Assembly (NCBI GenBank): GCA_018262715.1
Contig: JADFDS010000009.1
Location: 1-64,000, forward strand
Source of the DNA: Bacteroidota bacterium
GTDB lineage: Bacteria > Bacteroidota > Bacteroidia > Bacteroidales > VadinHA17
Direction of reading: 5' to 3'
Length of the DNA stretch: 64,000 nucleotides
Shown here: positions 1 to 64,000 of the stretch, one piece after another
Position numbering within the stretch: the stretch's first letter is position 1
Layout: each line of letters opens with the position of its first letter
Position numbers and translations under genes: made by a program
Notes under the pieces: generated by a model
What the model saw: only the letters and a program-made list of their open reading frames with translations
Database searches by the model: none
What the model was told of the DNA's origin: nothing

Positions 1-245
1 TGTATAACACCCCTGTCATCCAGCTTCTCCAAATGTTTGATTATCAATGCCCCAAGTACTGTGCGCGGAGAAACTCCGGGACGACCTAAATCACTGCTCA
101 TCAACGTCATATATATACTGGCGAACTTATCCCAGGGTACAACCCTGGCCAGTTTAACCCAACGGTTTTCGGCGGACAGGTTTGCCCGAAAGGGGGTCTT
201 GAATTCTTCAATTGTCAACTGTTTCTCTGAAATATACCGTACCAT
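1..245 (-). CDS. IS1182/IS5-like transposase, N-terminal fragment
   Basis: The complement of the left edge encodes about 81 residues starting MVRYISEKQLTIEEFKTPFR and running off the window. The pattern (NLSAENRWVKLARVVPWDKFA, then GRPGVSPRTVLGALIIKH) is the N-terminal helical domain (DUF772 type) of IS1182/IS5-like DDE transposases; the catalytic domain lies outside the window. ATG is at 243-245. Whether the element is intact cannot be judged. No clear terminal inverted repeat or target duplication was found upstream of the start. Family assignment is from pattern memory, not a search. Confidence 0.72.
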   Translation of the reverse strand, partial: MVRYISEKQLTIEEFKTPFRANLSAENRWVKLARVVPWDKFASIYMTLMSSDLGRPGVSPRTVLGALIIKHLEKLDDRGVI

Positions 246-482
246 AATGCAAGCTTTATGAAGGCAATCTATGTTTTTACTTGCATTTTTGCTAATTCCC
301 AGATCGAAAGTTATTAACTTATTATGTTGATTATCAACCTAATGCCAGAATAATCCGACTTTCTCAGCAAACCCTACTTAATAATCTTAAAATTGTGTAT
401 AGGTCTGTAAACAAATAAACCAGCCAAAATCATTGTCGTTGCTTCCTGTAAAATCCTACCATAATGTCAGACAAAAAAAAGA

Positions 483-565
483 GGCAGTTCCTCCCCCCAC
501 GTACATTTTATAATAGATAGTAAAGATGAAAAAATTGTCCGACTAGCGTACGTGCTGGAACTGCC
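483..565. repeat. Imperfect inverted repeat, 83 bp
   Basis: The left arm (483-504) begins GGCAGTTCC and ends CACGTAC. The right arm (548-565) is its near reverse complement, GTACGTGCTGGAACTGCC. The arms differ by a short C-run bulge on the left. The interior is about 43 nt and AT-rich. It could be a small non-autonomous element (MITE-like), a remnant of IS ends, or a transcribed hairpin. No flanking direct duplication is evident. Confidence 0.5.
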
Positions 566-804
566 GTGATCCAAAAATATAAAAAACTAATTCAATAGCC
601 TAATGAAAAGCTAAAATTTCCGGAAATATACACTGAACGGAACTTTTTGCCTACAGCGAAATCATGGAAACTTCGTCTGTCAATGCCTGTAATCTGTTGA
701 CCATGTAATTACCTATATTAGTCAAAACCAGCATATTGCCCTATTGCCATGTCCTGTATATTTTGTTACTTTATACTTCCGAAGGTCCTTTTTAATTTTG
801 AAAG

Positions 805-861
805 GCAGCCCTCACAACTTCAGAAAGTTCCCCGGAGAGGGGACAGAAAAGTGAGGGCTGC
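805..861. other. Perfect three-way-junction fold (possible structured RNA)
   Basis: An 11-bp outer helix (805-815 GCAGCCCTCAC with 851-861 GTGAGGGCTGC) encloses two adjacent perfect hairpins: AACTT-caga-AAGTT at 816-829 and CCCC-ggaga-GGGG at 830-842. An A-rich strand closes the junction. The fold is self-complementary in shape on both strands. No T-tract follows closely, so a simple terminator is less likely. Function unknown. Confidence 0.5.
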
Positions 862-913
862 TGTCATTTATGCAAGTAGCCGGATGTGACCGGGTAAAAA
901 GCGTGAAGGGATG

Positions 914-951
914 CAAAAAAAAAGCCGGCCATCATGGCCGACCCTTTTTTT
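914..951 (-). terminator. Rho-independent terminator, bidirectional
   Basis: A nine-A run, a GC-rich hairpin (GCCGGCCATCATGGCCGAC, 924-942) and CCC plus seven T follow one another. Read leftwards it ends the lipoprotein gene that stops at 973; the symmetric A and T tracts would also allow it to work rightwards. Confidence 0.85.
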
Positions 952-972
952 ACAGGATTTTTTCGGTTCATC

Positions 973-1938
973 CTACATTGTAATCTCGTCAAAGTTGATT
1001 CTGAATACTCTTGAACCAGCAAAGATTCCCTCAACAGACCAGGGGAATGCCTTGTACCACCTGCCCTCGTAGCCGGCAAGCGATCCTACATAGAGATAGG
1101 TATCATCGAACACGAAGTTGTACGCCTCGTCAATTTCGAGAACTACCTCTAGAAAATGCTCATTTTCTTCCCAGTAATCGGAAGCCTTTATAGTACCCAC
1201 AGGGCCTTCAATCGCTCCGAGTGTAGCCTTTACAAGGTCAAACTCGTTATTGCCGTTGAAGTCGTAGTAATTGTATCCCATGTGCAGTCCGTATTCCGTG
1301 CTGACACCCAGTCCGCCACTTACAGCCCATCCGATTCTTTTATAGGAGACCTGTTCTCCTGCAACCGGTACTGCCAGGTAGGTTTTGAGCGCAATGACAA
1401 GCGGATTGGCTTTGACCAGGCAGAATGTCAGGTTGCTCAGGCCGGCTGGCTTGCCGGATCTGTTAAGAGGTGCGGTAAGATTCTTGTCACCCATGCTGCC
1501 TCCGGGATAAAAATATACATTGGCAGAGTTGCCTCCCTTGACAATTGCTGCGCCAACAACGTATTCCACACCTTCAATAATGACAGGCGCATCGAGACTG
1601 AAGCTCACATAAACGCCATCCTTCACCTCCACGTTCAGACCATCCGGAAACTCACCGGCGAACATTCCGTCGGTATAGTCAACCTTGTCACCGCAGAGGA
1701 AATATCCTTCCTCCAGGTCAAATTCAGCAGCCACTTCAGCGCATGTAACATTACCTCCATTATTGGCACCTTCCAGGACCACAGGCGTTATACCTGCATC
1801 TGAAGGCGGAAGTACTGTTTCAGAACCAGAATCTCCCTTTTTCAGGACAATTTCGTTGTCATCCTGCTGGCAGGAACCCAGTGCAGCTGCCATTACAAGA
1901 GCCGCAAACAAATACATCATTTTTTTCATTTCAGCCAT
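973..1938 (-). CDS. Secreted lipoprotein of unknown function
   Basis: About 321 residues. The N-terminus is a type II signal peptide (Met, two Lys, a hydrophobic run, lipobox LGSC followed by QQDDNE), so the mature protein should be lipid-anchored; the acidic residues after the Cys resemble the Bacteroidota surface-export signal. The mature part is beta-rich and acidic, with paired Cys (VTCAEV and FLCGDK), and ends in RVFRINFDEITM. No catalytic motif is recognised. Start options are ATG at 1938 or 1929; the in-frame ATG at 1962 gives an implausibly long leader. It is monocistronic, with a strong terminator at 914-951. Confidence 0.75.
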   Translation of the reverse strand: MAEMKKMMYLFAALVMAAALGSCQQDDNEIVLKKGDSGSETVLPPSDAGITPVVLEGANNGGNVTCAEVAAEFDLEEGYFLCGDKVDYTDGMFAGEFPDGLNVEVKDGVYVSFSLDAPVIIEGVEYVVGAAIVKGGNSANVYFYPGGSMGDKNLTAPLNRSGKPAGLSNLTFCLVKANPLVIALKTYLAVPVAGEQVSYKRIGWAVSGGLGVSTEYGLHMGYNYYDFNGNNEFDLVKATLGAIEGPVGTIKASDYWEENEHFLEVVLEIDEAYNFVFDDTYLYVGSLAGYEGRWYKAFPWSVEGIFAGSRVFRINFDEITM

Positions 1939-1993
1939 TTTTAGTGAATAACTAATAATCATTTATTGTTTGTAATATTTTTAAATATGTCTG

Positions 1994-2635
1994 TCACGCA
2001 ATCAGTCCTATCCTGGCAGACCTGCGCCTTGCATGGAAATAGGTCAGGCCGTTTTTCTCGGTCATGGTAATCAGCTGCAAATTGCATTCCTCAAGGAGAA
2101 CGGAAACGGTTCTTACCGTCAGGTACCTGTTGGTCTTCATGTCAATGAAGCTGTACATCCTGTTGATAAAAGGTATCCTTGATTCAATACCATTCTCATA
2201 AGCCTCAGCCTTGTGCGAAAGATTTTTGGGCAGATTGCCGTATTTGTCGGAGAAACCGTTCTGCGCCTTGTTGTCGGTAAAGCATCCGACGAAAGTACTG
2301 TCGTCAGGAAGCAATTCTGACAGCTTGCGAAGGAAATCCCTGATCTCCTTTACATAGTTCAGCGGTTTCAGATTCACGATTGTCTTCACTCCCTTCATAT
2401 CATCGGCATCATAGAAAAAATGCCTTGTCGATGGTATTACCAGTATTGAAGCCTCGTTAATCAGTCCCATCCCGTCAAGATAGCTGATCAGGTCCTGGCG
2501 CACCTCTGCAGTGAGCTCGGCAAACAGATGGTTAAGCCTTGAAAACGCAGACGACGCACTCCGCCCGGTGATCATCCCTAACGACTGATCAGCAGTTGCA
2601 TTTGTGTTGTTTCTTACGGTTTGATTTTCCATCAC
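1994..2635 (-). CDS. Conserved hypothetical protein
   Basis: 213 residues, cytoplasmic by lack of signal or membrane segments. The body has a regular alternation of predicted helices and strands, with stretches such as ILVIPSTRHFFYD, TFVGCFTDNK and a C-terminal block RMYSFIDMKTNRYLTVRTVS then LTYFHARRR. The C-terminal block resembles the tail of small proteins that accompany exopolysaccharide loci in Bacteroidota, but I cannot name the family. It lies 27 nt downstream of a 44-residue ORF on the same strand and probably shares its transcript. No neighbouring polysaccharide genes are present. Confidence 0.7.
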   Translation of the reverse strand: MMENQTVRNNTNATADQSLGMITGRSASSAFSRLNHLFAELTAEVRQDLISYLDGMGLINEASILVIPSTRHFFYDADDMKGVKTIVNLKPLNYVKEIRDFLRKLSELLPDDSTFVGCFTDNKAQNGFSDKYGNLPKNLSHKAEAYENGIESRIPFINRMYSFIDMKTNRYLTVRTVSVLLEECNLQLITMTEKNGLTYFHARRRSARIGLIA

Positions 2636-2662
2636 TTTGGTTTTATTCTGTTTTCTAAATTT

Positions 2663-2797
2663 CTAAATCAGGAAATACCTATAATCATATACAATACCAT
2701 TGTCTCTGAGCCACCAGCGTAATGCCCTGGCTATTTTCCGGCGCCTTATGAGCACCTTTCCCGTCTCGGGGGATGTTATCTGGAAAAGAATCTTCAT
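2663..2797 (-). CDS. Small basic protein, 44 residues
   Basis: The complement reads ATG at 2797 to TAG at 2663 and gives MKILFQITSPETGKVLIRRR, then KIARALRWWLRDNGIVYDYRYFLI. The peptide is strongly basic, with an RRRK patch and a Trp pair, and looks like a folded small domain rather than random translation. It sits 27 nt upstream of the 213-residue gene, and a TAAATTTG promoter box lies about 22 nt before the start. Function unknown; RNA or protein binding is only a guess from charge. Confidence 0.62.
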   Translation of the reverse strand: MKILFQITSPETGKVLIRRRKIARALRWWLRDNGIVYDYRYFLI

Positions 2798-2818
2798 TTT
2801 TCGGTCCTTTAGTCTTGA

Positions 2819-2826
2819 CAAATTTA
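2819..2826 (-). promoter_or_regulatory. Bacteroidota -7 box for the 44-residue gene
   Basis: The complement is TAAATTTG, an exact match to TAnnTTTG, 22 nt before the ATG at 2797. A TTTG at 2842-2845 is 15 nt away, shorter than the usual 19-20, so the -33 element is uncertain. Confidence 0.45.
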
Positions 2827-3184
2827 AGGTACACACCAGGACAAATCAAGTCGCCAAGGCCCATATAATGGTAATTTGCGACTATGTTAAAATATATTAA
2901 TCAAGTAATACGGGACATCCGCCGGGGCAGAGAGTCTGCTTACACCCTGTAACCTGACATTCGTCAAAAAAGAGGTACTTTTTACTAAGGATTTCGGTAA
3001 AAGGAGAGACTTCAGGAATAAGATCTGACTAAATTCCTCTATTATAGCATCTTACTGATGCTGCGGGATAAATTCCGTCAACCATCTAAATTTTGACAAA
3101 CAGAAGTTTATGGAAGATTAATTTCCAGGTCGGGAGCCTGGAAAGACTATATTTTGAGTAAATCAGGAAGTAAAAATGTCTTAT
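2827..3184. other. Intergenic region with only minor hairpins
   Basis: No gene is seen. Two small stems occur: AGCATC/GATGCT at 3046-3062 and TCCAGG/CCTGGA at 3124-3142. Neither has a T-tract, so neither is called a terminator. Confidence 0.5.
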
Positions 3185-3343
3185 TTACGGTCTCCTTGCC
3201 TTAAGATTAGCCAAGTAACGCGATTTTGCCTCATTTGCGTCAGCTCCAGGGGCAATGTAGATTTTTGTCCGATGGTCGATGATAACCTCCTTCATCTTTG
3301 AAAGGTCTGGAGAGTTGTGAATTACTGGTTTCTTTTCTATCAT
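3185..3343 (-). CDS. Small hypothetical protein, 52 residues
   Basis: The complement reads ATG at 3343 to TAA at 3185: MIEKKPVIHNSPDLSKMKEV, then IIDHRTKIYIAPGADANEAK and a basic tail SRYLANLKARRP. The composition is protein-like (charged, with an IIDHRTKIYIAPG strand-turn). It follows the cold-shock gene after a terminator-like hairpin, so it would be expressed by read-through or its own promoter. I do not recognise a family. Confidence 0.5.
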   Translation of the reverse strand: MIEKKPVIHNSPDLSKMKEVIIDHRTKIYIAPGADANEAKSRYLANLKARRP

Positions 3344-3361
3344 GATTTCCTTAATTGCAAT

Positions 3362-3389
3362 AAAAAGTCCCGCCGACTCCGGTGGGACT
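3362..3389 (-). terminator. Terminator after the cold-shock gene
   Basis: A 10-bp stem (AGTCCCGCCG/CGGTGGGACT, allowing one G-T type pair) with a 4-nt loop is followed, leftwards, by five T. It separates the cold-shock gene from the 52-residue ORF. Confidence 0.75.
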
Positions 3390-3416
3390 CTTGATAATCA
3401 AGTAATTGGACTAAAA

Positions 3417-3608
3417 CTATACTCGTTTGACATTTACTGCATTCAATCCTTTCTTCCCCTGCTCCAGGTCAAAAGTAACAACATCATTTTCCTTTATATT
3501 GTCCTTCAGACCAGATGAATGGACAAAATACTCCTTTGGGGAATTCTCCTCTTTGATAAATCCGAATCCCTTGAATTCATTGTAGAATTTTACTATTCCT
3601 TTACTCAT
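3417..3608 (-). CDS. Cold-shock domain protein
   Basis: 63 residues, the normal size of a single CSD. RNP1 is visible as KGFGFI (residues 13-18) and RNP2 as EYFVHSSG (26-33), the aromatic nucleic-acid-binding surface of CspA-type proteins. It probably binds single-stranded RNA or DNA in the cytoplasm and melts secondary structure. The gene is followed by a clear terminator at 3362-3389. The upstream 205 bp to the divergent glycosidase is very AT-rich and could hold a long leader, as many csp genes have, but no conserved cold-box was recognised. Confidence 0.93.
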   Translation of the reverse strand: MSKGIVKFYNEFKGFGFIKEENSPKEYFVHSSGLKDNIKENDVVTFDLEQGKKGLNAVNVKRV

Positions 3609-3769
3609 TATTTGATTTTATTAATATGCAGCAATATACAACTTAAAAACTATATATTTTATTTATTTTCAATAAATTATACCTGATGTCGCAAAAGAAA
3701 CAAAAAAGCAGTTAATCAGATACACTTTTGGAGTGTGGATTATTGCAGGGATAGATCCCCCGCATTCAT

Positions 3770-3777
3770 TAAATTTG
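3770..3777 (+). promoter_or_regulatory. -7 box for the glycosidase gene
   Basis: TAAATTTG matches TAnnTTTG exactly, 36 nt before the ATG at 3814. No well-spaced TTTG was found for -33. Confidence 0.4.
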
Positions 3778-3813
3778 AAAGACTGGACATAACCGAACAT
3801 TGACAAAATTGAT

Positions 3814-6489
3814 ATGAAACTGACTTTCATTCCAACTATTTTAATACTCTGTTGCGTGGCACTTTCATCGTGCAGCAAGAAAGATTCTCCCATCTATAAA
3901 TCAGACATGTATGCGGTTTACCCTGACCGCGTGGAGCAGGGTGAATTTACAGCCCGCGCTTTGAGCTCTGAAGAAATCACCTCTGACTATCAGAGCCAGA
4001 GCTCCGCTATTGACCCGGTCATAGAATTCAAGTTCAGCATCAATGGACGTGACAATGAGCTGCCTTTCGGAGTCAATCACCTGGCAAATATCCACCCGGT
4101 CAGTGACAGAAGCAAAGTACTGAATATCAAGTTCGGACAAAAGTCAGACCCTGTTGACGGTTCAGATATCTCAGATCCTCTTCCGCAAAATACCAGGGTC
4201 AGATTCAGGGTCGACTTCAGCCAGGTACTGGCCTCTTTCAGAGAAAAGGGATACTATGATGATATTCTCGGGAACCGGATATTCAGTGACGATTTCAAGG
4301 GACTTTACATTGCGGGTGACACCTACCCGCTCAACTGGGATTTTGAAAATATTCCGGGAAACCCTGACCTGAAGCTGGAAGACCCGGACGGCGACGGCAT
4401 CTTCGAGAAAGAGCTGACATTCAATGTATATGATCCTTCAGCACATACATCATCCACCTGGAGACTGACCAATGATATCTCAAAATATCCGGTGTTTGGC
4501 AGCTCCTCCACCCTTCTCAATGCCCTTCATAACATGGCACTTGACGAGATGGTTATGCTCATGGAAGAGGACGGGACATTCCGTACCGGTAAAGAATGGG
4601 CGGGGGTCTGGACCCGCGATGTGAGCTATGCCACCCTACTCTCACTGGTCTGGCTTGACCCGGAAAGATGCATAAACAGTCTCATGCGCAAGGTGTCTGA
4701 TAACAGGATAATACAGGATACCGGCACCGGTGGAGCATGGCCGGTTTCTTCTGACAGGGTGGTATGGGCGCTGGCTGCATGGGAGATATATAAATATACC
4801 GGAGACAAAGAGTGGCTGATGAATGCCTTCGGGATTATCACAACCAGCATGGAAGCTGACAGCATGACAATCCCTGATCCAGGGACAGGACTGATCCGGG
4901 GTGAATCATCCTTCCTCGACTGGAGGAAGCAGACCTATCCGCTGTGGATGGAACCTGCAGATATTTACGGCTCCCTCAACCTGGGCACCAACATAGCCTA
5001 CTGCCAGGCACTCAGAGTGACAGGGATGATGGCCCGGGAACTAGGCAGAGAAGACAACTGGAGCAAAAGGGCCGAAGAACTCGAGGAAAAGATCAACAGC
5101 CACCTCTGGCTGGAAGACAGGGGCTATTACGGCCAGTACCTTTACGGAAGACGCTACAGGACACTTTCTCCCCGGGCGGAAGCCCTCGGCGAATCATTTT
5201 CGGTACTCTTCGGCATCGCAGATGAGGAGAGGAGCCTCAGGGTGCTTCAGAACACTCCCGTCACCCCTTTCGGGATTACATGCATCTATCCGCAGATACC
5301 CGGGATACCTCCATATCACAACAACGGGATATGGCCCTTCGTGCAGGCTTTCTGGACCATGGCCAATGCACAGGAGCGAAAAGTTGAAGCGGTTGAGGCC
5401 GGCATAGCCTCGATACTACGCCCTGCTGCACTCTTCCTTACCAATAAGGAGAACTTCGTGGCCGGGAACGGAGATTTCGAAGGAACTGAAACGAACTCTG
5501 ACAGGCAGTTGTGGAGCGTTGCGGCAATGCTGGCAATGCACCACCGTGTGATAATGGGGATAAGCTTCGAAGCAGACAGGATGATTTTCAGCCCGGTTAT
5601 TCCGGAAAGTTTCAACGACACGTACTCGCTGTCCGGCCTGAAATACCGTAACGGAACCTATAATATCCGGGTCACGGGCTGGGGTGACGGAGTCACATCA
5701 TTCAGGATTGACGGAAACGAATCGACTGATCATTTTATCCCGGCCACAATGACAGGCAGCCATAATATTGAGGTAGTCATGAACGGAAAGACGACCGGCA
5801 GCACCCATAATGCTGTCAGTAACCTGACCGCCCCGGAGACACCGGTCCTTTCAGTGACAGGCTCTGGTCTTCAGTGGAGCCCGGTGAGCGAATCAACCGG
5901 CTACATGGTTTTCAAAAACGGTAATATGACTGCTGCCACTGCAGAGACAGAATTTGTTCCTGAGAACCGGGATGAGGCGGCTGAATACCAGGTAATGGCT
6001 TCAGGAGACGACTCAACAGAGTCCTTCATGAGCAACCCTGTCACCGTCTCACCGGCGGGAGACGGCATCATAACAGCCGAAGCAGAGAGCTTCAATGTCC
6101 GCGGTGAAGACAGTTACCCGGGATTCAGCGGCAGCGGGTATGTGAAGTTCAGCCTGGCTGACAACCGTGAACTCAGGATCAAAATCAACGCCAGGGAAGG
6201 GAATTATGCACTGCTGTTGCGCTACTCCAACGGGACCGGACCTGTCAACACCGACAACAACTGTGCGATACGGTCACTGTATGTCAATGGCATCTATGCC
6301 AGGGCGCTTGTATTCCCTCAGCGCGGAAAGGACGAATGGTCGGACTGGGGCTACACATACCCCGAGTGGATCGGGTTGAAGGATGGGGAAAACATCCTTA
6401 CCATCAGGTACGAAGACTTCAACAGGAACATGGACGGGGAGATAAACGAATTTCTCCTCGACAGGATAACTCTGGAGAGGCTCAACTGA
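3814..6489 (+). CDS. Lipoprotein six-hairpin glycosidase with C-terminal CBM-like domain
   Basis: 891 residues. A type II signal peptide ends at LSSC (Cys 20), predicting a lipid-anchored envelope enzyme. Residues about 60-210 form beta domains with a DPDGDGIFE segment typical of Ig/CBM-like modules before glycosidases. Residues about 240-600 are an (alpha/alpha)6 barrel: WAGVWTRDVSYATL near 262-275, GGAWPVSSDRVVWALAAWE, and NGIWPFVQAFW near 505, the pattern of six-hairpin glycosidases such as GH63-, GH37- and GH15-like clans. An FN3-like linker is followed, at about 752-891, by a galactose-binding-like CBM (EAESF...LLRYSNGTG...LDRITLERL). The substrate cannot be read from sequence. It is a single gene without a SusC/SusD pair beside it. 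Confidence 0.82.
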   Translation: MKLTFIPTILILCCVALSSCSKKDSPIYKSDMYAVYPDRVEQGEFTARALSSEEITSDYQSQSSAIDPVIEFKFSINGRDNELPFGVNHLANIHPVSDRSKVLNIKFGQKSDPVDGSDISDPLPQNTRVRFRVDFSQVLASFREKGYYDDILGNRIFSDDFKGLYIAGDTYPLNWDFENIPGNPDLKLEDPDGDGIFEKELTFNVYDPSAHTSSTWRLTNDISKYPVFGSSSTLLNALHNMALDEMVMLMEEDGTFRTGKEWAGVWTRDVSYATLLSLVWLDPERCINSLMRKVSDNRIIQDTGTGGAWPVSSDRVVWALAAWEIYKYTGDKEWLMNAFGIITTSMEADSMTIPDPGTGLIRGESSFLDWRKQTYPLWMEPADIYGSLNLGTNIAYCQALRVTGMMARELGREDNWSKRAEELEEKINSHLWLEDRGYYGQYLYGRRYRTLSPRAEALGESFSVLFGIADEERSLRVLQNTPVTPFGITCIYPQIPGIPPYHNNGIWPFVQAFWTMANAQERKVEAVEAGIASILRPAALFLTNKENFVAGNGDFEGTETNSDRQLWSVAAMLAMHHRVIMGISFEADRMIFSPVIPESFNDTYSLSGLKYRNGTYNIRVTGWGDGVTSFRIDGNESTDHFIPATMTGSHNIEVVMNGKTTGSTHNAVSNLTAPETPVLSVTGSGLQWSPVSESTGYMVFKNGNMTAATAETEFVPENRDEAAEYQVMASGDDSTESFMSNPVTVSPAGDGIITAEAESFNVRGEDSYPGFSGSGYVKFSLADNRELRIKINAREGNYALLLRYSNGTGPVNTDNNCAIRSLYVNGIYARALVFPQRGKDEWSDWGYTYPEWIGLKDGENILTIRYEDFNRNMDGEINEFLLDRITLERLN

Positions 6490-6510
6490 CGGGCAGCGGT
6501 TTGCCGGCGA

Positions 6511-7584
6511 CTATTTCCTGGTGCACCCGATCCCGGGAAGATCCGGTGAAAGAGTATAGAACGGTGCCCTGTAATCAGGTCCGCCTGCAAAGGGTTCCTT
6601 TTCAGGCTCGCTGTGCGGATCGAGATCAACATGGCTGAAACAGCCCATCCCGGCCACCAGGTGCACTGCACAACCCAGGGCCAGCTTTGATTCAAGCATG
6701 CAGCCGATCATCAGTTTGATGTTTGCACTTCTGGCAATGGCTGCAATGTCCATCGCCTCAATGATGCCTGACTTCATCAGCTTGATATTGATATAGTCTG
6801 CGCATCCGGTCCGTACAACATTGATGGCGTCAGCGCTTGTGAATACCGACTCGTCTGCGGCAATAGGTATCGAAGTGTGGTCTTTCACGAACCTCATCCC
6901 GGCAAGGTCATACTTTGAGACAGGCTGCTCGAACAGGATGGGTCTTATGCCATTCTTTGTCATCTCCTCAATAAAGTGAACCGCTTCGCATGGTGAATAT
7001 CCCTGGTTGGCGTCAATTGTGATGCCGCATTGCGGAGCCCCATCCTTGATTGCAAGCAGACGGTCAATATCATCCGTAAGCTTCTTTCCCACCTTCGTTT
7101 TCAGCACGGTATATCCCTCCTTCGCCAGTTTGGCGGCATTCTTCCTTGCCACATCGGGCGGCACTATATCAATAGTGTAATCAGTCTCAGCCTTGTTCCC
7201 GGCTCCGCCGAAGAACTGGAAGAGCGGTACCCCGAGCACCTTGGCATAGGCATCGAGAAGCGCCATCTCAATAGCACAGCGTGCAGTCACCTGCGGCTGG
7301 AATACTCCGCGAAGAGTGGCAGCTATCGACCTGTATTCAGTTACGTCCTTCCCTTTGATGAAGTCCACACAGCTCTTCAGGGTGGCCAGCGCCGTGGCCT
7401 GGTTCTCTCCGTTGATCGGCTCAAGCGGAGCAGCCTCACCGTAACCTTCAATTCCGTTGTCCAGGATCACCGTCACCAGTGCATTCTCAATGCTGAACTT
7501 TGTGCCGATGGATATCCTGAATGGCTCTTCGAGATCAAGATTCAGCGGCTCAATAACTACCTTCTTAATCTTAATTGCTTTCAT
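6511..7584 (-). CDS. Dipeptide epimerase (enolase superfamily)
   Basis: 357 residues, usual length. It belongs to the mandelate racemase/muconate lactonizing branch, L-Ala-D/L-Glu epimerase type. Visible residues are the KTKVG catalytic-lysine motif near 165, metal ligands in TIDANQGY, ILFEQPV and AADES, the second lysine in INIKLMKSG, and the DLDPH loop near the C-terminus that in this family binds the dipeptide ammonium. It would epimerise cell-wall-derived or other dipeptides in the cytoplasm. The start overlaps the end of the upstream PLP enzyme by 14 nt, so the two are almost certainly co-translated. Specificity in this family varies and is not fixed by these motifs. Confidence 0.88.
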   Translation of the reverse strand: MKAIKIKKVVIEPLNLDLEEPFRISIGTKFSIENALVTVILDNGIEGYGEAAPLEPINGENQATALATLKSCVDFIKGKDVTEYRSIAATLRGVFQPQVTARCAIEMALLDAYAKVLGVPLFQFFGGAGNKAETDYTIDIVPPDVARKNAAKLAKEGYTVLKTKVGKKLTDDIDRLLAIKDGAPQCGITIDANQGYSPCEAVHFIEEMTKNGIRPILFEQPVSKYDLAGMRFVKDHTSIPIAADESVFTSADAINVVRTGCADYINIKLMKSGIIEAMDIAAIARSANIKLMIGCMLESKLALGCAVHLVAGMGCFSHVDLDPHSEPEKEPFAGGPDYRAPFYTLSPDLPGIGCTRK

Positions 7585-8677
7585 TTTTATCCTTCCATTG
7601 TTTTAATAAACCGAGTAACTGACTGATCTGATCATCCGTATGAGTGGCGGATACAGCAATCCTCACCAGGAACAGCTGCTGCCTGGCCGGATAGTTGACA
7701 GAGGGCGCTATCACCCTGTTCTCTTCAAGGAACTGAGAAAGTCCATTCGCCTTTTCAGCGGTATCGAAGAGAACAGGCACGATGGGAGTCCTGAAATGGG
7801 TTGTCCGGAAATCCATGGCAGTCAATGCCTCCCTGATCGTCCACGCCTTGTCAAGCAGTTCCTTGCGCAGGCCGGGATTTTCCCTGATGATTGCAAGTGA
7901 AGCAATTCCTGCAGCCGCAATCGGCGGAGGCAGAGCGGTGGAGGCCTGGTAAGTAGCCGACTTTTCACGGATCAATCCGGTGACCGAACGGCTGCCGGAT
8001 ATGAACCCGCCGTAACCGCCAAGCGCCTTGCTCATTGTCTCGGTCTGGTAAATTTTCCCGTCACCGGGAAGGCCAAAATGCTCAGGAGTTCCCTTGCCCG
8101 TCGCACCGATGACGCCTGTTGCATGCGCATCATCAACGACCAGGATGGCATCGTGCTTTCTGACTACCTCGTATATCTGGTTCAAAGGGGCTATTTCGCC
8201 CGTCAGGGCGAAGATCCCGTCAGTGATCACCAGCGGACTCGACCCCCGGTTATAATCCAGCAGATAATCGAGGTGGCCGGCGTCACAGTGATCATAATAC
8301 ATCACTTTGACCACATCGGCAGGGATGGCAGCAATGATGCTGGCATGGGCCGACTGGTCAATAAAGATTGTCGAATAGCTCCCCTTCAGTATCTCAAGCA
8401 GGATGCTGTTACCCTGGTAACCCGATGCAAAAACCACTGCATCCTCTTTTCCCTTGAATGAGGCCAGCGCACCCTCCAGCTCAAGATGCAGGTCTGATGT
8501 GCCTGTAGTATGACGCGATGCAGCAAAGTTGACACCATACTTTTCAACGGCCCGGATAACGGCCTTCTTTATCTCCGGATGACCGGCCAGCCCCAGGTAA
8601 TTGTTTCCCGCGAAGTAAGAAAACTTTTTGCCGTTGCTGTAAATGTAATTCCCGACTTCGCCGTTCAATAGGATCAT
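7571..8677 (-). CDS. Alpha-oxoamine synthase-like PLP enzyme (BioF/KBL family)
   Basis: 368 residues, somewhat shorter than 8-amino-7-oxononanoate synthases (about 385-400). The fold-type I PLP signature is complete: NNYLGLAGHPEI, the SRHTTGTSDLHLELE substrate loop, VVDDAHATGV with the cofactor Asp, and ETMSKALGGYGG with the Schiff-base lysine. Family members condense an amino acid with an acyl-CoA. No biotin genes are nearby; instead it overlaps a dipeptide epimerase, so a dedicated role with that enzyme is more likely than biotin synthesis. The N-terminus lacks the usual 30-40 residue extension, so the protein begins close to the GNNYLGL motif. Confidence 0.85.
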   Translation of the reverse strand: MILLNGEVGNYIYSNGKKFSYFAGNNYLGLAGHPEIKKAVIRAVEKYGVNFAASRHTTGTSDLHLELEGALASFKGKEDAVVFASGYQGNSILLEILKGSYSTIFIDQSAHASIIAAIPADVVKVMYYDHCDAGHLDYLLDYNRGSSPLVITDGIFALTGEIAPLNQIYEVVRKHDAILVVDDAHATGVIGATGKGTPEHFGLPGDGKIYQTETMSKALGGYGGFISGSRSVTGLIREKSATYQASTALPPPIAAAGIASLAIIRENPGLRKELLDKAWTIREALTAMDFRTTHFRTPIVPVLFDTAEKANGLSQFLEENRVIAPSVNYPARQQLFLVRIAVSATHTDDQISQLLGLLKQWKDKNESN

Positions 8678-8708
8678 GTTCCCTGATTAACTAAAATTAT
8701 GACTTTAT

Positions 8709-8716
8709 CAAAATTA
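8709..8716 (-). promoter_or_regulatory. -7 box for the PLP enzyme/epimerase operon
   Basis: The complement TAATTTTG matches TAnnTTTG, 31 nt before the ATG at 8677. The rest of 8678-8857 shows nothing else recognisable. Confidence 0.4.
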
Positions 8717-8857
8717 ATCTTTTATATAGTCATCAGACATCCTACCACTCATAAAAAAACCGGAAAATGATCCCTGTATGCCGTAAAGCATACACCCTGA
8801 ACTTGACCCGGGGAATTCCCGGGATATGCAGGCCATGATACAGTTCCTGTACCCCGA

Positions 8858-8890
8858 AGAAAAAAGGGCCGGTGATGACTCACCAGCCCT
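8858..8890 (-). terminator. Terminator of the blaI-M56 operon
   Basis: The stem AGGGCCGGTGA/TCACCAGCCCT (8865-8875 with 8880-8890, one mismatch) is followed leftwards by six T. It lies about 50 nt after the M56 stop codon. Confidence 0.8.
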
Positions 8891-8942
8891 GAGGGAGATA
8901 CCCTCATCAGTATTATTCAAATGCTTAACCCTACCAGACTGC

Positions 8943-10691
8943 CTACCGCAGGCTGAATTTCACCGGGACTGTCATTCTCACTTCGACAGCCTTGCCATGT
9001 TGAGTACCGGGTTTCCAGGCTGGCATCTCCCCTATCACTCTAACCGCCTCAGCATCGAGCAAAGGATGTGCAGACCTTTCAACACTGATGTCAGTAACCT
9101 TCCCTGCCTTGTTTACTATGAATGACACCATCACCAGTCCTGTAATGCCATCCTTCTTGGCCTGCTCCGGATACTTCACCCGCTGGGAGATCCATAGCAT
9201 CATGGCTTCCATGCCCCCCGGAAACTCGGGCATTTCCTCCACAATAACAAAAACATCCCTGTTCTCTTCCTTGCCGTAGCCTGTCACGGTTACTTCCTTC
9301 TGCTTGTCAGGCGAAGCGACAGTATTCTTTTTCGTCGTTATCTCAATGACTCCATCTTTCCCCTTCTCACCGTATTTCGCAACAGCCTGTTCGCCCTTCA
9401 GGACATGGATTTCTGCTATAACGTCCGGAGATATCTCCGAGAGGGGTTTGTTTGTCACCTTTCCATCCAATACTACAAGAGCCTTTGACGGACCAGATGC
9501 TGGTGGAGGCGGAGGAGGCGGAGGAACCGCTACAGTGTCAATAATCATATTTCCCCACTGCAACTGCGTTGTAATATAGTTACCGGCAGCCTTTACCGAG
9601 ACAGCTTTCGTAACATAGCCGACATAGGTAATTACCAGGACTGCATCGTCGGGAACATCCTTAAGCGTAAAGCGTCCCGAACCGTCGGTGGTTGTACCGG
9701 CCGTTGTGCCCTTCACCAATACTACCGCCCCTTCGAGCGGGCCACCCTTTTCATCCGTAACCACCCCGCTGACATTTTTTGTCATGTCTGCCGTGACCGC
9801 GGCCGAAGCAGTTAATCCCTGCTCCTCCGGGCTGACGGTGTACCTGGGCTCTGCAAATGCATAGAGTACCAGTGCGGCGACAGGCAGGATCAGTAACAGC
9901 CTGAGCTTACGGTATGGCGAACTGATTTTATTTTTCATCATTTGAAATCGTTTTTTGTTTAGTGAATAACTGAAAAAGTTGCCCAGGTCGATTACCGGAG
10001 AGCCGGCGATCTGGTTAAGCAGCACGGCCCTGTAAACGGCCGGATCGGAGGAACGCTGCAGCGCCTCCTCATCAGCCAGATACTCATGGTTCTGCCTGAT
10101 GAACCTGGAATAGATCCATACGGCAGGATTGAACCACTGAACCATGCACAGAAGCGATGAAAGCACCAGGTCAAACCAGTGCTTCTGCCTGATATGCACC
10201 ATCTCATGAATCAAAATCTCCCTTGTCTCGGTCTCTGTAACTGAAGGATTGACAACAACATAGGAGAATAATGAAAATGATCCGGGAAACTCGGGCGAAC
10301 GCAACACCTTCACCGGATAACCGGAGCTCCGGTCAGCATCACCCGCTGCCCTGAGCACAGGCAACACCTGCATGACATACCTGAAAAGCATGGTCCCCGC
10401 TCCGGCAAGCCAGACGGCAAACAACGCAATCGCCAGTATATTCTGCCAGGAACTGCCGCCACTCAGCGCTGCCGTTGCCGGCCCGGCTTCGGCAGCCGCC
10501 TCAGCGACAGACACCTCAACCGCATACCGCACTGTGAACAGCGGAAGGACGACCGAAGCCATGATACCAATAATAAGGTATATACGGTTCAGAAGAAAAA
10601 ACCTCTCATTCCTGAGAAAGAGCAGATAAACAAGGGCAAACCCCGTTATCCATACTGCTGACCTGAGAAGGTAAAAACCCACCGCTTCCAT
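8943..10691 (-). CDS. M56 (BlaR1-type) peptidase fused to CarboxypepD_reg, plug-like and TonB C-terminal domains
   Basis: 582 residues. Membrane segments lie near residues 6-27, 33-53, 85-107 and 265-283. The cytoplasmic zinc site is intact: HEMVH (HExxH) near 163-167 and HEYLADEEAL with the third ligand. After the last helix, residues about 305-375 form a carboxypeptidase-regulatory beta domain (VSGVVTDEKGGPLEGA...VGY), then an eight-proline stretch, a TonB-receptor-plug-like segment (ALVVLDGK...YGEKGKDGVIEITTKK) near 403-450 and a TonB C-terminal domain (PEFPGGMEAM...KYPEQAKKDGITG...WKPGTQHGKAV) near 480-582. It shares TAATG with the upstream blaI-like gene. By analogy with BlaR1/MecR1 it senses an envelope signal and cleaves the repressor; the signal is unknown and no beta-lactamase is nearby. 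Confidence 0.88.
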   Translation of the reverse strand: MEAVGFYLLRSAVWITGFALVYLLFLRNERFFLLNRIYLIIGIMASVVLPLFTVRYAVEVSVAEAAAEAGPATAALSGGSSWQNILAIALFAVWLAGAGTMLFRYVMQVLPVLRAAGDADRSSGYPVKVLRSPEFPGSFSLFSYVVVNPSVTETETREILIHEMVHIRQKHWFDLVLSSLLCMVQWFNPAVWIYSRFIRQNHEYLADEEALQRSSDPAVYRAVLLNQIAGSPVIDLGNFFSYSLNKKRFQMMKNKISSPYRKLRLLLILPVAALVLYAFAEPRYTVSPEEQGLTASAAVTADMTKNVSGVVTDEKGGPLEGAVVLVKGTTAGTTTDGSGRFTLKDVPDDAVLVITYVGYVTKAVSVKAAGNYITTQLQWGNMIIDTVAVPPPPPPPPASGPSKALVVLDGKVTNKPLSEISPDVIAEIHVLKGEQAVAKYGEKGKDGVIEITTKKNTVASPDKQKEVTVTGYGKEENRDVFVIVEEMPEFPGGMEAMMLWISQRVKYPEQAKKDGITGLVMVSFIVNKAGKVTDISVERSAHPLLDAEAVRVIGEMPAWKPGTQHGKAVEVRMTVPVKFSLR

Positions 10692-11077
10692 TACTCTTGC
10701 AGTTTACTGTCCGATAATTCCTTCCGTGTCTCTTTGATCAGCTCTTCCATCTCCGCCATGGTAAGATCCTTTTCACGTGCAAAGAATGATGCCATAGCAG
10801 GGAACGAGTTGTCAAAATACCCCTCAAGAAGGCCAAAGAGCTGATGGCGCGAATATTCATCACGGGAAACAACCGGAAAATACAAATAGACGTTCCCGTA
10901 CGACTTATGATCCACAAATCCCTTTTTCTCAAGAATTCTTACCACAGTCGATACAGTGTTCCTCGCAGGCCTGGGTTCGTCAAACCGGTCGCGGATATCC
11001 TTGACCAGTCCTTCACCCATATCCCACAAAATCTGCATCACCTGCTCCTCTGCCCTCGTAAGTTGCATTGTCTTCAT
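10691..11077 (-). CDS. BlaI/MecI/CopY-family repressor
   Basis: 128 residues, standard for the family. An N-terminal winged helix (TRAEEQVMQILWDMGEGLVKDI, then RNTVSTVVRILEKKGFVDH) is followed by a dimerisation helix region. It should bind DNA as a dimer and be inactivated by cleavage through the downstream M56 peptidase, whose ATG overlaps its stop as TAATG. Two GACTA-N6-TAGTC dyads lie 32-90 nt upstream, one inside the promoter spacer, which indicates autoregulation. Confidence 0.93.
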   Translation of the reverse strand: MKTMQLTRAEEQVMQILWDMGEGLVKDIRDRFDEPRPARNTVSTVVRILEKKGFVDHKSYGNVYLYFPVVSRDEYSRHQLFGLLEGYFDNSFPAMASFFAREKDLTMAEMEELIKETRKELSDSKLQE

Positions 11078-11101
11078 AACTTTTCTGTCAATCCTTCAAT
11101 G

Positions 11102-11132
11102 CAAATATATGACTAATTTCTTAGTCATGCAA
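11102..11132 (-). promoter_or_regulatory. blaI promoter with operator in the spacer
   Basis: Read leftwards, TTG (11130-11132) and TATATTTG (11102-11109) are 20 nt apart, close to the Bacteroidota consensus. The spacer is almost wholly filled by a perfect 8-bp-arm palindrome at 11109-11128 (ATGACTAA-TTTC-TTAGTCAT). This geometry is that of a repressor operator that blocks polymerase. Confidence 0.7.
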
Positions 11133-11151
11133 CTAATTATGCACTTTTTTT

Positions 11152-11167
11152 GACTATTTTTTTAGTC
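11152..11167. promoter_or_regulatory. Second BlaI-type operator dyad
   Basis: GACTA-N6-TAGTC, with the same half-sites and 16-bp length as the core of the promoter palindrome at 11111-11126, 41 bp away (about four helical turns). A third isolated half-site, AACTAA, lies between them. Assignment to the BlaI-like regulator is inferred from position and repetition. Confidence 0.6.
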
Positions 11168-11342
11168 TATAGGCTAATCTGCAGTATTACAGATTTTTAC
11201 AATCCAGATAATCGTGGTCAGTCGTGTGCCGATTTTCCGGGGCAGAGCCGCTTTGCGTGATTTTCACTGGTAGGGGCTGGTATTGTTCTCCGCTAAAGAG
11301 CCGCCTTTGACAGGTTTCCCCGGCAGGAAGCGAAAAGAGTCC

Positions 11343-12062
11343 TTATCTGCAAAGCTGATCGTATGCATAAACATGCAGTGCCACATCATCCCAGCGGATC
11401 TTCTCACCCTGGAACTGTTCGAGCATCTGCGGACAGTCTGAATATAGCTCCTGGAAATTCTCCCGATAGGAGCCCTTCTTTACCTTGAAAGCTTTCCCCC
11501 CTTCCTTCACAAAGAGATACACCCTGTCTTCGCCTCCCGTAACCTGGAGTCCGCCTATACTTAGCCCGCCTGTTTTTGCGCCTGGTTCGGCGAACACCTT
11601 GATTTTGCTGTCAAAGCCGGGATTCAGCAGCTGGAGGATTCTCCTGGTTTCCTTCTGAGCCGGAGTTGTTGCCGTTTCAAATATCACCCACTCGCGATTT
11701 ACAATTCCGTTCAGGTCACTGTCAGCAAACTCCTTGATGGAGCTTCCGGCATCACTGATCATGCTAAGCTTCATGAGCTTCGAGGGTTTCACCTTCAGTG
11801 AGACAACCTGATCAGGCGAGAATTTAGCATTCTCCCCGGTTTCAAGCTTAACCTTGATTTTGGTCAAACCATTTATCACATAAACCCCACCTGCAAACTT
11901 GCCGGTGATCTCTTCGCCAGATTGAAAGGTCACCACGCATTCGTTGCCATACATAGCCGACATGCCCCCTTCCTCTACTGTCTCAACAAAACCCTGACCT
12001 GAAGCCCTGCCTGTAAAAAACAGCGCCAGGGTCATGAAAATGATTCCAACTGGTTTTTTCAT
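11343..12062 (-). CDS. Secreted protein of unknown function
   Basis: About 239 residues from ATG at 12062, chosen because it begins a clean signal peptide (MKKPVGIIFMTLALFF... ASGQ cut site) and avoids overlap with the upstream gene; the longer frame starts at 12143 inside that gene. The mature protein is beta-rich (ECVVTFQSGEEITGKFAGG... ) and then charged, ending in DVALHVYAYDQLCR. No enzyme motif is recognised. It follows a small membrane protein on the same strand with 64 nt between. The 265 bp between its stop and the blaI-like gene contain only the operators described. Confidence 0.7.
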   Translation of the reverse strand: MKKPVGIIFMTLALFFTGRASGQGFVETVEEGGMSAMYGNECVVTFQSGEEITGKFAGGVYVINGLTKIKVKLETGENAKFSPDQVVSLKVKPSKLMKLSMISDAGSSIKEFADSDLNGIVNREWVIFETATTPAQKETRRILQLLNPGFDSKIKVFAEPGAKTGGLSIGGLQVTGGEDRVYLFVKEGGKAFKVKKGSYRENFQELYSDCPQMLEQFQGEKIRWDDVALHVYAYDQLCR

Positions 12063-12126
12063 GATACGGATTTTTTTTAGTAATGGTTTAAGATACTGTG
12101 TCTCTTCCGGATCAATGAACACTGAA

Positions 12127-12525
12127 TCAAGGCTGTTGTTCACCGGTCCCGTGCCTTTTATTCATGTAATGACTGACAATAAAAAGTATTCCTATGACAA
12201 TGAAAGGCAATGTAATCATCATGGTAACTCCCAGAGTCTGCCCGAAGGTGTTGCCGGGCCGGTTATTGACATTGAATATCAAAGGGACAAAAAACAGGCC
12301 CAGAACTGTAAATGCAATCCCTCCCCACAGTTCCTGTTTCCAGGCAAAAATCAGAAGGGCAATCAAAGCAAATGACGGGATAAGGTGGAGAAAAAAGCCT
12401 GCCAGGTTCTGCCAGAATGAACTTTCCTCAGAAAATGCATCAAATGCGAACAGGCTTATGAAAATAATTGCAAGAATGCCCAGGATCCTAGGGGTCCACC
12501 ATAAAAATCGGTTATGTGGTTTCAT
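12127..12525 (-). CDS. Small inner-membrane protein (DUF7670-like)
   Basis: 132 residues with four hydrophobic segments near 10-30, 45-63, 67-86 and 95-118, a short acidic loop (FSEESSFWQN) and a polar tail (NKRHGTGEQQP). It resembles a widespread small four-helix membrane protein family of unknown role; family name is tentative. It is upstream of the secreted unknown gene and probably on the same transcript. Confidence 0.68.
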   Translation of the reverse strand: MKPHNRFLWWTPRILGILAIIFISLFAFDAFSEESSFWQNLAGFFLHLIPSFALIALLIFAWKQELWGGIAFTVLGLFFVPLIFNVNNRPGNTFGQTLGVTMMITLPFIVIGILFIVSHYMNKRHGTGEQQP

Positions 12526-12601
12526 ACCTCAGTTTTTAGAAGTTAACACAAAGGTACTCCACCTGTAACGGGATGTCAATTTTATTTCATTCAGTCTGCT
12601 C

Positions 12602-13846
12602 TTACTCTTTATTTGCGCTTTCGGGCCTCAGAATGGCCAGCTGAAGTATGACGGCAAGCAGAACCGGGATTGCCAGCAGAGCCATATCACGTGCCAGGTT
12701 ACCTGAATCCATCGATTTTCCCAGAAGCCTGGTTATGAAAGCTCCAGCAAATACGCCTGCCATATTCATCAGGCCATAACCCGTCGCCCTCAGGCGCGGC
12801 GTAACAAACTGGCAGAGGATCGGCATGTTATTGGCATCAAACATGCCATACCCGATTCCGAAAAGTACTGCGCCGCCTATGATCCACAGGTAGCTGTGCC
12901 CGAGTCCGATCAGCAGAAGTGACGGAATGGTGAGTGACAGGCCTATGGCACCTGTATAAATGCGACCGCGAATGTTCTTCAGTATCCACCTGTCAGACAG
13001 TATGCCCCCGAAGATCACACCAACCAGTGAGGAGAATGCAATAATTATGGTTGACATCGGCCCGGCTAACGGCATCTCTATGCCAAGACTTGATGAGAAG
13101 AGCGTCGGGATCCAGTTCTTGACAGCCCAGCCTGGTATGCTCGGTACGGCGAAATAAAAGAGGATCATCCAGAAACTTATCATCCCGAACAGAACGGAAA
13201 GCCCCGAAGCTGCTGACCTGAATCCGGAGACACCCGGTGAGACCTTTTTTACTTTCTTCCTGTATTTGTATTCGCGAAGCAGCAAAATCAGCACCAGGCT
13301 GTATATTATGCCCACAATACCGAAGTATTGAAATGTTTTCTGCCATGACAGGCTGTCAGCTATGGTGGCCCCGAAACCACCCAGGGCCTGTCCCATATAT
13401 AGCCCCGTCATATGTATTCCCACCGCCAGTGATCGTGTTGAGCCCTGGTGATAATCGGCAATAAGGGAAAGCCCGGCTGGTATGTAAAGCGCCTCACTGA
13501 CACCCATTATCGCCCGCAGGGCATAGAGAACCCCATAGTCATGGGTATAGCCCATTGCGAAAGTGACCCCTGACCATACGAAGAGGCTGCCGACGATCAG
13601 CCATTTCCTGTTGAGCCTGTCGCCAATGATTCCCGCTACGGGACTCATCAGCCCGTAGATCCAGAGGAAAACCGCCATCAGCCTGCCGAAATTCTCAGCC
13701 TTTTCCAATTCCACGATGTCAACCATCATGGCATTCTTCATGGTGGAAAGCATCTGGCGGTCCATATAGTTGAGCAAAGCAACCACCCAGAGCAGCGCCA
13801 CCACAACCCAGGCATACCTTCTTTCTGCAACGCTCTCTTTCATCAT
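12602..13846 (-). CDS. nanT: MFS transporter, probable sialic acid permease
   Basis: 414 residues with about 12 transmembrane helices. MFS signatures are visible: NYMDRQMLSTM in helix 1 and GIIGDRLNRKWLI (motif A) between helices 2 and 3, and SDRWILKNIRGR in the repeat half. Its start shares TAATG with the epimerase gene, placing it last in the sialidase-lyase-epimerase operon. That context makes N-acetylneuraminate import across the inner membrane the likely job; hexuronate-type MFS proteins look similar, so the substrate is inference. The second Met (13843) is an equally possible start. Confidence 0.82.
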   Translation of the reverse strand: MMKESVAERRYAWVVVALLWVVALLNYMDRQMLSTMKNAMMVDIVELEKAENFGRLMAVFLWIYGLMSPVAGIIGDRLNRKWLIVGSLFVWSGVTFAMGYTHDYGVLYALRAIMGVSEALYIPAGLSLIADYHQGSTRSLAVGIHMTGLYMGQALGGFGATIADSLSWQKTFQYFGIVGIIYSLVLILLLREYKYRKKVKKVSPGVSGFRSAASGLSVLFGMISFWMILFYFAVPSIPGWAVKNWIPTLFSSSLGIEMPLAGPMSTIIIAFSSLVGVIFGGILSDRWILKNIRGRIYTGAIGLSLTIPSLLLIGLGHSYLWIIGGAVLFGIGYGMFDANNMPILCQFVTPRLRATGYGLMNMAGVFAGAFITRLLGKSMDSGNLARDMALLAIPVLLAVILQLAILRPESANKE

Positions 13847-15030
13847 TATGCAGTTTTTACCGGTTCAACATCACTGAGTGTCTTCCATACCTGCAGCAAT
13901 CCTCTGGGGATGTGGAAACACCCCTTCCACTTTCCGCCCTTGAGCGGCAGGAGCACTTCTCCCCTCCGGTTCAGGTAACCGTACCACTCTCCGGATTCAG
14001 GGTCGGGGAAGTGACTCCATGTATAGGCATCAACCTTCTCAAACCAGTCGAGGCAGCGCCTGTCACCTGTCAGCCTGTACCCCTTTGCCAGTGAGATAAG
14101 AGTTTCGATATGCACCCACCAGAGCTTCTGATCCCACTCCAGTTGCTGGGGAGGATATCCTTTTACGTCCAGGAAATAGAATATGCCACCATGCTTCTCA
14201 TCCCACCCCTTACTTAACGTCTGCAGGGTGATTTCGGTGGCCCTGGCTGCAAGCTTCTGATCTCCCCTGATCTCGGAGAGGTCCATCATGAACCACATGG
14301 CTTCTGTGACGTGTCCGGGATTCAGCAGCCGGCCTTCAAACGAATCAGAAAATGATCCGTCAGGAGCCACGTTCTCCAGGATCAGGCCATATTCCTTGCT
14401 GTTGAAGACATCCATTACCTCATGTATACACTCCTCCCTTACCCTTTCAACAGTTCCGGCATCAAGAAGCGGTGCTATGATCCCCGAGAGATTGCTGAGA
14501 ATCATCGGAAGGGAGAAGCCCTTCAGCGGCCGGGTGCCCGGATATACTTTTGACCAGTTGCCTTTAGGATTACCGGAACGGCCGAGAATGTTCCGGAATG
14601 TATTCAATGCAATCTCACCGTACCTGCTGTTGCCTGTTGCCCTGAACAATTCACCAAATGCCATTGCAGCGAAACAGTCAGAGAAAATATTGCAGGGATG
14701 GACGAGAGGCTTCCCTTCCCGGGTCAGAGAGAAATAAAAGTTGCCATCACGGTCACTTCCGTATTTCTCAAGGAAGGCTGCTCCGGACAGTGCCGTTTCC
14801 AGCCATTCCTGTCGTTTCTCAACGTTGTTGAAGAGGTGACTGAACATCCATACCTCTCTTCCCTGGAGCCAGATGAACTTGTCCGTGTCATATACCTTTC
14901 CGTTACGGTCAAGGCATGTGAAATAGCCTCCCCGTTCACGATCAGGCGAGTACTTCATCCAGAATGGAATGATGTCATTCAACAGCGCATTCCTGTACCG
15001 CTCAGCTACTGACTGTAATTGAGTATTCAT
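13846..15030 (-). CDS. nanE: N-acylglucosamine 2-epimerase (AGE/RnBP family)
   Basis: 394 residues, normal for the (alpha/alpha)6-barrel AGE family. Active-site histidines are seen in NPGHVTEAMWFMMDL (near 237-251), EKHGGIFYFLD and KLWWVHIETL (near 330), with the family's conserved Trp/Arg surroundings. In Bacteroidota nan operons this enzyme converts N-acetylmannosamine, released by the lyase, to N-acetylglucosamine. It starts 8 nt after the lyase stop and ends at TAATG with the transporter. The nagA/nagB step is not in the window. Confidence 0.88.
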   Translation of the reverse strand: MNTQLQSVAERYRNALLNDIIPFWMKYSPDRERGGYFTCLDRNGKVYDTDKFIWLQGREVWMFSHLFNNVEKRQEWLETALSGAAFLEKYGSDRDGNFYFSLTREGKPLVHPCNIFSDCFAAMAFGELFRATGNSRYGEIALNTFRNILGRSGNPKGNWSKVYPGTRPLKGFSLPMILSNLSGIIAPLLDAGTVERVREECIHEVMDVFNSKEYGLILENVAPDGSFSDSFEGRLLNPGHVTEAMWFMMDLSEIRGDQKLAARATEITLQTLSKGWDEKHGGIFYFLDVKGYPPQQLEWDQKLWWVHIETLISLAKGYRLTGDRRCLDWFEKVDAYTWSHFPDPESGEWYGYLNRRGEVLLPLKGGKWKGCFHIPRGLLQVWKTLSDVEPVKTA

Positions 15031-15038
15031 AGTCTTCT

Positions 15039-15980
15039 TTACCTGAATCTGGCCATTCCTGATGCCTTTGAAAACAGATCATCCATTCCCAGTTCCCTGA
15101 CATCCTTAACGAATGCCTGGTAGTCAGCCACTGACATATTCCTTACCGGCAGCCTGAACTCGCCGCAGTCAAGGCCTATGAACCTCATATAGGCTTTTCC
15201 CGTGGCAATTCCTCCGTATTTGGCCAGCAAAGTGATCATGTCAATTGATTTCTCCTGCATTGCGCGGGCAGTGACCTGATCATTCCTTTCAAAGGCCTCA
15301 ATCATCCTGTGATAGAGTGGAGCGGCATAGTTGTATGTGCTTCCGACAGCACCCCGGGCTCCAAGGACCAGCGCAGAAAGGAAGTTTTCGTCTCTGCCCC
15401 ACAGCATGTCATACCTGCCTTTGTCATAATTCAGGCAACTCAGGAAATCCATGAAGTCTTCGTGTGTATACTTGATGCCTGCAAAGTTGGGCACACGCGG
15501 CGCCACCTCCCTGACAAAGTCGATCATGTTGAAAAATCCACCGGTAAGCACCGGGATATGATAGTAATAAACGGGCATTTCAGGAACTGATTCCGCCACC
15601 CTGATGAAGAACTCCGCAAGCATCTTCACATTTGCCGGTTTGAAGTACGAGGGAGATGTCACTGCCACTGCATAAAGTCCCATCTTCTCCGACTCCCCGG
15701 CCAGTTCGATACAGTCCCTGTAGCATGTTCCTCCGAGGTGACTTATGACCTTCAGATTGCTGGTGGAAGAGGCTTTTGCCCAGGCTTCTGCAACAATCAG
15801 CTTCTCGTGGTTCGTGATTGAGACACCTTCGCCTGATGAGCCGTTTATGAAAGCACCCACCACTCCGTTGGAGACAAGCAGCCTGTGATATTTCTCAATT
15901 ATGCCGGAATTGATTTCCCCGTCCGGATACATCGGAGTGAAGGGTGCGGCAATCAGGCCGGCAAGTTTTTCAATCTTCAT
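15039..15980 (-). CDS. nanL: N-acetylneuraminate lyase (DHDPS/NAL family)
   Basis: 313 residues, a class I aldolase TIM barrel. Visible are the substrate carboxylate loop GSSGEG (residues 48-53), the catalytic tyrosine in YYYHIP (near 138), the Schiff-base lysine in FAGIKYTHED (near 169) and YGGIATGKA. The YYYHIP and GIKYT forms fit neuraminate lyase rather than dihydrodipicolinate synthase, and so does the setting between sialidase and AGE epimerase. It should cleave N-acetylneuraminate to N-acetylmannosamine and pyruvate in the cytoplasm. Confidence 0.9.
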   Translation of the reverse strand: MKIEKLAGLIAAPFTPMYPDGEINSGIIEKYHRLLVSNGVVGAFINGSSGEGVSITNHEKLIVAEAWAKASSTSNLKVISHLGGTCYRDCIELAGESEKMGLYAVAVTSPSYFKPANVKMLAEFFIRVAESVPEMPVYYYHIPVLTGGFFNMIDFVREVAPRVPNFAGIKYTHEDFMDFLSCLNYDKGRYDMLWGRDENFLSALVLGARGAVGSTYNYAAPLYHRMIEAFERNDQVTARAMQEKSIDMITLLAKYGGIATGKAYMRFIGLDCGEFRLPVRNMSVADYQAFVKDVRELGMDDLFSKASGMARFR

Positions 15981-16050
15981 AATGTCATTTTATCATAAGT
16001 CTGAATGTTGAGACCGGCAAACCTGATTCACCGGTTAAATTTCCTTCTGA

Positions 16051-16464
16051 TTATGGTTTCCACCCATATCTTACAGCCATTGCTCCCGGAGCATTGATTT
16101 CCAGACGGTTGCCACGGATGCGGGCAGTTGCCGCCTTGAAGTCATGACCGCTTTCGGATACCTCGACTTCCCTGAGAGGCAATCTGACTGAGGTTTTCAG
16201 CCTGCCTGAATACCTGAATGAGACGATGACCATGTCCCCCTTTCGTTCAGCGGAGACAGGTTCCGGGCTGCGGGGAGCCTTTCTGATCCTCGAATCGTCG
16301 GACAAACCGGTCTGACTGACCCTGAAATTTTCTGCGGACCTGCTGATTATCTGTGGCGCAGGTATCAGAGATGTTTTTTCTGACGCCGGTGCCGGGTAAG
16401 TGATCCCGCCTGTAAACAGGCTGATCAGGATCAGAAGGAGCCATTTTTTTGCGAGGAGATTCAT
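16051..16464 (-). pseudogene. Short secreted chimera: GH20-like N-terminus joined to sialate O-acetylesterase-like C-terminus
   Basis: An intact 137-residue frame with a signal peptide (KKWLLLILISLF... ). Just after it, SLIPAPQIISRSAENFRVS matches the way the N-terminal domain of GH20 beta-hexosaminidases begins. From about residue 80 the frame reads VSFRYSG..., VEVSESGHDFKAATARI, NRLEINAP and AVRYGWKP, which resembles the last beta-sandwich of sialate O-acetylesterases. No catalytic region of either enzyme remains. The simplest reading is an internal deletion that fused two neighbouring sialoglycan genes in frame. It could still be an expressed small envelope protein. Gap to the sialidase stop is 14 nt. 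Confidence 0.5.
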
Positions 16465-16478
16465 CAGGGAGAGGCAGG

Positions 16479-18116
16479 TTACTTATCCCCGAAGAAATCG
16501 GCTGCAGGAATTATTTGAAAATAGAGTTCCTTAACCCCCTCATAGAGGATACCGACCTGGGTTTCGTTAACCATTGTCAGGCATGAATATCCGTAACCGG
16601 AAGGACCGAACAGTTCCACCTGGTTTTCCTCCGGCCAGGTCAATCCCTGGTCAGTGCTGGCCTTGATGGTCATCCTGATCCTGCTGTTCCTGTCATCCGG
16701 ATTGGAAAAGAAGAGAATATTTTTATCCGCTCCGGCAATTTTGATCTTTGCCGAGATGAGGCTGGCCATGCAGTTCGGCTCAGGGAGGGCAGAATTTGAA
16801 GAAGGATGAGCGGTCCATGTCCTGCCCAGGTCGCCGGTAACGGCTACTGCCCTGCCGTTTGTATCACCTTTGTCGCTCCTGTTTCTGTCATCACGCATGT
16901 TAAGCATAAGTGTGCCGTCGGCAAGCTGCACCACCTGGGCTTCAGTTGTATTTGATTTTGCGCCGGTACCAATCTGCCATGTATTCCCTCCGTCCCTGCT
17001 GCAGACAACAGTCGAGTGGCATGTGTACTGCCCCCCGTCCAGGGCCTTCGTTCCGATGTCTGCCTTGAACTGGGCCGGGAAAACAAGTGTTCCGTCATCC
17101 ATTGTAATACCCCGGCCAGGTCCCTGAAGGAGCAGTTGCCATGCAGTATCCTTGATCTGTGAGGTGATATTCACCGGTTCAGACCATGTGAGCCCGTCAT
17201 CAGTGCTCTTCACGAGGATGAACTGGCCGGTCTCCTGCGGGGTCATCCCAGGCTGCGAAGCCCACCAGAGCATCTTGTCAGGCGCTGAACCGCTCATCCA
17301 GAGCGCTGCCACCCATAGTGTACCGGTAGTATGATCATACAGGATGCTGGGATCACCAATGCCGTTCAGGTTCTGTGGCAGACCTCCGTATTCACCCATA
17401 TCCATTATCACCTTCATCGGCTCCCATGTCCGCCCTCCGTCTGTACTTCGGCTCATACCTATATCAATATCCTCCTGAAGGTCCTTGCTGTTGTTGTACC
17501 TGATGTCATATACAGCCACCAGGATTCCTTCATTTGTTGTCACAAGTCCCGGAATGCGGTAGGTATCTGCTCCATCCTGCCCCGCTGCACGGACAATCCT
17601 TCCAAAGCGAATAACAGGATCTTCCGGTTTTGCCTCGTAACTGGTTGATGACCCGTTACTGAATGTAAAGATTACAGATTCTATCTTCAGTCTTCCGGCA
17701 AGGTCAGCGTTGGCTCTTGTCCTGAAATCAAACATGAAAGTATGCTTGCCTCCCGCAACAGGCAATTGGCACTCAACCAGCGTAAAGAGTGAAGGTTCAC
17801 TGACAGTTGCCAGCATCTCTTTCTGCGGTACTCCAGGAACCACACCCGTATACCATGCGGTCAGTGCCGACAGTGCCTGCGGGCTGCTTTCGTCTGAGAA
17901 GGTAATTCCGATGCTTTTCAGGGAGACAGATTCGTCCTCACCGGTGATCGTGAACATCAGGCTGACAAGGTCATTATTAGTCCTTTCGGGAAAAATCGGT
18001 TCTGTACTGAAGATTGCAACGGTCTCGCTGACGGCAAATCCGGAAGTCGCCTCCTTTGAGTCTCCGCATTTCGAAGCTGTCAGTAGAAGTAAAAGAAAAA
18101 GGAGCAGTGTTCTCAT
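16479..18116 (-). CDS. nanH: Exo-alpha-sialidase (GH33)
   Basis: About 545 residues from ATG at 18116, chosen because it begins the signal peptide (MRTLLLFLLLLLTASKC); the longer frame starts at 18185. The Cys has Lys before it, a poor lipobox, so lipid attachment is uncertain. Residues about 30-165 are the beta domain often found before Bacteroidota sialidases. The propeller follows: YRIPGL near 186-191 with the first arginine, five Asp boxes (STDGGRTW, STDDGLTW, SRDGGNTW, GDLGRTW, STDQGLTW), RDDRNR, SRIRMT and a Tyr-containing GYGYSC near 508. It releases terminal sialic acids outside the cytoplasm for the lyase pathway downstream. Confidence 0.93.
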   Translation of the reverse strand: MRTLLLFLLLLLTASKCGDSKEATSGFAVSETVAIFSTEPIFPERTNNDLVSLMFTITGEDESVSLKSIGITFSDESSPQALSALTAWYTGVVPGVPQKEMLATVSEPSLFTLVECQLPVAGGKHTFMFDFRTRANADLAGRLKIESVIFTFSNGSSTSYEAKPEDPVIRFGRIVRAAGQDGADTYRIPGLVTTNEGILVAVYDIRYNNSKDLQEDIDIGMSRSTDGGRTWEPMKVIMDMGEYGGLPQNLNGIGDPSILYDHTTGTLWVAALWMSGSAPDKMLWWASQPGMTPQETGQFILVKSTDDGLTWSEPVNITSQIKDTAWQLLLQGPGRGITMDDGTLVFPAQFKADIGTKALDGGQYTCHSTVVCSRDGGNTWQIGTGAKSNTTEAQVVQLADGTLMLNMRDDRNRSDKGDTNGRAVAVTGDLGRTWTAHPSSNSALPEPNCMASLISAKIKIAGADKNILFFSNPDDRNSRIRMTIKASTDQGLTWPEENQVELFGPSGYGYSCLTMVNETQVGILYEGVKELYFQIIPAADFFGDK

Positions 18117-18437
18117 AAATACAAATCTTTGAAAAAAATCATTCAAAAAAACAGGCAGTATCCCGGCCCTTCCCAGTACCGTCATTATTTCCCGGATGCT
18201 TTCCCGGCCTTCAGGGGGCTTCTGTTGAGCACCTGTTAAGGAAAAAGCATGATCAGCCCGCGAGTGAAAGAGAATTTTCTTTTCAAAAATTGAGTTGGTT
18301 ATGGGATTAGAATTGAAGAAGTAATTGCTTTATGTAATACATAGAATAATACAAATTTAATTTTAAAATTCCACATGCAAGGATTTCTCCTTTATTTTTG
18401 CTTTTTTTGTAATACTTTAGTATCTATTGGATAAATA
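18117..18437. promoter_or_regulatory. Divergent nan operon/gntR control region
   Basis: Leftward, TAAATTTG (complement of 18352-18359) is a likely -7 box for the sialidase operon, implying a leader of about 230 nt. The octamer TGTAATAC occurs at 18333-18340, over the expected leftward start site, and again at 18408-18415, 22 nt before the gntR ATG. The second copy lies in a perfect ATACT-TT-AGTAT palindrome (18412-18423). The two copies are 75 bp apart. They are good candidates for operators of the adjacent GntR protein. Confidence 0.55.
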
Positions 18438-19172
18438 ATGGATAATCAGGACTTAAGACTTGAGCTGAAAGCAATCGACACAAGCAGTCTCGTCGATAAG
18501 GTCGAGATGCGCCTCATTGAGGTTTTCCTCTACAAGGAACTTAAACCCGGTGACGCCATACCCAAGGAGACAGAACTCGCCTCTATCATGGGGGTAAGCA
18601 GGACTGTCATCAGGGAGTCACTGAACAGGCTCAAAACAATGGGCCTGATCGAATCAAAAAAACACAGGGGAACCATCATCAAAAGCCCTGATCTTTCCGT
18701 AATCCTAGGTAAATCACTCATCCCCAGGATACTTGATAACAAAACACTGATGGACGTTTTCGAGATGCGCCTCGCCCTGGAAGTCGGCATGGCAGATTTC
18801 ATCTTCGCACGGAAGACCGCCAGGGATGTAAGGGAGCTTGAAGAGATAGTCGAGATCGAACCTGATCACTCAGACAATATCCTGTTTGACGTGGAGCATG
18901 AATTGAAATTCCACGGCAAACTGTACCAGATGACCGGCAACAACACTCTTGAAGAATTTCAAAACCTGCTGTTACCGGCATTCCAGCATGTTTACAACAT
19001 CGGGCTCATCAAGGTAAAGGGGAAACGGAAGAAATACAAGTCACACAAGGAACTGGTGGCACTTCTGAAGAAAGGCACCCCTGACGAGTTCCGCGAGGGA
19101 ATGAGAAGACATCTTGAAAACCACTTTGTCAGGATACTGGCAAACCACGCAAGTCAGGCTGCCAACAGATAA
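18438..19172 (+). CDS. GntR-family regulator, FadR subgroup (NanR-like by context)
   Basis: 244 residues. An N-terminal winged helix is seen at about 20-90 (LKPGDAIPKETELASIMGVS, RTVIRESLNRLKTMGLIESK). An FCD-type all-helical effector domain follows (FEMRLALEVGMADF, EHELKFHGKLYQMTGN, SHKELVALLKKG, MRRHLENHF), with His residues placed as metal ligands in FCD domains. It is divergent from the sialic acid operon and shares a control region with two identical TGTAATAC boxes, so a sialic-acid-responsive repressor is the natural inference. Its 3' end overlaps the convergent carotenoid gene by 19 nt. Confidence 0.88.
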   Translation: MDNQDLRLELKAIDTSSLVDKVEMRLIEVFLYKELKPGDAIPKETELASIMGVSRTVIRESLNRLKTMGLIESKKHRGTIIKSPDLSVILGKSLIPRILDNKTLMDVFEMRLALEVGMADFIFARKTARDVRELEEIVEIEPDHSDNILFDVEHELKFHGKLYQMTGNNTLEEFQNLLLPAFQHVYNIGLIKVKGKRKKYKSHKELVALLKKGTPDEFREGMRRHLENHFVRILANHASQAANR

Positions 19173-19843
19173 AATAAATCTATCGCTGCAAAGAAGCCCA
19201 TCTGAACCGCGAAGAGAGGCAACGCCCTGCTGTTGATTTCCTCCTCTCCCCAGACCCTGGTCACCGCATGAAACACGGCAGAGAAGAAAAACCAGCCGAG
19301 GTAATTCTTCAACGGAATCACCTTGCACTCCCATGACCACATGTCAAGCCTCATTGCTGCCGGCTCCAGGAAAAGGTCATATGCAACCATGAGCAGCGAG
19401 CCCGTGAAAATCACGAACAGCGACTTTATTACTCCCCCGTGCCGGCGTGTATTGTCATGCGGTAATCGTTCCCACAACTGCCGGCTGATGACATTTGTGC
19501 AATAGATCAGCAGGAACCAGTTGAGGCCGATTATTAATGGTGTGTTCAGCAGGGTTGGTCCGAGAGTCTGTCCGTAGATGTATACTCCGAAAATCTTCCC
19601 GGTTTCGGTGCCGGCGGCTTCAATGAAGAAGGAAGTCACCGCAATGAACAATCCCGTGAAAATCACCCGCCTGGCAGGCAACTTCCCCCAAAAAAGAAAC
19701 ACCGCCGCAAACAGCAGGTTAAGCGGGGTTATCAACTTGAAAAGCTCCCTGCTGAAAGGCAACAGCATCCCCGCGAGTCCAACGCCGTAAACCCATAAAA
19801 GGATCTCGGTCGATTTCAACAATCGTGGTTTCAGTGCTGTCAT
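19154..19843 (-). CDS. cruF: CruF-like carotenoid 1',2'-hydratase (DUF422)
   Basis: 229 residues with about seven membrane helices. Motifs of the carotenoid biosynthesis DUF422 family are visible: FFIEAAGTETGKIFGVYIYG, LGPTLLNTPLIIGLNWFLL, AYDLFLEPAAMRLDMWSWE and NYLGWFFFS. Family members add water across the terminal psi-end double bond of acyclic carotenoids. The start overlaps the upstream desaturase stop as ATGA. It is the last gene of the carotenoid operon, and its 3' end overlaps gntR tail to tail. Confidence 0.9.
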   Translation of the reverse strand: MTALKPRLLKSTEILLWVYGVGLAGMLLPFSRELFKLITPLNLLFAAVFLFWGKLPARRVIFTGLFIAVTSFFIEAAGTETGKIFGVYIYGQTLGPTLLNTPLIIGLNWFLLIYCTNVISRQLWERLPHDNTRRHGGVIKSLFVIFTGSLLMVAYDLFLEPAAMRLDMWSWECKVIPLKNYLGWFFFSAVFHAVTRVWGEEEINSRALPLFAVQMGFFAAIDLFYLLAA

Positions 19844-21309
19844 TTTGCCGCAGGTATCATGTCACATGCAATCTTTGCGGATGCAAGGCAGAGGGGTATG
19901 CCCCCGCCGGGGTGGACAGAACCACCGACAAACCACAGGTTCTCATACCTGTTCCTTACGTTCGGGTGGCGTCTGAAAGCCGCGAACCGGCTGTTGGAGC
20001 TGCTGCCGTAGAGGGCGCCGCGGTGCGAGGCCGTCAGGTTCTCTATCAGCGGCGGGTCAAGCACCTGCTCTGCCCCGATAGCCTCCTCAATGCTGCAGCT
20101 GAGCCGTTTTCCCAGTTTCTGAATGATGTTTCCGCGAGCCACACTTACAACCCCCTTCCAGTCCTGCCCTCTGTCGTACGGTACGTTGATCATTACGAAC
20201 CAGTTGTCCTTCCCTTCAGGAGCATCGGTACTAACCGCTCTCGATGATGCAAACAGATAGACAGTCGGGTCAGCGGAGACCTCTCCCTTTCGCAGTGCGC
20301 GAAATTCACCCGGATAGTCAGATGAGAAGAATATGTTGTGCAGGTCGAGCTCCTCAAACCGCCTGTTCATTGCCCAGTAAAAGATGAGCGCCGAGGTGCT
20401 CCGCTCCTGCCTCTCCTGTTTTCTTGCATAAGTTTCCTCCTTAAGAAGCTTCCGGTAAAACGGTATCACATCAACGTCCGATACAACAACACCAAACGGT
20501 TTTACTCCCGCTGTGGTTTCAACTGCACTGACGATCTTTCCCTGCTTCACCACCGAAACCACCTCCTCGCCGGTATGTATTGTCACTCCGCACCTGCCTG
20601 CCAGCAGCTCAAGTGCGTCTACAATCTCCCTCATCCCCTTTTCAGGGAAGAAGGCGCCCATGTTGTGCTCCAGGTGCGCAATCACGTTCAGTGTTCCCGG
20701 CGCCCTGTATGGACTTGAGCCATTGTAAGTGGCATAACGGTCAAAGAGCTGGATCAGCTTCGGGCTTCTGAACCGCCTGCTGATAATCCCGTGCATGGTG
20801 GAGAAGGCATTCAGCTTCCTGAAGTTGCGGGCAACGTTGAGCGACTCCGGCTTCCTGAAGTTTTCAAGCTGGTAAAAAGGTGAAAAAATAAATATCCCTG
20901 CCGTCAGGTCATACAGTTCGGCGCACTCATCCAGGAAACCCAGTATGTTTTCACGCGGCTCACCGGTGACTATCTCAGCTTCCTCCGCAAAGCGCTGTCT
21001 GTCAGTCCATGCGTTGAGCAGCGTTCCATCATCCCAGAAATACCTGCACGACGATACCAGTGGCACATACCTGAAATGCCCGCGGGGGTCTTCACCGGCA
21101 AGGGTGAAGAGTTCATCAACCAGCTCAGGGAGGGTGAACAGAGAGGGGCCGGTATCAAACCTGCAACCGGCAAGTCTCATCTCCCCTATCTTGCCTCCGG
21201 TACGGCTGCTCTTTTCATAAAGGTGGGTGTCGTAACCCTTTACGGCCAGTCTAATTGCCGATGCCAGGCCTCCGATGCCCGCCCCTATAACTGCTGCCTT
21301 TGTCTTCAT
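19840..21309 (-). CDS. crtD: CrtD-like carotenoid 3,4-desaturase (CrtI family)
   Basis: 489 residues. FAD-binding Rossmann motif GAGIGGLASAIRLA at 9-22, then YEKSSRTGGKIGE and the C-terminal FAD contact NLWFVGGSVHPGGGIPLCLASAKI. Two CrtI-type genes occur in this operon; this one sits next to CruF and has the Gly-Gly-Ile-Pro form common in 1-hydroxycarotenoid 3,4-desaturases, so CrtD activity is preferred over phytoene desaturation. It overlaps cruF by 4 nt and follows crtB by 16 nt. Confidence 0.82.
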   Translation of the reverse strand: MKTKAAVIGAGIGGLASAIRLAVKGYDTHLYEKSSRTGGKIGEMRLAGCRFDTGPSLFTLPELVDELFTLAGEDPRGHFRYVPLVSSCRYFWDDGTLLNAWTDRQRFAEEAEIVTGEPRENILGFLDECAELYDLTAGIFIFSPFYQLENFRKPESLNVARNFRKLNAFSTMHGIISRRFRSPKLIQLFDRYATYNGSSPYRAPGTLNVIAHLEHNMGAFFPEKGMREIVDALELLAGRCGVTIHTGEEVVSVVKQGKIVSAVETTAGVKPFGVVVSDVDVIPFYRKLLKEETYARKQERQERSTSALIFYWAMNRRFEELDLHNIFFSSDYPGEFRALRKGEVSADPTVYLFASSRAVSTDAPEGKDNWFVMINVPYDRGQDWKGVVSVARGNIIQKLGKRLSCSIEEAIGAEQVLDPPLIENLTASHRGALYGSSSNSRFAAFRRHPNVRNRYENLWFVGGSVHPGGGIPLCLASAKIACDMIPAAK

Positions 21310-21325
21310 TGCTCTGCGTGGCCTT

Positions 21326-22165
21326 TTATAACAATCCTGCTCCGTCCTTCACAATCACCTTCAGAAGAAGCCATAATTTCCTGGTGTTGGAAATGCGGAA
21401 ACGCTGTCCGGTAACAGCTTCCGGCGGCGTTTTCCTGATCCTGGCAAAGAGCGCCTGATAATATGAATATGCCAGGTATACGCCCCGGCGGCTCCCGTGG
21501 TCTAGCCCCCTGATTCCCTCCAGGGCTGCGCTGAAATCGGCTGCTATGTCGTCCTCTATCTGTCTCTTTTCAGCCACGGTGAATTTATTGAAGTCAACCC
21601 CCGGGAAATAGACTCTCCCGCGGTCGACAAAATCACTGCGGATATCCCTGAGAAAGTTCACCTTCTGAAAGGCCGAACCGAGCCTGCGGGCAGGTTCGCG
21701 AAGCCTGTCAAATGCCCGGGGATCATCATGGCAGAAAACCCTCAGGCACATCAGTCCCACCGCTTCGGCTGAGCCGTAAATGTATTGATTATAGCTGTGG
21801 CGATCATGGTTCTTCTGCTCAAGGTCCATCTCCATGCTGCAGAGGAATGCCTCTATGAACTCATTATCAATATTATAGGTATTTACCGCCCACTGGAACG
21901 AGTGTAGCACCGGATTCGGGCTGACCCCCCCGGAGATCGCCTCTGCCGTATCCTGCCGGAACCGGTCCAGCATCTCCCTCTGGCTGTGGCCGAAGAAGGT
22001 GTCCACTATCTCGTCGGCCAGCCTGACAAAACCGTAAATCGCGTAGATGGCTGGACGATGTCTTACTGCCAGGGTACGGATCCCCAGCGAGAAAGAGGTG
22101 CTGTAACCGGTGGTAACCACCTTGCTGCACCTCAGTGATATGGTGTCATAAAGTGCCGGCTTCAT
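21326..22165 (-). CDS. crtB: Phytoene synthase
   Basis: 279 residues, normal for CrtB. Two aspartate-rich prenyl diphosphate sites are visible: FVRLADEIVDTF (near 46-57) and FLRDIRSDFVDRGRVYFP (near 172-189), with QKVNFLRD before the second. It condenses two geranylgeranyl diphosphates to phytoene at the membrane surface. It overlaps crtI by 20 nt. No GGPP synthase is in the window. Confidence 0.94.
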   Translation of the reverse strand: MKPALYDTISLRCSKVVTTGYSTSFSLGIRTLAVRHRPAIYAIYGFVRLADEIVDTFFGHSQREMLDRFRQDTAEAISGGVSPNPVLHSFQWAVNTYNIDNEFIEAFLCSMEMDLEQKNHDRHSYNQYIYGSAEAVGLMCLRVFCHDDPRAFDRLREPARRLGSAFQKVNFLRDIRSDFVDRGRVYFPGVDFNKFTVAEKRQIEDDIAADFSAALEGIRGLDHGSRRGVYLAYSYYQALFARIRKTPPEAVTGQRFRISNTRKLWLLLKVIVKDGAGLL

Positions 22166-23633
22166 TATCTATTCTCTGTACTGTCAGTTTTGAGCTGATT
22201 ATAACCATCGGGAGACCTGTCCCGGGAACAGTCGAAGCGCCTGTATACCAGACGTTTGAAAACATTTCATCCCTGTTTGAGGGCCTGAATCCCCCCACCT
22301 GGGTCATTTTGTGCCCCAGCCCGAGCCCGCTGCCGCGGTATAAACCGAACATATTCTGCCAGTCGACCGGGTCAAGCACCACGCGCGTCATGAGATTGGC
22401 CTCTACGTTATGGCCAGTACGGGCCGACAGATCCTTTATCACCGCATCGGCAATGCGCTCCCTGTCACTCCAGTCGGGTTTAAACCTCAGGTCAGGCACC
22501 GGCACAAGGATAAACAGGTTCTCACAGCCGGGAGGTGCACTCTGCGGATTGAAAATGGCGTTGGCGTTAACGTAGTAATAGGGCTTATCAAGTGAAACTT
22601 TATTCCTGAAGATCCCTTTCGAATAAGGTTCATAGTCTCTGTCCCCGAGGAAATAGTTATGATGGTGGATGTTCTCCATCTTTCCCTTTACACCCAGGTA
22701 GATTGTAAGAGGAGCCAGCGTCCACTGCATCCGGTCAAGCTTTTCATCAGTGAATGCCGGCCGGCGGAACACCCTTCCCCGGAACATAGCAGCATCAGCG
22801 TTTATAACGAATATGTCTCCCTCCCAGCGCCTGCCGTCAGTGTCAATGAATGCCCTGTTCCTCCTGCCCGAACCGTCGAAGCCGTTTATGGTGACATTGT
22901 AGTTAATCTTAATTCCGGCCTTTTCAGCTTCGCGAAGCAACCCATCCACGATACGATACATTCCGCCCTCCACGTTGTGATAGCCGTCATGCACCATCTC
23001 GGTGTAGCTCAGGATGGTATACACGGCCGGGGTGTCAAACGGGGTGGCCCCGAGGAAGAATGATACCAGGGAGAAGATGACCCTCACCTCATAGGAGGTA
23101 AAATAACGGCTCATCTCGCTCCACACTGACCGCATCACTTTCGGGACATGCTTCACCGGCAGCTTCGTCATCTGCATCATGAAGTCGGGCAGCGATCTGA
23201 AGTTTTTGGCCAGTACACCCTTTTCGATGTCATCAAACAGCGCCCCTGATGAGGCAAGGAACCGTGCCATCCGGTCACGGAAGCCCGGCTCGATATCCTC
23301 AAACTGGTGAGCAAGCCTGTCGAGGTCACGGTATATGGTGTACCATCTGTCACTACCCCGGAAGTTCACGCGATACAGGGGATCAATCTGAACGAACCGG
23401 AACGGCATCTCTATGCCCGCATCCCTCACGAACTCGTCGAAGTGATAGCTCATGCTGAAAAAGGTGGGGGCCATATCAAAGGTGAAGCCTCCGGAGGTCA
23501 GCTGGTTGAGCCTTCCGCCTGCCTGCCTGTACATCTCCACCATCTCCACCTCATAGCCCCTGCGTCTTAGACGCAGTGCCGTCGCCAGCCCGCCAAGTCC
23601 GGCGCCTACAATCAGCGCTTTCTTTCCTGTCAT
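22146..23633 (-). CDS. crtI: Phytoene desaturase
   Basis: 495 residues. FAD motif GAGLGGLATALRLRRRGYEV at 11-30, EMYRQAGGRLNQL, and a C-terminal NVWYTGASTVPGTGLPMVIISSK that is typical of CrtI. It should introduce conjugated double bonds into phytoene to give lycopene-type chains. The start is 4 nt after the TPR-like gene and the end overlaps crtB, so the central pathway genes are translated together. Confidence 0.92.
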   Translation of the reverse strand: MTGKKALIVGAGLGGLATALRLRRRGYEVEMVEMYRQAGGRLNQLTSGGFTFDMAPTFFSMSYHFDEFVRDAGIEMPFRFVQIDPLYRVNFRGSDRWYTIYRDLDRLAHQFEDIEPGFRDRMARFLASSGALFDDIEKGVLAKNFRSLPDFMMQMTKLPVKHVPKVMRSVWSEMSRYFTSYEVRVIFSLVSFFLGATPFDTPAVYTILSYTEMVHDGYHNVEGGMYRIVDGLLREAEKAGIKINYNVTINGFDGSGRRNRAFIDTDGRRWEGDIFVINADAAMFRGRVFRRPAFTDEKLDRMQWTLAPLTIYLGVKGKMENIHHHNYFLGDRDYEPYSKGIFRNKVSLDKPYYYVNANAIFNPQSAPPGCENLFILVPVPDLRFKPDWSDRERIADAVIKDLSARTGHNVEANLMTRVVLDPVDWQNMFGLYRGSGLGLGHKMTQVGGFRPSNRDEMFSNVWYTGASTVPGTGLPMVIISSKLTVQRIDNEAGTL

Positions 23634-23637
23634 ATGG

Positions 23638-24387
23638 TCACTTTAGTTTTTTCTCCACCTCAGGGAGCAGTTCATCGCGCACCCACTGAAAGTCAGGGGC
23701 TCTCCTTAGAGCCATGCGGTAAGCATCGCGGGCCCCGCTGTTATCGCCCATTTTCTCAAGCAACTGTCCGAGAAGCACCATGGTGTTGAGATACCTCCAG
23801 TTGCAGTAGGCGACGCTGCCGCCGGCCTCGAAGAGCCTCAGCGCCTCACGGAATGAGGCAGCAGCCTTCTCCTTTGATCCGCCTGCAAAAGCGGGCATGT
23901 GCGCCTCAGAATTTGCCTTTTCAATCCAGACCACGGCAGAATTTTTCCCGGCTTCCATCGCTGCCTCGAGCTGTTTCAGGGCCTTCGGCCCGAGGGTTAC
24001 TGCCCGTGCGGGATTGAGTCCCATCCTGAAACCGAGCAGGGCCACCCTGAAAGCCTCAGTTTCTGCGTGGTATTCAGGAAACCTCGCAAGCTGCCCGACC
24101 TCACCGTCAAATGTCTCTATCTGAGGTCTTGCCAGATCCTTCTCATTCCTGCCCAGCAGGTAGCCGATATATCCGTATCTCGCTTCGGCCAGGGTATATA
24201 GTGTGCATGACTTCGGATCACGCCGGTACTGTTCCTGCAACTCCTGCATCCCCTTCTTCCATATCTCCATGTTGCCGGAAACGTATCCTTTATATATGGT
24301 ACAGCTGCTGCAGTCTTCCGTGGCAGCACCAGATGCCGCCGGCATGGCCAGCAACATCATAATAAATACCGCAACGTTTTGCATCAT
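23638..24387 (-). CDS. Secreted TPR-like protein in the carotenoid operon
   Basis: 249 residues from ATG at 24387, chosen because it overlaps the glycosyltransferase TGA as ATGA, like other junctions in this operon; the frame opens at 24408. A signal peptide (VAVFIMMLLAMPAASG) precedes CSSC, then helix pairs with TPR character, for example ALKQLEAAMEAGKNSAVVWI, KAAASFREALRLFEAGG and NSGARDAYRMALRRAPDFQW. It resembles the TPR-type proteins seen beside lipid and pigment modification genes, but no function is known. An assembly or lipid-handling role in the periplasm is a guess. Confidence 0.72.
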   Translation of the reverse strand: MMQNVAVFIMMLLAMPAASGAATEDCSSCTIYKGYVSGNMEIWKKGMQELQEQYRRDPKSCTLYTLAEARYGYIGYLLGRNEKDLARPQIETFDGEVGQLARFPEYHAETEAFRVALLGFRMGLNPARAVTLGPKALKQLEAAMEAGKNSAVVWIEKANSEAHMPAFAGGSKEKAAASFREALRLFEAGGSVAYCNWRYLNTMVLLGQLLEKMGDNSGARDAYRMALRRAPDFQWVRDELLPEVEKKLK

Positions 24388-25484
24388 CTTATTTTTCTTC
24401 CTTTCCATTCAAAAGTTCTGTGTTTTCTCCGTCTAAGAGCCAGAAATGCAATATGGTAAAAAGCTGCGATTCCGGGAAGCAGCCACAGCAGGTTTTCTCT
24501 TATCTTCTGCCTGCTGGTTGCAGCAATCATGGCATTAAGGAGCACCACCATCATGAAATACAGCGCGGCAAACTGCCAGGGCAGGAAGAGCAGTATAATC
24601 CACCCGGCAAGACCGGTAATTGCATAAAGAAGGAAAAAGGTCGTGCTGTTTCCGAACATTGAAAAAATGTTACGCGAGAATCCGTTGACTCCCTGGATAT
24701 AACTCCTGTACATCCGGCATTCAATCTCCTTCCGGCCAACCAGGGTGTCTCCCCTGAGCCTGCTTCTTTTCACCAGCCTCATGATCTCGATGTCCTCCGC
24801 CAGCCTGTCGCGCACTCTTTCATGGAACCGGTAACGCCTGTAGGTCTCACCGTGGAAGAGCATCATCTGGCCGTTGGCAGCAGAGAAGGAGGTCCACCTG
24901 CATCGCCTTATCAGGAAAAGAGGCAACAGTGAAAGAAGTATCCTGAACATAAACGGAACCACGATCTTTTCTCCGCGGCTTCTCATCTTCTGGCGCGGGA
25001 ACATCGAGAGCAGCGCCAGTCTGTGCCTTGATGCATATGACACCGCCCTCTTCAGCAGGTCTTCACCCACTGTCACGTCAGCATCGAGGAAGAGGAGGTA
25101 CTCGTTCGCCGCTTCAGCGGCAAGCCTGTGACAGGCATGGTTCTTACCCGTCCATCCTTCAGGGAGCTCATCGCCGCTGATGCATCTGATTCTCCGGTCA
25201 ACCCTCGCGCATGCGGCTATTACCTCAGCCGTGCTGTCTGTTGATCCGTCATCATACACAATGATCTCAGCCTTTTCGTAAGGAAGCAGTGAAAGACTGC
25301 CAAGCAGAGTGCCAATATTCTTTTCCTCGTTCCTGACAGGTATAAGGACGGAAAGCGACGGCAACCGCGACCTGTCCCTGGTGACAAAAGGGAGATAAGG
25401 CCGGGACACCAGATTCACCAGCGCCACCGCGAATCTCAAAAAGGTAAGGTAGAGGACAAGGCTCCCGGCAACGGTCAGTATCAT
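24384..25484 (-). CDS. Membrane glycosyltransferase family 2 (CrtQ/CruC-like)
   Basis: 366 residues from ATG at 25484, which gives an ATGA overlap with the acyltransferase stop; the frame opens at 25508. A first membrane helix is followed by a GT-A domain: LSVLIPVRNEEKNIG, VYDDGSTDST, ELPEGWTGKNHAC, LFLDADV (DxD) and RLAEDIEIMR. Membrane helices follow near 280-350. The GWTGKNHAC form is characteristic of CrtQ-type carotenoid glycosyltransferases. With the acyltransferase beside it the product is likely an acylated carotenoid glycoside, as in staphyloxanthin (CrtQ/CrtO) or chlorobactene glucoside (CruC/CruD). Sugar donor unknown. Confidence 0.82.
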   Translation of the reverse strand: MILTVAGSLVLYLTFLRFAVALVNLVSRPYLPFVTRDRSRLPSLSVLIPVRNEEKNIGTLLGSLSLLPYEKAEIIVYDDGSTDSTAEVIAACARVDRRIRCISGDELPEGWTGKNHACHRLAAEAANEYLLFLDADVTVGEDLLKRAVSYASRHRLALLSMFPRQKMRSRGEKIVVPFMFRILLSLLPLFLIRRCRWTSFSAANGQMMLFHGETYRRYRFHERVRDRLAEDIEIMRLVKRSRLRGDTLVGRKEIECRMYRSYIQGVNGFSRNIFSMFGNSTTFFLLYAITGLAGWIILLFLPWQFAALYFMMVVLLNAMIAATSRQKIRENLLWLLPGIAAFYHIAFLALRRRKHRTFEWKGRKIR

Positions 25485-26098
25485 ACAGGTATTTGCTTGG
25501 CAATACACTCGTCAAGAAACATGTTGTATGTCTCTTCAAGGTCAGTGACTGATCTCTCCCTGGCTGAATATTCAATGACCCTGACATACAGCCCCGGCTT
25601 CTTCTCCGAGAACCAGTCCGGCAGGGCGACATAAAAAAGTATCATAAGCTTGTCCGAGGCTCCCGCTATGATACGTTCGGTACCTCTCTCAAACCGCACC
25701 GGCCTCCTGTGTACCGAGGTAATTATGCCCTGAGGATATACCACAACCATGTTGGCTGAATCATGTAGCAGGCCTGAGGTATATTTCAGGGTGTCCACCA
25801 CTGTGCGTGACCCTCTCTTTATCGAAAATGCCCCTGCCTTATTCAGAAAACGACGCGATTCAAGCTGTTCCTCCAGCATCATGATGTGAAATTTCTTATG
25901 GAGGAAGAGGTCATTGAGGCGATAGGCAATGAACCCGTCCCACCAGCTGAAGTGGTTACCCAGAAGCAGAACCGGCCGGCCGGCAGTATCAGTGTTGCAG
26001 TCAAACCTGACATCCCCGAAATGCCGCTTCAGTCCGGTCCGTGAATAATAACTGAAGAACCTGACAAAGAATGGAATATGTCTTGCTTTTATAATCAC
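25481..26098 (-). CDS. PlsC-type acyltransferase (CrtO/CruD-like)
   Basis: 205 residues. The acyltransferase motif NHFSWWDG (NHx4D, near 51-58) and VVYPQGIITSVHRRPVRFERG (motif III region) are visible. In this operon it most likely transfers a fatty acyl group to the sugar of a carotenoid glycoside; a general lysophosphatidate acyltransferase remains possible. The start is GTG, overlapping the nucleotidase TGA as GTGA. Confidence 0.82.
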   Translation of the reverse strand: MIIKARHIPFFVRFFSYYSRTGLKRHFGDVRFDCNTDTAGRPVLLLGNHFSWWDGFIAYRLNDLFLHKKFHIMMLEEQLESRRFLNKAGAFSIKRGSRTVVDTLKYTSGLLHDSANMVVVYPQGIITSVHRRPVRFERGTERIIAGASDKLMILFYVALPDWFSEKKPGLYVRVIEYSARERSVTDLEETYNMFLDECIAKQIPV

Positions 26099-27897
26099 TT
26101 CGGCCTGTTTACGGGAACCAGTGATTTTACCGGATTGCGGTAAGAATCAGGAATCACGGGCAATCCGCCCTCTTCAGCCGGTTTGAATCGCTGAAGGTAT
26201 TTCAGGAGCGCTATCCATTCCTTGCCCTCCTGTATGCCGGGCTGAGCATCATTGAAGTCCATCACGAAATCATCCATCTCGGTAACTATGTTTCCGTTGC
26301 TGTCTTTTGGCTCAACCTTGATCAGACCGAAAGTTTTCTTCTTCACAAGGCCAAGGTTATCTGCCATATATGAATTGGCCACGATTGAATATAATTTCGG
26401 ATCATCCTTATCGGTATTTACTTCCTTCACATTTCCCAGTCTGTCCGTGATTTCGATCTTGCGCACTTTGTTGAACAACCCTCCTTCCGGATCATATTCT
26501 ATGCGGAGATGGGAATAATAGGGATAATTTGATGAGGCTGTGGCTGAGGTAAAGAGGAGTATCTCGGTAATATTCCTGAGTTCTTTTCCTGTAACCCACA
26601 TTTTTGACAGCGAGTATCCGGGCACATTATCATTCCCGGAGCCAAGTGACATTACCCTGAAGATATCCGCCACGCTCTGTACGCCAGGCTGGATCGGATC
26701 ACGCAGGACGCCTGCAGCAACGATGGCGATATCAGTGCCGGGGCCTTCCTGATTAACATAGTTGTATATGGCATCTGCCACAAGGACGCCAAGGTTGCTG
26801 TCAGCTGCCTTCCCGTATTCATCATAGCTGACAGTGTAGGGTGCAATGGCAACCGGCATGGTATAGGTCATCCCGATGGGGTTTAATATTGCTTCGTTGA
26901 TCTTCTGCTGCTGTAATACAATTTCTGATTGTATCTCTTCCAGGGCAGTGGTTCTGTCGTCAACAGGAATGGCCTCGTATTTTTCAAGCTTTAAGCTGCC
27001 GTTGATTACCCGGGCATCAATTCTTCCGACAAACCTTCCGTTGTCTCCGACCGCTACTATCGGTACAGCGTTTACAACAAGCGGCTCCTTAAGCAGCGTA
27101 TGGGTATGCCCGCTGATGATAAGGTCGATCCCTTTCACTTTTGAGGCAAGTTTCACATCCTCACCTGTCCATTCCCCTTTATCGTCTTTTCTTATGCCGC
27201 TGTGTGACAGACATATAATAACATCACAACCTTCCTTTTTCAGATTCCTGACCAGTTTTTTTGCAGCCGGGATTATTTTGCCAAAGGTCACCGGCGGGGC
27301 ATAGGGAGCTGATTCATCTGCGTCCTTGCCGATCAGGGAGAAAAGGCCTATCCTGATGCCGTTTATCTCCTTTACGGTATAAGGTTTAATGAGACCATCG
27401 CTTATCAATGCCTCGAATGCATCATCAGCAGGGTCATCGGGATCAGTGATGGCATTTCCCGTCAGGATAAGGGGTATCTCTCCGCGCTGTGACGCTTTTC
27501 TCAGTATGCCGGCAAAGGCCTCCGGCCCGAAGTCGAAATCATGATTACCCATGGCAACCACATCATATCCCGCTTTTTTCATCAGCGCATGCTGGAATCC
27601 GGTCTCCGGCTCCAGCGCCTGGAAAAGCGTTCCCATAAGACAGTCACCTGCATCAACTACAAGTGCTGATCCGGGATTCTCATTACGCACCTCCTCAATA
27701 ATACCGGCAATGCGTGCCATTCCTCCGATTGTGGGATCATTGTCAGCCACGCCGGGTGTATAGGCAGACTCCGGGGCATAGCCCTGGAGATGCGAATGAA
27801 AATCATTTGTATGAAGTATGGTCAGTTTCTTTTCCTCCTGTGCTGCGAGCGCCAATGCTACGGTGAGGAATATTGCTATAATAATCATCCTTTTCAT
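26095..27897 (-). CDS. Secreted 5'-nucleotidase/UDP-sugar hydrolase family protein
   Basis: 600 residues with an N-terminal signal peptide (IIIAIFLTVALALAAQ). The calcineurin-like domain has all metal motifs: ILHTNDFHSH (near 26-35), DAGDCLMG, MGNHDFDFG, CLSHSG and SGHTHT. The C-terminal nucleotidase domain (about 340-560) includes NLGVLVADAI and GSGNDNVPGY. It probably hydrolyses nucleotides or other phosphate esters in the periplasm. It is fused by GTGA overlap to the acyltransferase gene at the head of the carotenoid operon, which is unexpected for a nucleotide-scavenging enzyme. Confidence 0.88.
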   Translation of the reverse strand: MKRMIIIAIFLTVALALAAQEEKKLTILHTNDFHSHLQGYAPESAYTPGVADNDPTIGGMARIAGIIEEVRNENPGSALVVDAGDCLMGTLFQALEPETGFQHALMKKAGYDVVAMGNHDFDFGPEAFAGILRKASQRGEIPLILTGNAITDPDDPADDAFEALISDGLIKPYTVKEINGIRIGLFSLIGKDADESAPYAPPVTFGKIIPAAKKLVRNLKKEGCDVIICLSHSGIRKDDKGEWTGEDVKLASKVKGIDLIISGHTHTLLKEPLVVNAVPIVAVGDNGRFVGRIDARVINGSLKLEKYEAIPVDDRTTALEEIQSEIVLQQQKINEAILNPIGMTYTMPVAIAPYTVSYDEYGKAADSNLGVLVADAIYNYVNQEGPGTDIAIVAAGVLRDPIQPGVQSVADIFRVMSLGSGNDNVPGYSLSKMWVTGKELRNITEILLFTSATASSNYPYYSHLRIEYDPEGGLFNKVRKIEITDRLGNVKEVNTDKDDPKLYSIVANSYMADNLGLVKKKTFGLIKVEPKDSNGNIVTEMDDFVMDFNDAQPGIQEGKEWIALLKYLQRFKPAEEGGLPVIPDSYRNPVKSLVPVNRPK

Positions 27898-28040
27898 CTC
27901 TCATGAAATTTGGGATTAAGTTAGCAAAAAGCTTTATATCCCTGCCACAGAGGGGCTGAAAGAATTCATACACCCGGACAGATGAGGCTCCGGATGGCAA
28001 TGACTAAAGTTATTTCTGCCAGGCAGTTTATCCAGCCATT

Positions 28041-28703
28041 CTACAGGAAGACCGAGAAACCCACCTTGATTGCCGGTCCTGCATATATCTCACGAAGATC
28101 GGTTTCCTCCCCCTCATAATACTGGGTACTCCCCCACACAGTCCTTATGTAACCTGCCATGATATCTACAGTCACCCTGTCGGCCAGAGGTACGGCCACA
28201 CCGAGTGACACTCCCAGGCTGAAAAGTGAATACCGGTCAACATCCGGATCAGGACCCGAAGTCGGCATTTTGGCGACGCACGTTCCTGCCATCACCTCCA
28301 GCTCGGCAAATGGATAGACCTTTTCAAGGGGATAGTAGTACCTGGCCCAGGGTCCGGCAGCAAAGGAAGTCTCTGTCAGCTTGCCCTGTGAATCGACATG
28401 CTGGCTTGAAGATCTGACAAACAGCAACCCGAGCCCGGCTGAGAGGTTATCAATAATGAAATATCCTCCCTTCGGGATCAGGCTGAATGACCTTACCTTA
28501 TTTTCATTGTAGGAATCGGTACCGGAGGTGTATTTGGTACGCATGATGCCGAGGCTCATCAGGTCGGATCCCCATGATCCTTCAACGATTGCGGTGGAAG
28601 TAACCCCCAGAAGAATATTTCCCTTTTCAAGCTGGGGCGCCTGTGCCATAGCACTGCATGCAATCACAAGGACTGCAGTTATTGTTAACAGTTTTCTTTT
28701 CAT
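28041..28703 (-). CDS. Outer membrane beta-barrel protein, paralogue A
   Basis: 220 residues. Signal peptide MKRKLLTITAVLVIACSAMA, then alternating amphipathic strands ending in a terminal aromatic-hydrophobic strand (AIKVGFSVFL), the usual OMP_b-brl signature. It is clearly paralogous to the gene 12 nt upstream: both share QLEKGN-LLG-TST, a GYF(I/V)-DNL(S/A)AGL block, ARYYYPLEKVYPFAE-like text and similar C-termini. Function unknown; such proteins are often porin- or OmpA-barrel-like. Confidence 0.8.
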   Translation of the reverse strand: MKRKLLTITAVLVIACSAMAQAPQLEKGNILLGVTSTAIVEGSWGSDLMSLGIMRTKYTSGTDSYNENKVRSFSLIPKGGYFIIDNLSAGLGLLFVRSSSQHVDSQGKLTETSFAAGPWARYYYPLEKVYPFAELEVMAGTCVAKMPTSGPDPDVDRYSLFSLGVSLGVAVPLADRVTVDIMAGYIRTVWGSTQYYEGEETDLREIYAGPAIKVGFSVFL

Positions 28704-28715
28704 AGTTCCGGCTTA

Positions 28716-29357
28716 TTACAGGTAAATAGTGAAACCCATCCTCAGACAGAATCCGCTGGTTATGAAGTGGACCTCGTCCTCAGTCTCCGCGTCAGTGTTC
28801 TTCAATGAAGAGCGCAGGTAACCCGCGGCGGCATCAAAGGTCACATTATCGCCAAGGGGAAGTGCGGCCCCGACCATTACTCCGAACATGATAAAAGGAG
28901 TCTTCTCATCTTCGTCGTACCAGAATTCCTTTACTGTGCCAAAGAGAAATTCGGCTTCAGCGAAGGGGTAAAATCTGTCAAGAGGATAATAGTACCTCAC
29001 AAAAGGACCTATCCCGATTGTACTTTCCTTATAGGTGTCATCATATTCCAGATCCTTTTCGGTGTACCCGAAGACTACTGCCTGAAGGCCCGCTGCCAGA
29101 TTATCGGTCACAAAATATCCCGCTCTCGGCAATATGTTGAAGCTTGTCCTCCTGAATGCATCCTCGGCAGGTCCGGACCCGTACTTGTACGTGGCCTTGA
29201 TGAAGCCGAGACCAATAAGCTCTGAACTGGCTGATGTGCTGAGAGCAACCGTCGAGGTGGCCCCCAGCAGCAGGTTGCCCTTTTCAAGCTGCGGCTGTGC
29301 CGTAATGGTTGCAATACCCAAAAGGAAAACCGCAACCGTCAGAAAAGTTCTTTTCAT
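28716..29357 (-). CDS. Outer membrane beta-barrel protein, paralogue B
   Basis: 213 residues with signal peptide MKRTFLTVAVFLLGIATITA and C-terminal strand RMGFTIYL. Barrel segments correspond one-to-one with the downstream paralogue (RYYYPLDRFYPFAEAE, ALPLGDNVTFDAAAGY). The pair is a tandem duplication and should be co-transcribed. A TAAATTTG box on this strand at 29469-29476 would give a leader of about 105 nt. Confidence 0.8.
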   Translation of the reverse strand: MKRTFLTVAVFLLGIATITAQPQLEKGNLLLGATSTVALSTSASSELIGLGFIKATYKYGSGPAEDAFRRTSFNILPRAGYFVTDNLAAGLQAVVFGYTEKDLEYDDTYKESTIGIGPFVRYYYPLDRFYPFAEAEFLFGTVKEFWYDEDEKTPFIMFGVMVGAALPLGDNVTFDAAAGYLRSSLKNTDAETEDEVHFITSGFCLRMGFTIYL

Positions 29358-29468
29358 AGTCCGTGTTTTAGGTGTGCCTACTCTTTAGTTTTTCGGCCTC
29401 TACTCCCTACTCTTTACCGGGATTTTCGGGAAACTCCCTATATAATTGTGCCTGAGGTTATTGTTTAT

Positions 29469-29476
29469 CAAATTTA
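29469..29476 (-). promoter_or_regulatory. -7 box for the tandem barrel genes
   Basis: The complement TAAATTTG is an exact TAnnTTTG match in the 251-bp divergent region with the GMP synthase gene. It lies 112 nt before the ATG at 29357. Confidence 0.4.
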
Positions 29477-29573
29477 CACTACGGGAAAGGCGTTGTCAAA
29501 TTTTTCTCCGCAATGGTTGAAAGAGTGCTGATTTCTTCCTGGTCACACATACCTCAGGGCAATCAGCCTTGAT

Positions 29574-29581
29574 TATCTTTG
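29574..29581 (+). promoter_or_regulatory. -7 box for the GMP synthase gene
   Basis: TATCTTTG, 28 nt before the ATG at 29609. Because this box contains the TTG that would extend the reading frame to 29579, the ATG at 29609 is the better start. Confidence 0.5.
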
Positions 29582-29608
29582 CATCAACCAAAAAAAAATT
29601 CAGGGAAA

Positions 29609-30571
29609 ATGATCAGGGAAATAAAGGTGCAGGATCTTAACACCGAAAAGTTCATTGCCGAAAAGGTCAGCGAAATCAGGGCCGCTGTGGGCGAAGGCAC
29701 AGCAATCAACGCTCTGTCAGGGGGAGTGGACTCCTCAGTTGTCACTATGATAGGCCATCTCGCCCTGGGCGACAGGCTCAGGACAGTGTTCATCCAGAAC
29801 GGGCTGATGCGGGAGGGAGAGGCCGAAGCTGTTGCTTCAGTATTCGCAAGGCTCGGGGTGAAGGTTGAGATCATAGACGCTCAGAATGAGTTCCTCGAAG
29901 CCCTGAAGGGAATAACCGATCCCGAACAGAAGCGAGAAGCCATCACCCAGACATTCTACAAAAAAGTGTTCGGGCGCATCGTCAGGGAGAGCGGAGCCAG
30001 GTACCTGCTGCAGGGAACAATCCTGACAGACATAGATGAGACAGTTGCCGGCATCAAGCGTCAGCACAATGTCTTCGCTCAGCTGGGAATTGACCCGCAG
30101 GAGACTTTCGGATACCATATCCTCGAACCGCTGATTCAGCTGCGCAAGGACGGCGTCAGAATGACCGGCCGGGCTGCAGGACTTCCCGAAGAGATGTTTA
30201 ACCGGATACCTTTCCCCGGTCCGGCCCTGGCAGCCCGCATAATAGGCGAGGTTACACAGGAGAAACTTGATATTGTCAGAAAAGCCACGGTTGTTGTTGA
30301 GCGGCTTCTGGCCGGGCATGGGGCATTCCAGTATATGGCCATACTGCATGATGACCGTGTGACGGGCATGCGTGACGGCAAGCGCGATTTTGGCAGGCAG
30401 ATCGAGGTTCGCTGCTGGGACAGCATCGATGCACGCACCGCCACCCCCACCCGGCTGCCGTTTGAACTGCTTGAACAACTTGCGGCAAAGATTCTTGACA
30501 CCGTCCCCGGAGTGGTCTCCGTAACCTATAATATAGCCACAAAACCACCCTCAACCATAGAAGCGGTCTGA
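29609..30571 (+). CDS. guaA: Stand-alone GMP synthase ATP-pyrophosphatase subunit (GuaAb-like)
   Basis: 320 residues from ATG at 29609. The PP-loop SGGVDSS is near residues 38-44, with FIQNGLMREGEAE, LLQGTILTDI, RIPFPGPALAARIIGEVT and the C-terminal dimer domain ending VTYNIATKPPSTIEAV. The class I glutaminase domain that makes the first 190 residues of ordinary bacterial GuaA is absent, and no glutaminase gene is adjacent. This split layout is known from archaea (GuaAa plus GuaAb). It would convert XMP to GMP with ammonia supplied externally or by a separate subunit. The 3' end faces folC across an inverted repeat. Confidence 0.9.
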   Translation: MIREIKVQDLNTEKFIAEKVSEIRAAVGEGTAINALSGGVDSSVVTMIGHLALGDRLRTVFIQNGLMREGEAEAVASVFARLGVKVEIIDAQNEFLEALKGITDPEQKREAITQTFYKKVFGRIVRESGARYLLQGTILTDIDETVAGIKRQHNVFAQLGIDPQETFGYHILEPLIQLRKDGVRMTGRAAGLPEEMFNRIPFPGPALAARIIGEVTQEKLDIVRKATVVVERLLAGHGAFQYMAILHDDRVTGMRDGKRDFGRQIEVRCWDSIDARTATPTRLPFELLEQLAAKILDTVPGVVSVTYNIATKPPSTIEAV

Positions 30572-30573
30572 GG

Positions 30574-30646
30574 ATTTGCGATTTGCGATTTGCGAATTCC
30601 GAATTACTTTCAAATCGAAAATCGAAAATCGCAAATCGCAAATCAC
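30574..30646. repeat. GATTTGCG inverted-repeat element between guaA and folC
   Basis: Several GATTTGC repeats on the left and AATCGCAAATCGCAAATC on the right are reverse complements, enclosing GAATTCCGAATT and two AAATCGA units. The RNA would form a long hairpin between two convergent genes and may serve as a bidirectional terminator. A related element occurs near 47130-47174. Confidence 0.7.
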
Positions 30647-31932
30647 AGTGCATCCGCCACCACGAAGGTTGACCCCCCGATGAAGATCATATCCCGTGGC
30701 CCGGCAGCGGTACGCGCAGCGTCAACAGCCACAGGCACGGAGTGGAAGGTTTCACCGTTCAGACCGTACCTCCCGGCTTCAGCCTTAAGAAGATTCTCAT
30801 CCAGCGCCCTGGGCACCGAGGCCCGGGTAAAATAATACCGGGCATCACGCGGAAACAGAGGCAGGACCGATCCCAGGTCCTTATCATTGACGAAACCGAT
30901 GACCATATGAAGATTCTCCTTCTCTGCCGCCCTGACCTGCCTCATTACATATTCCAGACCTTCCCTGTTATGCCCGGTATCGCACACTGTCAGCGGCGAC
31001 CGCGACAGTATCTGCCACCTGCCCATCAGCCCGGTGTTTTCAACCACACCTGCTACCCCCCTGAGAAAGTGTTCGCGGCTGAGCCCGAGATCTGCAGACA
31101 GTTTCTCCACAGCTGCTGCCGTGGTCTGCAGGTTCTTCCTTTGTGCCAGGCCTCCCAGCGGTGTTTCACCCTTCAGGGTCATGCCGTCATCAGGGCCTGA
31201 AAGAGTGAACCGCCTCATGGAACTGTCCGGAAAAATCCTTCCCAGCCTGCACCTGAACCGGCTGTCGGCAAAGGTGACAGGCGCATGCATGGCTTCAGCC
31301 CGCTGCAGGAAAACATCCCGCGTCTCAGGCTGAGTCTCGCCTATTACAACGGGCACACCCTCCTTGATGATCCCGGCCTTCTCGCCGGCAACCGCCTTCA
31401 GGGTAGGCCCCAGGAACTCCATATGGTCATGCCCTATATTGGTTATGACTGACAGCAGGGGTGTGATAATATTGGTCGAATCAAGCCTTCCTCCCATGCC
31501 CACCTCAACTACAGCAATGTCAACCTTCATCCTGGCAAAGTAGTCAAACGCCAGCGCAACCGTCAGCTCAAAGAATGATGGCTTCATCTTCCCAATGATT
31601 CCGTCATGGTCTGCTACGAACCTGACCACCTCCTCCTCCGGAATCATCTCCCCGTCAATTCTTATCCTCTCCCTGAAATCCTTCAGGTGGGGAGATGTGT
31701 AGAGACCGGTTCTGTATCCTGCCTCCTGCAGTACCGAGGCAGTCATATGCGATACTGATCCCTTTCCGTTGGTGCCTGCGACGTGCACCGAACGGAACCT
31801 CGAGTGCGGATGACTGAAATAGCGGTCAAGCTCAAGCGTATTGTCAAGGTTGCCCTTGTATGCAGGCTTGCCAACGCGGTGGTAGGCCGGCAACAGGCTG
31901 AATAGATACTCAACGGTTTCCTGATATGTCAT
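30643..31932 (-). CDS. folC: Folylpolyglutamate synthase/dihydrofolate synthase
   Basis: 429 residues, usual length. Mur-ligase-fold motifs are clear: P-loop VAGTNGKGSVSHM near 51-63, SPHLKDFRERI, VEVGMGGRLDSTN, ITNIGHDHMEFLG and VCDTGHNREGLEYV in the C-terminal domain. It adds glutamate to dihydropteroate and then to folates in the cytoplasm. A TAAATTTG box lies at 31959-31966 on this strand. The stop codon lies at the edge of the inverted repeat shared with guaA. Confidence 0.95.
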   Translation of the reverse strand: MTYQETVEYLFSLLPAYHRVGKPAYKGNLDNTLELDRYFSHPHSRFRSVHVAGTNGKGSVSHMTASVLQEAGYRTGLYTSPHLKDFRERIRIDGEMIPEEEVVRFVADHDGIIGKMKPSFFELTVALAFDYFARMKVDIAVVEVGMGGRLDSTNIITPLLSVITNIGHDHMEFLGPTLKAVAGEKAGIIKEGVPVVIGETQPETRDVFLQRAEAMHAPVTFADSRFRCRLGRIFPDSSMRRFTLSGPDDGMTLKGETPLGGLAQRKNLQTTAAAVEKLSADLGLSREHFLRGVAGVVENTGLMGRWQILSRSPLTVCDTGHNREGLEYVMRQVRAAEKENLHMVIGFVNDKDLGSVLPLFPRDARYYFTRASVPRALDENLLKAEAGRYGLNGETFHSVPVAVDAARTAAGPRDMIFIGGSTFVVADAL

Positions 31933-31958
31933 GTTGATAACCTTTGTGCGGTTGTTCG

Positions 31959-31966
31959 CAAATTTA
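31959..31966 (-). promoter_or_regulatory. -7 box for folC
   Basis: The complement TAAATTTG matches TAnnTTTG, 26 nt before the folC ATG at 31932. Confidence 0.45.
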
Positions 31967-31999
31967 CATAAAGCGCTTTTCCCCTACATACGGCACCGC

Positions 32000-32007
32000 T
32001 ATCTTTG
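32000..32007 (+). promoter_or_regulatory. -7 box for the phoH gene
   Basis: TATCTTTG, 52 nt before the ATG at 32060. It is divergent from the folC box 33 bp away. Confidence 0.45.
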
Positions 32008-32059
32008 TCACCGTGGTAATATCTGCGCCGGAGATGCTGCCCTTTAAACCAAATCTGTT

Positions 32060-33397
32060 ATGGCGAAAAAGAAAAAGCAAAAGAAGATTTTTATTCTTGA
32101 CACGAACGTTCTGCTGCATGACTTCACATGCATCTACAACTTTGAGGAAAACGATGTGATAATACCCATCGTGGTGCTGGAAGAGCTTGACAAGTTCAAG
32201 CGGGGCAATGACATGATAAATTTCCATGCCCGGGAATTTACACGCGAGCTTGACAAGATAGCCGGTGACATGCTCCTTACGGGCAATATTCCTCTTGGTG
32301 AAAATCTGGGAAGCCTGCACATCGAGACCGGAAAACAGTTTTCAGAAAGAGTCTCCGAATCATTCCCGGAAAGAACGCCTGATCACCGCATCCTGGCAAT
32401 AGCCGAGTTTGTCACCCAGGAGAACAAGGACAAAACCGTTGTCCTGATAACAAAGGACATCAACCTCAGGATGAAGGCAAAGTCGCTGGGTATCAGGTCT
32501 GAAGACTACCAGAATGACAAGGTTGCCAACCTCGATGACCTCTACAAGGGGATCAGGATAATCGAGAACATTGATCATGACCTGATCAACAAGCTGTACG
32601 AGAAGGCTGACGGGGTGCCTGCCACGGAGCTCAAAATCAAGGATACCGAGCCGGGGCATCATTATTTTATCCTGCGAAACAGCAATTCCAGCGCCCTTGC
32701 CCATTATGACCCTGCCAGCAAAATGCTGCTGAGGGTTCTCAAGCAGACCACATATGGCATTGACCCGCGTAATGCTGAGCAGACCTTCGCCCTCGACGCA
32801 CTCTGTGATCCTGACATACAGCTTATTTCCCTTACCGGCAAAGCCGGCACAGGCAAGACCCTTCTGGCACTTGCTGCCGCACTGCACCAGCACAAGCGCT
32901 ACAAGCAGATATTCCTTGCAAGGCCGATAGTTCCTCTCGCCAACCGCGACATGGGCTTCCTTCCGGGCGACGTGAAGGAGAAGATGGATCCCTACATGCA
33001 ACCGCTCTTTGACAACCTGACGGTCATCAAGCACCGGTTCAGCGCCCAGAGCCCGGAGTTCATACGCATAAATGACATGATAAAGGACGAGAAGCTCGTG
33101 ATCACCCCTCTGGCATATATCAGAGGCCGCAGCCTCTCGAACATCTTCTTCATCGTTGACGAAGCCCAGAACCTTACACCCCATGAGGTGAAAACAATCA
33201 TCACCAGGGCCGGCGAGGGAACAAAAATGGTCTTCACAGGCGACATTGAGCAAATTGACTCGCCATATCTTGACTCCGGGTCAAACGGGCTCAGCTACCT
33301 CTCTGACAAGATGAAGGGGCTTGATCTCTTCGCTCACGTCCACCTCGTCAAAGGCGAGAGAAGCTTCCTTGCAGAACTGGCGAGCAAGCTGCTCTGA
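32060..33397 (+). CDS. PIN-PhoH protein (PhoH2/YlaK type)
   Basis: 445 residues. A lysine-rich start leads into a PIN nuclease domain (FILDTNVLLHD near 10-20, VVLEELDKFKRG, LVTKD-like VLITKDINLRMKA). The PhoH ATPase follows, with Walker A SLTGKAGTGKTLLALA near 254-269 and Walker B IFFIVDEAQN near 370-379, and sensor-like FTGDIEQID. Proteins of this build act as ATP-dependent RNA helicase/RNases. It is monocistronic; a new promoter box follows before mtaB. Confidence 0.92.
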   Translation: MAKKKKQKKIFILDTNVLLHDFTCIYNFEENDVIIPIVVLEELDKFKRGNDMINFHAREFTRELDKIAGDMLLTGNIPLGENLGSLHIETGKQFSERVSESFPERTPDHRILAIAEFVTQENKDKTVVLITKDINLRMKAKSLGIRSEDYQNDKVANLDDLYKGIRIIENIDHDLINKLYEKADGVPATELKIKDTEPGHHYFILRNSNSSALAHYDPASKMLLRVLKQTTYGIDPRNAEQTFALDALCDPDIQLISLTGKAGTGKTLLALAAALHQHKRYKQIFLARPIVPLANRDMGFLPGDVKEKMDPYMQPLFDNLTVIKHRFSAQSPEFIRINDMIKDEKLVITPLAYIRGRSLSNIFFIVDEAQNLTPHEVKTIITRAGEGTKMVFTGDIEQIDSPYLDSGSNGLSYLSDKMKGLDLFAHVHLVKGERSFLAELASKLL

Positions 33398-33411
33398 TCC
33401 GGCTTTTTTGC

Positions 33412-33419
33412 TATTTTTG
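33412..33419 (+). promoter_or_regulatory. -7 box for the mtaB operon
   Basis: TATTTTTG matches TAnnTTTG, 25 nt before the TTG start of mtaB. Confidence 0.42.
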
Positions 33420-33444
33420 CATCCGGAACAGTAACCATTTAGTT

Positions 33445-34752
33445 TTGAAGAGGAAAGTAGCGTTTCATACACTGGGATGCAAGCTTAATTTTGCCGAAAC
33501 TTCCACAATGGCACGCACCTTCCCGGATGATAAGTTCGAGAGGGTATCTGATGACAGCCATGCTGACATATATGTGATCAACACATGTACCGTCACTGAC
33601 ACTGCTGACCGCAAATGCAGACAGGCTGTGAGGAAGTTCGTCCACCGCAATCCTGACGCCTTCATTGCCGTCGTCGGGTGCTATGCCCAGCTGAGACGCG
33701 AGGAGGCAGCCTCCATCGAAGGGGTCGACCTGGTGCTCGGAACCTATGAGAAATTTGACATCGCCTCCTATATCGACAACCTTCAGAAACGAACAGCTCC
33801 CGAGATCCACTCCTGCGAAACCGTTGACACTGACGGATTCATGACTTCATGGTCAGCCGGCGACCGCACACGGTCATTCCTCAAGGTGCAGGACGGATGT
33901 GACTATCACTGCTCATACTGCACCATTCCCCTTGCAAGGGGGAAGAGCAGAAATCCTGCCGTCAGCGAAATAGTGGCCGCAGCAGAAAAGATTGTCGCTG
34001 GCGGAGTCATGGAGATAGTCCTCACAGGAGTCAATGTTGGTGACTTCGGGAAGAGCACCGGCGAGTCCCTCGGACAGCTCCTGGAAAGCCTCACTAAGGT
34101 GAATGGACTGCAGAGACTTAGACTGTCATCAATTGAGCCGAACCTGGTCACTGACCGGATCATTGATATCATCTCTGAAGGGAAGGTGCTGCTGCCTCAC
34201 TTCCATATGCCTCTTCAGAGCGGAAATGACAGGGTTCTCGGACTTATGCGCCGCCGGTACCGCAGGGAGGTGTTCCGTGACAGGGTCATGAAAATCAGGG
34301 AAAGAATTCCAGATGCCGGCCTGGGGGCAGATGTCATCGTCGGCTTCCCGGGCGAGACGGAAGAAGACTATGCAGACACATACACCTTCCTTGAGAGCCT
34401 TCCACTGTCTTATCTTCATGTCTTTGCCTATTCACCACGGCCCGGAACACCTGCTGCAGAGATGCCGGGAGCTGTGAACCGCCAGGAGAAGGAAAAAAGA
34501 AGCAGACAGCTCATAAGGCTGTCGGAGAGCCGGCGGATGCAATTCATGCGAAACGCCTCGGGAGAGGTACATGAAGTTCTGTTTGAAAAGAGAGGTCACG
34601 ACGGAACAGTGGCCGGACTGACAGGCAATTACATACGGGTGATGACGCCCTGGGTAAAGGGACTGCCCGGTTCAATACGGCAGGTCAGGCTCACCACCCT
34701 TCGCGACGACTCTTCAATGAACTGCGAACTGACAGATAAAGAAGCACAATGA
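33445..34752 (+). CDS. mtaB: tRNA (t6A37) methylthiotransferase MtaB
   Basis: 435 residues. The UPF0004 domain has its three cluster cysteines in LGCKLN, NTCTVTD and VGCYAQ. The radical-SAM site is CDYHCSYC near 152-159, followed by a TRAM domain at the C-terminus. It methylthiolates t6A at position 37 of ANN-decoding tRNAs. The start codon is TTG at 33445: it gives KRKVAFHTLGCKLN at the correct distance for the family, while the next ATG would remove the first cysteine. The stop overlaps the next gene as ATGA. Confidence 0.92.
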   Translation: MKRKVAFHTLGCKLNFAETSTMARTFPDDKFERVSDDSHADIYVINTCTVTDTADRKCRQAVRKFVHRNPDAFIAVVGCYAQLRREEAASIEGVDLVLGTYEKFDIASYIDNLQKRTAPEIHSCETVDTDGFMTSWSAGDRTRSFLKVQDGCDYHCSYCTIPLARGKSRNPAVSEIVAAAEKIVAGGVMEIVLTGVNVGDFGKSTGESLGQLLESLTKVNGLQRLRLSSIEPNLVTDRIIDIISEGKVLLPHFHMPLQSGNDRVLGLMRRRYRREVFRDRVMKIRERIPDAGLGADVIVGFPGETEEDYADTYTFLESLPLSYLHVFAYSPRPGTPAAEMPGAVNRQEKEKRSRQLIRLSESRRMQFMRNASGEVHEVLFEKRGHDGTVAGLTGNYIRVMTPWVKGLPGSIRQVRLTTLRDDSSMNCELTDKEAQ

Positions 34753-35630
34753 AACGTGCCGGTTATTACATATTCGTGGCCATGAGCTACACCATCACAC
34801 TCCTCCCCATGTGGGCGCTGCACCTGCTGTCAGACCTGCTATGGCCGTTTTTCTATCATGTCGTAAGGTACCGTCGCAGAGTGGTGGAGACAAACCTCAG
34901 AAACGCATTCCCGGAAAAGAGCCCGGAGGAACGTAAAAAGATCACAAAAAGATTCTACAGGCATCTCACCGACATGATCGTGGAGACCCTGAAGGCCATG
35001 CACATGTCAGCGGAGCAGATCAAAAAGCGTTTTTCCGTGACCGACACCTCCCTGGCCGACAGGTTCTACAGCGAAGGACGTGATTTGGTTGCCCTCTGCA
35101 GCCACTATAACAACTGGGAGTGGTACTCCTCAATGCAGCTCTCATCGAAACACAGGGCTGTGGCTATTTACAAACCATTGAAAAACAAAGATTTTGACCG
35201 TTTTCTTTATAAAATAAGAACCAGGTTCGGGGTATGGGTCACACCCATGAACCATATCGTAAGGGACCTGGTAAAATGCAGGAGTGAAAAGATTCTTACC
35301 ATGTCAGGATTCATTGCAGACCAGACACCTCCCCCCGATGACAACGCATTCTGGACCACATTCCTTAACCAGGATACAGGCTTTTACAGGGGGGCGGAAA
35401 AAGTCGCAATAAAATATGACATGCCGGTAATCTTCATTAATATAGTCAAGAGAAAAAGAGGCTTTTACGAGCTTGAATACAGCCTGATATCAGAGCACCC
35501 CCGCGAAGAGGAGCCCAATGCCATTATTGCCCGTTATGCCGCCAGGCTTGAAGAGGTGATCAGGGCAAAACCGGAATACTGGCTCTGGTCACACCGGCGG
35601 TGGAAACATAAAAGACCGGAAAAAAAATGA
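34749..35630 (+). CDS. LpxL/HtrB-type lysophospholipid acyltransferase
   Basis: 293 residues. One N-terminal membrane segment precedes the LPLAT domain; SHYNNWEW (Hx4E form, near 117-124) is the catalytic motif, followed by FIADQTPP and a GAEKVAIKYDMPV pocket region. The C-terminus PEYWLWSHRRWKHKRP is the typical end of lipid A acyltransferases. It likely adds a secondary acyl chain to lipid A or an aminolipid at the inner membrane. It overlaps both neighbours by 4 nt. Confidence 0.9.
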   Translation: MKRAGYYIFVAMSYTITLLPMWALHLLSDLLWPFFYHVVRYRRRVVETNLRNAFPEKSPEERKKITKRFYRHLTDMIVETLKAMHMSAEQIKKRFSVTDTSLADRFYSEGRDLVALCSHYNNWEWYSSMQLSSKHRAVAIYKPLKNKDFDRFLYKIRTRFGVWVTPMNHIVRDLVKCRSEKILTMSGFIADQTPPPDDNAFWTTFLNQDTGFYRGAEKVAIKYDMPVIFINIVKRKRGFYELEYSLISEHPREEEPNAIIARYAARLEEVIRAKPEYWLWSHRRWKHKRPEKK

Positions 35631-36652
35631 TCAGGACAGCCGTGGTCATCCTCAACTGGAACGGAAGAAAATTCCTCGAACAGTTTCTTCCGGGTGTGGT
35701 TAAAAACACCCTTGCACCCGACACATCGGTCATTGTTGCTGATAATGGGTCTGAAGATGATTCGTTACTGTGGGTAACGGAAAACCACCCGGAGGTGGAG
35801 GTCATCAGGCTTGACAACAATTATGGATATGCAGGAGGTTACAACAGGGCACTGAAGGAAGTTGAAGCCGAATACTACATACTTCTGAATTCCGACGTAG
35901 ATGTTGAGCCCGCGTGGGCGGAAAAGCTGATCACCTTCATGGAAATGCACCCGAATGTGGGCGCCTGCCAGCCCAGGATCAGGTCTTACTCGAACCGTGA
36001 CTCTTTTGAGTATGCAGGCGCTGCAGGAGGGTATATTGACAGGCTGGGCTACCCTTTCTGCCGTGGCCGTATCTTTGACACGGTGGAGAATGACCACGGC
36101 CAGTATGACGATGTCCGCGAGATCTTCTGGGCATCAGGCTCCTGTATGGTCGTCAGGGGTGCCGCATTCGACCAGTGTGACGGCTTTGACGAGTCGTTTT
36201 TCGTCCACATGGAAGAGATTGACCTCTGCTGGAGGATGCAGAACGCCGGGTATACCATCAGTTACTTTCCTCATTCCGTGGTCTGGCACGTAGGAGGAGG
36301 AACCCTCGGCTACGGATCGCCCTCCAAGATATATTATAACTTCCGCAACAGTCTTATCATGCTGGCCAAGAACCTCCCGGCAAAGCATCTCCGCAGAACC
36401 ATCCTCACCCGACAGGTGCTCGACGGACTGGCAGCTGTTATGCTGCTCTTCACGGAAGGCCGCGCAGCAGCAGCTGCGGTTGTAAGGGCACACAGGGATT
36501 TCAGGAGGCAGCGGACTGCCATCAGAACCTTCAGAACCCTGACCCCTAATCCCGGAATCTTCCATACTCCGCATACCACGATGAACAAATATCTCCTTTA
36601 TGAGTATTATATACGCAAAAGGAAAACATTCACAGAACTCAAGTGGACCTGA
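35627..36652 (+). CDS. Glycosyltransferase family 2 (rhamnosyltransferase-like)
   Basis: 341 residues. GT-A features: TAVVILNWNGRKFLEQ at the start, VIVADNGSEDDSL, NNYGYAGGYNRAL, LLNSDVDVEP (DxD) and EEIDLCWRMQNAGY. The C-terminal about 60 residues are basic. Probably adds a sugar to LPS or another surface glycan; donor and acceptor are not evident. Coupled to the acyltransferase by 4-nt overlap, so envelope lipid glycan assembly is a reasonable context. A paralogous GT2 begins at 63355. Confidence 0.87.
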   Translation: MIRTAVVILNWNGRKFLEQFLPGVVKNTLAPDTSVIVADNGSEDDSLLWVTENHPEVEVIRLDNNYGYAGGYNRALKEVEAEYYILLNSDVDVEPAWAEKLITFMEMHPNVGACQPRIRSYSNRDSFEYAGAAGGYIDRLGYPFCRGRIFDTVENDHGQYDDVREIFWASGSCMVVRGAAFDQCDGFDESFFVHMEEIDLCWRMQNAGYTISYFPHSVVWHVGGGTLGYGSPSKIYYNFRNSLIMLAKNLPAKHLRRTILTRQVLDGLAAVMLLFTEGRAAAAAVVRAHRDFRRQRTAIRTFRTLTPNPGIFHTPHTTMNKYLLYEYYIRKRKTFTELKWT

Positions 36653-37809
36653 ACAGAAAGCAGCAGATGGCAATATTCCTTACGGTTGTACTCACCGTCT
36701 ATATCCTTACCAACCTGTACCTCTGGTTTAAGGGCCGGAGAGCTCTCTCAGGCGCAGGAATAAACACGGGATGGTATAATGCAATCTTCATTGCCCTGGC
36801 ATCAGCCTTCGTGATCGGAAAATTCCTTGAAAATTCTTTCACCAGTGTTTTCACTGACATAGTAAATGTTATCGGCGGTTTCTGGATGGCATTCATGCTC
36901 TACGGATTCCTTGCGTGGCTGGCGGCGGATATCCTGATGCTGTTGCAGAAACCTTTCCACCTGATCCCTCCGGATGTCATCCCGAAACTCAGGCTGTGGC
37001 TGTTTGCAGGAATAACCTCAGTAACGCTGCTGCTGATCATAATCGGATTCATAAATGCAGTCAGTCCAGTTACCAGTAGATATGCCGTTGAGGTCAGCAA
37101 GAAGCTTGACAGCAGTCATGAACCGATGCGCATCGTTGCTGTCTCTGACATACACCTTGGCAGCATCATCCGGAAGAGAAGCATGCGCCATCTCTCGGAA
37201 ATGATAACCGGTGAAAAGCCCGACCTCGTCCTGTTCCTCGGTGATCTGCTCGACGGAAGCATAGGTCCGGTGCTCCGGGGTGATCTGCTCTCGTACCTCA
37301 GCATACCCGCACCACGGTTCGGGACCTATGCCATTACAGGGAACCATGAGTATATGAGTGACCTGGTTAAGTCTGTACCATATATTGAAAGCAAGGGAAT
37401 AAGAGTGCTCAAAGATGAGATTATCAGCCTTGAAAACGGCGTCCAGATAATCGGCCGGCTTGACAGAACGGCCATGCATTCACAGGGCATCGGCCGCAAG
37501 CCGCTGGAACAACTGCTGGCTGAGACTGACACAACGGCCCCGGTGATTCTGCTCGACCACCAGCCTTATGGCCTTTCAGCCCTGGCCTCAACACCGGTTG
37601 ACATGCAACTTTCAGGGCATACCCACAACGGACAAATATGGCCCCTCAACCTTATCACTGACAGGATGTTCGAACTGAGTCACGGTTACAGGGTGTTCGG
37701 AAAGGCACACGTGATCGTCTCTTCAGGATTTGGCATATGGGGTCCCCGGATGCGGATAGGAACCAGGCCGGAAATACTCTCTATTACCCTGACGGGAAAA
37801 TCAGAGTAA
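36643..37809 (+). CDS. Membrane-anchored metallophosphoesterase
   Basis: 388 residues with four hydrophobic segments in the first 145 (near 8-25, 45-62, 72-100, 122-142). The calcineurin-like domain has SDIHLGSII, FLGDLLDG, TGNHEYMS, LDHQPYG and SGHTHNGQ, all metal motifs intact. Such YkuE/YaeI-type proteins hydrolyse phosphate esters at the membrane, in some cases UDP-sugar lipids. GTG at 36643 overlaps the GT2 by 10 nt; ATG at 36667 is an alternative. The 3' end overlaps murF by 9 nt tail to tail. Confidence 0.87.
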   Translation: MDLNRKQQMAIFLTVVLTVYILTNLYLWFKGRRALSGAGINTGWYNAIFIALASAFVIGKFLENSFTSVFTDIVNVIGGFWMAFMLYGFLAWLAADILMLLQKPFHLIPPDVIPKLRLWLFAGITSVTLLLIIIGFINAVSPVTSRYAVEVSKKLDSSHEPMRIVAVSDIHLGSIIRKRSMRHLSEMITGEKPDLVLFLGDLLDGSIGPVLRGDLLSYLSIPAPRFGTYAITGNHEYMSDLVKSVPYIESKGIRVLKDEIISLENGVQIIGRLDRTAMHSQGIGRKPLEQLLAETDTTAPVILLDHQPYGLSALASTPVDMQLSGHTHNGQIWPLNLITDRMFELSHGYRVFGKAHVIVSSGFGIWGPRMRIGTRPEILSITLTGKSE

Positions 37810-39093
37810 GGGAAAAACCTTTTCAAGCATTATGCCCCTCGATCCTTTGACAAGGATTGTGTAGCCTTCGGGTCTCTCTGACTTCAGCCACTCGGCAGCA
37901 GCCTCTGATGTACCGAAGAGGGTGGCGGGGAAATCAGCTGCCGCCTCCCGGAAAAGGGGACCCACAAGCACTGCCCTGATGTCACCAATATTCCTCAGCT
38001 GCCTGATAACGGCAGCATGGCCGTGAGCACTCTCGCTGCCCAGCTCCAGCATATCACCCAGGATAACCATTTTCTTATCTGCCTTCAGCGCAGCAAATGA
38101 GGCTATTGCATTCTCCATGCTCGAGGGATTGGCATTGTAGGCATCACGTATAACAGTGTTCCTCCCGGTCTCCGTTACCTGCGACCGGTTGTTGGAGGGC
38201 CTGTAGGATGAAATGGCATCAATTATTTCGTCTTCCGGAACACCGAAGAGCAGCCCGGCTGCCATCGCAGCCCTCACATTGTCAATATTGTATGATCCGA
38301 AGAGCCCGGTTTCAAAATAATGTTCCTTGCCGTCAATCACCGCTTTTACCTTCAGCAGCATCAGGTCATCACCCGCAGGCGCAGCACTGAGAGTGTGCCC
38401 TCCCGGCGCCGAGTAGGGTACGCCATTGGTCATCCCTGATACCAGTTCACACAGGACGGGATTATCATCGTTGTATATTGCAGTCCCGTTACTCTCCCGG
38501 AGCGACTGGTAAAGCTCAGACTTCGCTTTCCTGATGTTTTCCATGGAGCCGAAACCCTCTATATGTGCCGTTCCGATACTGGTGATGATACCGTGCGTGG
38601 GCATTGACACTTTACAGAGGGCTGCTATCTCTCCCATATGGTTGGCGCCCATCTCCACCACAAGGAAGGCTGCATCATCAGGTGCGCTGAGAAGTGTCAG
38701 CGGAACCCCGATGTGATTGTTGAAGTTGCCCGGGGTGCTGTGTACCCTTCCACGTCGCGACAGAACGGCTGTCAGCAGTTCCTTTGTGGTTGTCTTCCCA
38801 TTGGTTCCGGTTATCCCGATGACAGGCATCTGCAGCCTCTTCCGGTGACAGGCAGCCAGTGCTGACATGGCCTCAAGAACATCGTCAACAACAATTATTC
38901 TTTCTCCGCTGAGCGAGTGATCATCCACTATGGAGGCCAGCGCTCCGGCCTCCAGGGCAGCTGCGGCATGCCTGTTCCCGTCATGGGCAGGACCCTTCAA
39001 TGCAAAGAAAATCTCACCTTTTTTTACTGCCCGCGAATCCGTCGTTACACCGGCAGAATTGCGGTACAGACCGTACAACCTTTCAATCTCCAT
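37801..39093 (-). CDS. murF: UDP-N-acetylmuramoyl-tripeptide--D-Ala-D-Ala ligase
   Basis: 430 residues. N-terminal UDP-binding domain (TDSRAVKKGEIFFALKG), P-loop GITGTNGKTTTKE near 95-107, EMGANHMGEI, the STPGNFNNHIGVP segment that is diagnostic of MurF, and YNANPSSMENAI in the C-terminal domain. It completes the muramyl pentapeptide in the cytoplasm. No other mur genes are adjacent; it follows gldJ after a terminator, an association common in this phylum. Confidence 0.95.
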   Translation of the reverse strand: MEIERLYGLYRNSAGVTTDSRAVKKGEIFFALKGPAHDGNRHAAAALEAGALASIVDDHSLSGERIIVVDDVLEAMSALAACHRKRLQMPVIGITGTNGKTTTKELLTAVLSRRGRVHSTPGNFNNHIGVPLTLLSAPDDAAFLVVEMGANHMGEIAALCKVSMPTHGIITSIGTAHIEGFGSMENIRKAKSELYQSLRESNGTAIYNDDNPVLCELVSGMTNGVPYSAPGGHTLSAAPAGDDLMLLKVKAVIDGKEHYFETGLFGSYNIDNVRAAMAAGLLFGVPEDEIIDAISSYRPSNNRSQVTETGRNTVIRDAYNANPSSMENAIASFAALKADKKMVILGDMLELGSESAHGHAAVIRQLRNIGDIRAVLVGPLFREAAADFPATLFGTSEAAAEWLKSERPEGYTILVKGSRGIMLEKVFPLL

Positions 39094-39100
39094 CTCAATC

Positions 39101-39136
39101 CAAAAAGAAGCCTCATTACTTTCGATAATGAGGCTT
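39101..39136 (-). terminator. Terminator after gldJ
   Basis: A perfect 11-bp stem (AAGCCTCATTA/TAATGAGGCTT, 39108-39118 with 39126-39136) with a 7-nt loop is followed leftwards by C and five T. It separates gldJ from murF, which must then use read-through or its own promoter. Confidence 0.82.
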
Positions 39137-39158
39137 TATTCTTACCTATATATATACA

Positions 39159-40646
39159 TTATAGTCCTGAGGGGCTTCCTACCCTGATCATTGCACACCT
39201 GAAACCAAGATCATCACGCGATGCTTCCTGATCAAGATAGCGGCGGGTTGAGGGGTTGAGCCAGTAAGCCCTGTCCTTCCATGATCCGCCCTTGAATACC
39301 CTTGCCCTGTCATTGATGAGGGTAACATAGTCATTGTCAACCTCGTTCTGCGAATACATCCTTTCTGTCTGTGGCAGGTCAGCATTTCCTGACCATTCAA
39401 GGCTTGAAGAGATACTTGAGATGACGTCACCGTCGAGGTAGTTCCGGTAGTCCGACTTCTGGTAATTATACCTGTGGGCCACATCTTCCGGCTTGACAGT
39501 GTCAATCTGGAGTCTTCCCAGCCTGTCCTTCTCTACCACATCGCCATTGGCGTCACGCCTCAGGTCGGTGAATACGTTGCCCCTGAACGGGTTGAACATG
39601 TCAACATCCTCTGAGGAGAGCGGACGATAAACGTCCATTACCCACTCGTTAACGTTTCCTGCCATGCAGTAAAGGCCGTAGTCATTGGGCCAGTACGACC
39701 TGACGTCGACCGTGATGCTACCTGCGTCGTTCAGGTTTCCTGCAACGCCCATCATGTCACCGCGTCCGCGGACGAAGTTGGCCATGAATTCACCCCTGTA
39801 CTTGGGAGCTGCATTACGGACGTTATGACCGTCCCACGGGTAAATAGCCCTTTCATATATTCTTTCCTCGAAGGTATTGCCCCTGAGGCCGTAAGCTGCA
39901 AATTCCCACTCAGCCTCCGTCGGCAGGCGGTAGCGCGGAAGAAGGATGCCATCCTCCTGGCGGACACGCGGATGAAGCTCATCAACTCTCTGCCCGGGGA
40001 CACCTTCATACTGGCCTGCCAGATAAGATTCAGTATTGAAGTTGTTTGCTCCTGACTGTTCCACATTGGCATCCTGCCACTTGCTGTCAAGAAGAATCTG
40101 CTCATTGACCCTGTCAGTACGCCAGACACAGTAGTCATTGGCCTGCAGCCAGCTGACACCCACAACCGGATAATTATTAAACGAGGGGTGACGGAAATAG
40201 TACTGAACATAGGGTTCATTCAGTGCGAGCGGACTTCTCCAGACCAGAGTGTCAGGAAGAGCGCGGCGGTGAACCTCCGGATAATCGCTGTATACCCTCC
40301 TCAGCCAGTAGAGATACTCACGGTAGTCAAGATTGGTGATCTCTGTCTCATCCATATAAAAGGAGGAAACGGTTACCCTGCGCGGCGAGTTGTTCCAGTC
40401 AAACATTACATCCTGATCAACCCGTCCCATGGTAAAGGTACCACCTTCAATCAGCACAAGGTTCGGACCGGTGACCTGTTCCGAAGCCTCTCCTATCGGG
40501 TAACCCAGGTCATTGACATCGCTCGATTTGGGATCCCTGTAGCTCCAGCCAGTAGTCGGAGACACATTATCCTGCTTCGCTCCCTTGCAGGAAAAGAGGA
40601 AGAGAGCAACAACTACAAAAACCGGTAAAGCTCTGAGTTTATACAT
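39159..40646 (-). CDS. gldJ: Gliding/T9SS lipoprotein GldJ-like
   Basis: 495 residues. Signal peptide with lipobox FLFSC (Cys 20). The rest is a sulfatase-modifying-factor (FGE-sulfatase) fold: LVLIEGGTFTMGRVDQD, YMDETEITNLDYREYLYW, PVVGVSWLQANDYCVWR, RLPTEAEWEFAAYG, GNVNEWVMDVY and VFKGGSWKDRAYW. MGRVDQDVMFDWNN and the long insertions fit GldJ rather than GldK. GldJ is an outer-membrane-associated lipoprotein needed for type IX secretion. It sits between murF and the porP/porU genes, as in other Bacteroidota. Confidence 0.88.
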   Translation of the reverse strand: MYKLRALPVFVVVALFLFSCKGAKQDNVSPTTGWSYRDPKSSDVNDLGYPIGEASEQVTGPNLVLIEGGTFTMGRVDQDVMFDWNNSPRRVTVSSFYMDETEITNLDYREYLYWLRRVYSDYPEVHRRALPDTLVWRSPLALNEPYVQYYFRHPSFNNYPVVGVSWLQANDYCVWRTDRVNEQILLDSKWQDANVEQSGANNFNTESYLAGQYEGVPGQRVDELHPRVRQEDGILLPRYRLPTEAEWEFAAYGLRGNTFEERIYERAIYPWDGHNVRNAAPKYRGEFMANFVRGRGDMMGVAGNLNDAGSITVDVRSYWPNDYGLYCMAGNVNEWVMDVYRPLSSEDVDMFNPFRGNVFTDLRRDANGDVVEKDRLGRLQIDTVKPEDVAHRYNYQKSDYRNYLDGDVISSISSSLEWSGNADLPQTERMYSQNEVDNDYVTLINDRARVFKGGSWKDRAYWLNPSTRRYLDQEASRDDLGFRCAMIRVGSPSGL

Positions 40647-40721
40647 AGCAATATAAGGTTTACTTGATTACTTTTTAAGTTTAAAAATTGCGTTCATTTA
40701 CAAAACTCTGCACCAAAATAA

Positions 40722-41687
40722 CTACAAAAGGGGCAACTTTATTATGTGCGCTCCCCTACTTTTTTCAACATTTCCGAAACTAAATATTGCCCCGGCTTTT
40801 ACCATGGCGGTGCCCCCGAGCGATGTGATGCCACCAGCAACGATGTAACTGTATGATATCATGATCTTTACAGATGTCGCATCCCATCCGGCGGAAGCTC
40901 CCAGAGCCGTAAATCCGTTTGTGACATGCCATAGTGAAAGACTGCCGGCAAGACCCTTCCATGAGGCTTCGCTCCCTAAATAAATTTTCGTCTCGTCACC
41001 CTGGATGAGGAGCGCAGCTGATGGCAACAGGGAGAAATCCTTTCCGCCGGGTGTGAGCGATATTCCCCCGGTCAGTGTCAGCAACCGGTTCACCCTGTTG
41101 TGCTCAAGGGCATCATCGCTGAGCGATGGCCTTGTCAGGTGCATGATCGATGCACCGGCGAACCAGTCCCCGGACGATACAGTAAAGCCTGTACCCAGGT
41201 CGAATCTCGTAATGGGGGCAGGAGGAATATAATCGGTGCCTCCGCCGGTTATGCCCCTGAAGGGATCGATGTCTCCCGGAAGGATAACCGATCCGCTTCT
41301 TATGCCACGGGTGATTACTCCGGCTGTCAGGCCGGCTGTAACAAAGAGCCTGCGCCCGGCACGGAAATGGTATGAATAGAATGCTCCGCCCCTGAGATCA
41401 TTCATGATATCCCCCAGCATATCATCAGAGACCCATGCACCGGCACCTCCCCGCAGGGAACTGAAATACCCGTCATATGATGCGTATACAGACCTCAGTC
41501 CGAAGCCGTTTCCCGGAAGAAAGGAAAATGCAGAGATCTTTACCGTGGAGGTGCTCTCAACCCCGGCAAATGCCGGATTATGCATGACTTGCATGCCAGA
41601 TACCGACCCGTACCAGGTGTCCTGCCCGCTGAGGGTCAACGGGCAGATGAGCAATGCCGCCAGAAGAGTCCTGTATCTGAGCTTCAT
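40722..41687 (-). CDS. PorP/SprF-family T9SS outer membrane protein
   Basis: 321 residues. Signal peptide ends at TLSGQ, then a PorP/SprF barrel: MQVMHNPAFAGVE (NPAFAG hallmark), FGLRSVYASYDGYF, YSYHFRAGRRLFVTAGLTAG and strand repeats to the C-terminus. SprF-type proteins are usually paired with a specific secreted adhesin; here it shares a divergent promoter with porU. Its stop lies 75 bp before the gldJ start, so the two leftward genes may be co-transcribed. Confidence 0.87.
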   Translation of the reverse strand: MKLRYRTLLAALLICPLTLSGQDTWYGSVSGMQVMHNPAFAGVESTSTVKISAFSFLPGNGFGLRSVYASYDGYFSSLRGGAGAWVSDDMLGDIMNDLRGGAFYSYHFRAGRRLFVTAGLTAGVITRGIRSGSVILPGDIDPFRGITGGGTDYIPPAPITRFDLGTGFTVSSGDWFAGASIMHLTRPSLSDDALEHNRVNRLLTLTGGISLTPGGKDFSLLPSAALLIQGDETKIYLGSEASWKGLAGSLSLWHVTNGFTALGASAGWDATSVKIMISYSYIVAGGITSLGGTAMVKAGAIFSFGNVEKSRGAHIIKLPLL

Positions 41688-41757
41688 GGTTGTGTTTCAG
41701 AATTATCAACGCTGCCGGGCGGTCATTATTTTGTCCCCGGCTGCATCAATACGGGAG

Positions 41758-41784
41758 CAAAGATAGGTGACTTGACTATCTTTG
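41758..41784. promoter_or_regulatory. Mirror-symmetrical divergent promoter for porP-like and porU
   Basis: A perfect inverted repeat with 9-bp arms, CAAAGATAG (41758-41766) and CTATCTTTG (41776-41784), separated by 9 bp. Each arm read outward is TATCTTTG, an exact TAnnTTTG box. The rightward box is 9 nt before the porU ATG; the leftward one is 71 nt before the porP-like ATG. No TTTG at -33 is evident for either. Confidence 0.6.
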
Positions 41785-41792
41785 CGTTGATT

Positions 41793-44700
41793 ATGATGAA
41801 AAGTGTTGCCACCGGCCTCCTGGTTATGGCTTCCGCGCTTAACGCAGCGTCACAGGAATATTCGGCTTCGTCTGTGCCGGCAGCCGGTGCATCAGGCCGG
41901 GCTTCGGTATCGGTGCAGGGCGCAGCTGAGCAGGAATATTCGGCTTCGTCCGTGCTTGGAAACGGGCAGTGGGTGAAGATTGCCGTGACCGAAGAGGGCA
42001 TTTACCGGCTCGACTATTCCCGTCTGAAAGAGATGGGATTCACCGATCCGTCTTCAGCGGTCCTTTACGGCAACAATGCAGGCCAGCTCTCATTCATGAA
42101 CGATGACACTGCCCCGGATGACCTGAAAAAAATTGCCTTCAGAGCAGAAAAGGGAACCGACGGGGTTTTCAACGAAGGTGATTATCTTCTCTTTTATGCT
42201 GAAGGCACTCACCGTTGGATTGCTGATCCCGGCAGGCGCGGCAGCCGGTTCGTGAGGCATCATTACTCAGATACGGCATGGTATTTTATAACCTCGCAAC
42301 CCGGAGGGGCCCTGACAGTGCAGACCGAAACACCCCCGGCAGCATCACCCTCAATCATCTCATCATCCACCGACCTGTACATGAGACACGAACGGGAGGA
42401 GATCAACCTGATAAGGTCAGGAAGGGAGTGGTACCAGCAGGTGGTTCCCGGTACTCAGAACAACATCGGACCGGGGTTTACAGACCTCCCTGCCGGCGGG
42501 AAAATACACTACACCATAAGAGTTGCCGCAAGGTCTGACACCGAGACCTCCTTCATCCTCAGACAGGGAGGAGAAACGATTAAAACCATCACAGTCCCGG
42601 CCGTGACCATGACCGATATCAACGGCGTTTATGCAGCCACCATGACTGTTTCAGATTCCATCGTCTCCTCCTCCGGATCACCTGCATTCAGCCTCGCATT
42701 CTCCTCAGGCGGTAATATGGCCGCCACCGGCTACATCGACTATGCCGATTTCACGGCAAGGTCCTCACTGGTCTGGCGCGACAGGAACCTGTTCATCAGC
42801 GACAGCAGGTCTGTGGGCACGTCGGCTGTCACCCGGTTCACCGTGGAGGGATCATCTTCGCTGAGCATCTGGGACATCTCCAATCCCGCTGCCCCGCTGA
42901 CCATACAGACAACACCATCCTCCGGGAACACAGTCTTTGTGGCGGCAACTGACAGCCTCAGAAGATTCGTTGCCTTCAGCCTGGCACAGGTAAAACAGCC
43001 TTTAAGAAGCGTCAGGGTGCCCGCCCAGAACCTGCACGCCATGATGCCTGCCGGTATGATCATCGTCACTTACCCGCTATTTATGCCGTATGCCAAAAAA
43101 CTTGCGGAATTGCATCTTGCGGATGACGGTCTGACATCATTGATCGTAACCCCGGAACAGGTCTACAATGAGTTTTCAGGAGGGGTGCCCGATGCGGCTG
43201 CACTAAGAAACTTCATCAGGATGATCCGGGAGAGGGGGATGCAGTCGGGTCAGCAAACGAGATACCTGCTGCTCTTTGGTGACGGCTCGTATGAGAATAA
43301 AACCCCGCCGCCCGGAAACAGCTCATTCATCCCCACATGGCAGTCTGTCAACTCGACAACCGGTGTACTCTCCTTCACTTCAGACGATTTCTACGGCCTG
43401 CTCGATGATGGCGAGGGTGAGGCTGACGGATTCCTTGACATGGGCATCGGCCGGCTGCCGGCGTATGATACCGCATCTGCCGGCATTATGGTAAGAAAAA
43501 TCTCATCCTACCTTCAGGGGTCAAATCAGGGCTCATGGCGGAATATTCTGTGCCTTGTCGCAGACGATGAGGATTCTAATCTGCATATGTTTGATGCTGA
43601 AGGCCTTGCCGAAGCAGCCACCACCGCGGCACCTCCCCTGACGGTGGAGAAAATATACCTCGATGCTTACCGCCAGATGACCTCTGTCTCCGGTGATTCC
43701 TACCCTGACGCTTCGAGGGCGGTTGACGACAGGATGGCGGCCGGATGCCTGATAATGAACTACGTGGGTCATGGCAACGAATCAGGCCTCGCCCATGAAA
43801 GAGTTATCAGGACCGGCAATATCAACTCGTGGAAGAACAGCAGGATGCTGCCGCTGTTCATCACCGCAACATGTGAGTTCTCCAGGTTTGATGATGTGGA
43901 GATAAACAGGGCTTCCTCCTCGATAACCGCAAGAAACTCAGCCGGCGAGATGGTGCTTCTCAATCCTGACGGCGGAGGGATTGCCCTGATGAGCACCACC
44001 AGGGTAGTGTACTCAGCTCCTAACTACACACTGAACCGGGCCATCTATGATTATGCTTTCAGGACAGACGCTGAAGGCCGGTCGATGAGGCTTGGCGACA
44101 TCATCCGGCAGGCCAAGGTCAGCTCCGGAACGGGGATGAACAAACGGAATTTCCTGCTGCTGGGTGACCCTGCCCTCAGGCTGGCATGGCCTTCGACAGG
44201 GAAAGTGGTGACTGACAGTATCAACGGGATCCATGTCTCGATGCCTTTTGACACTCTCAAGGCCCTTTCACTGATGACTGTCAGCGGTCACCTGGAAGAT
44301 GCCGCAGGAAACCTGATGACCGGATTCAACGGCACCGTGGAACCTGCTGTATTTGACAAGCCCGGACACGTCAGCACCCTGGCCAATGACGGCGGTTCCC
44401 CGATCACCTTCCCGGTGGATGGCAACGTGCTCTTCCGGGGTAAAACAAATGTCACCGGCGGCCGCTTCAGCTTTTCATTCATCGTACCCCTCGACATCAA
44501 CTACAGCTATGGCAGCGGATCCGTGAAATACTATGCATACAACGGCGCCACCGACCTCAACGGAAGCTTCACGGGAATTTCGGTGGGAGGTTTCTCGGAT
44601 GCGGCATCTGATGACACTGAAGGACCACAGATAAGACTCTTCATGAATGACACACTGTTCAATGACGGCGGAGTGACCGATGCATCTCCGGTACTGCTAG

Positions 44701-45272
44701 CCCTTCTCAGCGACAGGTCAGGCATAAATGCCACCGGGACGGGAATCGGTCATGACATAATAGCCTGGCTTGACGACGACATGTCAGAAGCTGTGGTTCT
44801 TAACAGCCTTTTCAGGGCTGACGTTGGCAGGCATATCTCAGGCTCTCTTGCCTATCCTCTGCTTGTGACCGGCCAGGGGAAACACACGGTTTCACTCAGG
44901 GCATGGGATAATCTCAACAATCCGACAGTGGCCACGCTCAGGTTTGCTGTGGAGACCGGCGGCACCTTCAGGCTCACGGACCTCCTCGCATTCCCGAATC
45001 CGGTGACAGACGGCACAAAGTTCACTGCCGGTCATAACAGGCCGGGTACGGAGATTGATCTGACCATAACAATTTTCAGTTCTGACGGGCGTGCCATGAA
45101 AGTCCTGAGAAATAAAAGTTCCGGCGCCGGATATGCCCTTCCCGACATCCCATGGGACGGCTGTGACGAGAACGGCGGAAGGGTGGCAAGAGGACTCTAT
45201 CTGTGGCGTGCAGAAGCAGTTACCGCAGATGGCGAGAAAACATCGGCCACAGGCCGTTTCATCATTTTGTAA
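41793..45272 (+). CDS. porU: T9SS sortase PorU (C25 gingipain family)
   Basis: 1159 residues from ATG at 41793, which begins the signal peptide (MMKSVATGLLVMASALNAAS); the frame extends to 41580 but that part overlaps the divergent gene. The N-terminal beta region leads to a C25 peptidase domain (about 420-800) with catalytic His in NYVGHGNE (His 660) and Cys in ITATCEFSRFDD (Cys 694). Beta domains follow, and a C-terminal T9SS-like domain starts near LLAFPNPVTDGT and ends ARGLYLWRAEAV...RFIIL. PorU cleaves cargo CTDs and attaches them to A-LPS at the cell surface. A 26-residue direct repeat follows the signal peptide. Confidence 0.92.
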   Translation: MMKSVATGLLVMASALNAASQEYSASSVPAAGASGRASVSVQGAAEQEYSASSVLGNGQWVKIAVTEEGIYRLDYSRLKEMGFTDPSSAVLYGNNAGQLSFMNDDTAPDDLKKIAFRAEKGTDGVFNEGDYLLFYAEGTHRWIADPGRRGSRFVRHHYSDTAWYFITSQPGGALTVQTETPPAASPSIISSSTDLYMRHEREEINLIRSGREWYQQVVPGTQNNIGPGFTDLPAGGKIHYTIRVAARSDTETSFILRQGGETIKTITVPAVTMTDINGVYAATMTVSDSIVSSSGSPAFSLAFSSGGNMAATGYIDYADFTARSSLVWRDRNLFISDSRSVGTSAVTRFTVEGSSSLSIWDISNPAAPLTIQTTPSSGNTVFVAATDSLRRFVAFSLAQVKQPLRSVRVPAQNLHAMMPAGMIIVTYPLFMPYAKKLAELHLADDGLTSLIVTPEQVYNEFSGGVPDAAALRNFIRMIRERGMQSGQQTRYLLLFGDGSYENKTPPPGNSSFIPTWQSVNSTTGVLSFTSDDFYGLLDDGEGEADGFLDMGIGRLPAYDTASAGIMVRKISSYLQGSNQGSWRNILCLVADDEDSNLHMFDAEGLAEAATTAAPPLTVEKIYLDAYRQMTSVSGDSYPDASRAVDDRMAAGCLIMNYVGHGNESGLAHERVIRTGNINSWKNSRMLPLFITATCEFSRFDDVEINRASSSITARNSAGEMVLLNPDGGGIALMSTTRVVYSAPNYTLNRAIYDYAFRTDAEGRSMRLGDIIRQAKVSSGTGMNKRNFLLLGDPALRLAWPSTGKVVTDSINGIHVSMPFDTLKALSLMTVSGHLEDAAGNLMTGFNGTVEPAVFDKPGHVSTLANDGGSPITFPVDGNVLFRGKTNVTGGRFSFSFIVPLDINYSYGSGSVKYYAYNGATDLNGSFTGISVGGFSDAASDDTEGPQIRLFMNDTLFNDGGVTDASPVLLALLSDRSGINATGTGIGHDIIAWLDDDMSEAVVLNSLFRADVGRHISGSLAYPLLVTGQGKHTVSLRAWDNLNNPTVATLRFAVETGGTFRLTDLLAFPNPVTDGTKFTAGHNRPGTEIDLTITIFSSDGRAMKVLRNKSSGAGYALPDIPWDGCDENGGRVARGLYLWRAEAVTADGEKTSATGRFIIL
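41853..41954 (+). repeat. In-frame 78-bp-period repeat at the PorU N-terminus
   Basis: CAGGAATATTCGGCTTCGTC occurs at 41853 and again at 41931 with near-identical flanks, encoding QEYSASSV twice 26 residues apart, just after the signal peptide. It looks like a recent short duplication in a linker. Confidence 0.7.
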
Positions 45273-45304
45273 AACAACACAATAAGTAGCCCTTATTTTT
45301 GTTT

Positions 45305-45312
45305 TATATTTG
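45305..45312 (+). promoter_or_regulatory. -7 box for porV
   Basis: TATATTTG matches TAnnTTTG, 24 nt before the ATG at 45337. It suggests that porV-ispF can be transcribed apart from porU. Confidence 0.45.
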
Positions 45313-45336
45313 CACAAATTTCGAACAAGGACAAAT

Positions 45337-46500
45337 ATGAAAAACAAGGCGCTGACTGTAAGCATTATACTCCTCTTTTCAATTTTTGTTTCACCGGCAT
45401 GGGCACAGGATGATGATCCGTATAACGTTATTCAGACTGCTGTCCCGTTCCTGACCATTGCTCCCGACTCGCGCGCCGGAGCCCTTGGCGATGCAGGCGT
45501 AGCCACTTCACCGGACCTTTTCAGCATGCACTGGAACCCGGCAAAATATGCCTTCATCGACGGTAACGGCGGATTCGGAATGTCTTACTCGCCATGGCTG
45601 AGGGCTCTTGTGCCCGACATCAACCTGGCTTACCTTTCGGGTTATTACAGGGTAGACAGCAGGCAGGTACTGGCTGCAAGCCTCATGTACTCCTCGCTCG
45701 GCGAGATCCAGTTTACCGATGACTACGGAAACTACCAGCGTAATTACAATCCCAATGAATTTTCAGTTGACGTGGCTTACTCCCGCCTCTTCTCCGAACA
45801 CTGGTCGGGCGGCGTTGCCATGAGATTCATCTATTCAAACATAACCGGAGGAATGACTGTCGGAACAACCGAAACAAAAGCAGGTATTGCTTTTGCTGCT
45901 GACGCTTCGGCATACTATACCAACAAACTTAAACTGGGATCACGTGACGGAAACATTGCGGCAGGAATAAACCTGTCGAATATAGGCTCAAAGATGAGCT
46001 ATACAACTGATGTTGACCCGGACTTCATCCCTATGAACATGCGACTGGGAACAACTTTCAGCATTAACCTCGACAGGTACAATGCAATCGGATTCTCCCT
46101 TGACGTCAATAAGCTTCTGGTGCCAACCCCTCCAGTATATGACGAGGAAAGCAATATTATCGACGGTAAGGACCCGAACGTATCTGTTCCCGTGGCAATC
46201 TTCCAGTCCTTCTATGATGCCCCCGGCGGCTTCAGCGAAGAGATGAAGGAGTTTTCCCAGTCATTTGGCATCGAGTACTGGTACAACCAGCAGTTTGCAC
46301 TGCGGACAGGATATTTCAATGAGGCCCAGAGCAAGGGAAACAAGAAATATTTCACCGTAGGAGCCGGATTCAGGCTGAGCATCTTCTCACTTGACTTCTC
46401 CTACCTTGTTCCGATTACCCAGAACAACCCGCTGGCACGTACCCTGAGATTCTCACTGGGATTCGAGTTCGACTCCCTACGCAATCTCAGCCAGAAGTAA
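45337..46500 (+). CDS. porV: T9SS outer membrane protein PorV (LptO)
   Basis: 387 residues from ATG at 45337 (signal peptide to SPAWAQ). The PorV signature TIAPDSRAGALGDAGVATSPD is near residues 40-60, followed by MHWNPAKYAF and a 14-strand FadL-like barrel pattern ending RFSLGFEFDSL. PorV shuttles CTD cargo from the translocon to PorU. It follows porU by 64 nt and is followed by ispF after 8 nt, the same order known from Porphyromonas gingivalis. Confidence 0.93.
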   Translation: MKNKALTVSIILLFSIFVSPAWAQDDDPYNVIQTAVPFLTIAPDSRAGALGDAGVATSPDLFSMHWNPAKYAFIDGNGGFGMSYSPWLRALVPDINLAYLSGYYRVDSRQVLAASLMYSSLGEIQFTDDYGNYQRNYNPNEFSVDVAYSRLFSEHWSGGVAMRFIYSNITGGMTVGTTETKAGIAFAADASAYYTNKLKLGSRDGNIAAGINLSNIGSKMSYTTDVDPDFIPMNMRLGTTFSINLDRYNAIGFSLDVNKLLVPTPPVYDEESNIIDGKDPNVSVPVAIFQSFYDAPGGFSEEMKEFSQSFGIEYWYNQQFALRTGYFNEAQSKGNKKYFTVGAGFRLSIFSLDFSYLVPITQNNPLARTLRFSLGFEFDSLRNLSQK

Positions 46501-46508
46501 ATCACAAA

Positions 46509-47009
46509 ATGACACTCCACCAGAGGATAGGACAGGGCATCGACTTTCATCGCCTTGAGGAGGGTCGTGAACTCTGGCTCGGAGGCGTGCGCATCAACTC
46601 TGCAAAGGGATGTGTTGCTCACTCTGACGGAGATGTCCTTATCCATGCCATCTGCGATGCACTGCTGGGTGCGGCAGGACTCAATGACATCGGCTATCAC
46701 TTCCCTGACACATCGGAGGAGTTCAGGGGGATCGACAGCAAGATCCTGCTGAAGCGGGTGGTTGAGCTGATCACCGGTGCAGGTTACAGGATAGTGAACA
46801 TTGACAGCACTGTCTGCCTCGAGCTGCCAAAGCTGGCGCCATATATCACCGCCATGCGTACGACCATGGCCGCCATTGCGAACATCTCACCCGATGCTGT
46901 CTCGGTCAAGGCCACCACCACAGAGAAGATGGGTTTCACCGGCCGCGGAGAGGGGATAGTGGCCCTGGCCATATGTCTGCTGGCAGACCTGATCCCGGAT
47001 AAGGTCTGA
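46509..47009 (+). CDS. ispF: 2-C-methyl-D-erythritol 2,4-cyclodiphosphate synthase
   Basis: 166 residues, usual length. Metal ligands in GIDFHRL (Asp and His near 9-11) and HSDGDVLIHAICDALLGA, then DIGYHFPDTSEEFRGIDS and a C-terminal ATTTEKMGFTGRGEGI that is highly conserved. It makes MEcPP in the MEP isoprenoid route, which also feeds the carotenoid operon. The last two codons and TGA are the first unit of an 8-bp tandem repeat. Confidence 0.96.
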   Translation: MTLHQRIGQGIDFHRLEEGRELWLGGVRINSAKGCVAHSDGDVLIHAICDALLGAAGLNDIGYHFPDTSEEFRGIDSKILLKRVVELITGAGYRIVNIDSTVCLELPKLAPYITAMRTTMAAIANISPDAVSVKATTTEKMGFTGRGEGIVALAICLLADLIPDKV

Positions 47010-47112
47010 AGGTCTGAAGGTCTGAAGGTCTGAAGGTCTGAAGGTCTGAAGGTCTGAAGGTCTGAAGGTCTGAAGGTCTGAAGGTCTGAAGGTCTGAAGG
47101 TCTGAAGGTCTG
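47001..47112. repeat. 8-bp tandem repeat, 14 copies of AAGGTCTG
   Basis: Fourteen perfect head-to-tail copies, followed by a degenerate AGGGTCC. The first copy contains the ispF stop codon, so length changes cannot alter the protein. Being 8 bp, the unit leaves the complementary strand open in three frames, giving spurious PSDLQTFR-repeat ORFs. Confidence 0.95.
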
Positions 47113-47129
47113 AGGGTCCTTTTCACTAT

Positions 47130-47174
47130 TGCCGATTTTCGATTTTTTAATTCGGAAATCGCAAATCGCAATTT
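47130..47174. repeat. Second GATTTGCG-type inverted-repeat element
   Basis: CCGATTTTCGATTTT, AATTCGGA and AATCGCAAATCGCAA echo, partly inverted, the element at 30574-30646. It again lies between two convergent genes (ispF and hutU), directly after the 8-bp repeat. Confidence 0.6.
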
Positions 47175-47176
47175 TA

Positions 47177-49189
47177 TCAGCTATTCCTGAAAATTTCATC
47201 TATGAGGTTCTGATCTGCCTCCTGCGGCATGGTGACCACCAGAGCCGGGGTGCGTTCCATTTCCCTTGTTATGGCGGCCATTGCGCCGCTGTTGCGCGCC
47301 CAGCTGCGACGTGCGATGCCGTTGTTGACATCCCAGAGCAACATTGACCGGATGCGGCGTGATGTCTCCGGACTGCCGTCAAGAAGCATCCCGAACCCGC
47401 CGTTGATCACCTCGCCCCAGCCCACGCCGCCGCCATTGTGAATGGAGACCCACGTGGCCCCGCGGAAAGCGTCGCCAATGACATTCTGCATTGCCATGTC
47501 AGCCGTGAAACGTGAACCGTCATAAATGTTCGATGTCTCACGGAACGGTGAGTCTGTGCCTGACACATCGTGATGGTCACGACCGATCACTATCGGGCCG
47601 CTGATGATCCCCGAAGCGATCGCATCATTGAAGGCAGAGGCTATCATTATCCTGCCGGCGGCGTCGGCATAAAGGATACGCGCCTGGGATCCAACCACCA
47701 GGCGGTTTTTTCCCGCCTCGCGGATCCAGTGAATATTGTCAGACATCTGCTGACGGATATCTTCGGGCGACTCTTTCATGAGGCGCTCAAGGGTGGCAGC
47801 AGCCATGGCGTCACTCTTCTCCAGATCGGCAGGGTCACCGGAACAGCAAACCCAGCGGAACGGGCCGAAGCCGTAGTCGAAGCAGATGGGTCCCATGATA
47901 TCCTCGACATACGACGGGTAACGGAACCCTCCCCTGCCGTTGCCTATGTCGGCGCCGGCACGTGAAGCCTCCAGGAGGAAGGCATTGCCGTAATCAAAAA
48001 AATAGGTTCCGTGTGCCGTATGCCTGTTGATGGCCTCCACCTGCCGGCGGAGCGAACCCTGCACCAGCCCGCGGAACTTCTCCGGGTCTTCAGCCATGAG
48101 CCTGTTTGCCTCGTCAAAGCTGATCCCTGCAGGGTAGTAACCTCCTGCCCACGGATTATGAAGCGAGGTCTGATCCGATCCCAGGTCAGCCCACAGACCT
48201 TCATCAGCAAACCTCTCCCACAGGTCGACGATGTTCCCCTGGTAGGCCAGTGACACCACCTCGCCGTCACCGCAGGCCTTGCGGACCCGCACAGCCAGCT
48301 CTGACAGACAGGTGTGTACCTCATCAACCCATCCCTGGGTGTGGCGTGTCCTGATAGCCTTCGGATTGACCTCGGCAATGACTGACACAACCCCGGCTAT
48401 ATTTCCAGCCTTGGGCTGAGCCCCTGACATCCCCCCAAGTCCGGACGAGATGAAGAGCCTGCTCCTGCGTTCTTCAGCCGCAACCGGCTTAACCCGCCGC
48501 TGTGCATTGAGGAGGGTGATGGTGGTACCGTGAACTATTCCCTGCGGACCGATATACATGTATGAGCCGGCGGTCATCTGCCCGTACTGTGATACCCCGA
48601 GAGCATTGAACCGCTCCCAGTTATCCTGTGACGAATAGTTGGGGATAACCATACCGTTGGTGACAACTACCCGAGGCGCCTCCCTGTGCGAAGGAAAGAG
48701 GCCGAGGGGGTGTCCCGAGTACATCACCAGCGTCTGCTCATCGGTCATCTCAGAGAGGTACTTCATGGTGAGCCTGTATTGAGCCCAGTTCTGAAAAACA
48801 GCTCCGTTGCCGCCATAGGTGATGAGCTCGTGCGGATGCTGGGCAACGGCAGGATCGAGGTTGTTGGTGATCATCAGCATTATTGCGGCAGCTTGCGCTG
48901 ACCGGTGCGGATATTCGCTTATCGGACGGGCTTTCATCTCATAGTCAGGCCTGTAACGATACATATATATACGTCCCCGCTCACGGAGTTCGGCTGCAAA
49001 TTCAGGAGCCAGTTCACCGTGAAGCGACGGGGGAAAATACCTCAGGGCGTTGCGAAGGGCAAGCTTTTTCTCCTCACCGGTCAGAATGTCACGGCGGCGC
49101 GGGGCATGATTCACCGCGGGATCCCAGGCTTTGGGTGCAGGAAGGGGCGATGGTATGCCTTCACGGATCTGTGATTTGAAATCATTCAT
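47177..49189 (-). CDS. hutU: Urocanate hydratase
   Basis: 670 residues; the family ranges from about 550 to 670, so this is the longer form with an N-terminal extension (about 100 residues with RRRDILTGEEKKLALRNALR). Core motifs: ELITYGGNGAVFQNWAQY, TLVMYSGHPLGLFPS, SSGLGGMSGAQPKA, NGRGGFRYPSYVEDIMGP, CFDYGFGPFRWVC with the catalytic-site Cys, and IHNGGGVGWGEVINGG. It uses NAD+ to hydrate urocanate in histidine breakdown. No hutH, hutI or hutG lies beside it in the window. Confidence 0.94.
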   Translation of the reverse strand: MNDFKSQIREGIPSPLPAPKAWDPAVNHAPRRRDILTGEEKKLALRNALRYFPPSLHGELAPEFAAELRERGRIYMYRYRPDYEMKARPISEYPHRSAQAAAIMLMITNNLDPAVAQHPHELITYGGNGAVFQNWAQYRLTMKYLSEMTDEQTLVMYSGHPLGLFPSHREAPRVVVTNGMVIPNYSSQDNWERFNALGVSQYGQMTAGSYMYIGPQGIVHGTTITLLNAQRRVKPVAAEERRSRLFISSGLGGMSGAQPKAGNIAGVVSVIAEVNPKAIRTRHTQGWVDEVHTCLSELAVRVRKACGDGEVVSLAYQGNIVDLWERFADEGLWADLGSDQTSLHNPWAGGYYPAGISFDEANRLMAEDPEKFRGLVQGSLRRQVEAINRHTAHGTYFFDYGNAFLLEASRAGADIGNGRGGFRYPSYVEDIMGPICFDYGFGPFRWVCCSGDPADLEKSDAMAAATLERLMKESPEDIRQQMSDNIHWIREAGKNRLVVGSQARILYADAAGRIMIASAFNDAIASGIISGPIVIGRDHHDVSGTDSPFRETSNIYDGSRFTADMAMQNVIGDAFRGATWVSIHNGGGVGWGEVINGGFGMLLDGSPETSRRIRSMLLWDVNNGIARRSWARNSGAMAAITREMERTPALVVTMPQEADQNLIDEIFRNS

Positions 49190-49296
49190 GATATTGGATA
49201 AAATTCAGTGTTGTAAAGATAATAAAACAGAGAGAGAGACACCTTCCGCTGTCCCTCTCTATATCATTTATAATGGTTTCTGTTACTGCCGTCCCG

Positions 49297-49343
49297 ATCC
49301 GCCGGCCGGCGGATGCGGGATTGATCCTCCGACTTCGCCGGAG
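49297..49343. repeat. Palindrome and hairpin between hutU and the zinc-ribbon gene
   Basis: ATCCGCCGGCCGGCGGAT (49297-49314) is a perfect 18-bp palindrome, followed by CTCCG/CGGAG (49327-49343). No T-tract is present, so it is not a canonical terminator, though it lies just after the zinc-ribbon stop. Confidence 0.55.
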
Positions 49344-49363
49344 TCTCAAACTGGTACTGCCGA

Positions 49364-50131
49364 CTATTGATTCGCTTCTCCCACGATCTCATCATCAACA
49401 AGTATGCGGCCGCAGTACTCGCAGACGATGATCTTTTTCCTTGACCTGATGTCAAGCTGGCGCTGAGGTGGAATCTGGTTGAAGCATCCGCCGCATGCAT
49501 CCCTCTTTACCGGTACCACCGCGAGGCCGTTACGGGCATTTGTGCGTATACGCTTGTAAGCCGTCAGCAGCCTGTCCTCTATTCTCGTCTGAAGCTCTCC
49601 TGACCTGGATGCAAGCTGTTCCTCCTCCTTCTGGGTGTCATGGGTTATGTCCTCCAGCTCAGACTTCTTGCTCTCCAGGTCGCGCTTCCGCTCTTCAAGC
49701 ATTGTCTGTGCCTCAGCCATCACCTCCTTCTTCTCTGCAACCTGGGCGGTGAATTCACGGATCTTTTTGTTGCACAATTCTATCTCCAGGGTCTGGAATT
49801 CTATCTCCTTTGAAAGGGAGTCATACTCGCGGTTGTTGCGAACGTTGTTCTGCTGCTCCTCGTATTTCTTGATAAGCGCCTGTGAGGCAGTTATCTCGTT
49901 GGTCTTGCCAACGACAGACTTTTCCAGTTCGGAAACTTCGCTTTTAAGATTGTTTATCCTGGTTTCAAGTCCTGCCACCTCATCCTCAAGGTCCTGCACC
50001 TCGAGAGGCAGTTCGCCGCGCAGGGTGCGGATTTTATCTATCTCTGAATCAACAAGCTGCAATGAATAGAGAGCTCTCAGTTTCTCTTCTATGGTAAGTT
50101 CTGTTTCAGGTGATTTCGTCTGTTTTGTCAT
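49364..50131 (-). CDS. Coiled-coil C4 zinc-ribbon protein
   Basis: 255 residues. Residues about 30-190 form an unbroken heptad-rich antiparallel coiled coil. The C-terminal zinc ribbon has CGGCFNQIPPQRQLDI and CEYCGRILVDDE, a C4 site. This build is that of the CT398/DUF164 family, which in Chlamydia links to sigma54 and secretion functions, and in other bacteria is of unknown role. It overlaps the Nif3-like gene by 26 nt and ends the M23-MerR-Nif3 group. Confidence 0.87.
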   Translation of the reverse strand: MTKQTKSPETELTIEEKLRALYSLQLVDSEIDKIRTLRGELPLEVQDLEDEVAGLETRINNLKSEVSELEKSVVGKTNEITASQALIKKYEEQQNNVRNNREYDSLSKEIEFQTLEIELCNKKIREFTAQVAEKKEVMAEAQTMLEERKRDLESKKSELEDITHDTQKEEEQLASRSGELQTRIEDRLLTAYKRIRTNARNGLAVVPVKRDACGGCFNQIPPQRQLDIRSRKKIIVCEYCGRILVDDEIVGEANQ

Positions 50132-51233
50132 ACCCGTAGTAATTAATGGGATTGGTTTTTATCCCGGAAAACCGGAGTGCAAAGTTAGGAAATTTTTTCT
50201 GAATGAGGTCATAGAGGATTTCCAGTGAAAATTTTTCACTTTCGTAGTGTCCGATGTCAGCCACGAGCATTTCTCCGGGCGCTTCGGTGAAAGTATGATA
50301 TTTGATATCTCCCGTGATGAATGCGTCGGCGCCGGTGCGCGCGGCGCTGCTGATGAGGTGTGACCCTGCTCCCCCGCATACGGCCACCGTGGTTACAGTG
50401 CGGGCGGGGTCACCGCAGTAGCGGATGACGGGCAGGCCGGTGAGCGCCCGCAGCCGCTCCAGCAGCGCCGCGCCTGTCAGCGGAGCTGCCAGGGCGCCAA
50501 TGGCGCCCGCGCCGGCGCCCCTGTACTCATTCTCAAGCGCAATCAGATCCCATGCAACCTCCTCATAGGGATGTGCTGCCAGCATGGCCTTCAGACAGGC
50601 TCCCTTAATATGTGACGGCAACACAACCTCAATACGCACCTCGGACTCAGTGTGAAACTCACCTGGGCCGCCCGCAAAAGGATCAGCTCCCTCCCCGGCA
50701 CGGTATGTCCCCTCACCCCTTGTATTGAAGCTGCACGAGTCATAGTTTCCGATATTCCCGGCACCGGCGGCATGGAGGGCTTCACGCACAGCCACGGAAT
50801 GAGACTCCGGCACAAAGGTAACAAGCTTCAGCAGCCTGCCCCTCAGCGGCTCCAGCACTCTTATCCCCTCCAGCCCGATCTTTTCAGCCAGAATACGGCT
50901 TACACCATTGCCTGCGTTGTCAAAACTGGTATGTGCAGAATAAACGGCTATGCCTTTCATGATCGCCGATGCCACGCACGTCTCGCTGTTGCTCCCGTAA
51001 GCCAGCCGCTTCAGCGGCCTGAAGATCAGAGGGTGATGTGAGAGCACAAGATCAAACCCTCCCGCAGCCGCCTCATCAATTACATCAGGGGTAACATCGA
51101 CGGTCAGCAGCACAGAAGCAACCTCAGCCGTCAGATCACCGACCTGCAGTCCGCTGTTGTCATACTCTTCCTGAAATGACGGAGGGATCAGCCCCTCGAG
51201 CCACCTTACAAATTCTGCGAGTGTAACCGCCAT
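50106..51233 (-). CDS. Nif3-like dinuclear metal centre protein
   Basis: 375 residues from ATG at 51233. The NIF3/YbgI domain shows LVLSHHPLIFRPLK (His ligands) and ITGDIKYHTFTEAP near the C-terminus with VADIGHYESEKF. A middle PII-like insertion (about 130-230, VTFVPESHSVAVREAL...HPYEEVAWDL) gives the longer form found in Gram-positives and Bacteroidota. Function is unsettled; GTP cyclohydrolase-like or metal-storage roles have been suggested for relatives. It starts 4 nt after the merR stop. Confidence 0.9.
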   Translation of the reverse strand: MAVTLAEFVRWLEGLIPPSFQEEYDNSGLQVGDLTAEVASVLLTVDVTPDVIDEAAAGGFDLVLSHHPLIFRPLKRLAYGSNSETCVASAIMKGIAVYSAHTSFDNAGNGVSRILAEKIGLEGIRVLEPLRGRLLKLVTFVPESHSVAVREALHAAGAGNIGNYDSCSFNTRGEGTYRAGEGADPFAGGPGEFHTESEVRIEVVLPSHIKGACLKAMLAAHPYEEVAWDLIALENEYRGAGAGAIGALAAPLTGAALLERLRALTGLPVIRYCGDPARTVTTVAVCGGAGSHLISSAARTGADAFITGDIKYHTFTEAPGEMLVADIGHYESEKFSLEILYDLIQKKFPNFALRFSGIKTNPINYYGYDKTDEIT

Positions 51234-51237
51234 AAAA

Positions 51238-51576
51238 TCACTTGATTTCGTCCCTGATCTCCACAAGCATGGCCCTGATGTTGCGGAGGGTATCTGCTAT
51301 CTCAAGCCTGTAATCAGCATCGTCACGATTGTTTTTGAGGTATTTCTTCGCCCCATCCAGGGTCATGCCCCTCTCCCTCAGCAGGTGATGGATCAGCCTG
51401 AGGTTCTTTAAGTCCTCTTGCATGAACAGCCGGTTGCCCTTGTTGTTCTTCCTGGGTTTGAGAATATCAAACTCCTTTTCCCAGAAGCGAATGGTGGAAA
51501 CAGGCTCTGAAAACATTTCGGCAACCTCACCGATCTGGTAAAAGAGCTTTTCCACTTTCTTTTCCCTGTAAGGCAT
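51238..51576 (-). CDS. MerR-family regulator
   Basis: 112 residues. The MerR winged helix is at the N-terminus (YQIGEVAEMFSEPVSTIRFW, EKEFDILKPRK, LFMQEDLKNLRLIHHLLRER). A short C-terminal helix has no cysteine-rich effector site, so it is not a metal sensor of the classic type. It is encoded between the M23 peptidase (15 nt) and the Nif3-like gene, an order common in Bacteroidota; its target is unknown. Confidence 0.9.
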   Translation of the reverse strand: MPYREKKVEKLFYQIGEVAEMFSEPVSTIRFWEKEFDILKPRKNNKGNRLFMQEDLKNLRLIHHLLRERGMTLDGAKKYLKNNRDDADYRLEIADTLRNIRAMLVEIRDEIK

Positions 51577-51591
51577 GATCAGTTAAATGAA

Positions 51592-52563
51592 TCAGTCGAA
51601 GGTCTGCCCGCTCTTGCCAGAAATCTCGAGCATCCGTTCATATTCCTCAGGCGTGAGGTCATTGAAGTAGTAGAGAGCCGGGTCAACATACTGCCCGTTG
51701 GCAAGAACCTCATAGTGCAGGTGCGGAGCAGTGGAAAGGCCGGTGCTGCCCACAAATCCTATCACATCTCCTCTCTTGACTTTCTGCCCTTCCTTCACAT
51801 TGAACCGGTCAAGATGAGCATAAACGGTCTGGTATCCGAACCCATGATCAATGACCACATGGTTACCGAGTTCGCGGCGGGCCGACTTGACCGTCCGGAT
51901 GACCCCGTTGCCCGTGGCATAAACATCTGTTCCCGTGGGCGCTGTAAAGTCCATTCCCGAATGGAACTTCGATATCTTGTATATTGGGTGAATGCGATAG
52001 CCAAAACCTGATGCCGTACGCTTCAGATCCTTGTTCGAGAGAGGCTGTATCGCAGGGATACTGCTCAGCATCTCCTCCTTCTCCCTGGCATAGGCAACCA
52101 GTTCGTCAAACGACTCGGACTGGACATATATCTTTTTCCTGATCCTGTCAAGCCGCCTGGCAGTCTCCACAACCAGTTCGGAATTCGAAAAGCCTTCGAG
52201 TTCCTGGTACCGGTTAACCCCTCCGATCCCTCCTTCACGGTATGATGACGGAACCGGTTCGGTCTCAAAAATAGTCCGGTAGAGATTGTCATCTGTCTCC
52301 TGAAGGTGTGTCAGAACCTTTTCCACGTTTTCCATTTCCCTGTTCATCAGCTCATACTGAAGGGTGAGCTGTGCTATCTCCCTCTTCAGGGCCTTTTCCT
52401 GCGGGGAGTCAAAGATGAAGGCAAAGATGAAACCGTAAATTCCGGCGAGGAACAGGGATGCGACGAAATATCCGAAAAGCCTAAGGAATGTCTGCCTGAG
52501 GCCCAGCCTGATCCTGTCAAAGCTGAGTGTCTCATGATTAAACTTGTATTTTGTCCTGGGCAT
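51592..52563 (-). CDS. M23 (LytM) metallopeptidase, paralogue 1
   Basis: About 323 residues; ATG at 52563 (MPRTKYKFN) is preferred over 52578. One membrane segment near 30-55, a coiled coil near 60-100, then a LytM domain from about 195. Zinc ligands are all present: FHSGMDF (HxxxD) and HLHYEV (HxH), with VIDHGFGYQTVYAHL between. It probably cleaves peptidoglycan cross-bridges, or regulates such enzymes, while anchored to the inner membrane. The promoter box is at 52592-52599. Confidence 0.92.
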   Translation of the reverse strand: MPRTKYKFNHETLSFDRIRLGLRQTFLRLFGYFVASLFLAGIYGFIFAFIFDSPQEKALKREIAQLTLQYELMNREMENVEKVLTHLQETDDNLYRTIFETEPVPSSYREGGIGGVNRYQELEGFSNSELVVETARRLDRIRKKIYVQSESFDELVAYAREKEEMLSSIPAIQPLSNKDLKRTASGFGYRIHPIYKISKFHSGMDFTAPTGTDVYATGNGVIRTVKSARRELGNHVVIDHGFGYQTVYAHLDRFNVKEGQKVKRGDVIGFVGSTGLSTAPHLHYEVLANGQYVDPALYYFNDLTPEEYERMLEISGKSGQTFD

Positions 52564-52591
52564 TTTTATGGATGGCATGCTCTATACCCTG

Positions 52592-52621
52592 CAAACATAA
52601 GAAATAATAGCAAAATACAAA
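52592..52621 (-). promoter_or_regulatory. Complete promoter for M23 paralogue 1
   Basis: Read leftwards, TTTG (52618-52621) and TATGTTTG (52592-52599) are separated by 18 nt, the best two-element Bacteroidota promoter in the window. The ATG at 52563 is 28 nt beyond. Confidence 0.65.
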
Positions 52622-52669
52622 TACAGTTATGACTGCTGATAACGTTAAAAATTGATTAAAATTTTCCCG

Positions 52670-53626
52670 TCAGGGTTTGCTGAGGTATTCGAGCATCATG
52701 AAATATTCATCCTCCGTGAGGTTGTCCTGGAAGTACCAGAGGGGATTCACATGCTCGCCAAAAAGGTCTATCTGGTAATGCAGGTGGGGTCCGGTCGATG
52801 TTCCTGTGTTGCCGGATAATCCTATGAAGTCACCCCGGGAGACTTTCTGACCCTGCCTGACGTTGAATTCGCTCAGGTGCCCGTAGATAGTCCTGTAGCC
52901 ATATCCGTGGTCAATAACCACCTTTATCCCGAATCCGTCACGCTGGTTGCCCGCATAGGCCACAACACCAGCCCCGGTTGCATGCACCTCGGTGCCGATC
53001 GGACAGCAGAAATCCTGTCCGAAATGCCAGCGTGGTGAACCAAGCACCGGATGCTTTTCACGGAACTTCATGCCGTCACCAAGCCGCAGGGTGACATTTA
53101 CGGGCCTGATATACGGCAGATGCTCCCACATCTCCTTCCACTCGGATGCCCTTGCCGTAAGTTCTGTAAGTGAGTTGTACTGAATATTTGTCTGCGTTTT
53201 CAGGTCATCAAACTTCGACCTTACCTTCATCATAAGATCAGAGTTCATGTAACCGGTCAGATCGGCCGTCCTGTTGGTACCTCCCGATCCTCCTTCAGAG
53301 ATATCAGCCGGTATGACAGGCAGGTCGAGTACCGCCCTGTATGAGGCATTGTCAGTGGAACGAAGTTCAGCCACTGCTGCTGTGGAGTGATCAATTTGTT
53401 TTTCAAGCATGGTGTACTGTAACCTCAGCTCTTCCACCTGCTGCTGAAGCAACTCCTCCTTGGGCGAACCGAACAACCGGTGAAAGATGAGGCTGTAAAA
53501 AAGAGTGGCTACTATCGAAAGAGACAACCACAGTGCGAACCGGAGAAGCTTCTCCCTCCCGTTTCTCCTGTGTTGCAGGAACTGCAGGTTCGCATGATCA
53601 AAAACGTAATTTTTCCTTCTAAGCAT
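52670..53626 (-). CDS. M23 (LytM) metallopeptidase, paralogue 2
   Basis: 318 residues with the same plan as its neighbour: basic N-terminus, one membrane helix near 30-50, coiled coil, and LytM domain from about 190. Zinc ligands WHFGQDF and HLHYQI are intact, with VIDHGYGYRTIYGHL. The two are tandem paralogues but differ enough in the coiled coil and in the loop after HxxxD (CCPIG against TAPTG) to suggest distinct substrates. It has its own -7 box at 53671-53678. Confidence 0.92.
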   Translation of the reverse strand: MLRRKNYVFDHANLQFLQHRRNGREKLLRFALWLSLSIVATLFYSLIFHRLFGSPKEELLQQQVEELRLQYTMLEKQIDHSTAAVAELRSTDNASYRAVLDLPVIPADISEGGSGGTNRTADLTGYMNSDLMMKVRSKFDDLKTQTNIQYNSLTELTARASEWKEMWEHLPYIRPVNVTLRLGDGMKFREKHPVLGSPRWHFGQDFCCPIGTEVHATGAGVVAYAGNQRDGFGIKVVIDHGYGYRTIYGHLSEFNVRQGQKVSRGDFIGLSGNTGTSTGPHLHYQIDLFGEHVNPLWYFQDNLTEDEYFMMLEYLSKP

Positions 53627-53670
53627 CAGCAGATCCGTGGACCCCCCACCATTTTAAGATGACTATTCTG

Positions 53671-53678
53671 CAAACGTA
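53671..53678 (-). promoter_or_regulatory. -7 box for M23 paralogue 2
   Basis: The complement TACGTTTG matches TAnnTTTG, 44 nt before the ATG at 53626. It lies in the divergent gap with alaS. Confidence 0.5.
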
Positions 53679-53742
53679 AAATATTTGATTTAATTTTACG
53701 CACCCCAGTGAAAATAGTTTCAAATCGGGCCGCGAAGTTAAA

Positions 53743-56376
53743 ATGAGAGCAAACGAAATAAGAGAGGAATTTCTTGGCTTTTTCAGGTCAAAGGAACATA
53801 AAATCGTGCCTTCGGCACCGATGGTAATAAAGAATGACCCCACACTGATGTTCACCAATGCCGGAATGAACCAGTTCAAGGACATTTTTCTCGGCAACCA
53901 GCCGGCAAAATACAAAAGAATAGCAAACTCGCAGAAATGCCTGCGTGTCTCAGGTAAACACAATGACCTCGAGGAGGTGGGACTTGACACCTACCACCAT
54001 ACGATGTTCGAGATGCTTGGCAACTGGTCATTCGGTGACTACTTTAAAAAGGAAGCAATAGAGTGGGCGTGGGAGTTCCTTTCCGGCCGGCTCGGGATTC
54101 CTGCCGGGCGGATATACGCCACCGTATTCGAAGGTGATCCCGTTGAAGACGTGCCGCGCGATGAAGAGGCCGCAACATACTGGGCGAAGTGTTTTGGCAA
54201 CACGGAGAATCACATTCTCGACGGATCAAAGAAGGACAATTTCTGGGAGATGGGTGAGACGGGTCCGTGCGGACCCTGCTCGGAGATTCACGTCGATATC
54301 AGGTCAGAGAGTGAGAGGGCTGCAATCCCCGGGCACCTGCTTGTGAACAAGGGTCATCCCCAGGTGATTGAGATTTGGAACCTGGTGTTCATCCAGTATA
54401 ACCGACGTGCCGGCGGTGAACTTGAGCTCCTCCCTGACAGGCACGTGGATACGGGCATGGGATTCGAGAGACTCTGCATGGTCATCCAGAACAAACAGTC
54501 AAACTATGACACAGATGTCTTCCAGCCTCTGCTGGCAGCCTCCGCAGAAGCAACCGGCAAACCATACGGACAGAAGAATGACTGGGATATAGCCCACCGG
54601 GTCATTGCGGACCACCTGCGGACGGTATCTTTCTCAGTGGCTGACGGCCAGCTCCCCTCAAACAACAGGGCCGGTTATGTCATCAGGAGAATACTTCGTC
54701 GTGCCGTAAGGTACGGATACACCTCTCTCGGAATGACCGAACCGTTCATATACAGGCTCCTGCCCGCACTGGTGGAGTCAATGGGCGGTCACTATCCGGA
54801 GCTCAAAGCCCAGCAGGATATTATATCAAAGGTGATCCGCGAGGAGGAACAGTCATTCCTCAGAACCCTTGGCAAAGGACTCAGGATGATAGAACGCCGG
54901 GTGGAAACCCTCCGCCAGGAAGGGAAAAGCATCTTCCCGGGCAGTGACGCATTTGAACTTTTTGACACCTATGGCTTCCCGGTTGACCTCACCCAGCTGA
55001 TTCTCAGGGAAAACAGGATGACGCTCGATGAGGAGGCATTCAGGAATGAACTCAATGCCCAGAAGGAAAGGTCAAGGGATGACGCTGCCGTGTCAGCAGA
55101 CGACTGGGTGGTGATCCGTGAAACGGAAAGCACCATCTTCACCGGATATGACCGGACCGAAGACCAGGTAAGGATAGCACGTTACCGGAAGGTAACCTCA
55201 CGGGGCCGCCAGGCTGTTCAGCTTGTGTTTGACAGAACACCGTTCTATGCTGAATCGGGAGGCCAGACAGGTGACCGTGGATTCATTGAGGCCGGAAAGG
55301 AAAAAATCATCATCACTGACACTGTCAGGGAAAACAACCTGATCATCCATATCGCTTCCGCTGTGCCGGCTGATCCGTCACTGACATTCAGGGCAACAGT
55401 TGATGCCGAAGCCAGGCAGGATACCGCCAACAACCATTCGGCAACACACCTCATGCACCATGCACTGAGGGAAGTCCTTGGCAAACATGTGGAACAGAAA
55501 GGTTCGCTGGTCACCCCTGACCGGCTGAGGTTCGACTTCAGTCACTTCCGACAGGTGACTCCGGAAGAAATATCTTCCGTGGAAGAGAAGGTCAACTCGA
55601 TGATAATGCAGAATATCGTCTCCGAGGTGCATGATGACACCCCGATAGAAGAGGCCCTGTCAATGGGCGCCATGGCCCTGTTCGGAGAGAAATACGGCGA
55701 GAAGGTAAGGGTGGTAACATTCGGAGATTCAGTCGAGCTGTGCGGAGGAACACATGTCGACCGGACATCCCGGATAGGATTGTTCAAGATTGTCTCTGAA
55801 GGAGCCGTGGCCGCAGGCGTCAGAAGAATAGAGGCCGTGACCGGCCGGAAGGCAGTAAGCTATATCAACGAGAAACTGAGCATCCTCGATGAGGTCACGG
55901 CTATGCTCCGCAGCACAGGAAACCCGGTGGCCAATATATCAAAACTGATGGCTGAGAACGCCGCACTTAAAGGCACTATTGAAAAACTCCAGGCTTCAGC
56001 AGCCCTGTCAGCCCGGAATGAACTGGCGGCCAGGGCGGAAACTGCCGGAAACTGCCGTATCTATTCAGGAGTCCTTGAAGAGACCGGGGCTGATACACTG
56101 AAGAATATCGCTCACCAGATAAGACAGGCTGACAGCAGCAGCATAATCGTGATCGGTTCCGGATACGAAGGCAAGGCTGCACTGGTGGTGGGACTGGGAG
56201 ACAACGCAACCGGTTCCGGCCGCCTCAACGCTGTCGAAATCATTAAGGCTGTCTCGGGTGAAATAAACGGAGGAGGAGGAGGACAGCCATTCCTGGCAAC
56301 TGCCGGCGGCAAAAAACCTGAAGGGCTTCCCGGGGCAGTGGCAAGGGCCGTGGAGATGGCAAAAAATATGCTGTAG
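53743..56376 (+). CDS. alaS: Alanyl-tRNA synthetase
   Basis: 877 residues, full length. Class II catalytic core at the N-terminus (MFTNAGMNQFKDIFLG, RIANSQKCLRVSGKHND, GDNFWEMGETGPCGPCSEIH with the NFWEM motif), then the editing domain with HSATHLMHHAL and CGGTHVDRTS, which supply the zinc ligands, and the C-Ala domain with a GGGGGQPFLATAGG tail. It charges tRNA-Ala and clears Ser/Gly misacylation. Single gene, divergent from the M23 pair. Confidence 0.97.
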   Translation: MRANEIREEFLGFFRSKEHKIVPSAPMVIKNDPTLMFTNAGMNQFKDIFLGNQPAKYKRIANSQKCLRVSGKHNDLEEVGLDTYHHTMFEMLGNWSFGDYFKKEAIEWAWEFLSGRLGIPAGRIYATVFEGDPVEDVPRDEEAATYWAKCFGNTENHILDGSKKDNFWEMGETGPCGPCSEIHVDIRSESERAAIPGHLLVNKGHPQVIEIWNLVFIQYNRRAGGELELLPDRHVDTGMGFERLCMVIQNKQSNYDTDVFQPLLAASAEATGKPYGQKNDWDIAHRVIADHLRTVSFSVADGQLPSNNRAGYVIRRILRRAVRYGYTSLGMTEPFIYRLLPALVESMGGHYPELKAQQDIISKVIREEEQSFLRTLGKGLRMIERRVETLRQEGKSIFPGSDAFELFDTYGFPVDLTQLILRENRMTLDEEAFRNELNAQKERSRDDAAVSADDWVVIRETESTIFTGYDRTEDQVRIARYRKVTSRGRQAVQLVFDRTPFYAESGGQTGDRGFIEAGKEKIIITDTVRENNLIIHIASAVPADPSLTFRATVDAEARQDTANNHSATHLMHHALREVLGKHVEQKGSLVTPDRLRFDFSHFRQVTPEEISSVEEKVNSMIMQNIVSEVHDDTPIEEALSMGAMALFGEKYGEKVRVVTFGDSVELCGGTHVDRTSRIGLFKIVSEGAVAAGVRRIEAVTGRKAVSYINEKLSILDEVTAMLRSTGNPVANISKLMAENAALKGTIEKLQASAALSARNELAARAETAGNCRIYSGVLEETGADTLKNIAHQIRQADSSSIIVIGSGYEGKAALVVGLGDNATGSGRLNAVEIIKAVSGEINGGGGGQPFLATAGGKKPEGLPGAVARAVEMAKNML

Positions 56377-56532
56377 AAGAGATTTTCTGCCGTTCGAAAC
56401 AGCCGCTGAAAACTGGTTTCAGTACAAGACTACAGATCAAATTGTTAGACTGTCAGTAATTTGACCGTTCTTATTCTTGTTTTTTTTGTTCGAAATCCTT
56501 AATCTTGTATCACTAATCCAAATCTTATTCTG

Positions 56533-58386
56533 ATGGAAGTTACCAGAACGTTTGACCTGATAGACCTGGGGTGTAAGGTCTGTCCGCGGGAGGTCATGTT
56601 CGGCGGTAAACACGGCAACGGGTGGGTCACCTACTCTACCGAGGCCGTAAGGGAACTGACCGACCTTTTTTCCTGTGGCATGATGGCCATTGGTTACACC
56701 AGGGGTGATCACATCGCCACCATCACCCCGAATAAAGCCGAATGGAACATAGTGGACCACGGACTGGCACAGGCCGGTATGATCCATGTACCCGTCTATC
56801 CCACTATCGGCCATGAGGAATATGCATACATTCTCGATCACTCCGGGGCAAAGGCAGTGATAATCGGCAACAAACAGATTTACAACAAGATTTCATCGGT
56901 AGTTTCAAAGATCCCGGCTGTCAGGGCGCTGTACTCCTTTGACCAGTTCAACGGCCTGATGACATTTGATGATATCATCGAAGAGGGCAGAAAGAACCGG
57001 GGAAGATTCATGGATGAACTGTCAGCAATCAGGGACTCCATCAAACCCTCTGACATGGTGACCATTATATATACCTCGGGTACCACCGGGAATCCCAAGG
57101 GGGTCATGCTGTCACACAACAACCTGGTCACCAACGCTATAGCAACCAGTACCGCACATGAGTTCGGACTGGGCTACAGGGCGCTCAGTTTCCTGCCTCT
57201 CTGTCATGTCTATGAGCGGATGATGAATTACCACTTCCAGTACAAGGGGACAAGCATATACTACCTTGAGAACATGGGCGTCATCGCAGAAACAATGCGT
57301 GAGATCAAACCCCATATAGCAAATACGGTCCCAAGGCTGCTGGAAAAGATTTACGACAACATTATAAGTAAGGGGAAAAACCTGCCCTGGCTCAAAAAGC
57401 AGATCTTCTTCTGGGCAGTGACCCTGGGACTTAAATTCAGGCTCAGGGGCAACACCCGGTTTTACCGGTTCAGGCTTGGCATAGCCCGCAAACTGGTTTT
57501 CAACAAGTGGAAAGAGGCGCTGGGTGGTGAGCTCCGCGTTCTGGTCTCCGGCGGCGCCGCCCTGCAGTCGCGCCTCGAACGCATTTACTGGGCTGCCGGC
57601 ATACCTGTTCTCCAGGGTTACGGCCTCACGGAGACATCCCCTGTCATCGCTGTCAATCCCCTGCGGATCCCTGACATAAAGTTTGAAACGGTGGGTCCCA
57701 TTCTTGACGGCGTGCAGGTGAAGATAGCCGATGACGGTGAGATCCTCTGCAAGGGCCCCAATATAATGATGGGCTACTACAGGGAGCCGGAGATGACAGC
57801 TGAAGTGATTGATTCAGACGGCTGGTTCCATACCGGCGATATCGGAAGGATTGAGGATGGCAGGTTCCTCCGGATCACTGACCGCAAGAAGGAGATGTTC
57901 AAACTTTCGGCCGGAAAATACATCTCTCCCCAGGTGATTGAAAACAGACTGAAGGAATCAATTTTCATCGAACAGGCGATGGTGATAGGTGAAAATGAAA
58001 AGTTTGCCAGCGCCCTGTTATCGCCCAACTTCACCTTCCTTCACGACTGGTGCTCGATACACAGGATACAGTATCGTGACAACACCGACCTGGTGGAGAT
58101 ACCCGAGGTGATCGAACGGTTTGCCAGGGAGGTACGGGAGGTGAACAAAAACCTCGGAGAGTTTGAACAGATAAAACGGTTCAGGCTGGTGACCGAAGAG
58201 TGGACTCCCCAGACAGGCGAACTCTCACCCACCCTGAAACTCCGGAGAAATATCCTGACCGGCAGGTATCAGAACATCATAAATGAGATTTACTCGGTGA
58301 AGGAGAAGGGTAACGTGGTTGAAAAGGTTGTGGAAGTAATCCGCAACGGAGTCAGCGGCATCCTGAAGAACCTGCCGAAATTCTGA
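56533..58386 (+). CDS. Long-chain fatty acid-CoA ligase (AMP-forming)
   Basis: 617 residues. ANL-family motifs: TIIYTSGTTGNPKGVMLSHN near 177-196, SFLPLCHVYERM, GYGLTETSPVIAVNP, GWFHTGDIGRIEDG and DRKKEMFKLSAGKYISPQ. The insertions and length fit FadD15-type long-chain acyl-CoA synthetases of Bacteroidota. It activates fatty acids at the membrane. Followed by a 28-bp GC-rich tandem repeat rather than an obvious terminator. Confidence 0.94.
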   Translation: MEVTRTFDLIDLGCKVCPREVMFGGKHGNGWVTYSTEAVRELTDLFSCGMMAIGYTRGDHIATITPNKAEWNIVDHGLAQAGMIHVPVYPTIGHEEYAYILDHSGAKAVIIGNKQIYNKISSVVSKIPAVRALYSFDQFNGLMTFDDIIEEGRKNRGRFMDELSAIRDSIKPSDMVTIIYTSGTTGNPKGVMLSHNNLVTNAIATSTAHEFGLGYRALSFLPLCHVYERMMNYHFQYKGTSIYYLENMGVIAETMREIKPHIANTVPRLLEKIYDNIISKGKNLPWLKKQIFFWAVTLGLKFRLRGNTRFYRFRLGIARKLVFNKWKEALGGELRVLVSGGAALQSRLERIYWAAGIPVLQGYGLTETSPVIAVNPLRIPDIKFETVGPILDGVQVKIADDGEILCKGPNIMMGYYREPEMTAEVIDSDGWFHTGDIGRIEDGRFLRITDRKKEMFKLSAGKYISPQVIENRLKESIFIEQAMVIGENEKFASALLSPNFTFLHDWCSIHRIQYRDNTDLVEIPEVIERFAREVREVNKNLGEFEQIKRFRLVTEEWTPQTGELSPTLKLRRNILTGRYQNIINEIYSVKEKGNVVEKVVEVIRNGVSGILKNLPKF

Positions 58387-58410
58387 CAGCCTCCGTCAGC
58401 CACTTCAGAC

Positions 58411-58508
58411 CTGCCTGACCGGCCCCGCCAGTCCGGCCCTGCCTGACCGGCACCGTCAATCCGGCCCTGTCAATCCGGCCCTGCCTGACCGGCCCCGTCA
58501 ATCCTGCC
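58411..58508. repeat. 28-bp GC-rich tandem repeat, 3.5 copies
   Basis: Units of CTGCCTGACCGGCMCCGYCA plus ATCCGGCC (approximate) at 58411-58438, 58439-58466 and 58481-58508, with a 14-bp half unit at 58467-58480. Units are contiguous, so this is not a CRISPR array. It lies between the acyl-CoA ligase and the DUF6452-like gene. Confidence 0.85.
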
Positions 58509-58571
58509 ATGCCAATTTTCCGGCAGTGTGTGAGGGGATACCATTCAATGGTTACCTCCTTATTATTTTTA

Positions 58572-58579
58572 TACCTTTG
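58572..58579 (+). promoter_or_regulatory. -7 box for the DUF6452-like gene
   Basis: TACCTTTG ends 9 nt before the ATG at 58589, implying a nearly leaderless mRNA. Confidence 0.45.
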
Positions 58580-58588
58580 TATCCCGTT

Positions 58589-59056
58589 ATGAAGAGACTC
58601 TCCGTCATAATCTATATTGCCGTCATCCCGTCCCTGGTCATGGTCATTCCCTCCTGCTCGGTGCAACCATGCTACGAGGAGACGGATCCGGTACTTCACA
58701 CCGTCCTTCTGGTCAGCGGAACCGGAGAGGCAGCAAAGGCAGACTCACTCAGGGTATATACATACAGGGAAACCGATACACTCAGATTCATCAACCTGAA
58801 AGGAGTATCCTCATTCTCCGTGCCTCTTGACCCGGCCAGCGACGAGTCGGAGTTCCTTATTACCCTCAACGGTATCACCGATACGGCTTTGATACGCTAC
58901 AGCCGGAAGCCGCACCTTGTCTCGCCGGAGTGCGGCTACACCATCATAAGCGAATTGACCGGGCTTAAAACAACGCATAATATAATTGACACGCTCATCA
59001 TAGAGAACAAATTCGTGAACCTCGATGGCCAGAAGAACCTGCATCTTTTTTATTAG
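58589..59056 (+). CDS. DUF6452-like lipoprotein
   Basis: 155 residues from ATG at 58589 (frame opens at 58526). Signal peptide RLSVIIYIAVIPSLVMVIPSC provides a lipobox, followed closely by a second Cys (VQPCYEETDP). The mature part is a small beta domain with a Ser/Asp-rich centre, a late Cys (SPECGYTIISEL) and the ending NLDGQKNLHLFY. The pair of this gene with the overlapping DUF6048-like gene is typical of Bacteroidota; function unknown. Confidence 0.75.
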   Translation: MKRLSVIIYIAVIPSLVMVIPSCSVQPCYEETDPVLHTVLLVSGTGEAAKADSLRVYTYRETDTLRFINLKGVSSFSVPLDPASDESEFLITLNGITDTALIRYSRKPHLVSPECGYTIISELTGLKTTHNIIDTLIIENKFVNLDGQKNLHLFY

Positions 59057-59792
59057 TCTTTTTCTGCTTGCGGAGACTGTTGCCGTGTCACAGGATACGG
59101 TTACCGTGCCGCTCCACGTAAGGGCAGGATTCGACATCTCCGGCCCGGTCATGAAACTTGTCACCAAAGACCTTATCAGCTATGGCGTTGCAGCATCGGC
59201 TGACATCAACTCATCAATAGCGGCAACTGCAGGCGTCAGGTACTCATCGTACCGTTCATCAGATGTGTTGTACGACTTCATGAGCAGGGGCTTCAGCTTC
59301 ACCGCCGGAGCAGATTACAACTTCATCAAGGCCAATGTATCACATGGCAGGTACAGTGCAGGCATAGGCCTCAGATACGGACTCAGTTTCTACAGGGAGG
59401 AAGCCCCTATGCTCAGGTATACAAATGAATGGGGAGCCGGAGAAACTTCTGTTCCTGCGGAAAGCCACACAGGTCATTTCATGGAGATCACCCCGGGTGT
59501 CCGCGCTGAGCTTTTCCGGGGAGTGACAATCGGCTGGAATCTTTATATGAGGCTCCTGTTAAGCGCCGGAGCTGGAAAGGATCTTAAACCGGTCTGGATG
59601 CCGGGCTACGGTCCGGGTACATCAGGCATGACAACCGGTGCAGAATATTATGTATCAATATCAATCCCCTACAGAAAAATCAAGGTTTATATCAAACCTA
59701 AAGTCCGCGAAACGGAGGAGGAAGAGACTGAGGTAACAAACACCGGCAGCGGAACCGGCACGGGCTTATCAGGCTTCACCAACCGTCTTTGA
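59025..59792 (+). CDS. DUF6048-like outer membrane barrel protein
   Basis: 255 residues. Signal peptide to AVSQ, then amphipathic strands (AGFDISGPVMKL, ATAGVRYSSYR, FTAGADYNFIKAN, AGIGLRYGLSFY) to a final YYVSISIPYRKIKVY strand and an acidic/glycine tail (ETEEEETEVTNTGSG). It overlaps the lipoprotein gene by 32 nt, implying co-translation and possibly a complex. The 3' end overlaps the convergent symporter gene by 24 nt. Confidence 0.75.
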   Translation: MARRTCIFFISLFLLAETVAVSQDTVTVPLHVRAGFDISGPVMKLVTKDLISYGVAASADINSSIAATAGVRYSSYRSSDVLYDFMSRGFSFTAGADYNFIKANVSHGRYSAGIGLRYGLSFYREEAPMLRYTNEWGAGETSVPAESHTGHFMEITPGVRAELFRGVTIGWNLYMRLLLSAGAGKDLKPVWMPGYGPGTSGMTTGAEYYVSISIPYRKIKVYIKPKVRETEEEETEVTNTGSGTGTGLSGFTNRL

Positions 59793-61235
59793 CCCCTTCC
59801 TGCTGAATATCAGTAATCCCATAAATGTAAGGAAACCGTTTACCAGCAACATCTCGAAGCCGAACCTGTAACCGTTGAAGAGTTCTTCTGAAAAGACATT
59901 CAGGAAATAGCATAATACCGGTGAGATGATGGCTATCCACGGGGTAAAACGGTCGGTTACGCTTCTCTTCGTGAAGAGACCGAAGGTGTACAGGCCGAGC
60001 AGCGGTCCGTAGGTGTATCCGGCTATGGTGAAAAGCTTGTCAATTATCGCCCTGTCATTCATCTGCCTGAAGGCCAGTATGCAGATAAAAAAGATGAGGG
60101 CAAATGAAAAGTGCACGGTATATCTGATTCTGGTCTTCCTGGCATTATCCATCTCAGTCTTTTTCTCAAGGCCGAGGAAGTCTATGCTGAAGGAGGTGGT
60201 CAGCGATGTCAAAGCCCCGTCTGCACTAGGGAAGGCAGCTGAGATCAGTCCGATAAGGAAGACTATGCCGGCGGCAGGACTGAGATATCTGAATGCAATT
60301 GTCGGGAAGAGATCGTCAGTCATTGCCACATTGATGCTCTCGGCCCTGGCAAAGAAGACCAGGAATGCGCCGAGGACCAGAAACATGAAAACCACAACAA
60401 GGTTGATGGTGCTGAAGGTGAACATGTTCTTCTGAGCATCCATCAGGCGCCTGATGCTGAGGTTCTTCTGCATCATCTCCTGGTCAAGCCCGGTCATGGT
60501 AATAGTTATGAACATCCCGCTGAAGAATTGCTTGATGAAATGGCGCGGGTGATCCCAGTCAGTAATCACTATCCGTGACATGTCACTGTCAAACAGGTTC
60601 CTCATAAGCTTCTGCACAGGCTCTCCCAGTTCCCGGCTGATGAAAAAGACCGACAACACCACTGCAAGCAGCATAAACGTGGTCTGAAGTGTGTCTGTCC
60701 AGATGATGGTCCGGATCCCCCCCTTGAGGGTGTATATGATTATCAGGGCAATGAATATCAGCACGTTCACCCAGAAGGGAATATTCCATGCGTCAAACAC
60801 AAAGATCTGCAGAACATTTATTACAAGGAACATACGGAGTGATGCACCCAGGACCCTTGAAAGAATAAAGAATCCGGCCCCGGTCTTGTATGACCAGAAA
60901 CCGAACCGCTGTTCCAGGTAACCGTATATGGAGGTAAGCTTCAGGCGGTAATAGAGAGGAAGGAGCACGAGGGCAATCACCACGTATCCGAAGAAGTAAC
61001 CGAACGCCACCATCATGTATGAGAACTGGGTCTCTCCCACCCATCCGGGCACTGACATGAAGGTCACCCCTGACAGGGAGGCTCCGATCATGCCGTAAGC
61101 CACAACATACCACGGTGATGCTTTATTTCCGATATAGAACGACTGATGATTGGCTCTTCGTGCAGTAATGAAGGTGATGGCAAACAGCAGGAGCGTATAG
61201 GCTATGAAAATCAGCAGGATGAGGGTAGGTGTCAT
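59769..61235 (-). CDS. Sodium:solute symporter (SSS family)
   Basis: 488 residues with about 13 membrane helices. SSS features: GASLSGVTFMSVPGWVG in helix 2, GLDQEMMQKNLSIR, and GLISAAFPSADGALTSLTTS near helix 8 with the Na+-site Ser/Thr residues. It resembles the Bacteroidota subgroup annotated as sodium:solute or sialic-acid-type transporters, but no substrate can be assigned. A TACGTTTG box lies only 7 nt before the ATG. Confidence 0.9.
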   Translation of the reverse strand: MTPTLILLIFIAYTLLLFAITFITARRANHQSFYIGNKASPWYVVAYGMIGASLSGVTFMSVPGWVGETQFSYMMVAFGYFFGYVVIALVLLPLYYRLKLTSIYGYLEQRFGFWSYKTGAGFFILSRVLGASLRMFLVINVLQIFVFDAWNIPFWVNVLIFIALIIIYTLKGGIRTIIWTDTLQTTFMLLAVVLSVFFISRELGEPVQKLMRNLFDSDMSRIVITDWDHPRHFIKQFFSGMFITITMTGLDQEMMQKNLSIRRLMDAQKNMFTFSTINLVVVFMFLVLGAFLVFFARAESINVAMTDDLFPTIAFRYLSPAAGIVFLIGLISAAFPSADGALTSLTTSFSIDFLGLEKKTEMDNARKTRIRYTVHFSFALIFFICILAFRQMNDRAIIDKLFTIAGYTYGPLLGLYTFGLFTKRSVTDRFTPWIAIISPVLCYFLNVFSEELFNGYRFGFEMLLVNGFLTFMGLLIFSRKGSKTVGEA

Positions 61236-61242
61236 AATTCTG

Positions 61243-61250
61243 CAAACGTA
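61243..61250 (-). promoter_or_regulatory. -7 box for the symporter
   Basis: The complement TACGTTTG matches TAnnTTTG and ends 7 nt before the ATG at 61235, predicting a leaderless or near-leaderless mRNA. Confidence 0.5.
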
Positions 61251-61318
61251 TCTGCAAGAATACTAAAAAGATCGCAGATAAAAATTAAAAGCTGTCAGGT
61301 TTACGGCAAATATTGAAT

Positions 61319-61326
61319 TATTTTTG
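61319..61326 (+). promoter_or_regulatory. -7 box for recR
   Basis: TATTTTTG, 15 nt before the ATG at 61342. The TTG inside it (61324) opens the longer frame and is not the preferred start. Confidence 0.48.
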
Positions 61327-61341
61327 TCACAAAGTCGTATT

Positions 61342-61965
61342 ATGTCATCACGTTTCCCTTCAAGACTGCTCGAAGAGGCTGTGAATGAGTTTGCCTCGCT
61401 TCCCGGGATAGGCCGCAAGACAGCCTTCAGGCTTGTCATGCACCTGCTCAGGCGTGACAGCGGCGAAGTCCGCCGTTTCGGCGAAACAGTCATCCGCCTG
61501 AGGGATGATGTATGTTACTGCAGCGTCTGTCATGGCATCAGTGATACCCCGATGTGCGAAATATGCAGTGATCAGTCGAGGGACATCTCTGCCATCTGCG
61601 TGGTCGAAAACGTACAGGATGTGATGGCTGTGGAGAATACAAGGCAGTTCAGGGGCCTGTACCATGTGCTTGGAGGCATCATTTCACCGGTTGACGGCAT
61701 CGGTCCTTCTGACCTGACCATCAACAGCCTGGAAGAAAGGGTCCGCAGCGGCAGTGTCAGGGAGGTGATACTTGCGCTGAGCACAACCATGGAGGGTGAC
61801 ACCACAAATTTCTATATCTACAAGCGGCTGTCGGGCTATGATGTTCGTATAACTACCCTGGCACGCGGTGTGGCCATCGGAGATGTTCTCGAATATACCG
61901 ATGAGATCACCCTCGGGCAATCGATAGTCAACCGCCGCCTTTTCTCCCTTCCGTCACAGGGCTGA
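61342..61965 (+). CDS. recR: Recombination mediator RecR
   Basis: 207 residues from ATG at 61342. Helix-hairpin-helix [19 protein letters not shown], a C4 zinc finger ([16 protein letters not shown]), and a Toprim domain ([35 protein letters not shown]) followed by VTRLARGV-type [11 protein letters not shown]. With RecO/RecF it loads RecA on gapped DNA. Confidence 0.95.
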
Positions 61966-62014
61966 CGGGTATGCTCCCGGGCCGGCCGTGACAGGCACGT
62001 CCTATGCAGTGACT

Positions 62015-62062
62015 TTCCCTGTCTGTCCGGAAACAACCTTCCCTGTCTGTCCGGAAGTAACT
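62015..62062. repeat. 24-bp tandem duplication
   Basis: TTCCCTGTCTGTCCGGAA occurs at 62015-62032 and 62039-62056 with similar 6-bp linkers. It is part of the 170-bp gap between recR and the aminotransferase gene; nothing else is seen there. Confidence 0.75.
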
Positions 62063-62135
62063 TTTTCAGCCTGCCGGCCACTGTCATTTTTTTATTCTGA
62101 AAATCTTGCTTAATTTGATACAAATCAATATTAGC

Positions 62136-63350
62136 ATGGCTGACACATTTGACAGGTTCTTTTCAGATGCATCGCATCTGATGAAGAAATCGGCTATCAG
62201 GGAGATACTTAAGCTGACGCAGCGACCGGAGATGATCTCCTTTGCCGGAGGTCTCCCCTCGCCTGACTCTTTCCCCATAGAAGACATCCGCAGAGTGACC
62301 TCGGAGGTACTTGAACAGGACGGCAAATCAGCTCTCCAGTATGGCACCACCGAGGGTGACAACAAACTCCGGACTCTCCTTGCCGAACGGCACCGGAAAG
62401 ATGGTCTTGAGATCGGACCGGAGAACATCATAATCACTACCGGCTCACAGCAGGCGCTTGACCTCTGCGGAAAGATTTTCGTCAACCGCGGTGATGTGGT
62501 GCTGTGCGGACTGCCTTCATACCTGGGCGGGCTCAACGCCTTCGCCAACTACGGGGCCCTGCTGAAGGGGATTCCTCTTGATGACCAGGGGATGCGTCCT
62601 GACCTCCTTGAAAAAACCATAACCGACCTGAAAAAGGAAGGAAAGATCATCAAGTTCATCTATATAATTCCCGACTTTCAGAATCCTACAGGCGTCACTC
62701 TCCCCAGGTCGCGCCGTCTCGAGATCATTCGCATCGCCGAAAGGCATGATCTACTTATTGTAGAGGACAGTCCGTACCGCGATGTCCGTTTTGCAGGGAC
62801 TCCTGAACCGCTGATGTCTTCCCTTGACACGCATGGCAGGGTAATGACCCTCAATACCTTCTCAAAGATACTTGCACCGGGTTTCAGGCTGGCCTGGGTG
62901 ACAGGTCACAGGGAGGTCATTGACAAGATGGTGACAGCAAAACAGTCAGCCGACCTCTGCACCCCTCCCTTCGTTCAGAAGATAGCAGCCAGGTACATTG
63001 AACAGGGGCTGCTTGAAACCAACCTGAAGAAGACGATAACGCTCTACCACCGGAGGCGTGATTTCATGCTGAAATGTTTCCGTGAGCTGATGCCGGAGGG
63101 TGTGAAATGGACCGAGCCTGATGGCGGACTTTTCCTCTTTGTGACCCTTCCTCCTGCCACGGATGCCGCACGGCTGCTCGAGAAAGCCATTCGCAGGAAC
63201 GTGGCTTTCGTCTGCGGATCAGTCTTTTACTGCAACAACGAAGGCCATAATACCATGCGTCTTAATTTTTCCTACGCAGATGAAAAGGATACCCTTGAAG
63301 GTATTCGCCGGCTGGCGGAAGTGATCAGGGAGGAAATGGCCACCCCATGA
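62136..63350 (+). CDS. LysN-like PLP aminotransferase (class I/II)
   Basis: 404 residues from ATG at 62136 (frame opens at 62106). PLP motifs: ISFAGGLPSPDSFP, LQYGTTEGDNKLR, ITTGSQQALDLCGKIF, IPDFQNPTGVTL, VEDSPYRDVRF and NTFSKILAPGFRLAW with the Schiff-base lysine. The N-terminal LIPISFAGG-type text is that of 2-aminoadipate/KAT-like transaminases, which accept many large amino acids. Four nt separate it from the glycosyltransferase. Confidence 0.9.
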   Translation: MADTFDRFFSDASHLMKKSAIREILKLTQRPEMISFAGGLPSPDSFPIEDIRRVTSEVLEQDGKSALQYGTTEGDNKLRTLLAERHRKDGLEIGPENIIITTGSQQALDLCGKIFVNRGDVVLCGLPSYLGGLNAFANYGALLKGIPLDDQGMRPDLLEKTITDLKKEGKIIKFIYIIPDFQNPTGVTLPRSRRLEIIRIAERHDLLIVEDSPYRDVRFAGTPEPLMSSLDTHGRVMTLNTFSKILAPGFRLAWVTGHREVIDKMVTAKQSADLCTPPFVQKIAARYIEQGLLETNLKKTITLYHRRRDFMLKCFRELMPEGVKWTEPDGGLFLFVTLPPATDAARLLEKAIRRNVAFVCGSVFYCNNEGHNTMRLNFSYADEKDTLEGIRRLAEVIREEMATP

Positions 63351-63354
63351 CCCG

Positions 63355-64000
63355 ATGGAACTCTCTGCAGTAATTGTTTCCTACAATGTCTGCGAGCTGC
63401 TCCGCGGTGCGCTGCAGTCGCTCATGGCTGCCGCGAAGGCGACAGAGCACGAAATCATTGTTGTCGACAACAATTCTTCAGACGGCTCTCCAGGAATGGT
63501 CAGCCAGGAGTTTCCTTCGGTAAAACTGATCGTTTCTGACAGCAATGAAGGATTTGCTTCAGCATGCAACAGGGGTATCCAGGCTTCGTCCGGAGAGTAC
63601 GTCCTTATACTGAATCCTGACACTGTCACCAGTCCCGATGCCATCACCAGGGCCCTTGATTTCATGAAAACACATCCTGATGCAGGAGCGGCCGGTGCAC
63701 ACATGACAGATGGCAACGGCAAATTCCTTCCTGAATCAAAAAGGGGCTTCCCATCCCCCCTGACCGCACTATTCAGGTTTACCGGCCTATGCAGGCTCTT
63801 TCCGAGTTCTGCCTTATTCAATGCATACTACCTGGGAGATAAGCCTGAGAACGAAACCTGCCGTGCAGACATCCTCACCGGTGCTTTTATGCTCATCCGG
63901 AGGAAAGCCCTCGATAAGGCAGGTCTGTTTGACACCTCCTTCTTCATGTACGGTGAGGACATTGACCTCAGCTGGCGTATAAGGAAGGCGGGGTTCAGCA
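63355..64000 (+). CDS. Glycosyltransferase family 2, truncated by the window edge
   Basis: ATG at 63355 opens a frame that is still open at 64000 (215 codons). It reads MELSAVIVSYNVCELLRGAL, IIVVDNNSSDGSPGMV, SNEGFASACNRGI, LILNPDTVTSP (DxD), LTGAFMLIRRKALDKAGLFD and MYGEDIDLSWRIRKAGFS, a complete GT-A core of the rhamnosyltransferase-like branch. It is related to the GT2 at 35627. The target glycan is unknown. Confidence 0.9.
   Translation, partial: MELSAVIVSYNVCELLRGALQSLMAAAKATEHEIIVVDNNSSDGSPGMVSQEFPSVKLIVSDSNEGFASACNRGIQASSGEYVLILNPDTVTSPDAITRALDFMKTHPDAGAAGAHMTDGNGKFLPESKRGFPSPLTALFRFTGLCRLFPSSALFNAYYLGDKPENETCRADILTGAFMLIRRKALDKAGLFDTSFFMYGEDIDLSWRIRKAGFS

Follow-up and report, generated by a model that had tools for sequence, protein, structure and literature searches.

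A BlaI-linked M56 protease of Bacteroidota carries TonB and SusC-type modules in place of a penicillin-binding sensor domain

Within a 64,000-nucleotide stretch of DNA from a Bacteroidota bacterium (hereafter, the window), our analysis revealed a BlaR1-like M56 zinc protease, encoded beside a BlaI-type repressor, whose ectodomain is assembled from modules of the Ton system and its TBDTs. We read this pair as a self-inducing switch of the BlaR1/BlaI type in which exchangeable envelope modules have taken the place of the sensor half, and we give this reading a probability of roughly 55%; the switch would probably monitor the Ton/TBDT machinery or the envelope and not antibiotics. The arrangement of an M56 protease with TonB modules is widespread, not unique to this locus. 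A related gene in a public record is annotated just as "M56 family metallopeptidase", and in Parabacteroides distasonis an annotated BlaI-M56 pair stands next to a TonB gene. A search of the open-licence PMC literature, by titles and abstract openings, found no functional paper on M56-TonB fusions, with papers elsewhere possible. The features of the locus are collected in Table 1.

Table 1. Features of the blaI-M56 operon and its promoter region in the window (positions within the 64,000 nucleotides; residues refer to the M56 protein).
Feature	Position	Strand	Basis or remark
M56 sensor protease with Ton/TBDT ectodomain, 582 aa	8943..10691	-	ORF; Pfam/NCBIfam; AF2 model
Helix 1, residues 2-26, presumed TM1	10614..10688	-	AF2 helix
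Helix 2, residues 32-51, presumed TM2	10539..10598	-	AF2 helix
Helix 3, residues 81-117, presumed TM3	10341..10451	-	AF2 helix
M56 protease region, residues 130-285	9837..10304	-	Pfam; BlaR1 8exp sequence match; structure match
Zinc motif HEMVH, residues 162-166	10194..10208	-	E203 = candidate third ligand
Helix 4, residues 260-278, presumed TM4	9858..9914	-	AF2 helix; beyond BlaR1-aligned stretch
SusC-type NTE / carboxypeptidase-regulatory domain, residues 303-382	9546..9785	-	Pfam; phmmer; 9hfj Z 15.8
Segment with raised synonymous divergence, residues 385-582	8946..9539	-	Codon comparison; trees agree in part only
Poly-proline linker, eight prolines, residues 390-397	9501..9524	-	Sequence
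Plug-core module, residues 402-456, 55 aa	9324..9488	-	phmmer; module model; Foldseek; VIA-align
Ton-box-like EVTVTGY, residues 466-472	9276..9296	-	Motif scan; cf. Bt1763 DEVVVTG
TonB C-terminal domain + VEEMPEFPGG leader, residues 481-582	8946..9251	-	Pfam; 2k9k/5lw8; 6i97 Z 11.3
BlaI/MecI-type repressor, 128 aa	10691..11077	-	Penicillinase_R 99.5 bits (E 2e-28); MecI 1okr E 1.2e-8
Promoter-like TTG-N20-TATATTTG, dyad 2 in spacer	11102..11132	-	Promoter-pattern scan
Operator dyad 2, GACTAAGAAATTAGTC, putative	11111..11126	.	Dyad pattern scans
Operator dyad 1, GACTAAAAAAATAGTC, putative	11152..11167	.	Dyad pattern scans

The protein is encoded by one ORF with an ATG start and comprises, in order, three modelled helices, the M56 protease, a fourth helix, a SusC-type NTE, a poly-proline stretch, a plug core, the strand EVTVTGY, and a TonB C-terminal domain. 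Pfam placed Peptidase_M56 at residues 135-233 (48.5 bits; cut-off, 31), CarbopepD_reg_2 at residues 307-377 (59.6 bits; cut-off, 32.2), and TonB_C at residues 504-581 (66.9 bits; cut-off, 24.6). Among NCBIfam models, the SusC/RagA profile matched two stretches of the protein (E 1.5e-27; 96.4 bits, below the full-length cut-off of 368), the SusC signature matched residues 425-454 (29.6 bits, below the cut-off of 46.2), and the blaR1/mecR1 models covered the protease part only. No transpeptidase or PBP family appeared among the Pfam matches at E values up to 1, nor did Pfam find an outer-membrane barrel family; the protein stops after TonB_C. In the full-length AF2 model (pLDDT 79.6, pTM 0.49), residues 4-243 resemble BlaR1 (8ext; Z 15.8, rmsd 3.6, 215 aligned), residues 303-384 the NTE of a dextran SusC (9hfj; Z 15.8, rmsd 1.5, 80 aligned, 36% identity), and residues 485-582 the TonB of a FoxA complex (6i97; Z 11.3, rmsd 1.7, 88 aligned). 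The initial annotation had described an M56 protease with carboxypeptidase-regulatory, plug-like, and TonB modules, which the ORF, the Pfam and NCBIfam matches, and the structure matches bear out, the plug-like part being a 55-aa plug core only. Its further claim, that TBDT/Ton modules stand where a penicillin-binding sensor might be expected, held up in Pfam, NCBIfam, phmmer, and the model.

The likeness of the protein to BlaR1 is supported in its protease, its modelled fold, and its BlaI partner. The protease matched the BlaR1 sequence (8exp) at E 1.4e-4, and H162, E163, H166, and E203 were invariant across 35 aligned rows. HExxH was present in all 79 frames of the named relatives, and also in 114 survey proteins, for which it was a condition of collection. 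The blaI gene lies directly upstream, with one base common to blaI and the protease ATG. The scissile pair of MecI, which we take to be N101-F102, aligns opposite F98-F99 of the window BlaI, and these two phenylalanines are frequent among BlaI sequences (148 and 144 of 209, respectively). By analogy with the staphylococcal proteins, the protease would face the cytoplasm and act on BlaI, and a relay from the ectodomain to BlaI is plausible.

We take residues 402-456 as a plug core, a module too small for high scores, on the basis of several weak, agreeing tests of sequence and model. Specifically, Pfam Plug matched residues 401-447 at 18.9 bits, under its cut-off of 23.9, and in phmmer residues 402-457 paired with 181-236 of 8aa4, a SusC homolog (E 0.008 for that stretch alone), to which the NTE part (residues 305-389) also aligns, in the same order. 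Modelled alone (pLDDT 87.8), the module found its best matches in the plugs of SusC and other TonB-dependent receptors, which filled the first 36 of 36 Foldseek rows (8aa4: E 3.4e-3, TMq 0.80, rmsd 1.3, 42% identity); the top VIA-align Z was just 5.0 (6z9a). The NTE and plug core are homologous to, and ordered as in, those of SusC-type transporters such as Bt1763, from which the window protein differs in lacking an outer-membrane barrel and in bearing these parts on an M56 protease with a TonB C-terminal domain. In the portion of the Bt1763 paper available to us, the order is NTE, Ton box, plug, and the Ton box reads DEVVVTG (PMC7782687). The phmmer alignment of our NTE with SusC extends to residue 389 and sets window DTVAV opposite DEVVV, and the window's EVTVTGY is placed C-terminal to the plug core. 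With a search pattern that was drawn up once examples had been seen, 16 Ton-box-like motifs were found in 14 of 71 complete relatives, none of them inside a domain, 15 between domains, and one past the last; eight of the 16 sit between NTE and plug, the SusC order. In shuffled ectodomains the mean was 0.09 and the maximum 2. In a wider survey the motif was rare, at 2 of 53 proteins with Ton modules and none of 63 without. The full-length model, in which the linker carrying the motif has a pLDDT below 50, gives no sign of a strand docked on TonB_C.

The plug module varies even among close orthologs. It is kept in five of eight ortholog rows, the window included, and is missing from L085 (G165), L086 (G149), and L089 (G154), where the prolines run to TonB_C; TonB_C is present in all eight rows, and P390-P396 are invariant in the same alignment. 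In a tree of the N-terminal part, L085 has L086 as its sister (93/93) and L089 stands apart, which by inspection implies at least two changes in plug presence. The initial annotation also suggested that the ectodomain may sense or touch an outer-membrane receptor. In any such contact the plug is unlikely to be essential, given its absence from three orthologs of the same genus that retain the NTE, the poly-proline linker, and TonB_C.

The promoter region of blaI offers candidate operators for such a circuit. Staphylococcal bla and mec systems have paired dyad operators and are autoregulated, and the promoter form of Bacteroidota is TTG/TAnnTTTG. We defined a strict dyad as GACTA-N6-TAGTC and a loose dyad as one allowing G/A and C/T at the ends. 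Across the loci of the 79 named relatives (898 kb, ~0.9 Mb), 83 strict dyads were found, 79 of them at most 520 bp upstream of blaI. Among the 72 testable loci, that is, named loci with enough sequence upstream of blaI, 45 had at least one strict dyad and 34 had two, whereas the loose form occurred at least once in 55 and twice in 53; in 51 of these 53, the spacing was 39-41, and a dyad was embedded in a TTG/TAnnTTTG promoter-like arrangement in 47 of the 72. Even the loose dyad was missing in 17 of the 72 testable loci, several operons of the C5 type (described below) with a GTCTA variant among them. By analogy, we infer that the two dyads of the window are BlaI-bound operators.

In the window's own genome (G000; 3.15 Mb, 98% complete), the strict dyad has three sites, two at the window blaI promoter and a third within a coding frame. 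A reversed control pattern gave 14 sites against these three, so that rarity alone shows nothing and the weight rests on the positions of the sites. Eight genus relatives were scanned with a narrower AT-core form rather than the N6 form: six have a single copy apiece, in every case at the orthologous blaI promoter, and the form was not found in the other two, one of which (G153) has an N6-form dyad at that promoter. A relaxed scan of G000 returned 34 and 32 sites on the two strands versus 114 and 120 for its control, and the naming of regulon targets from it was dropped, as its counts fall below its own control. Among its two-mismatch sites, two were inspected: C40:36421 falls within a frame, and C40:140896 falls between frames. 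At strict-operator stringency in this genome, the circuit controls itself; weaker targets may exist.

G000 encodes three M56 genes over the cut-off and three BlaI genes, and every BlaI gene adjoins an M56 gene. A fourth M56 match was set aside, being below the cut-off and reading like HtpX (M48). Elsewhere in the genome, the C5 pair (L015 2806-6694) comprises a thioredoxin-like gene followed by BlaI and an M56 protein with two TonB_C domains; the thioredoxin-like gene is preceded by a pair of one-mismatch operators spaced by 40 bp (C5:72660 and 72700). The end of the C44 protease aligns with TonB_C, yet it is absent from the TonB_C profile-search matches. The genome also encodes free-standing TonB-domain proteins, one of them (L019) with a proline-rich spacer. 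Further, in L021 (1398-3232, on C24) the gene after an ECF-sigma-like gene encodes a protein of 364 aa with TonB_C at its end (Pfam 29.8 bits) and, by eye, one hydrophobic stretch; it occupies the position of an anti-sigma factor and may represent another type of TonB-domain regulator. ECF-sigma-like genes also lie near BlaI-M56 in 10 of 86 loci (e.g., L166 8926-9525), nine of them upstream on the opposite strand. Inspection by eye of the 25 neighbour clusters listed identified neither a TBDT gene nor a beta-lactamase or PBP gene. Elsewhere, the window holds a likely sialic-acid group (12602-18185; an MFS transporter, a GlcNAc 2-epimerase family member, an N-acetylneuraminate-lyase-like gene, and a BNR-repeat protein) and likely carotenoid genes (19840-23633; a phytoene synthase family gene, SQS_PSY, flanked by two desaturase-like oxidoreductases, the second assigned by eye).

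Across the phylum, M56 matches were found in 104 of 148 genomes, 78 of them over the cut-off. Our two samples differ in how they were drawn. The 79 named relatives were found via the family alignment and are biased towards the M56-TonB design; the set of 71 complete relatives excludes truncated and short frames, and L170, in which no frame was found, was dropped. The survey is a non-random sample, among the matches listed, of 110 loci (30 from the best-scoring matches and 80 hand-picked down the list) with 116 M56 frames, each of which had to match the M56 profile and contain HExxH; the module profiles were built from this M56-TonB family and iterated. BlaI is adjacent in 77 of the 79 named relatives (76 upstream, one downstream) and in 110 of the 116 survey frames, the six others being L040, L242, L260, and second M56 genes behind a BlaI-M56 pair in L187, L193, and L223. 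TonB_C is present in 42 of the 116 survey frames and any of TonB_C, plug core, and NTE in 53; the same profiles found none of the three in the remaining 63, which makes the Ton modules one set among several.

For a check with Pfam, L040 and L047 (cut by the locus) were left out, giving 114 frames, and L227:661-1278 was also removed, giving batches of 65 and 48 proteins. TonB_C was found in 19 of 65 and 23 of 48. Plug was found in 10 of 65 (16 of 66 with our own profile) and was not among the families listed for the other 48 (2 of 50 with our own). In the batch of 65, Pfam also reported ExbD in three proteins, Amidase_3 in three, POTRA in one, and M23 in one. Of 20 survey proteins without Ton modules that were scanned singly, four BlaI-linked M56 proteins carry, instead of TonB_C, another envelope domain, namely ExbD in L187 (3931-5778) and L206 (2444-4333), POTRA in L188 (2221-3702), and Amidase_3 in L232 (2273-3742); the remaining 16 showed none. 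Copy number varies as well: among the 71 complete relatives, plug cores number zero, one, two, three, or four in 14, 35, 10, 9, and 3 proteins, TonB_C domains number zero, one, two, or three in 7, 41, 18, and 5, and the NTE is present in zero to two copies. The 1,110-aa M56 protein of L143 (5941-9273) combines a single NTE with four plug cores and three TonB_C domains.

The tip of the window protein (residues 385-582) has probably been replaced by a diverged allele through recombination. Compared with the nearest ortholog, L082, third positions of shared four-fold codons differ at 37 of 130 (28%) over residues 1-288, at 18 of 46 over the NTE, and at 54 of 75 (72%) over residues 385-582 (Fisher p 1.4e-9 for the first stretch versus the last, with residue limits and ortholog groups set after the sequences and the divergence profile had been seen). 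Downstream genes return to a pS of 0.46-0.49; upstream, pS is 0.28 for BlaI, 0.35 for the next gene, and 0.44-0.62 for three further genes. A similar step separates the window from five of six other orthologs (p about 0.001 or less) and not from L088 (p 0.55), and three ortholog pairs that exclude the window show none (p 0.88, 0.25, and 0.47). Strong codon constraint on the M56 part may add to the contrast, although it would leave unexplained why the pairs that exclude the window lack the step. The tree evidence is weaker: the N-part tree unites the window with L082 (100/100) and the C-part tree places it with L085 and L086 (87/89), with no starred branch, while constraining the window to L082 in the C-part was rejected only marginally (p-AU 0.047). 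A frame at a contig end (L090 3-755) reads like a window-type start that passes into a C5-type stretch near residue 218, through either recombination or an assembly error.

In the self-inducing switch we propose, BlaI on the two dyads within the blaI promoter would keep the operon low, with the protease part in the cytoplasm, between helices 3 and 4, and the NTE, poly-proline linker, plug core, Ton-box-like strand, and TonB_C hanging in the periplasm. The trigger would be the gain or loss, by the ectodomain, of a partner in the Ton/TBDT machinery or of another outer-membrane element; the signal would pass via helix 4 to the protease, which would cleave BlaI and derepress the operon. Sidedness, the binding of the repressor to the dyads, and BlaI cleavage are carried over by analogy from the bla and mec systems. 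The ligand would, we infer, be a component of the Ton system or the outer membrane, Ton receptors being natural candidates because the ectodomain modules share an origin in a single machinery; the ExbD and POTRA ectodomains found in relatives are in keeping with a class whose members display parts of envelope machines. The relayed signal looks like self-induction first, since the only intergenic strict operators in the genome adjoin the operon's own promoter, so that the first output would be more sensor.

That same operator set keeps a serious rival in play, one that we nonetheless regard as unlikely: the protein may work mainly as a TonB, with M56 and BlaI setting its own amount and the TonB domain driving or passively serving transport. 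Intergenic strict operators restricted to its own promoter are what self-dosing would lead one to expect; further, TonB_C scores far above its cut-off, and the proline-rich spacer recalls that of the free-standing TonB L019. Against a TonB role, the genome already holds free-standing TonB-domain proteins, related M56 ectodomains with ExbD, POTRA, or an amidase do not make a TonB, and 23 of 71 relatives have two or three TonB_C copies and seven have none. The SxxxH motif was absent from all 35 relatives (four helices), which is not decisive, and its use as a test of ExbBD coupling was dropped, since free TonBs of the same genome, inspected by eye, lack it too.

Improbable to a similar degree is that the ectodomain senses a cue outside the Ton system, such as peptidoglycan or a periplasmic ligand, with TonB_C, plug core, and NTE serving as generic small binding folds. 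The Amidase_3 and M23 families among the ectodomains would suit such sensing, as would a plug core that is tandemly repeated and shuffled and that forms a small stand-alone fold when modelled, the lack of a TBDT among the listed neighbour clusters, and the copper response described for the cyanobacterial BlaI/BlaR1-like pair PetR/PetP in the part of that report available to us (PMC7896320). However, part of the relatives carry NTE, Ton-box-like strand, and plug core in SusC order, together with TonB_C, and generic binding hardly explains such concentration on one machinery. An annotation artefact, through fused neighbour genes or misassembly, has next to no credibility. Frames are broken or short in relatives from some MAGs even though the tblastn match continues (L104 5998-7857 and L126 4989-6739), but the same continuous frame and module set recur in full-length orthologs of several genomes and also in cultured species, Marinilabilia salmonicolor and Thermophagus xiamenensis among them, and dN is well below dS in the modules with estimable dS; we consider the artefact refuted by these conserved continuous frames.

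In its parts, the M56-TonB system is of the BlaI/M56 kind. It has in common with Staphylococcus aureus BlaR1/BlaI and MecR1/MecI a BlaR1-fold M56 zinc protease and an adjacent BlaI-family repressor gene, and it departs from them in its presumably periplasmic TonB/TBDT modules, in the absence of the penicillin-binding sensor domain that characterizes BlaR1 and MecR1, and in having, in this genome, intergenic strict operators at its own promoter only. The Synechocystis pair PetR/PetP, a BlaI-family factor and a BlaR1-family protease that respond to copper, is similar in lacking a beta-lactam role, which indicates that BlaI/M56 pairs can answer other signals; in the available portion of its description, the regulon is very small, at four proteins, the targets are photosynthetic, and, unlike for the window pair, Ton modules are not named (PMC7896320). 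If the proposed relay is true, the window pair would also share with TonB-dependent cell-surface signalling, as outlined in the accessible part of one account (PMC7593790), the use of regulated proteolysis to connect the Ton/TBDT layer with transcription. In contrast to the anti-sigma signalling described there, the protease itself bears the modules, and its presumed target is the BlaI repressor.

BlaR1 and MecR1 are known chiefly as antibiotic sensors. More tentatively, and at odds that we place clearly below even, BlaI/M56 pairs across the phylum could be proteolytic switches that read whether the Ton system has free Ton boxes or occupied TBDTs. In such a class the BlaR1-type protease would bear the NTE, Ton box, and plug core of a receptor as well as the C-terminal domain of TonB, the Ton-box strand in cis possibly competing with outer-membrane receptors and the tips being swapped by recombination to change what is read. 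The operator pair could serve directly as a reporter, and having one strict target keeps the circuit simple. If our reading is true for many Bacteroidota BlaI/M56 pairs, they would form a large signalling class that reads envelope machinery through exchangeable ectodomains, and this class would belong to bacteria of the gut and the environment that rely on TonB-dependent import for their living.
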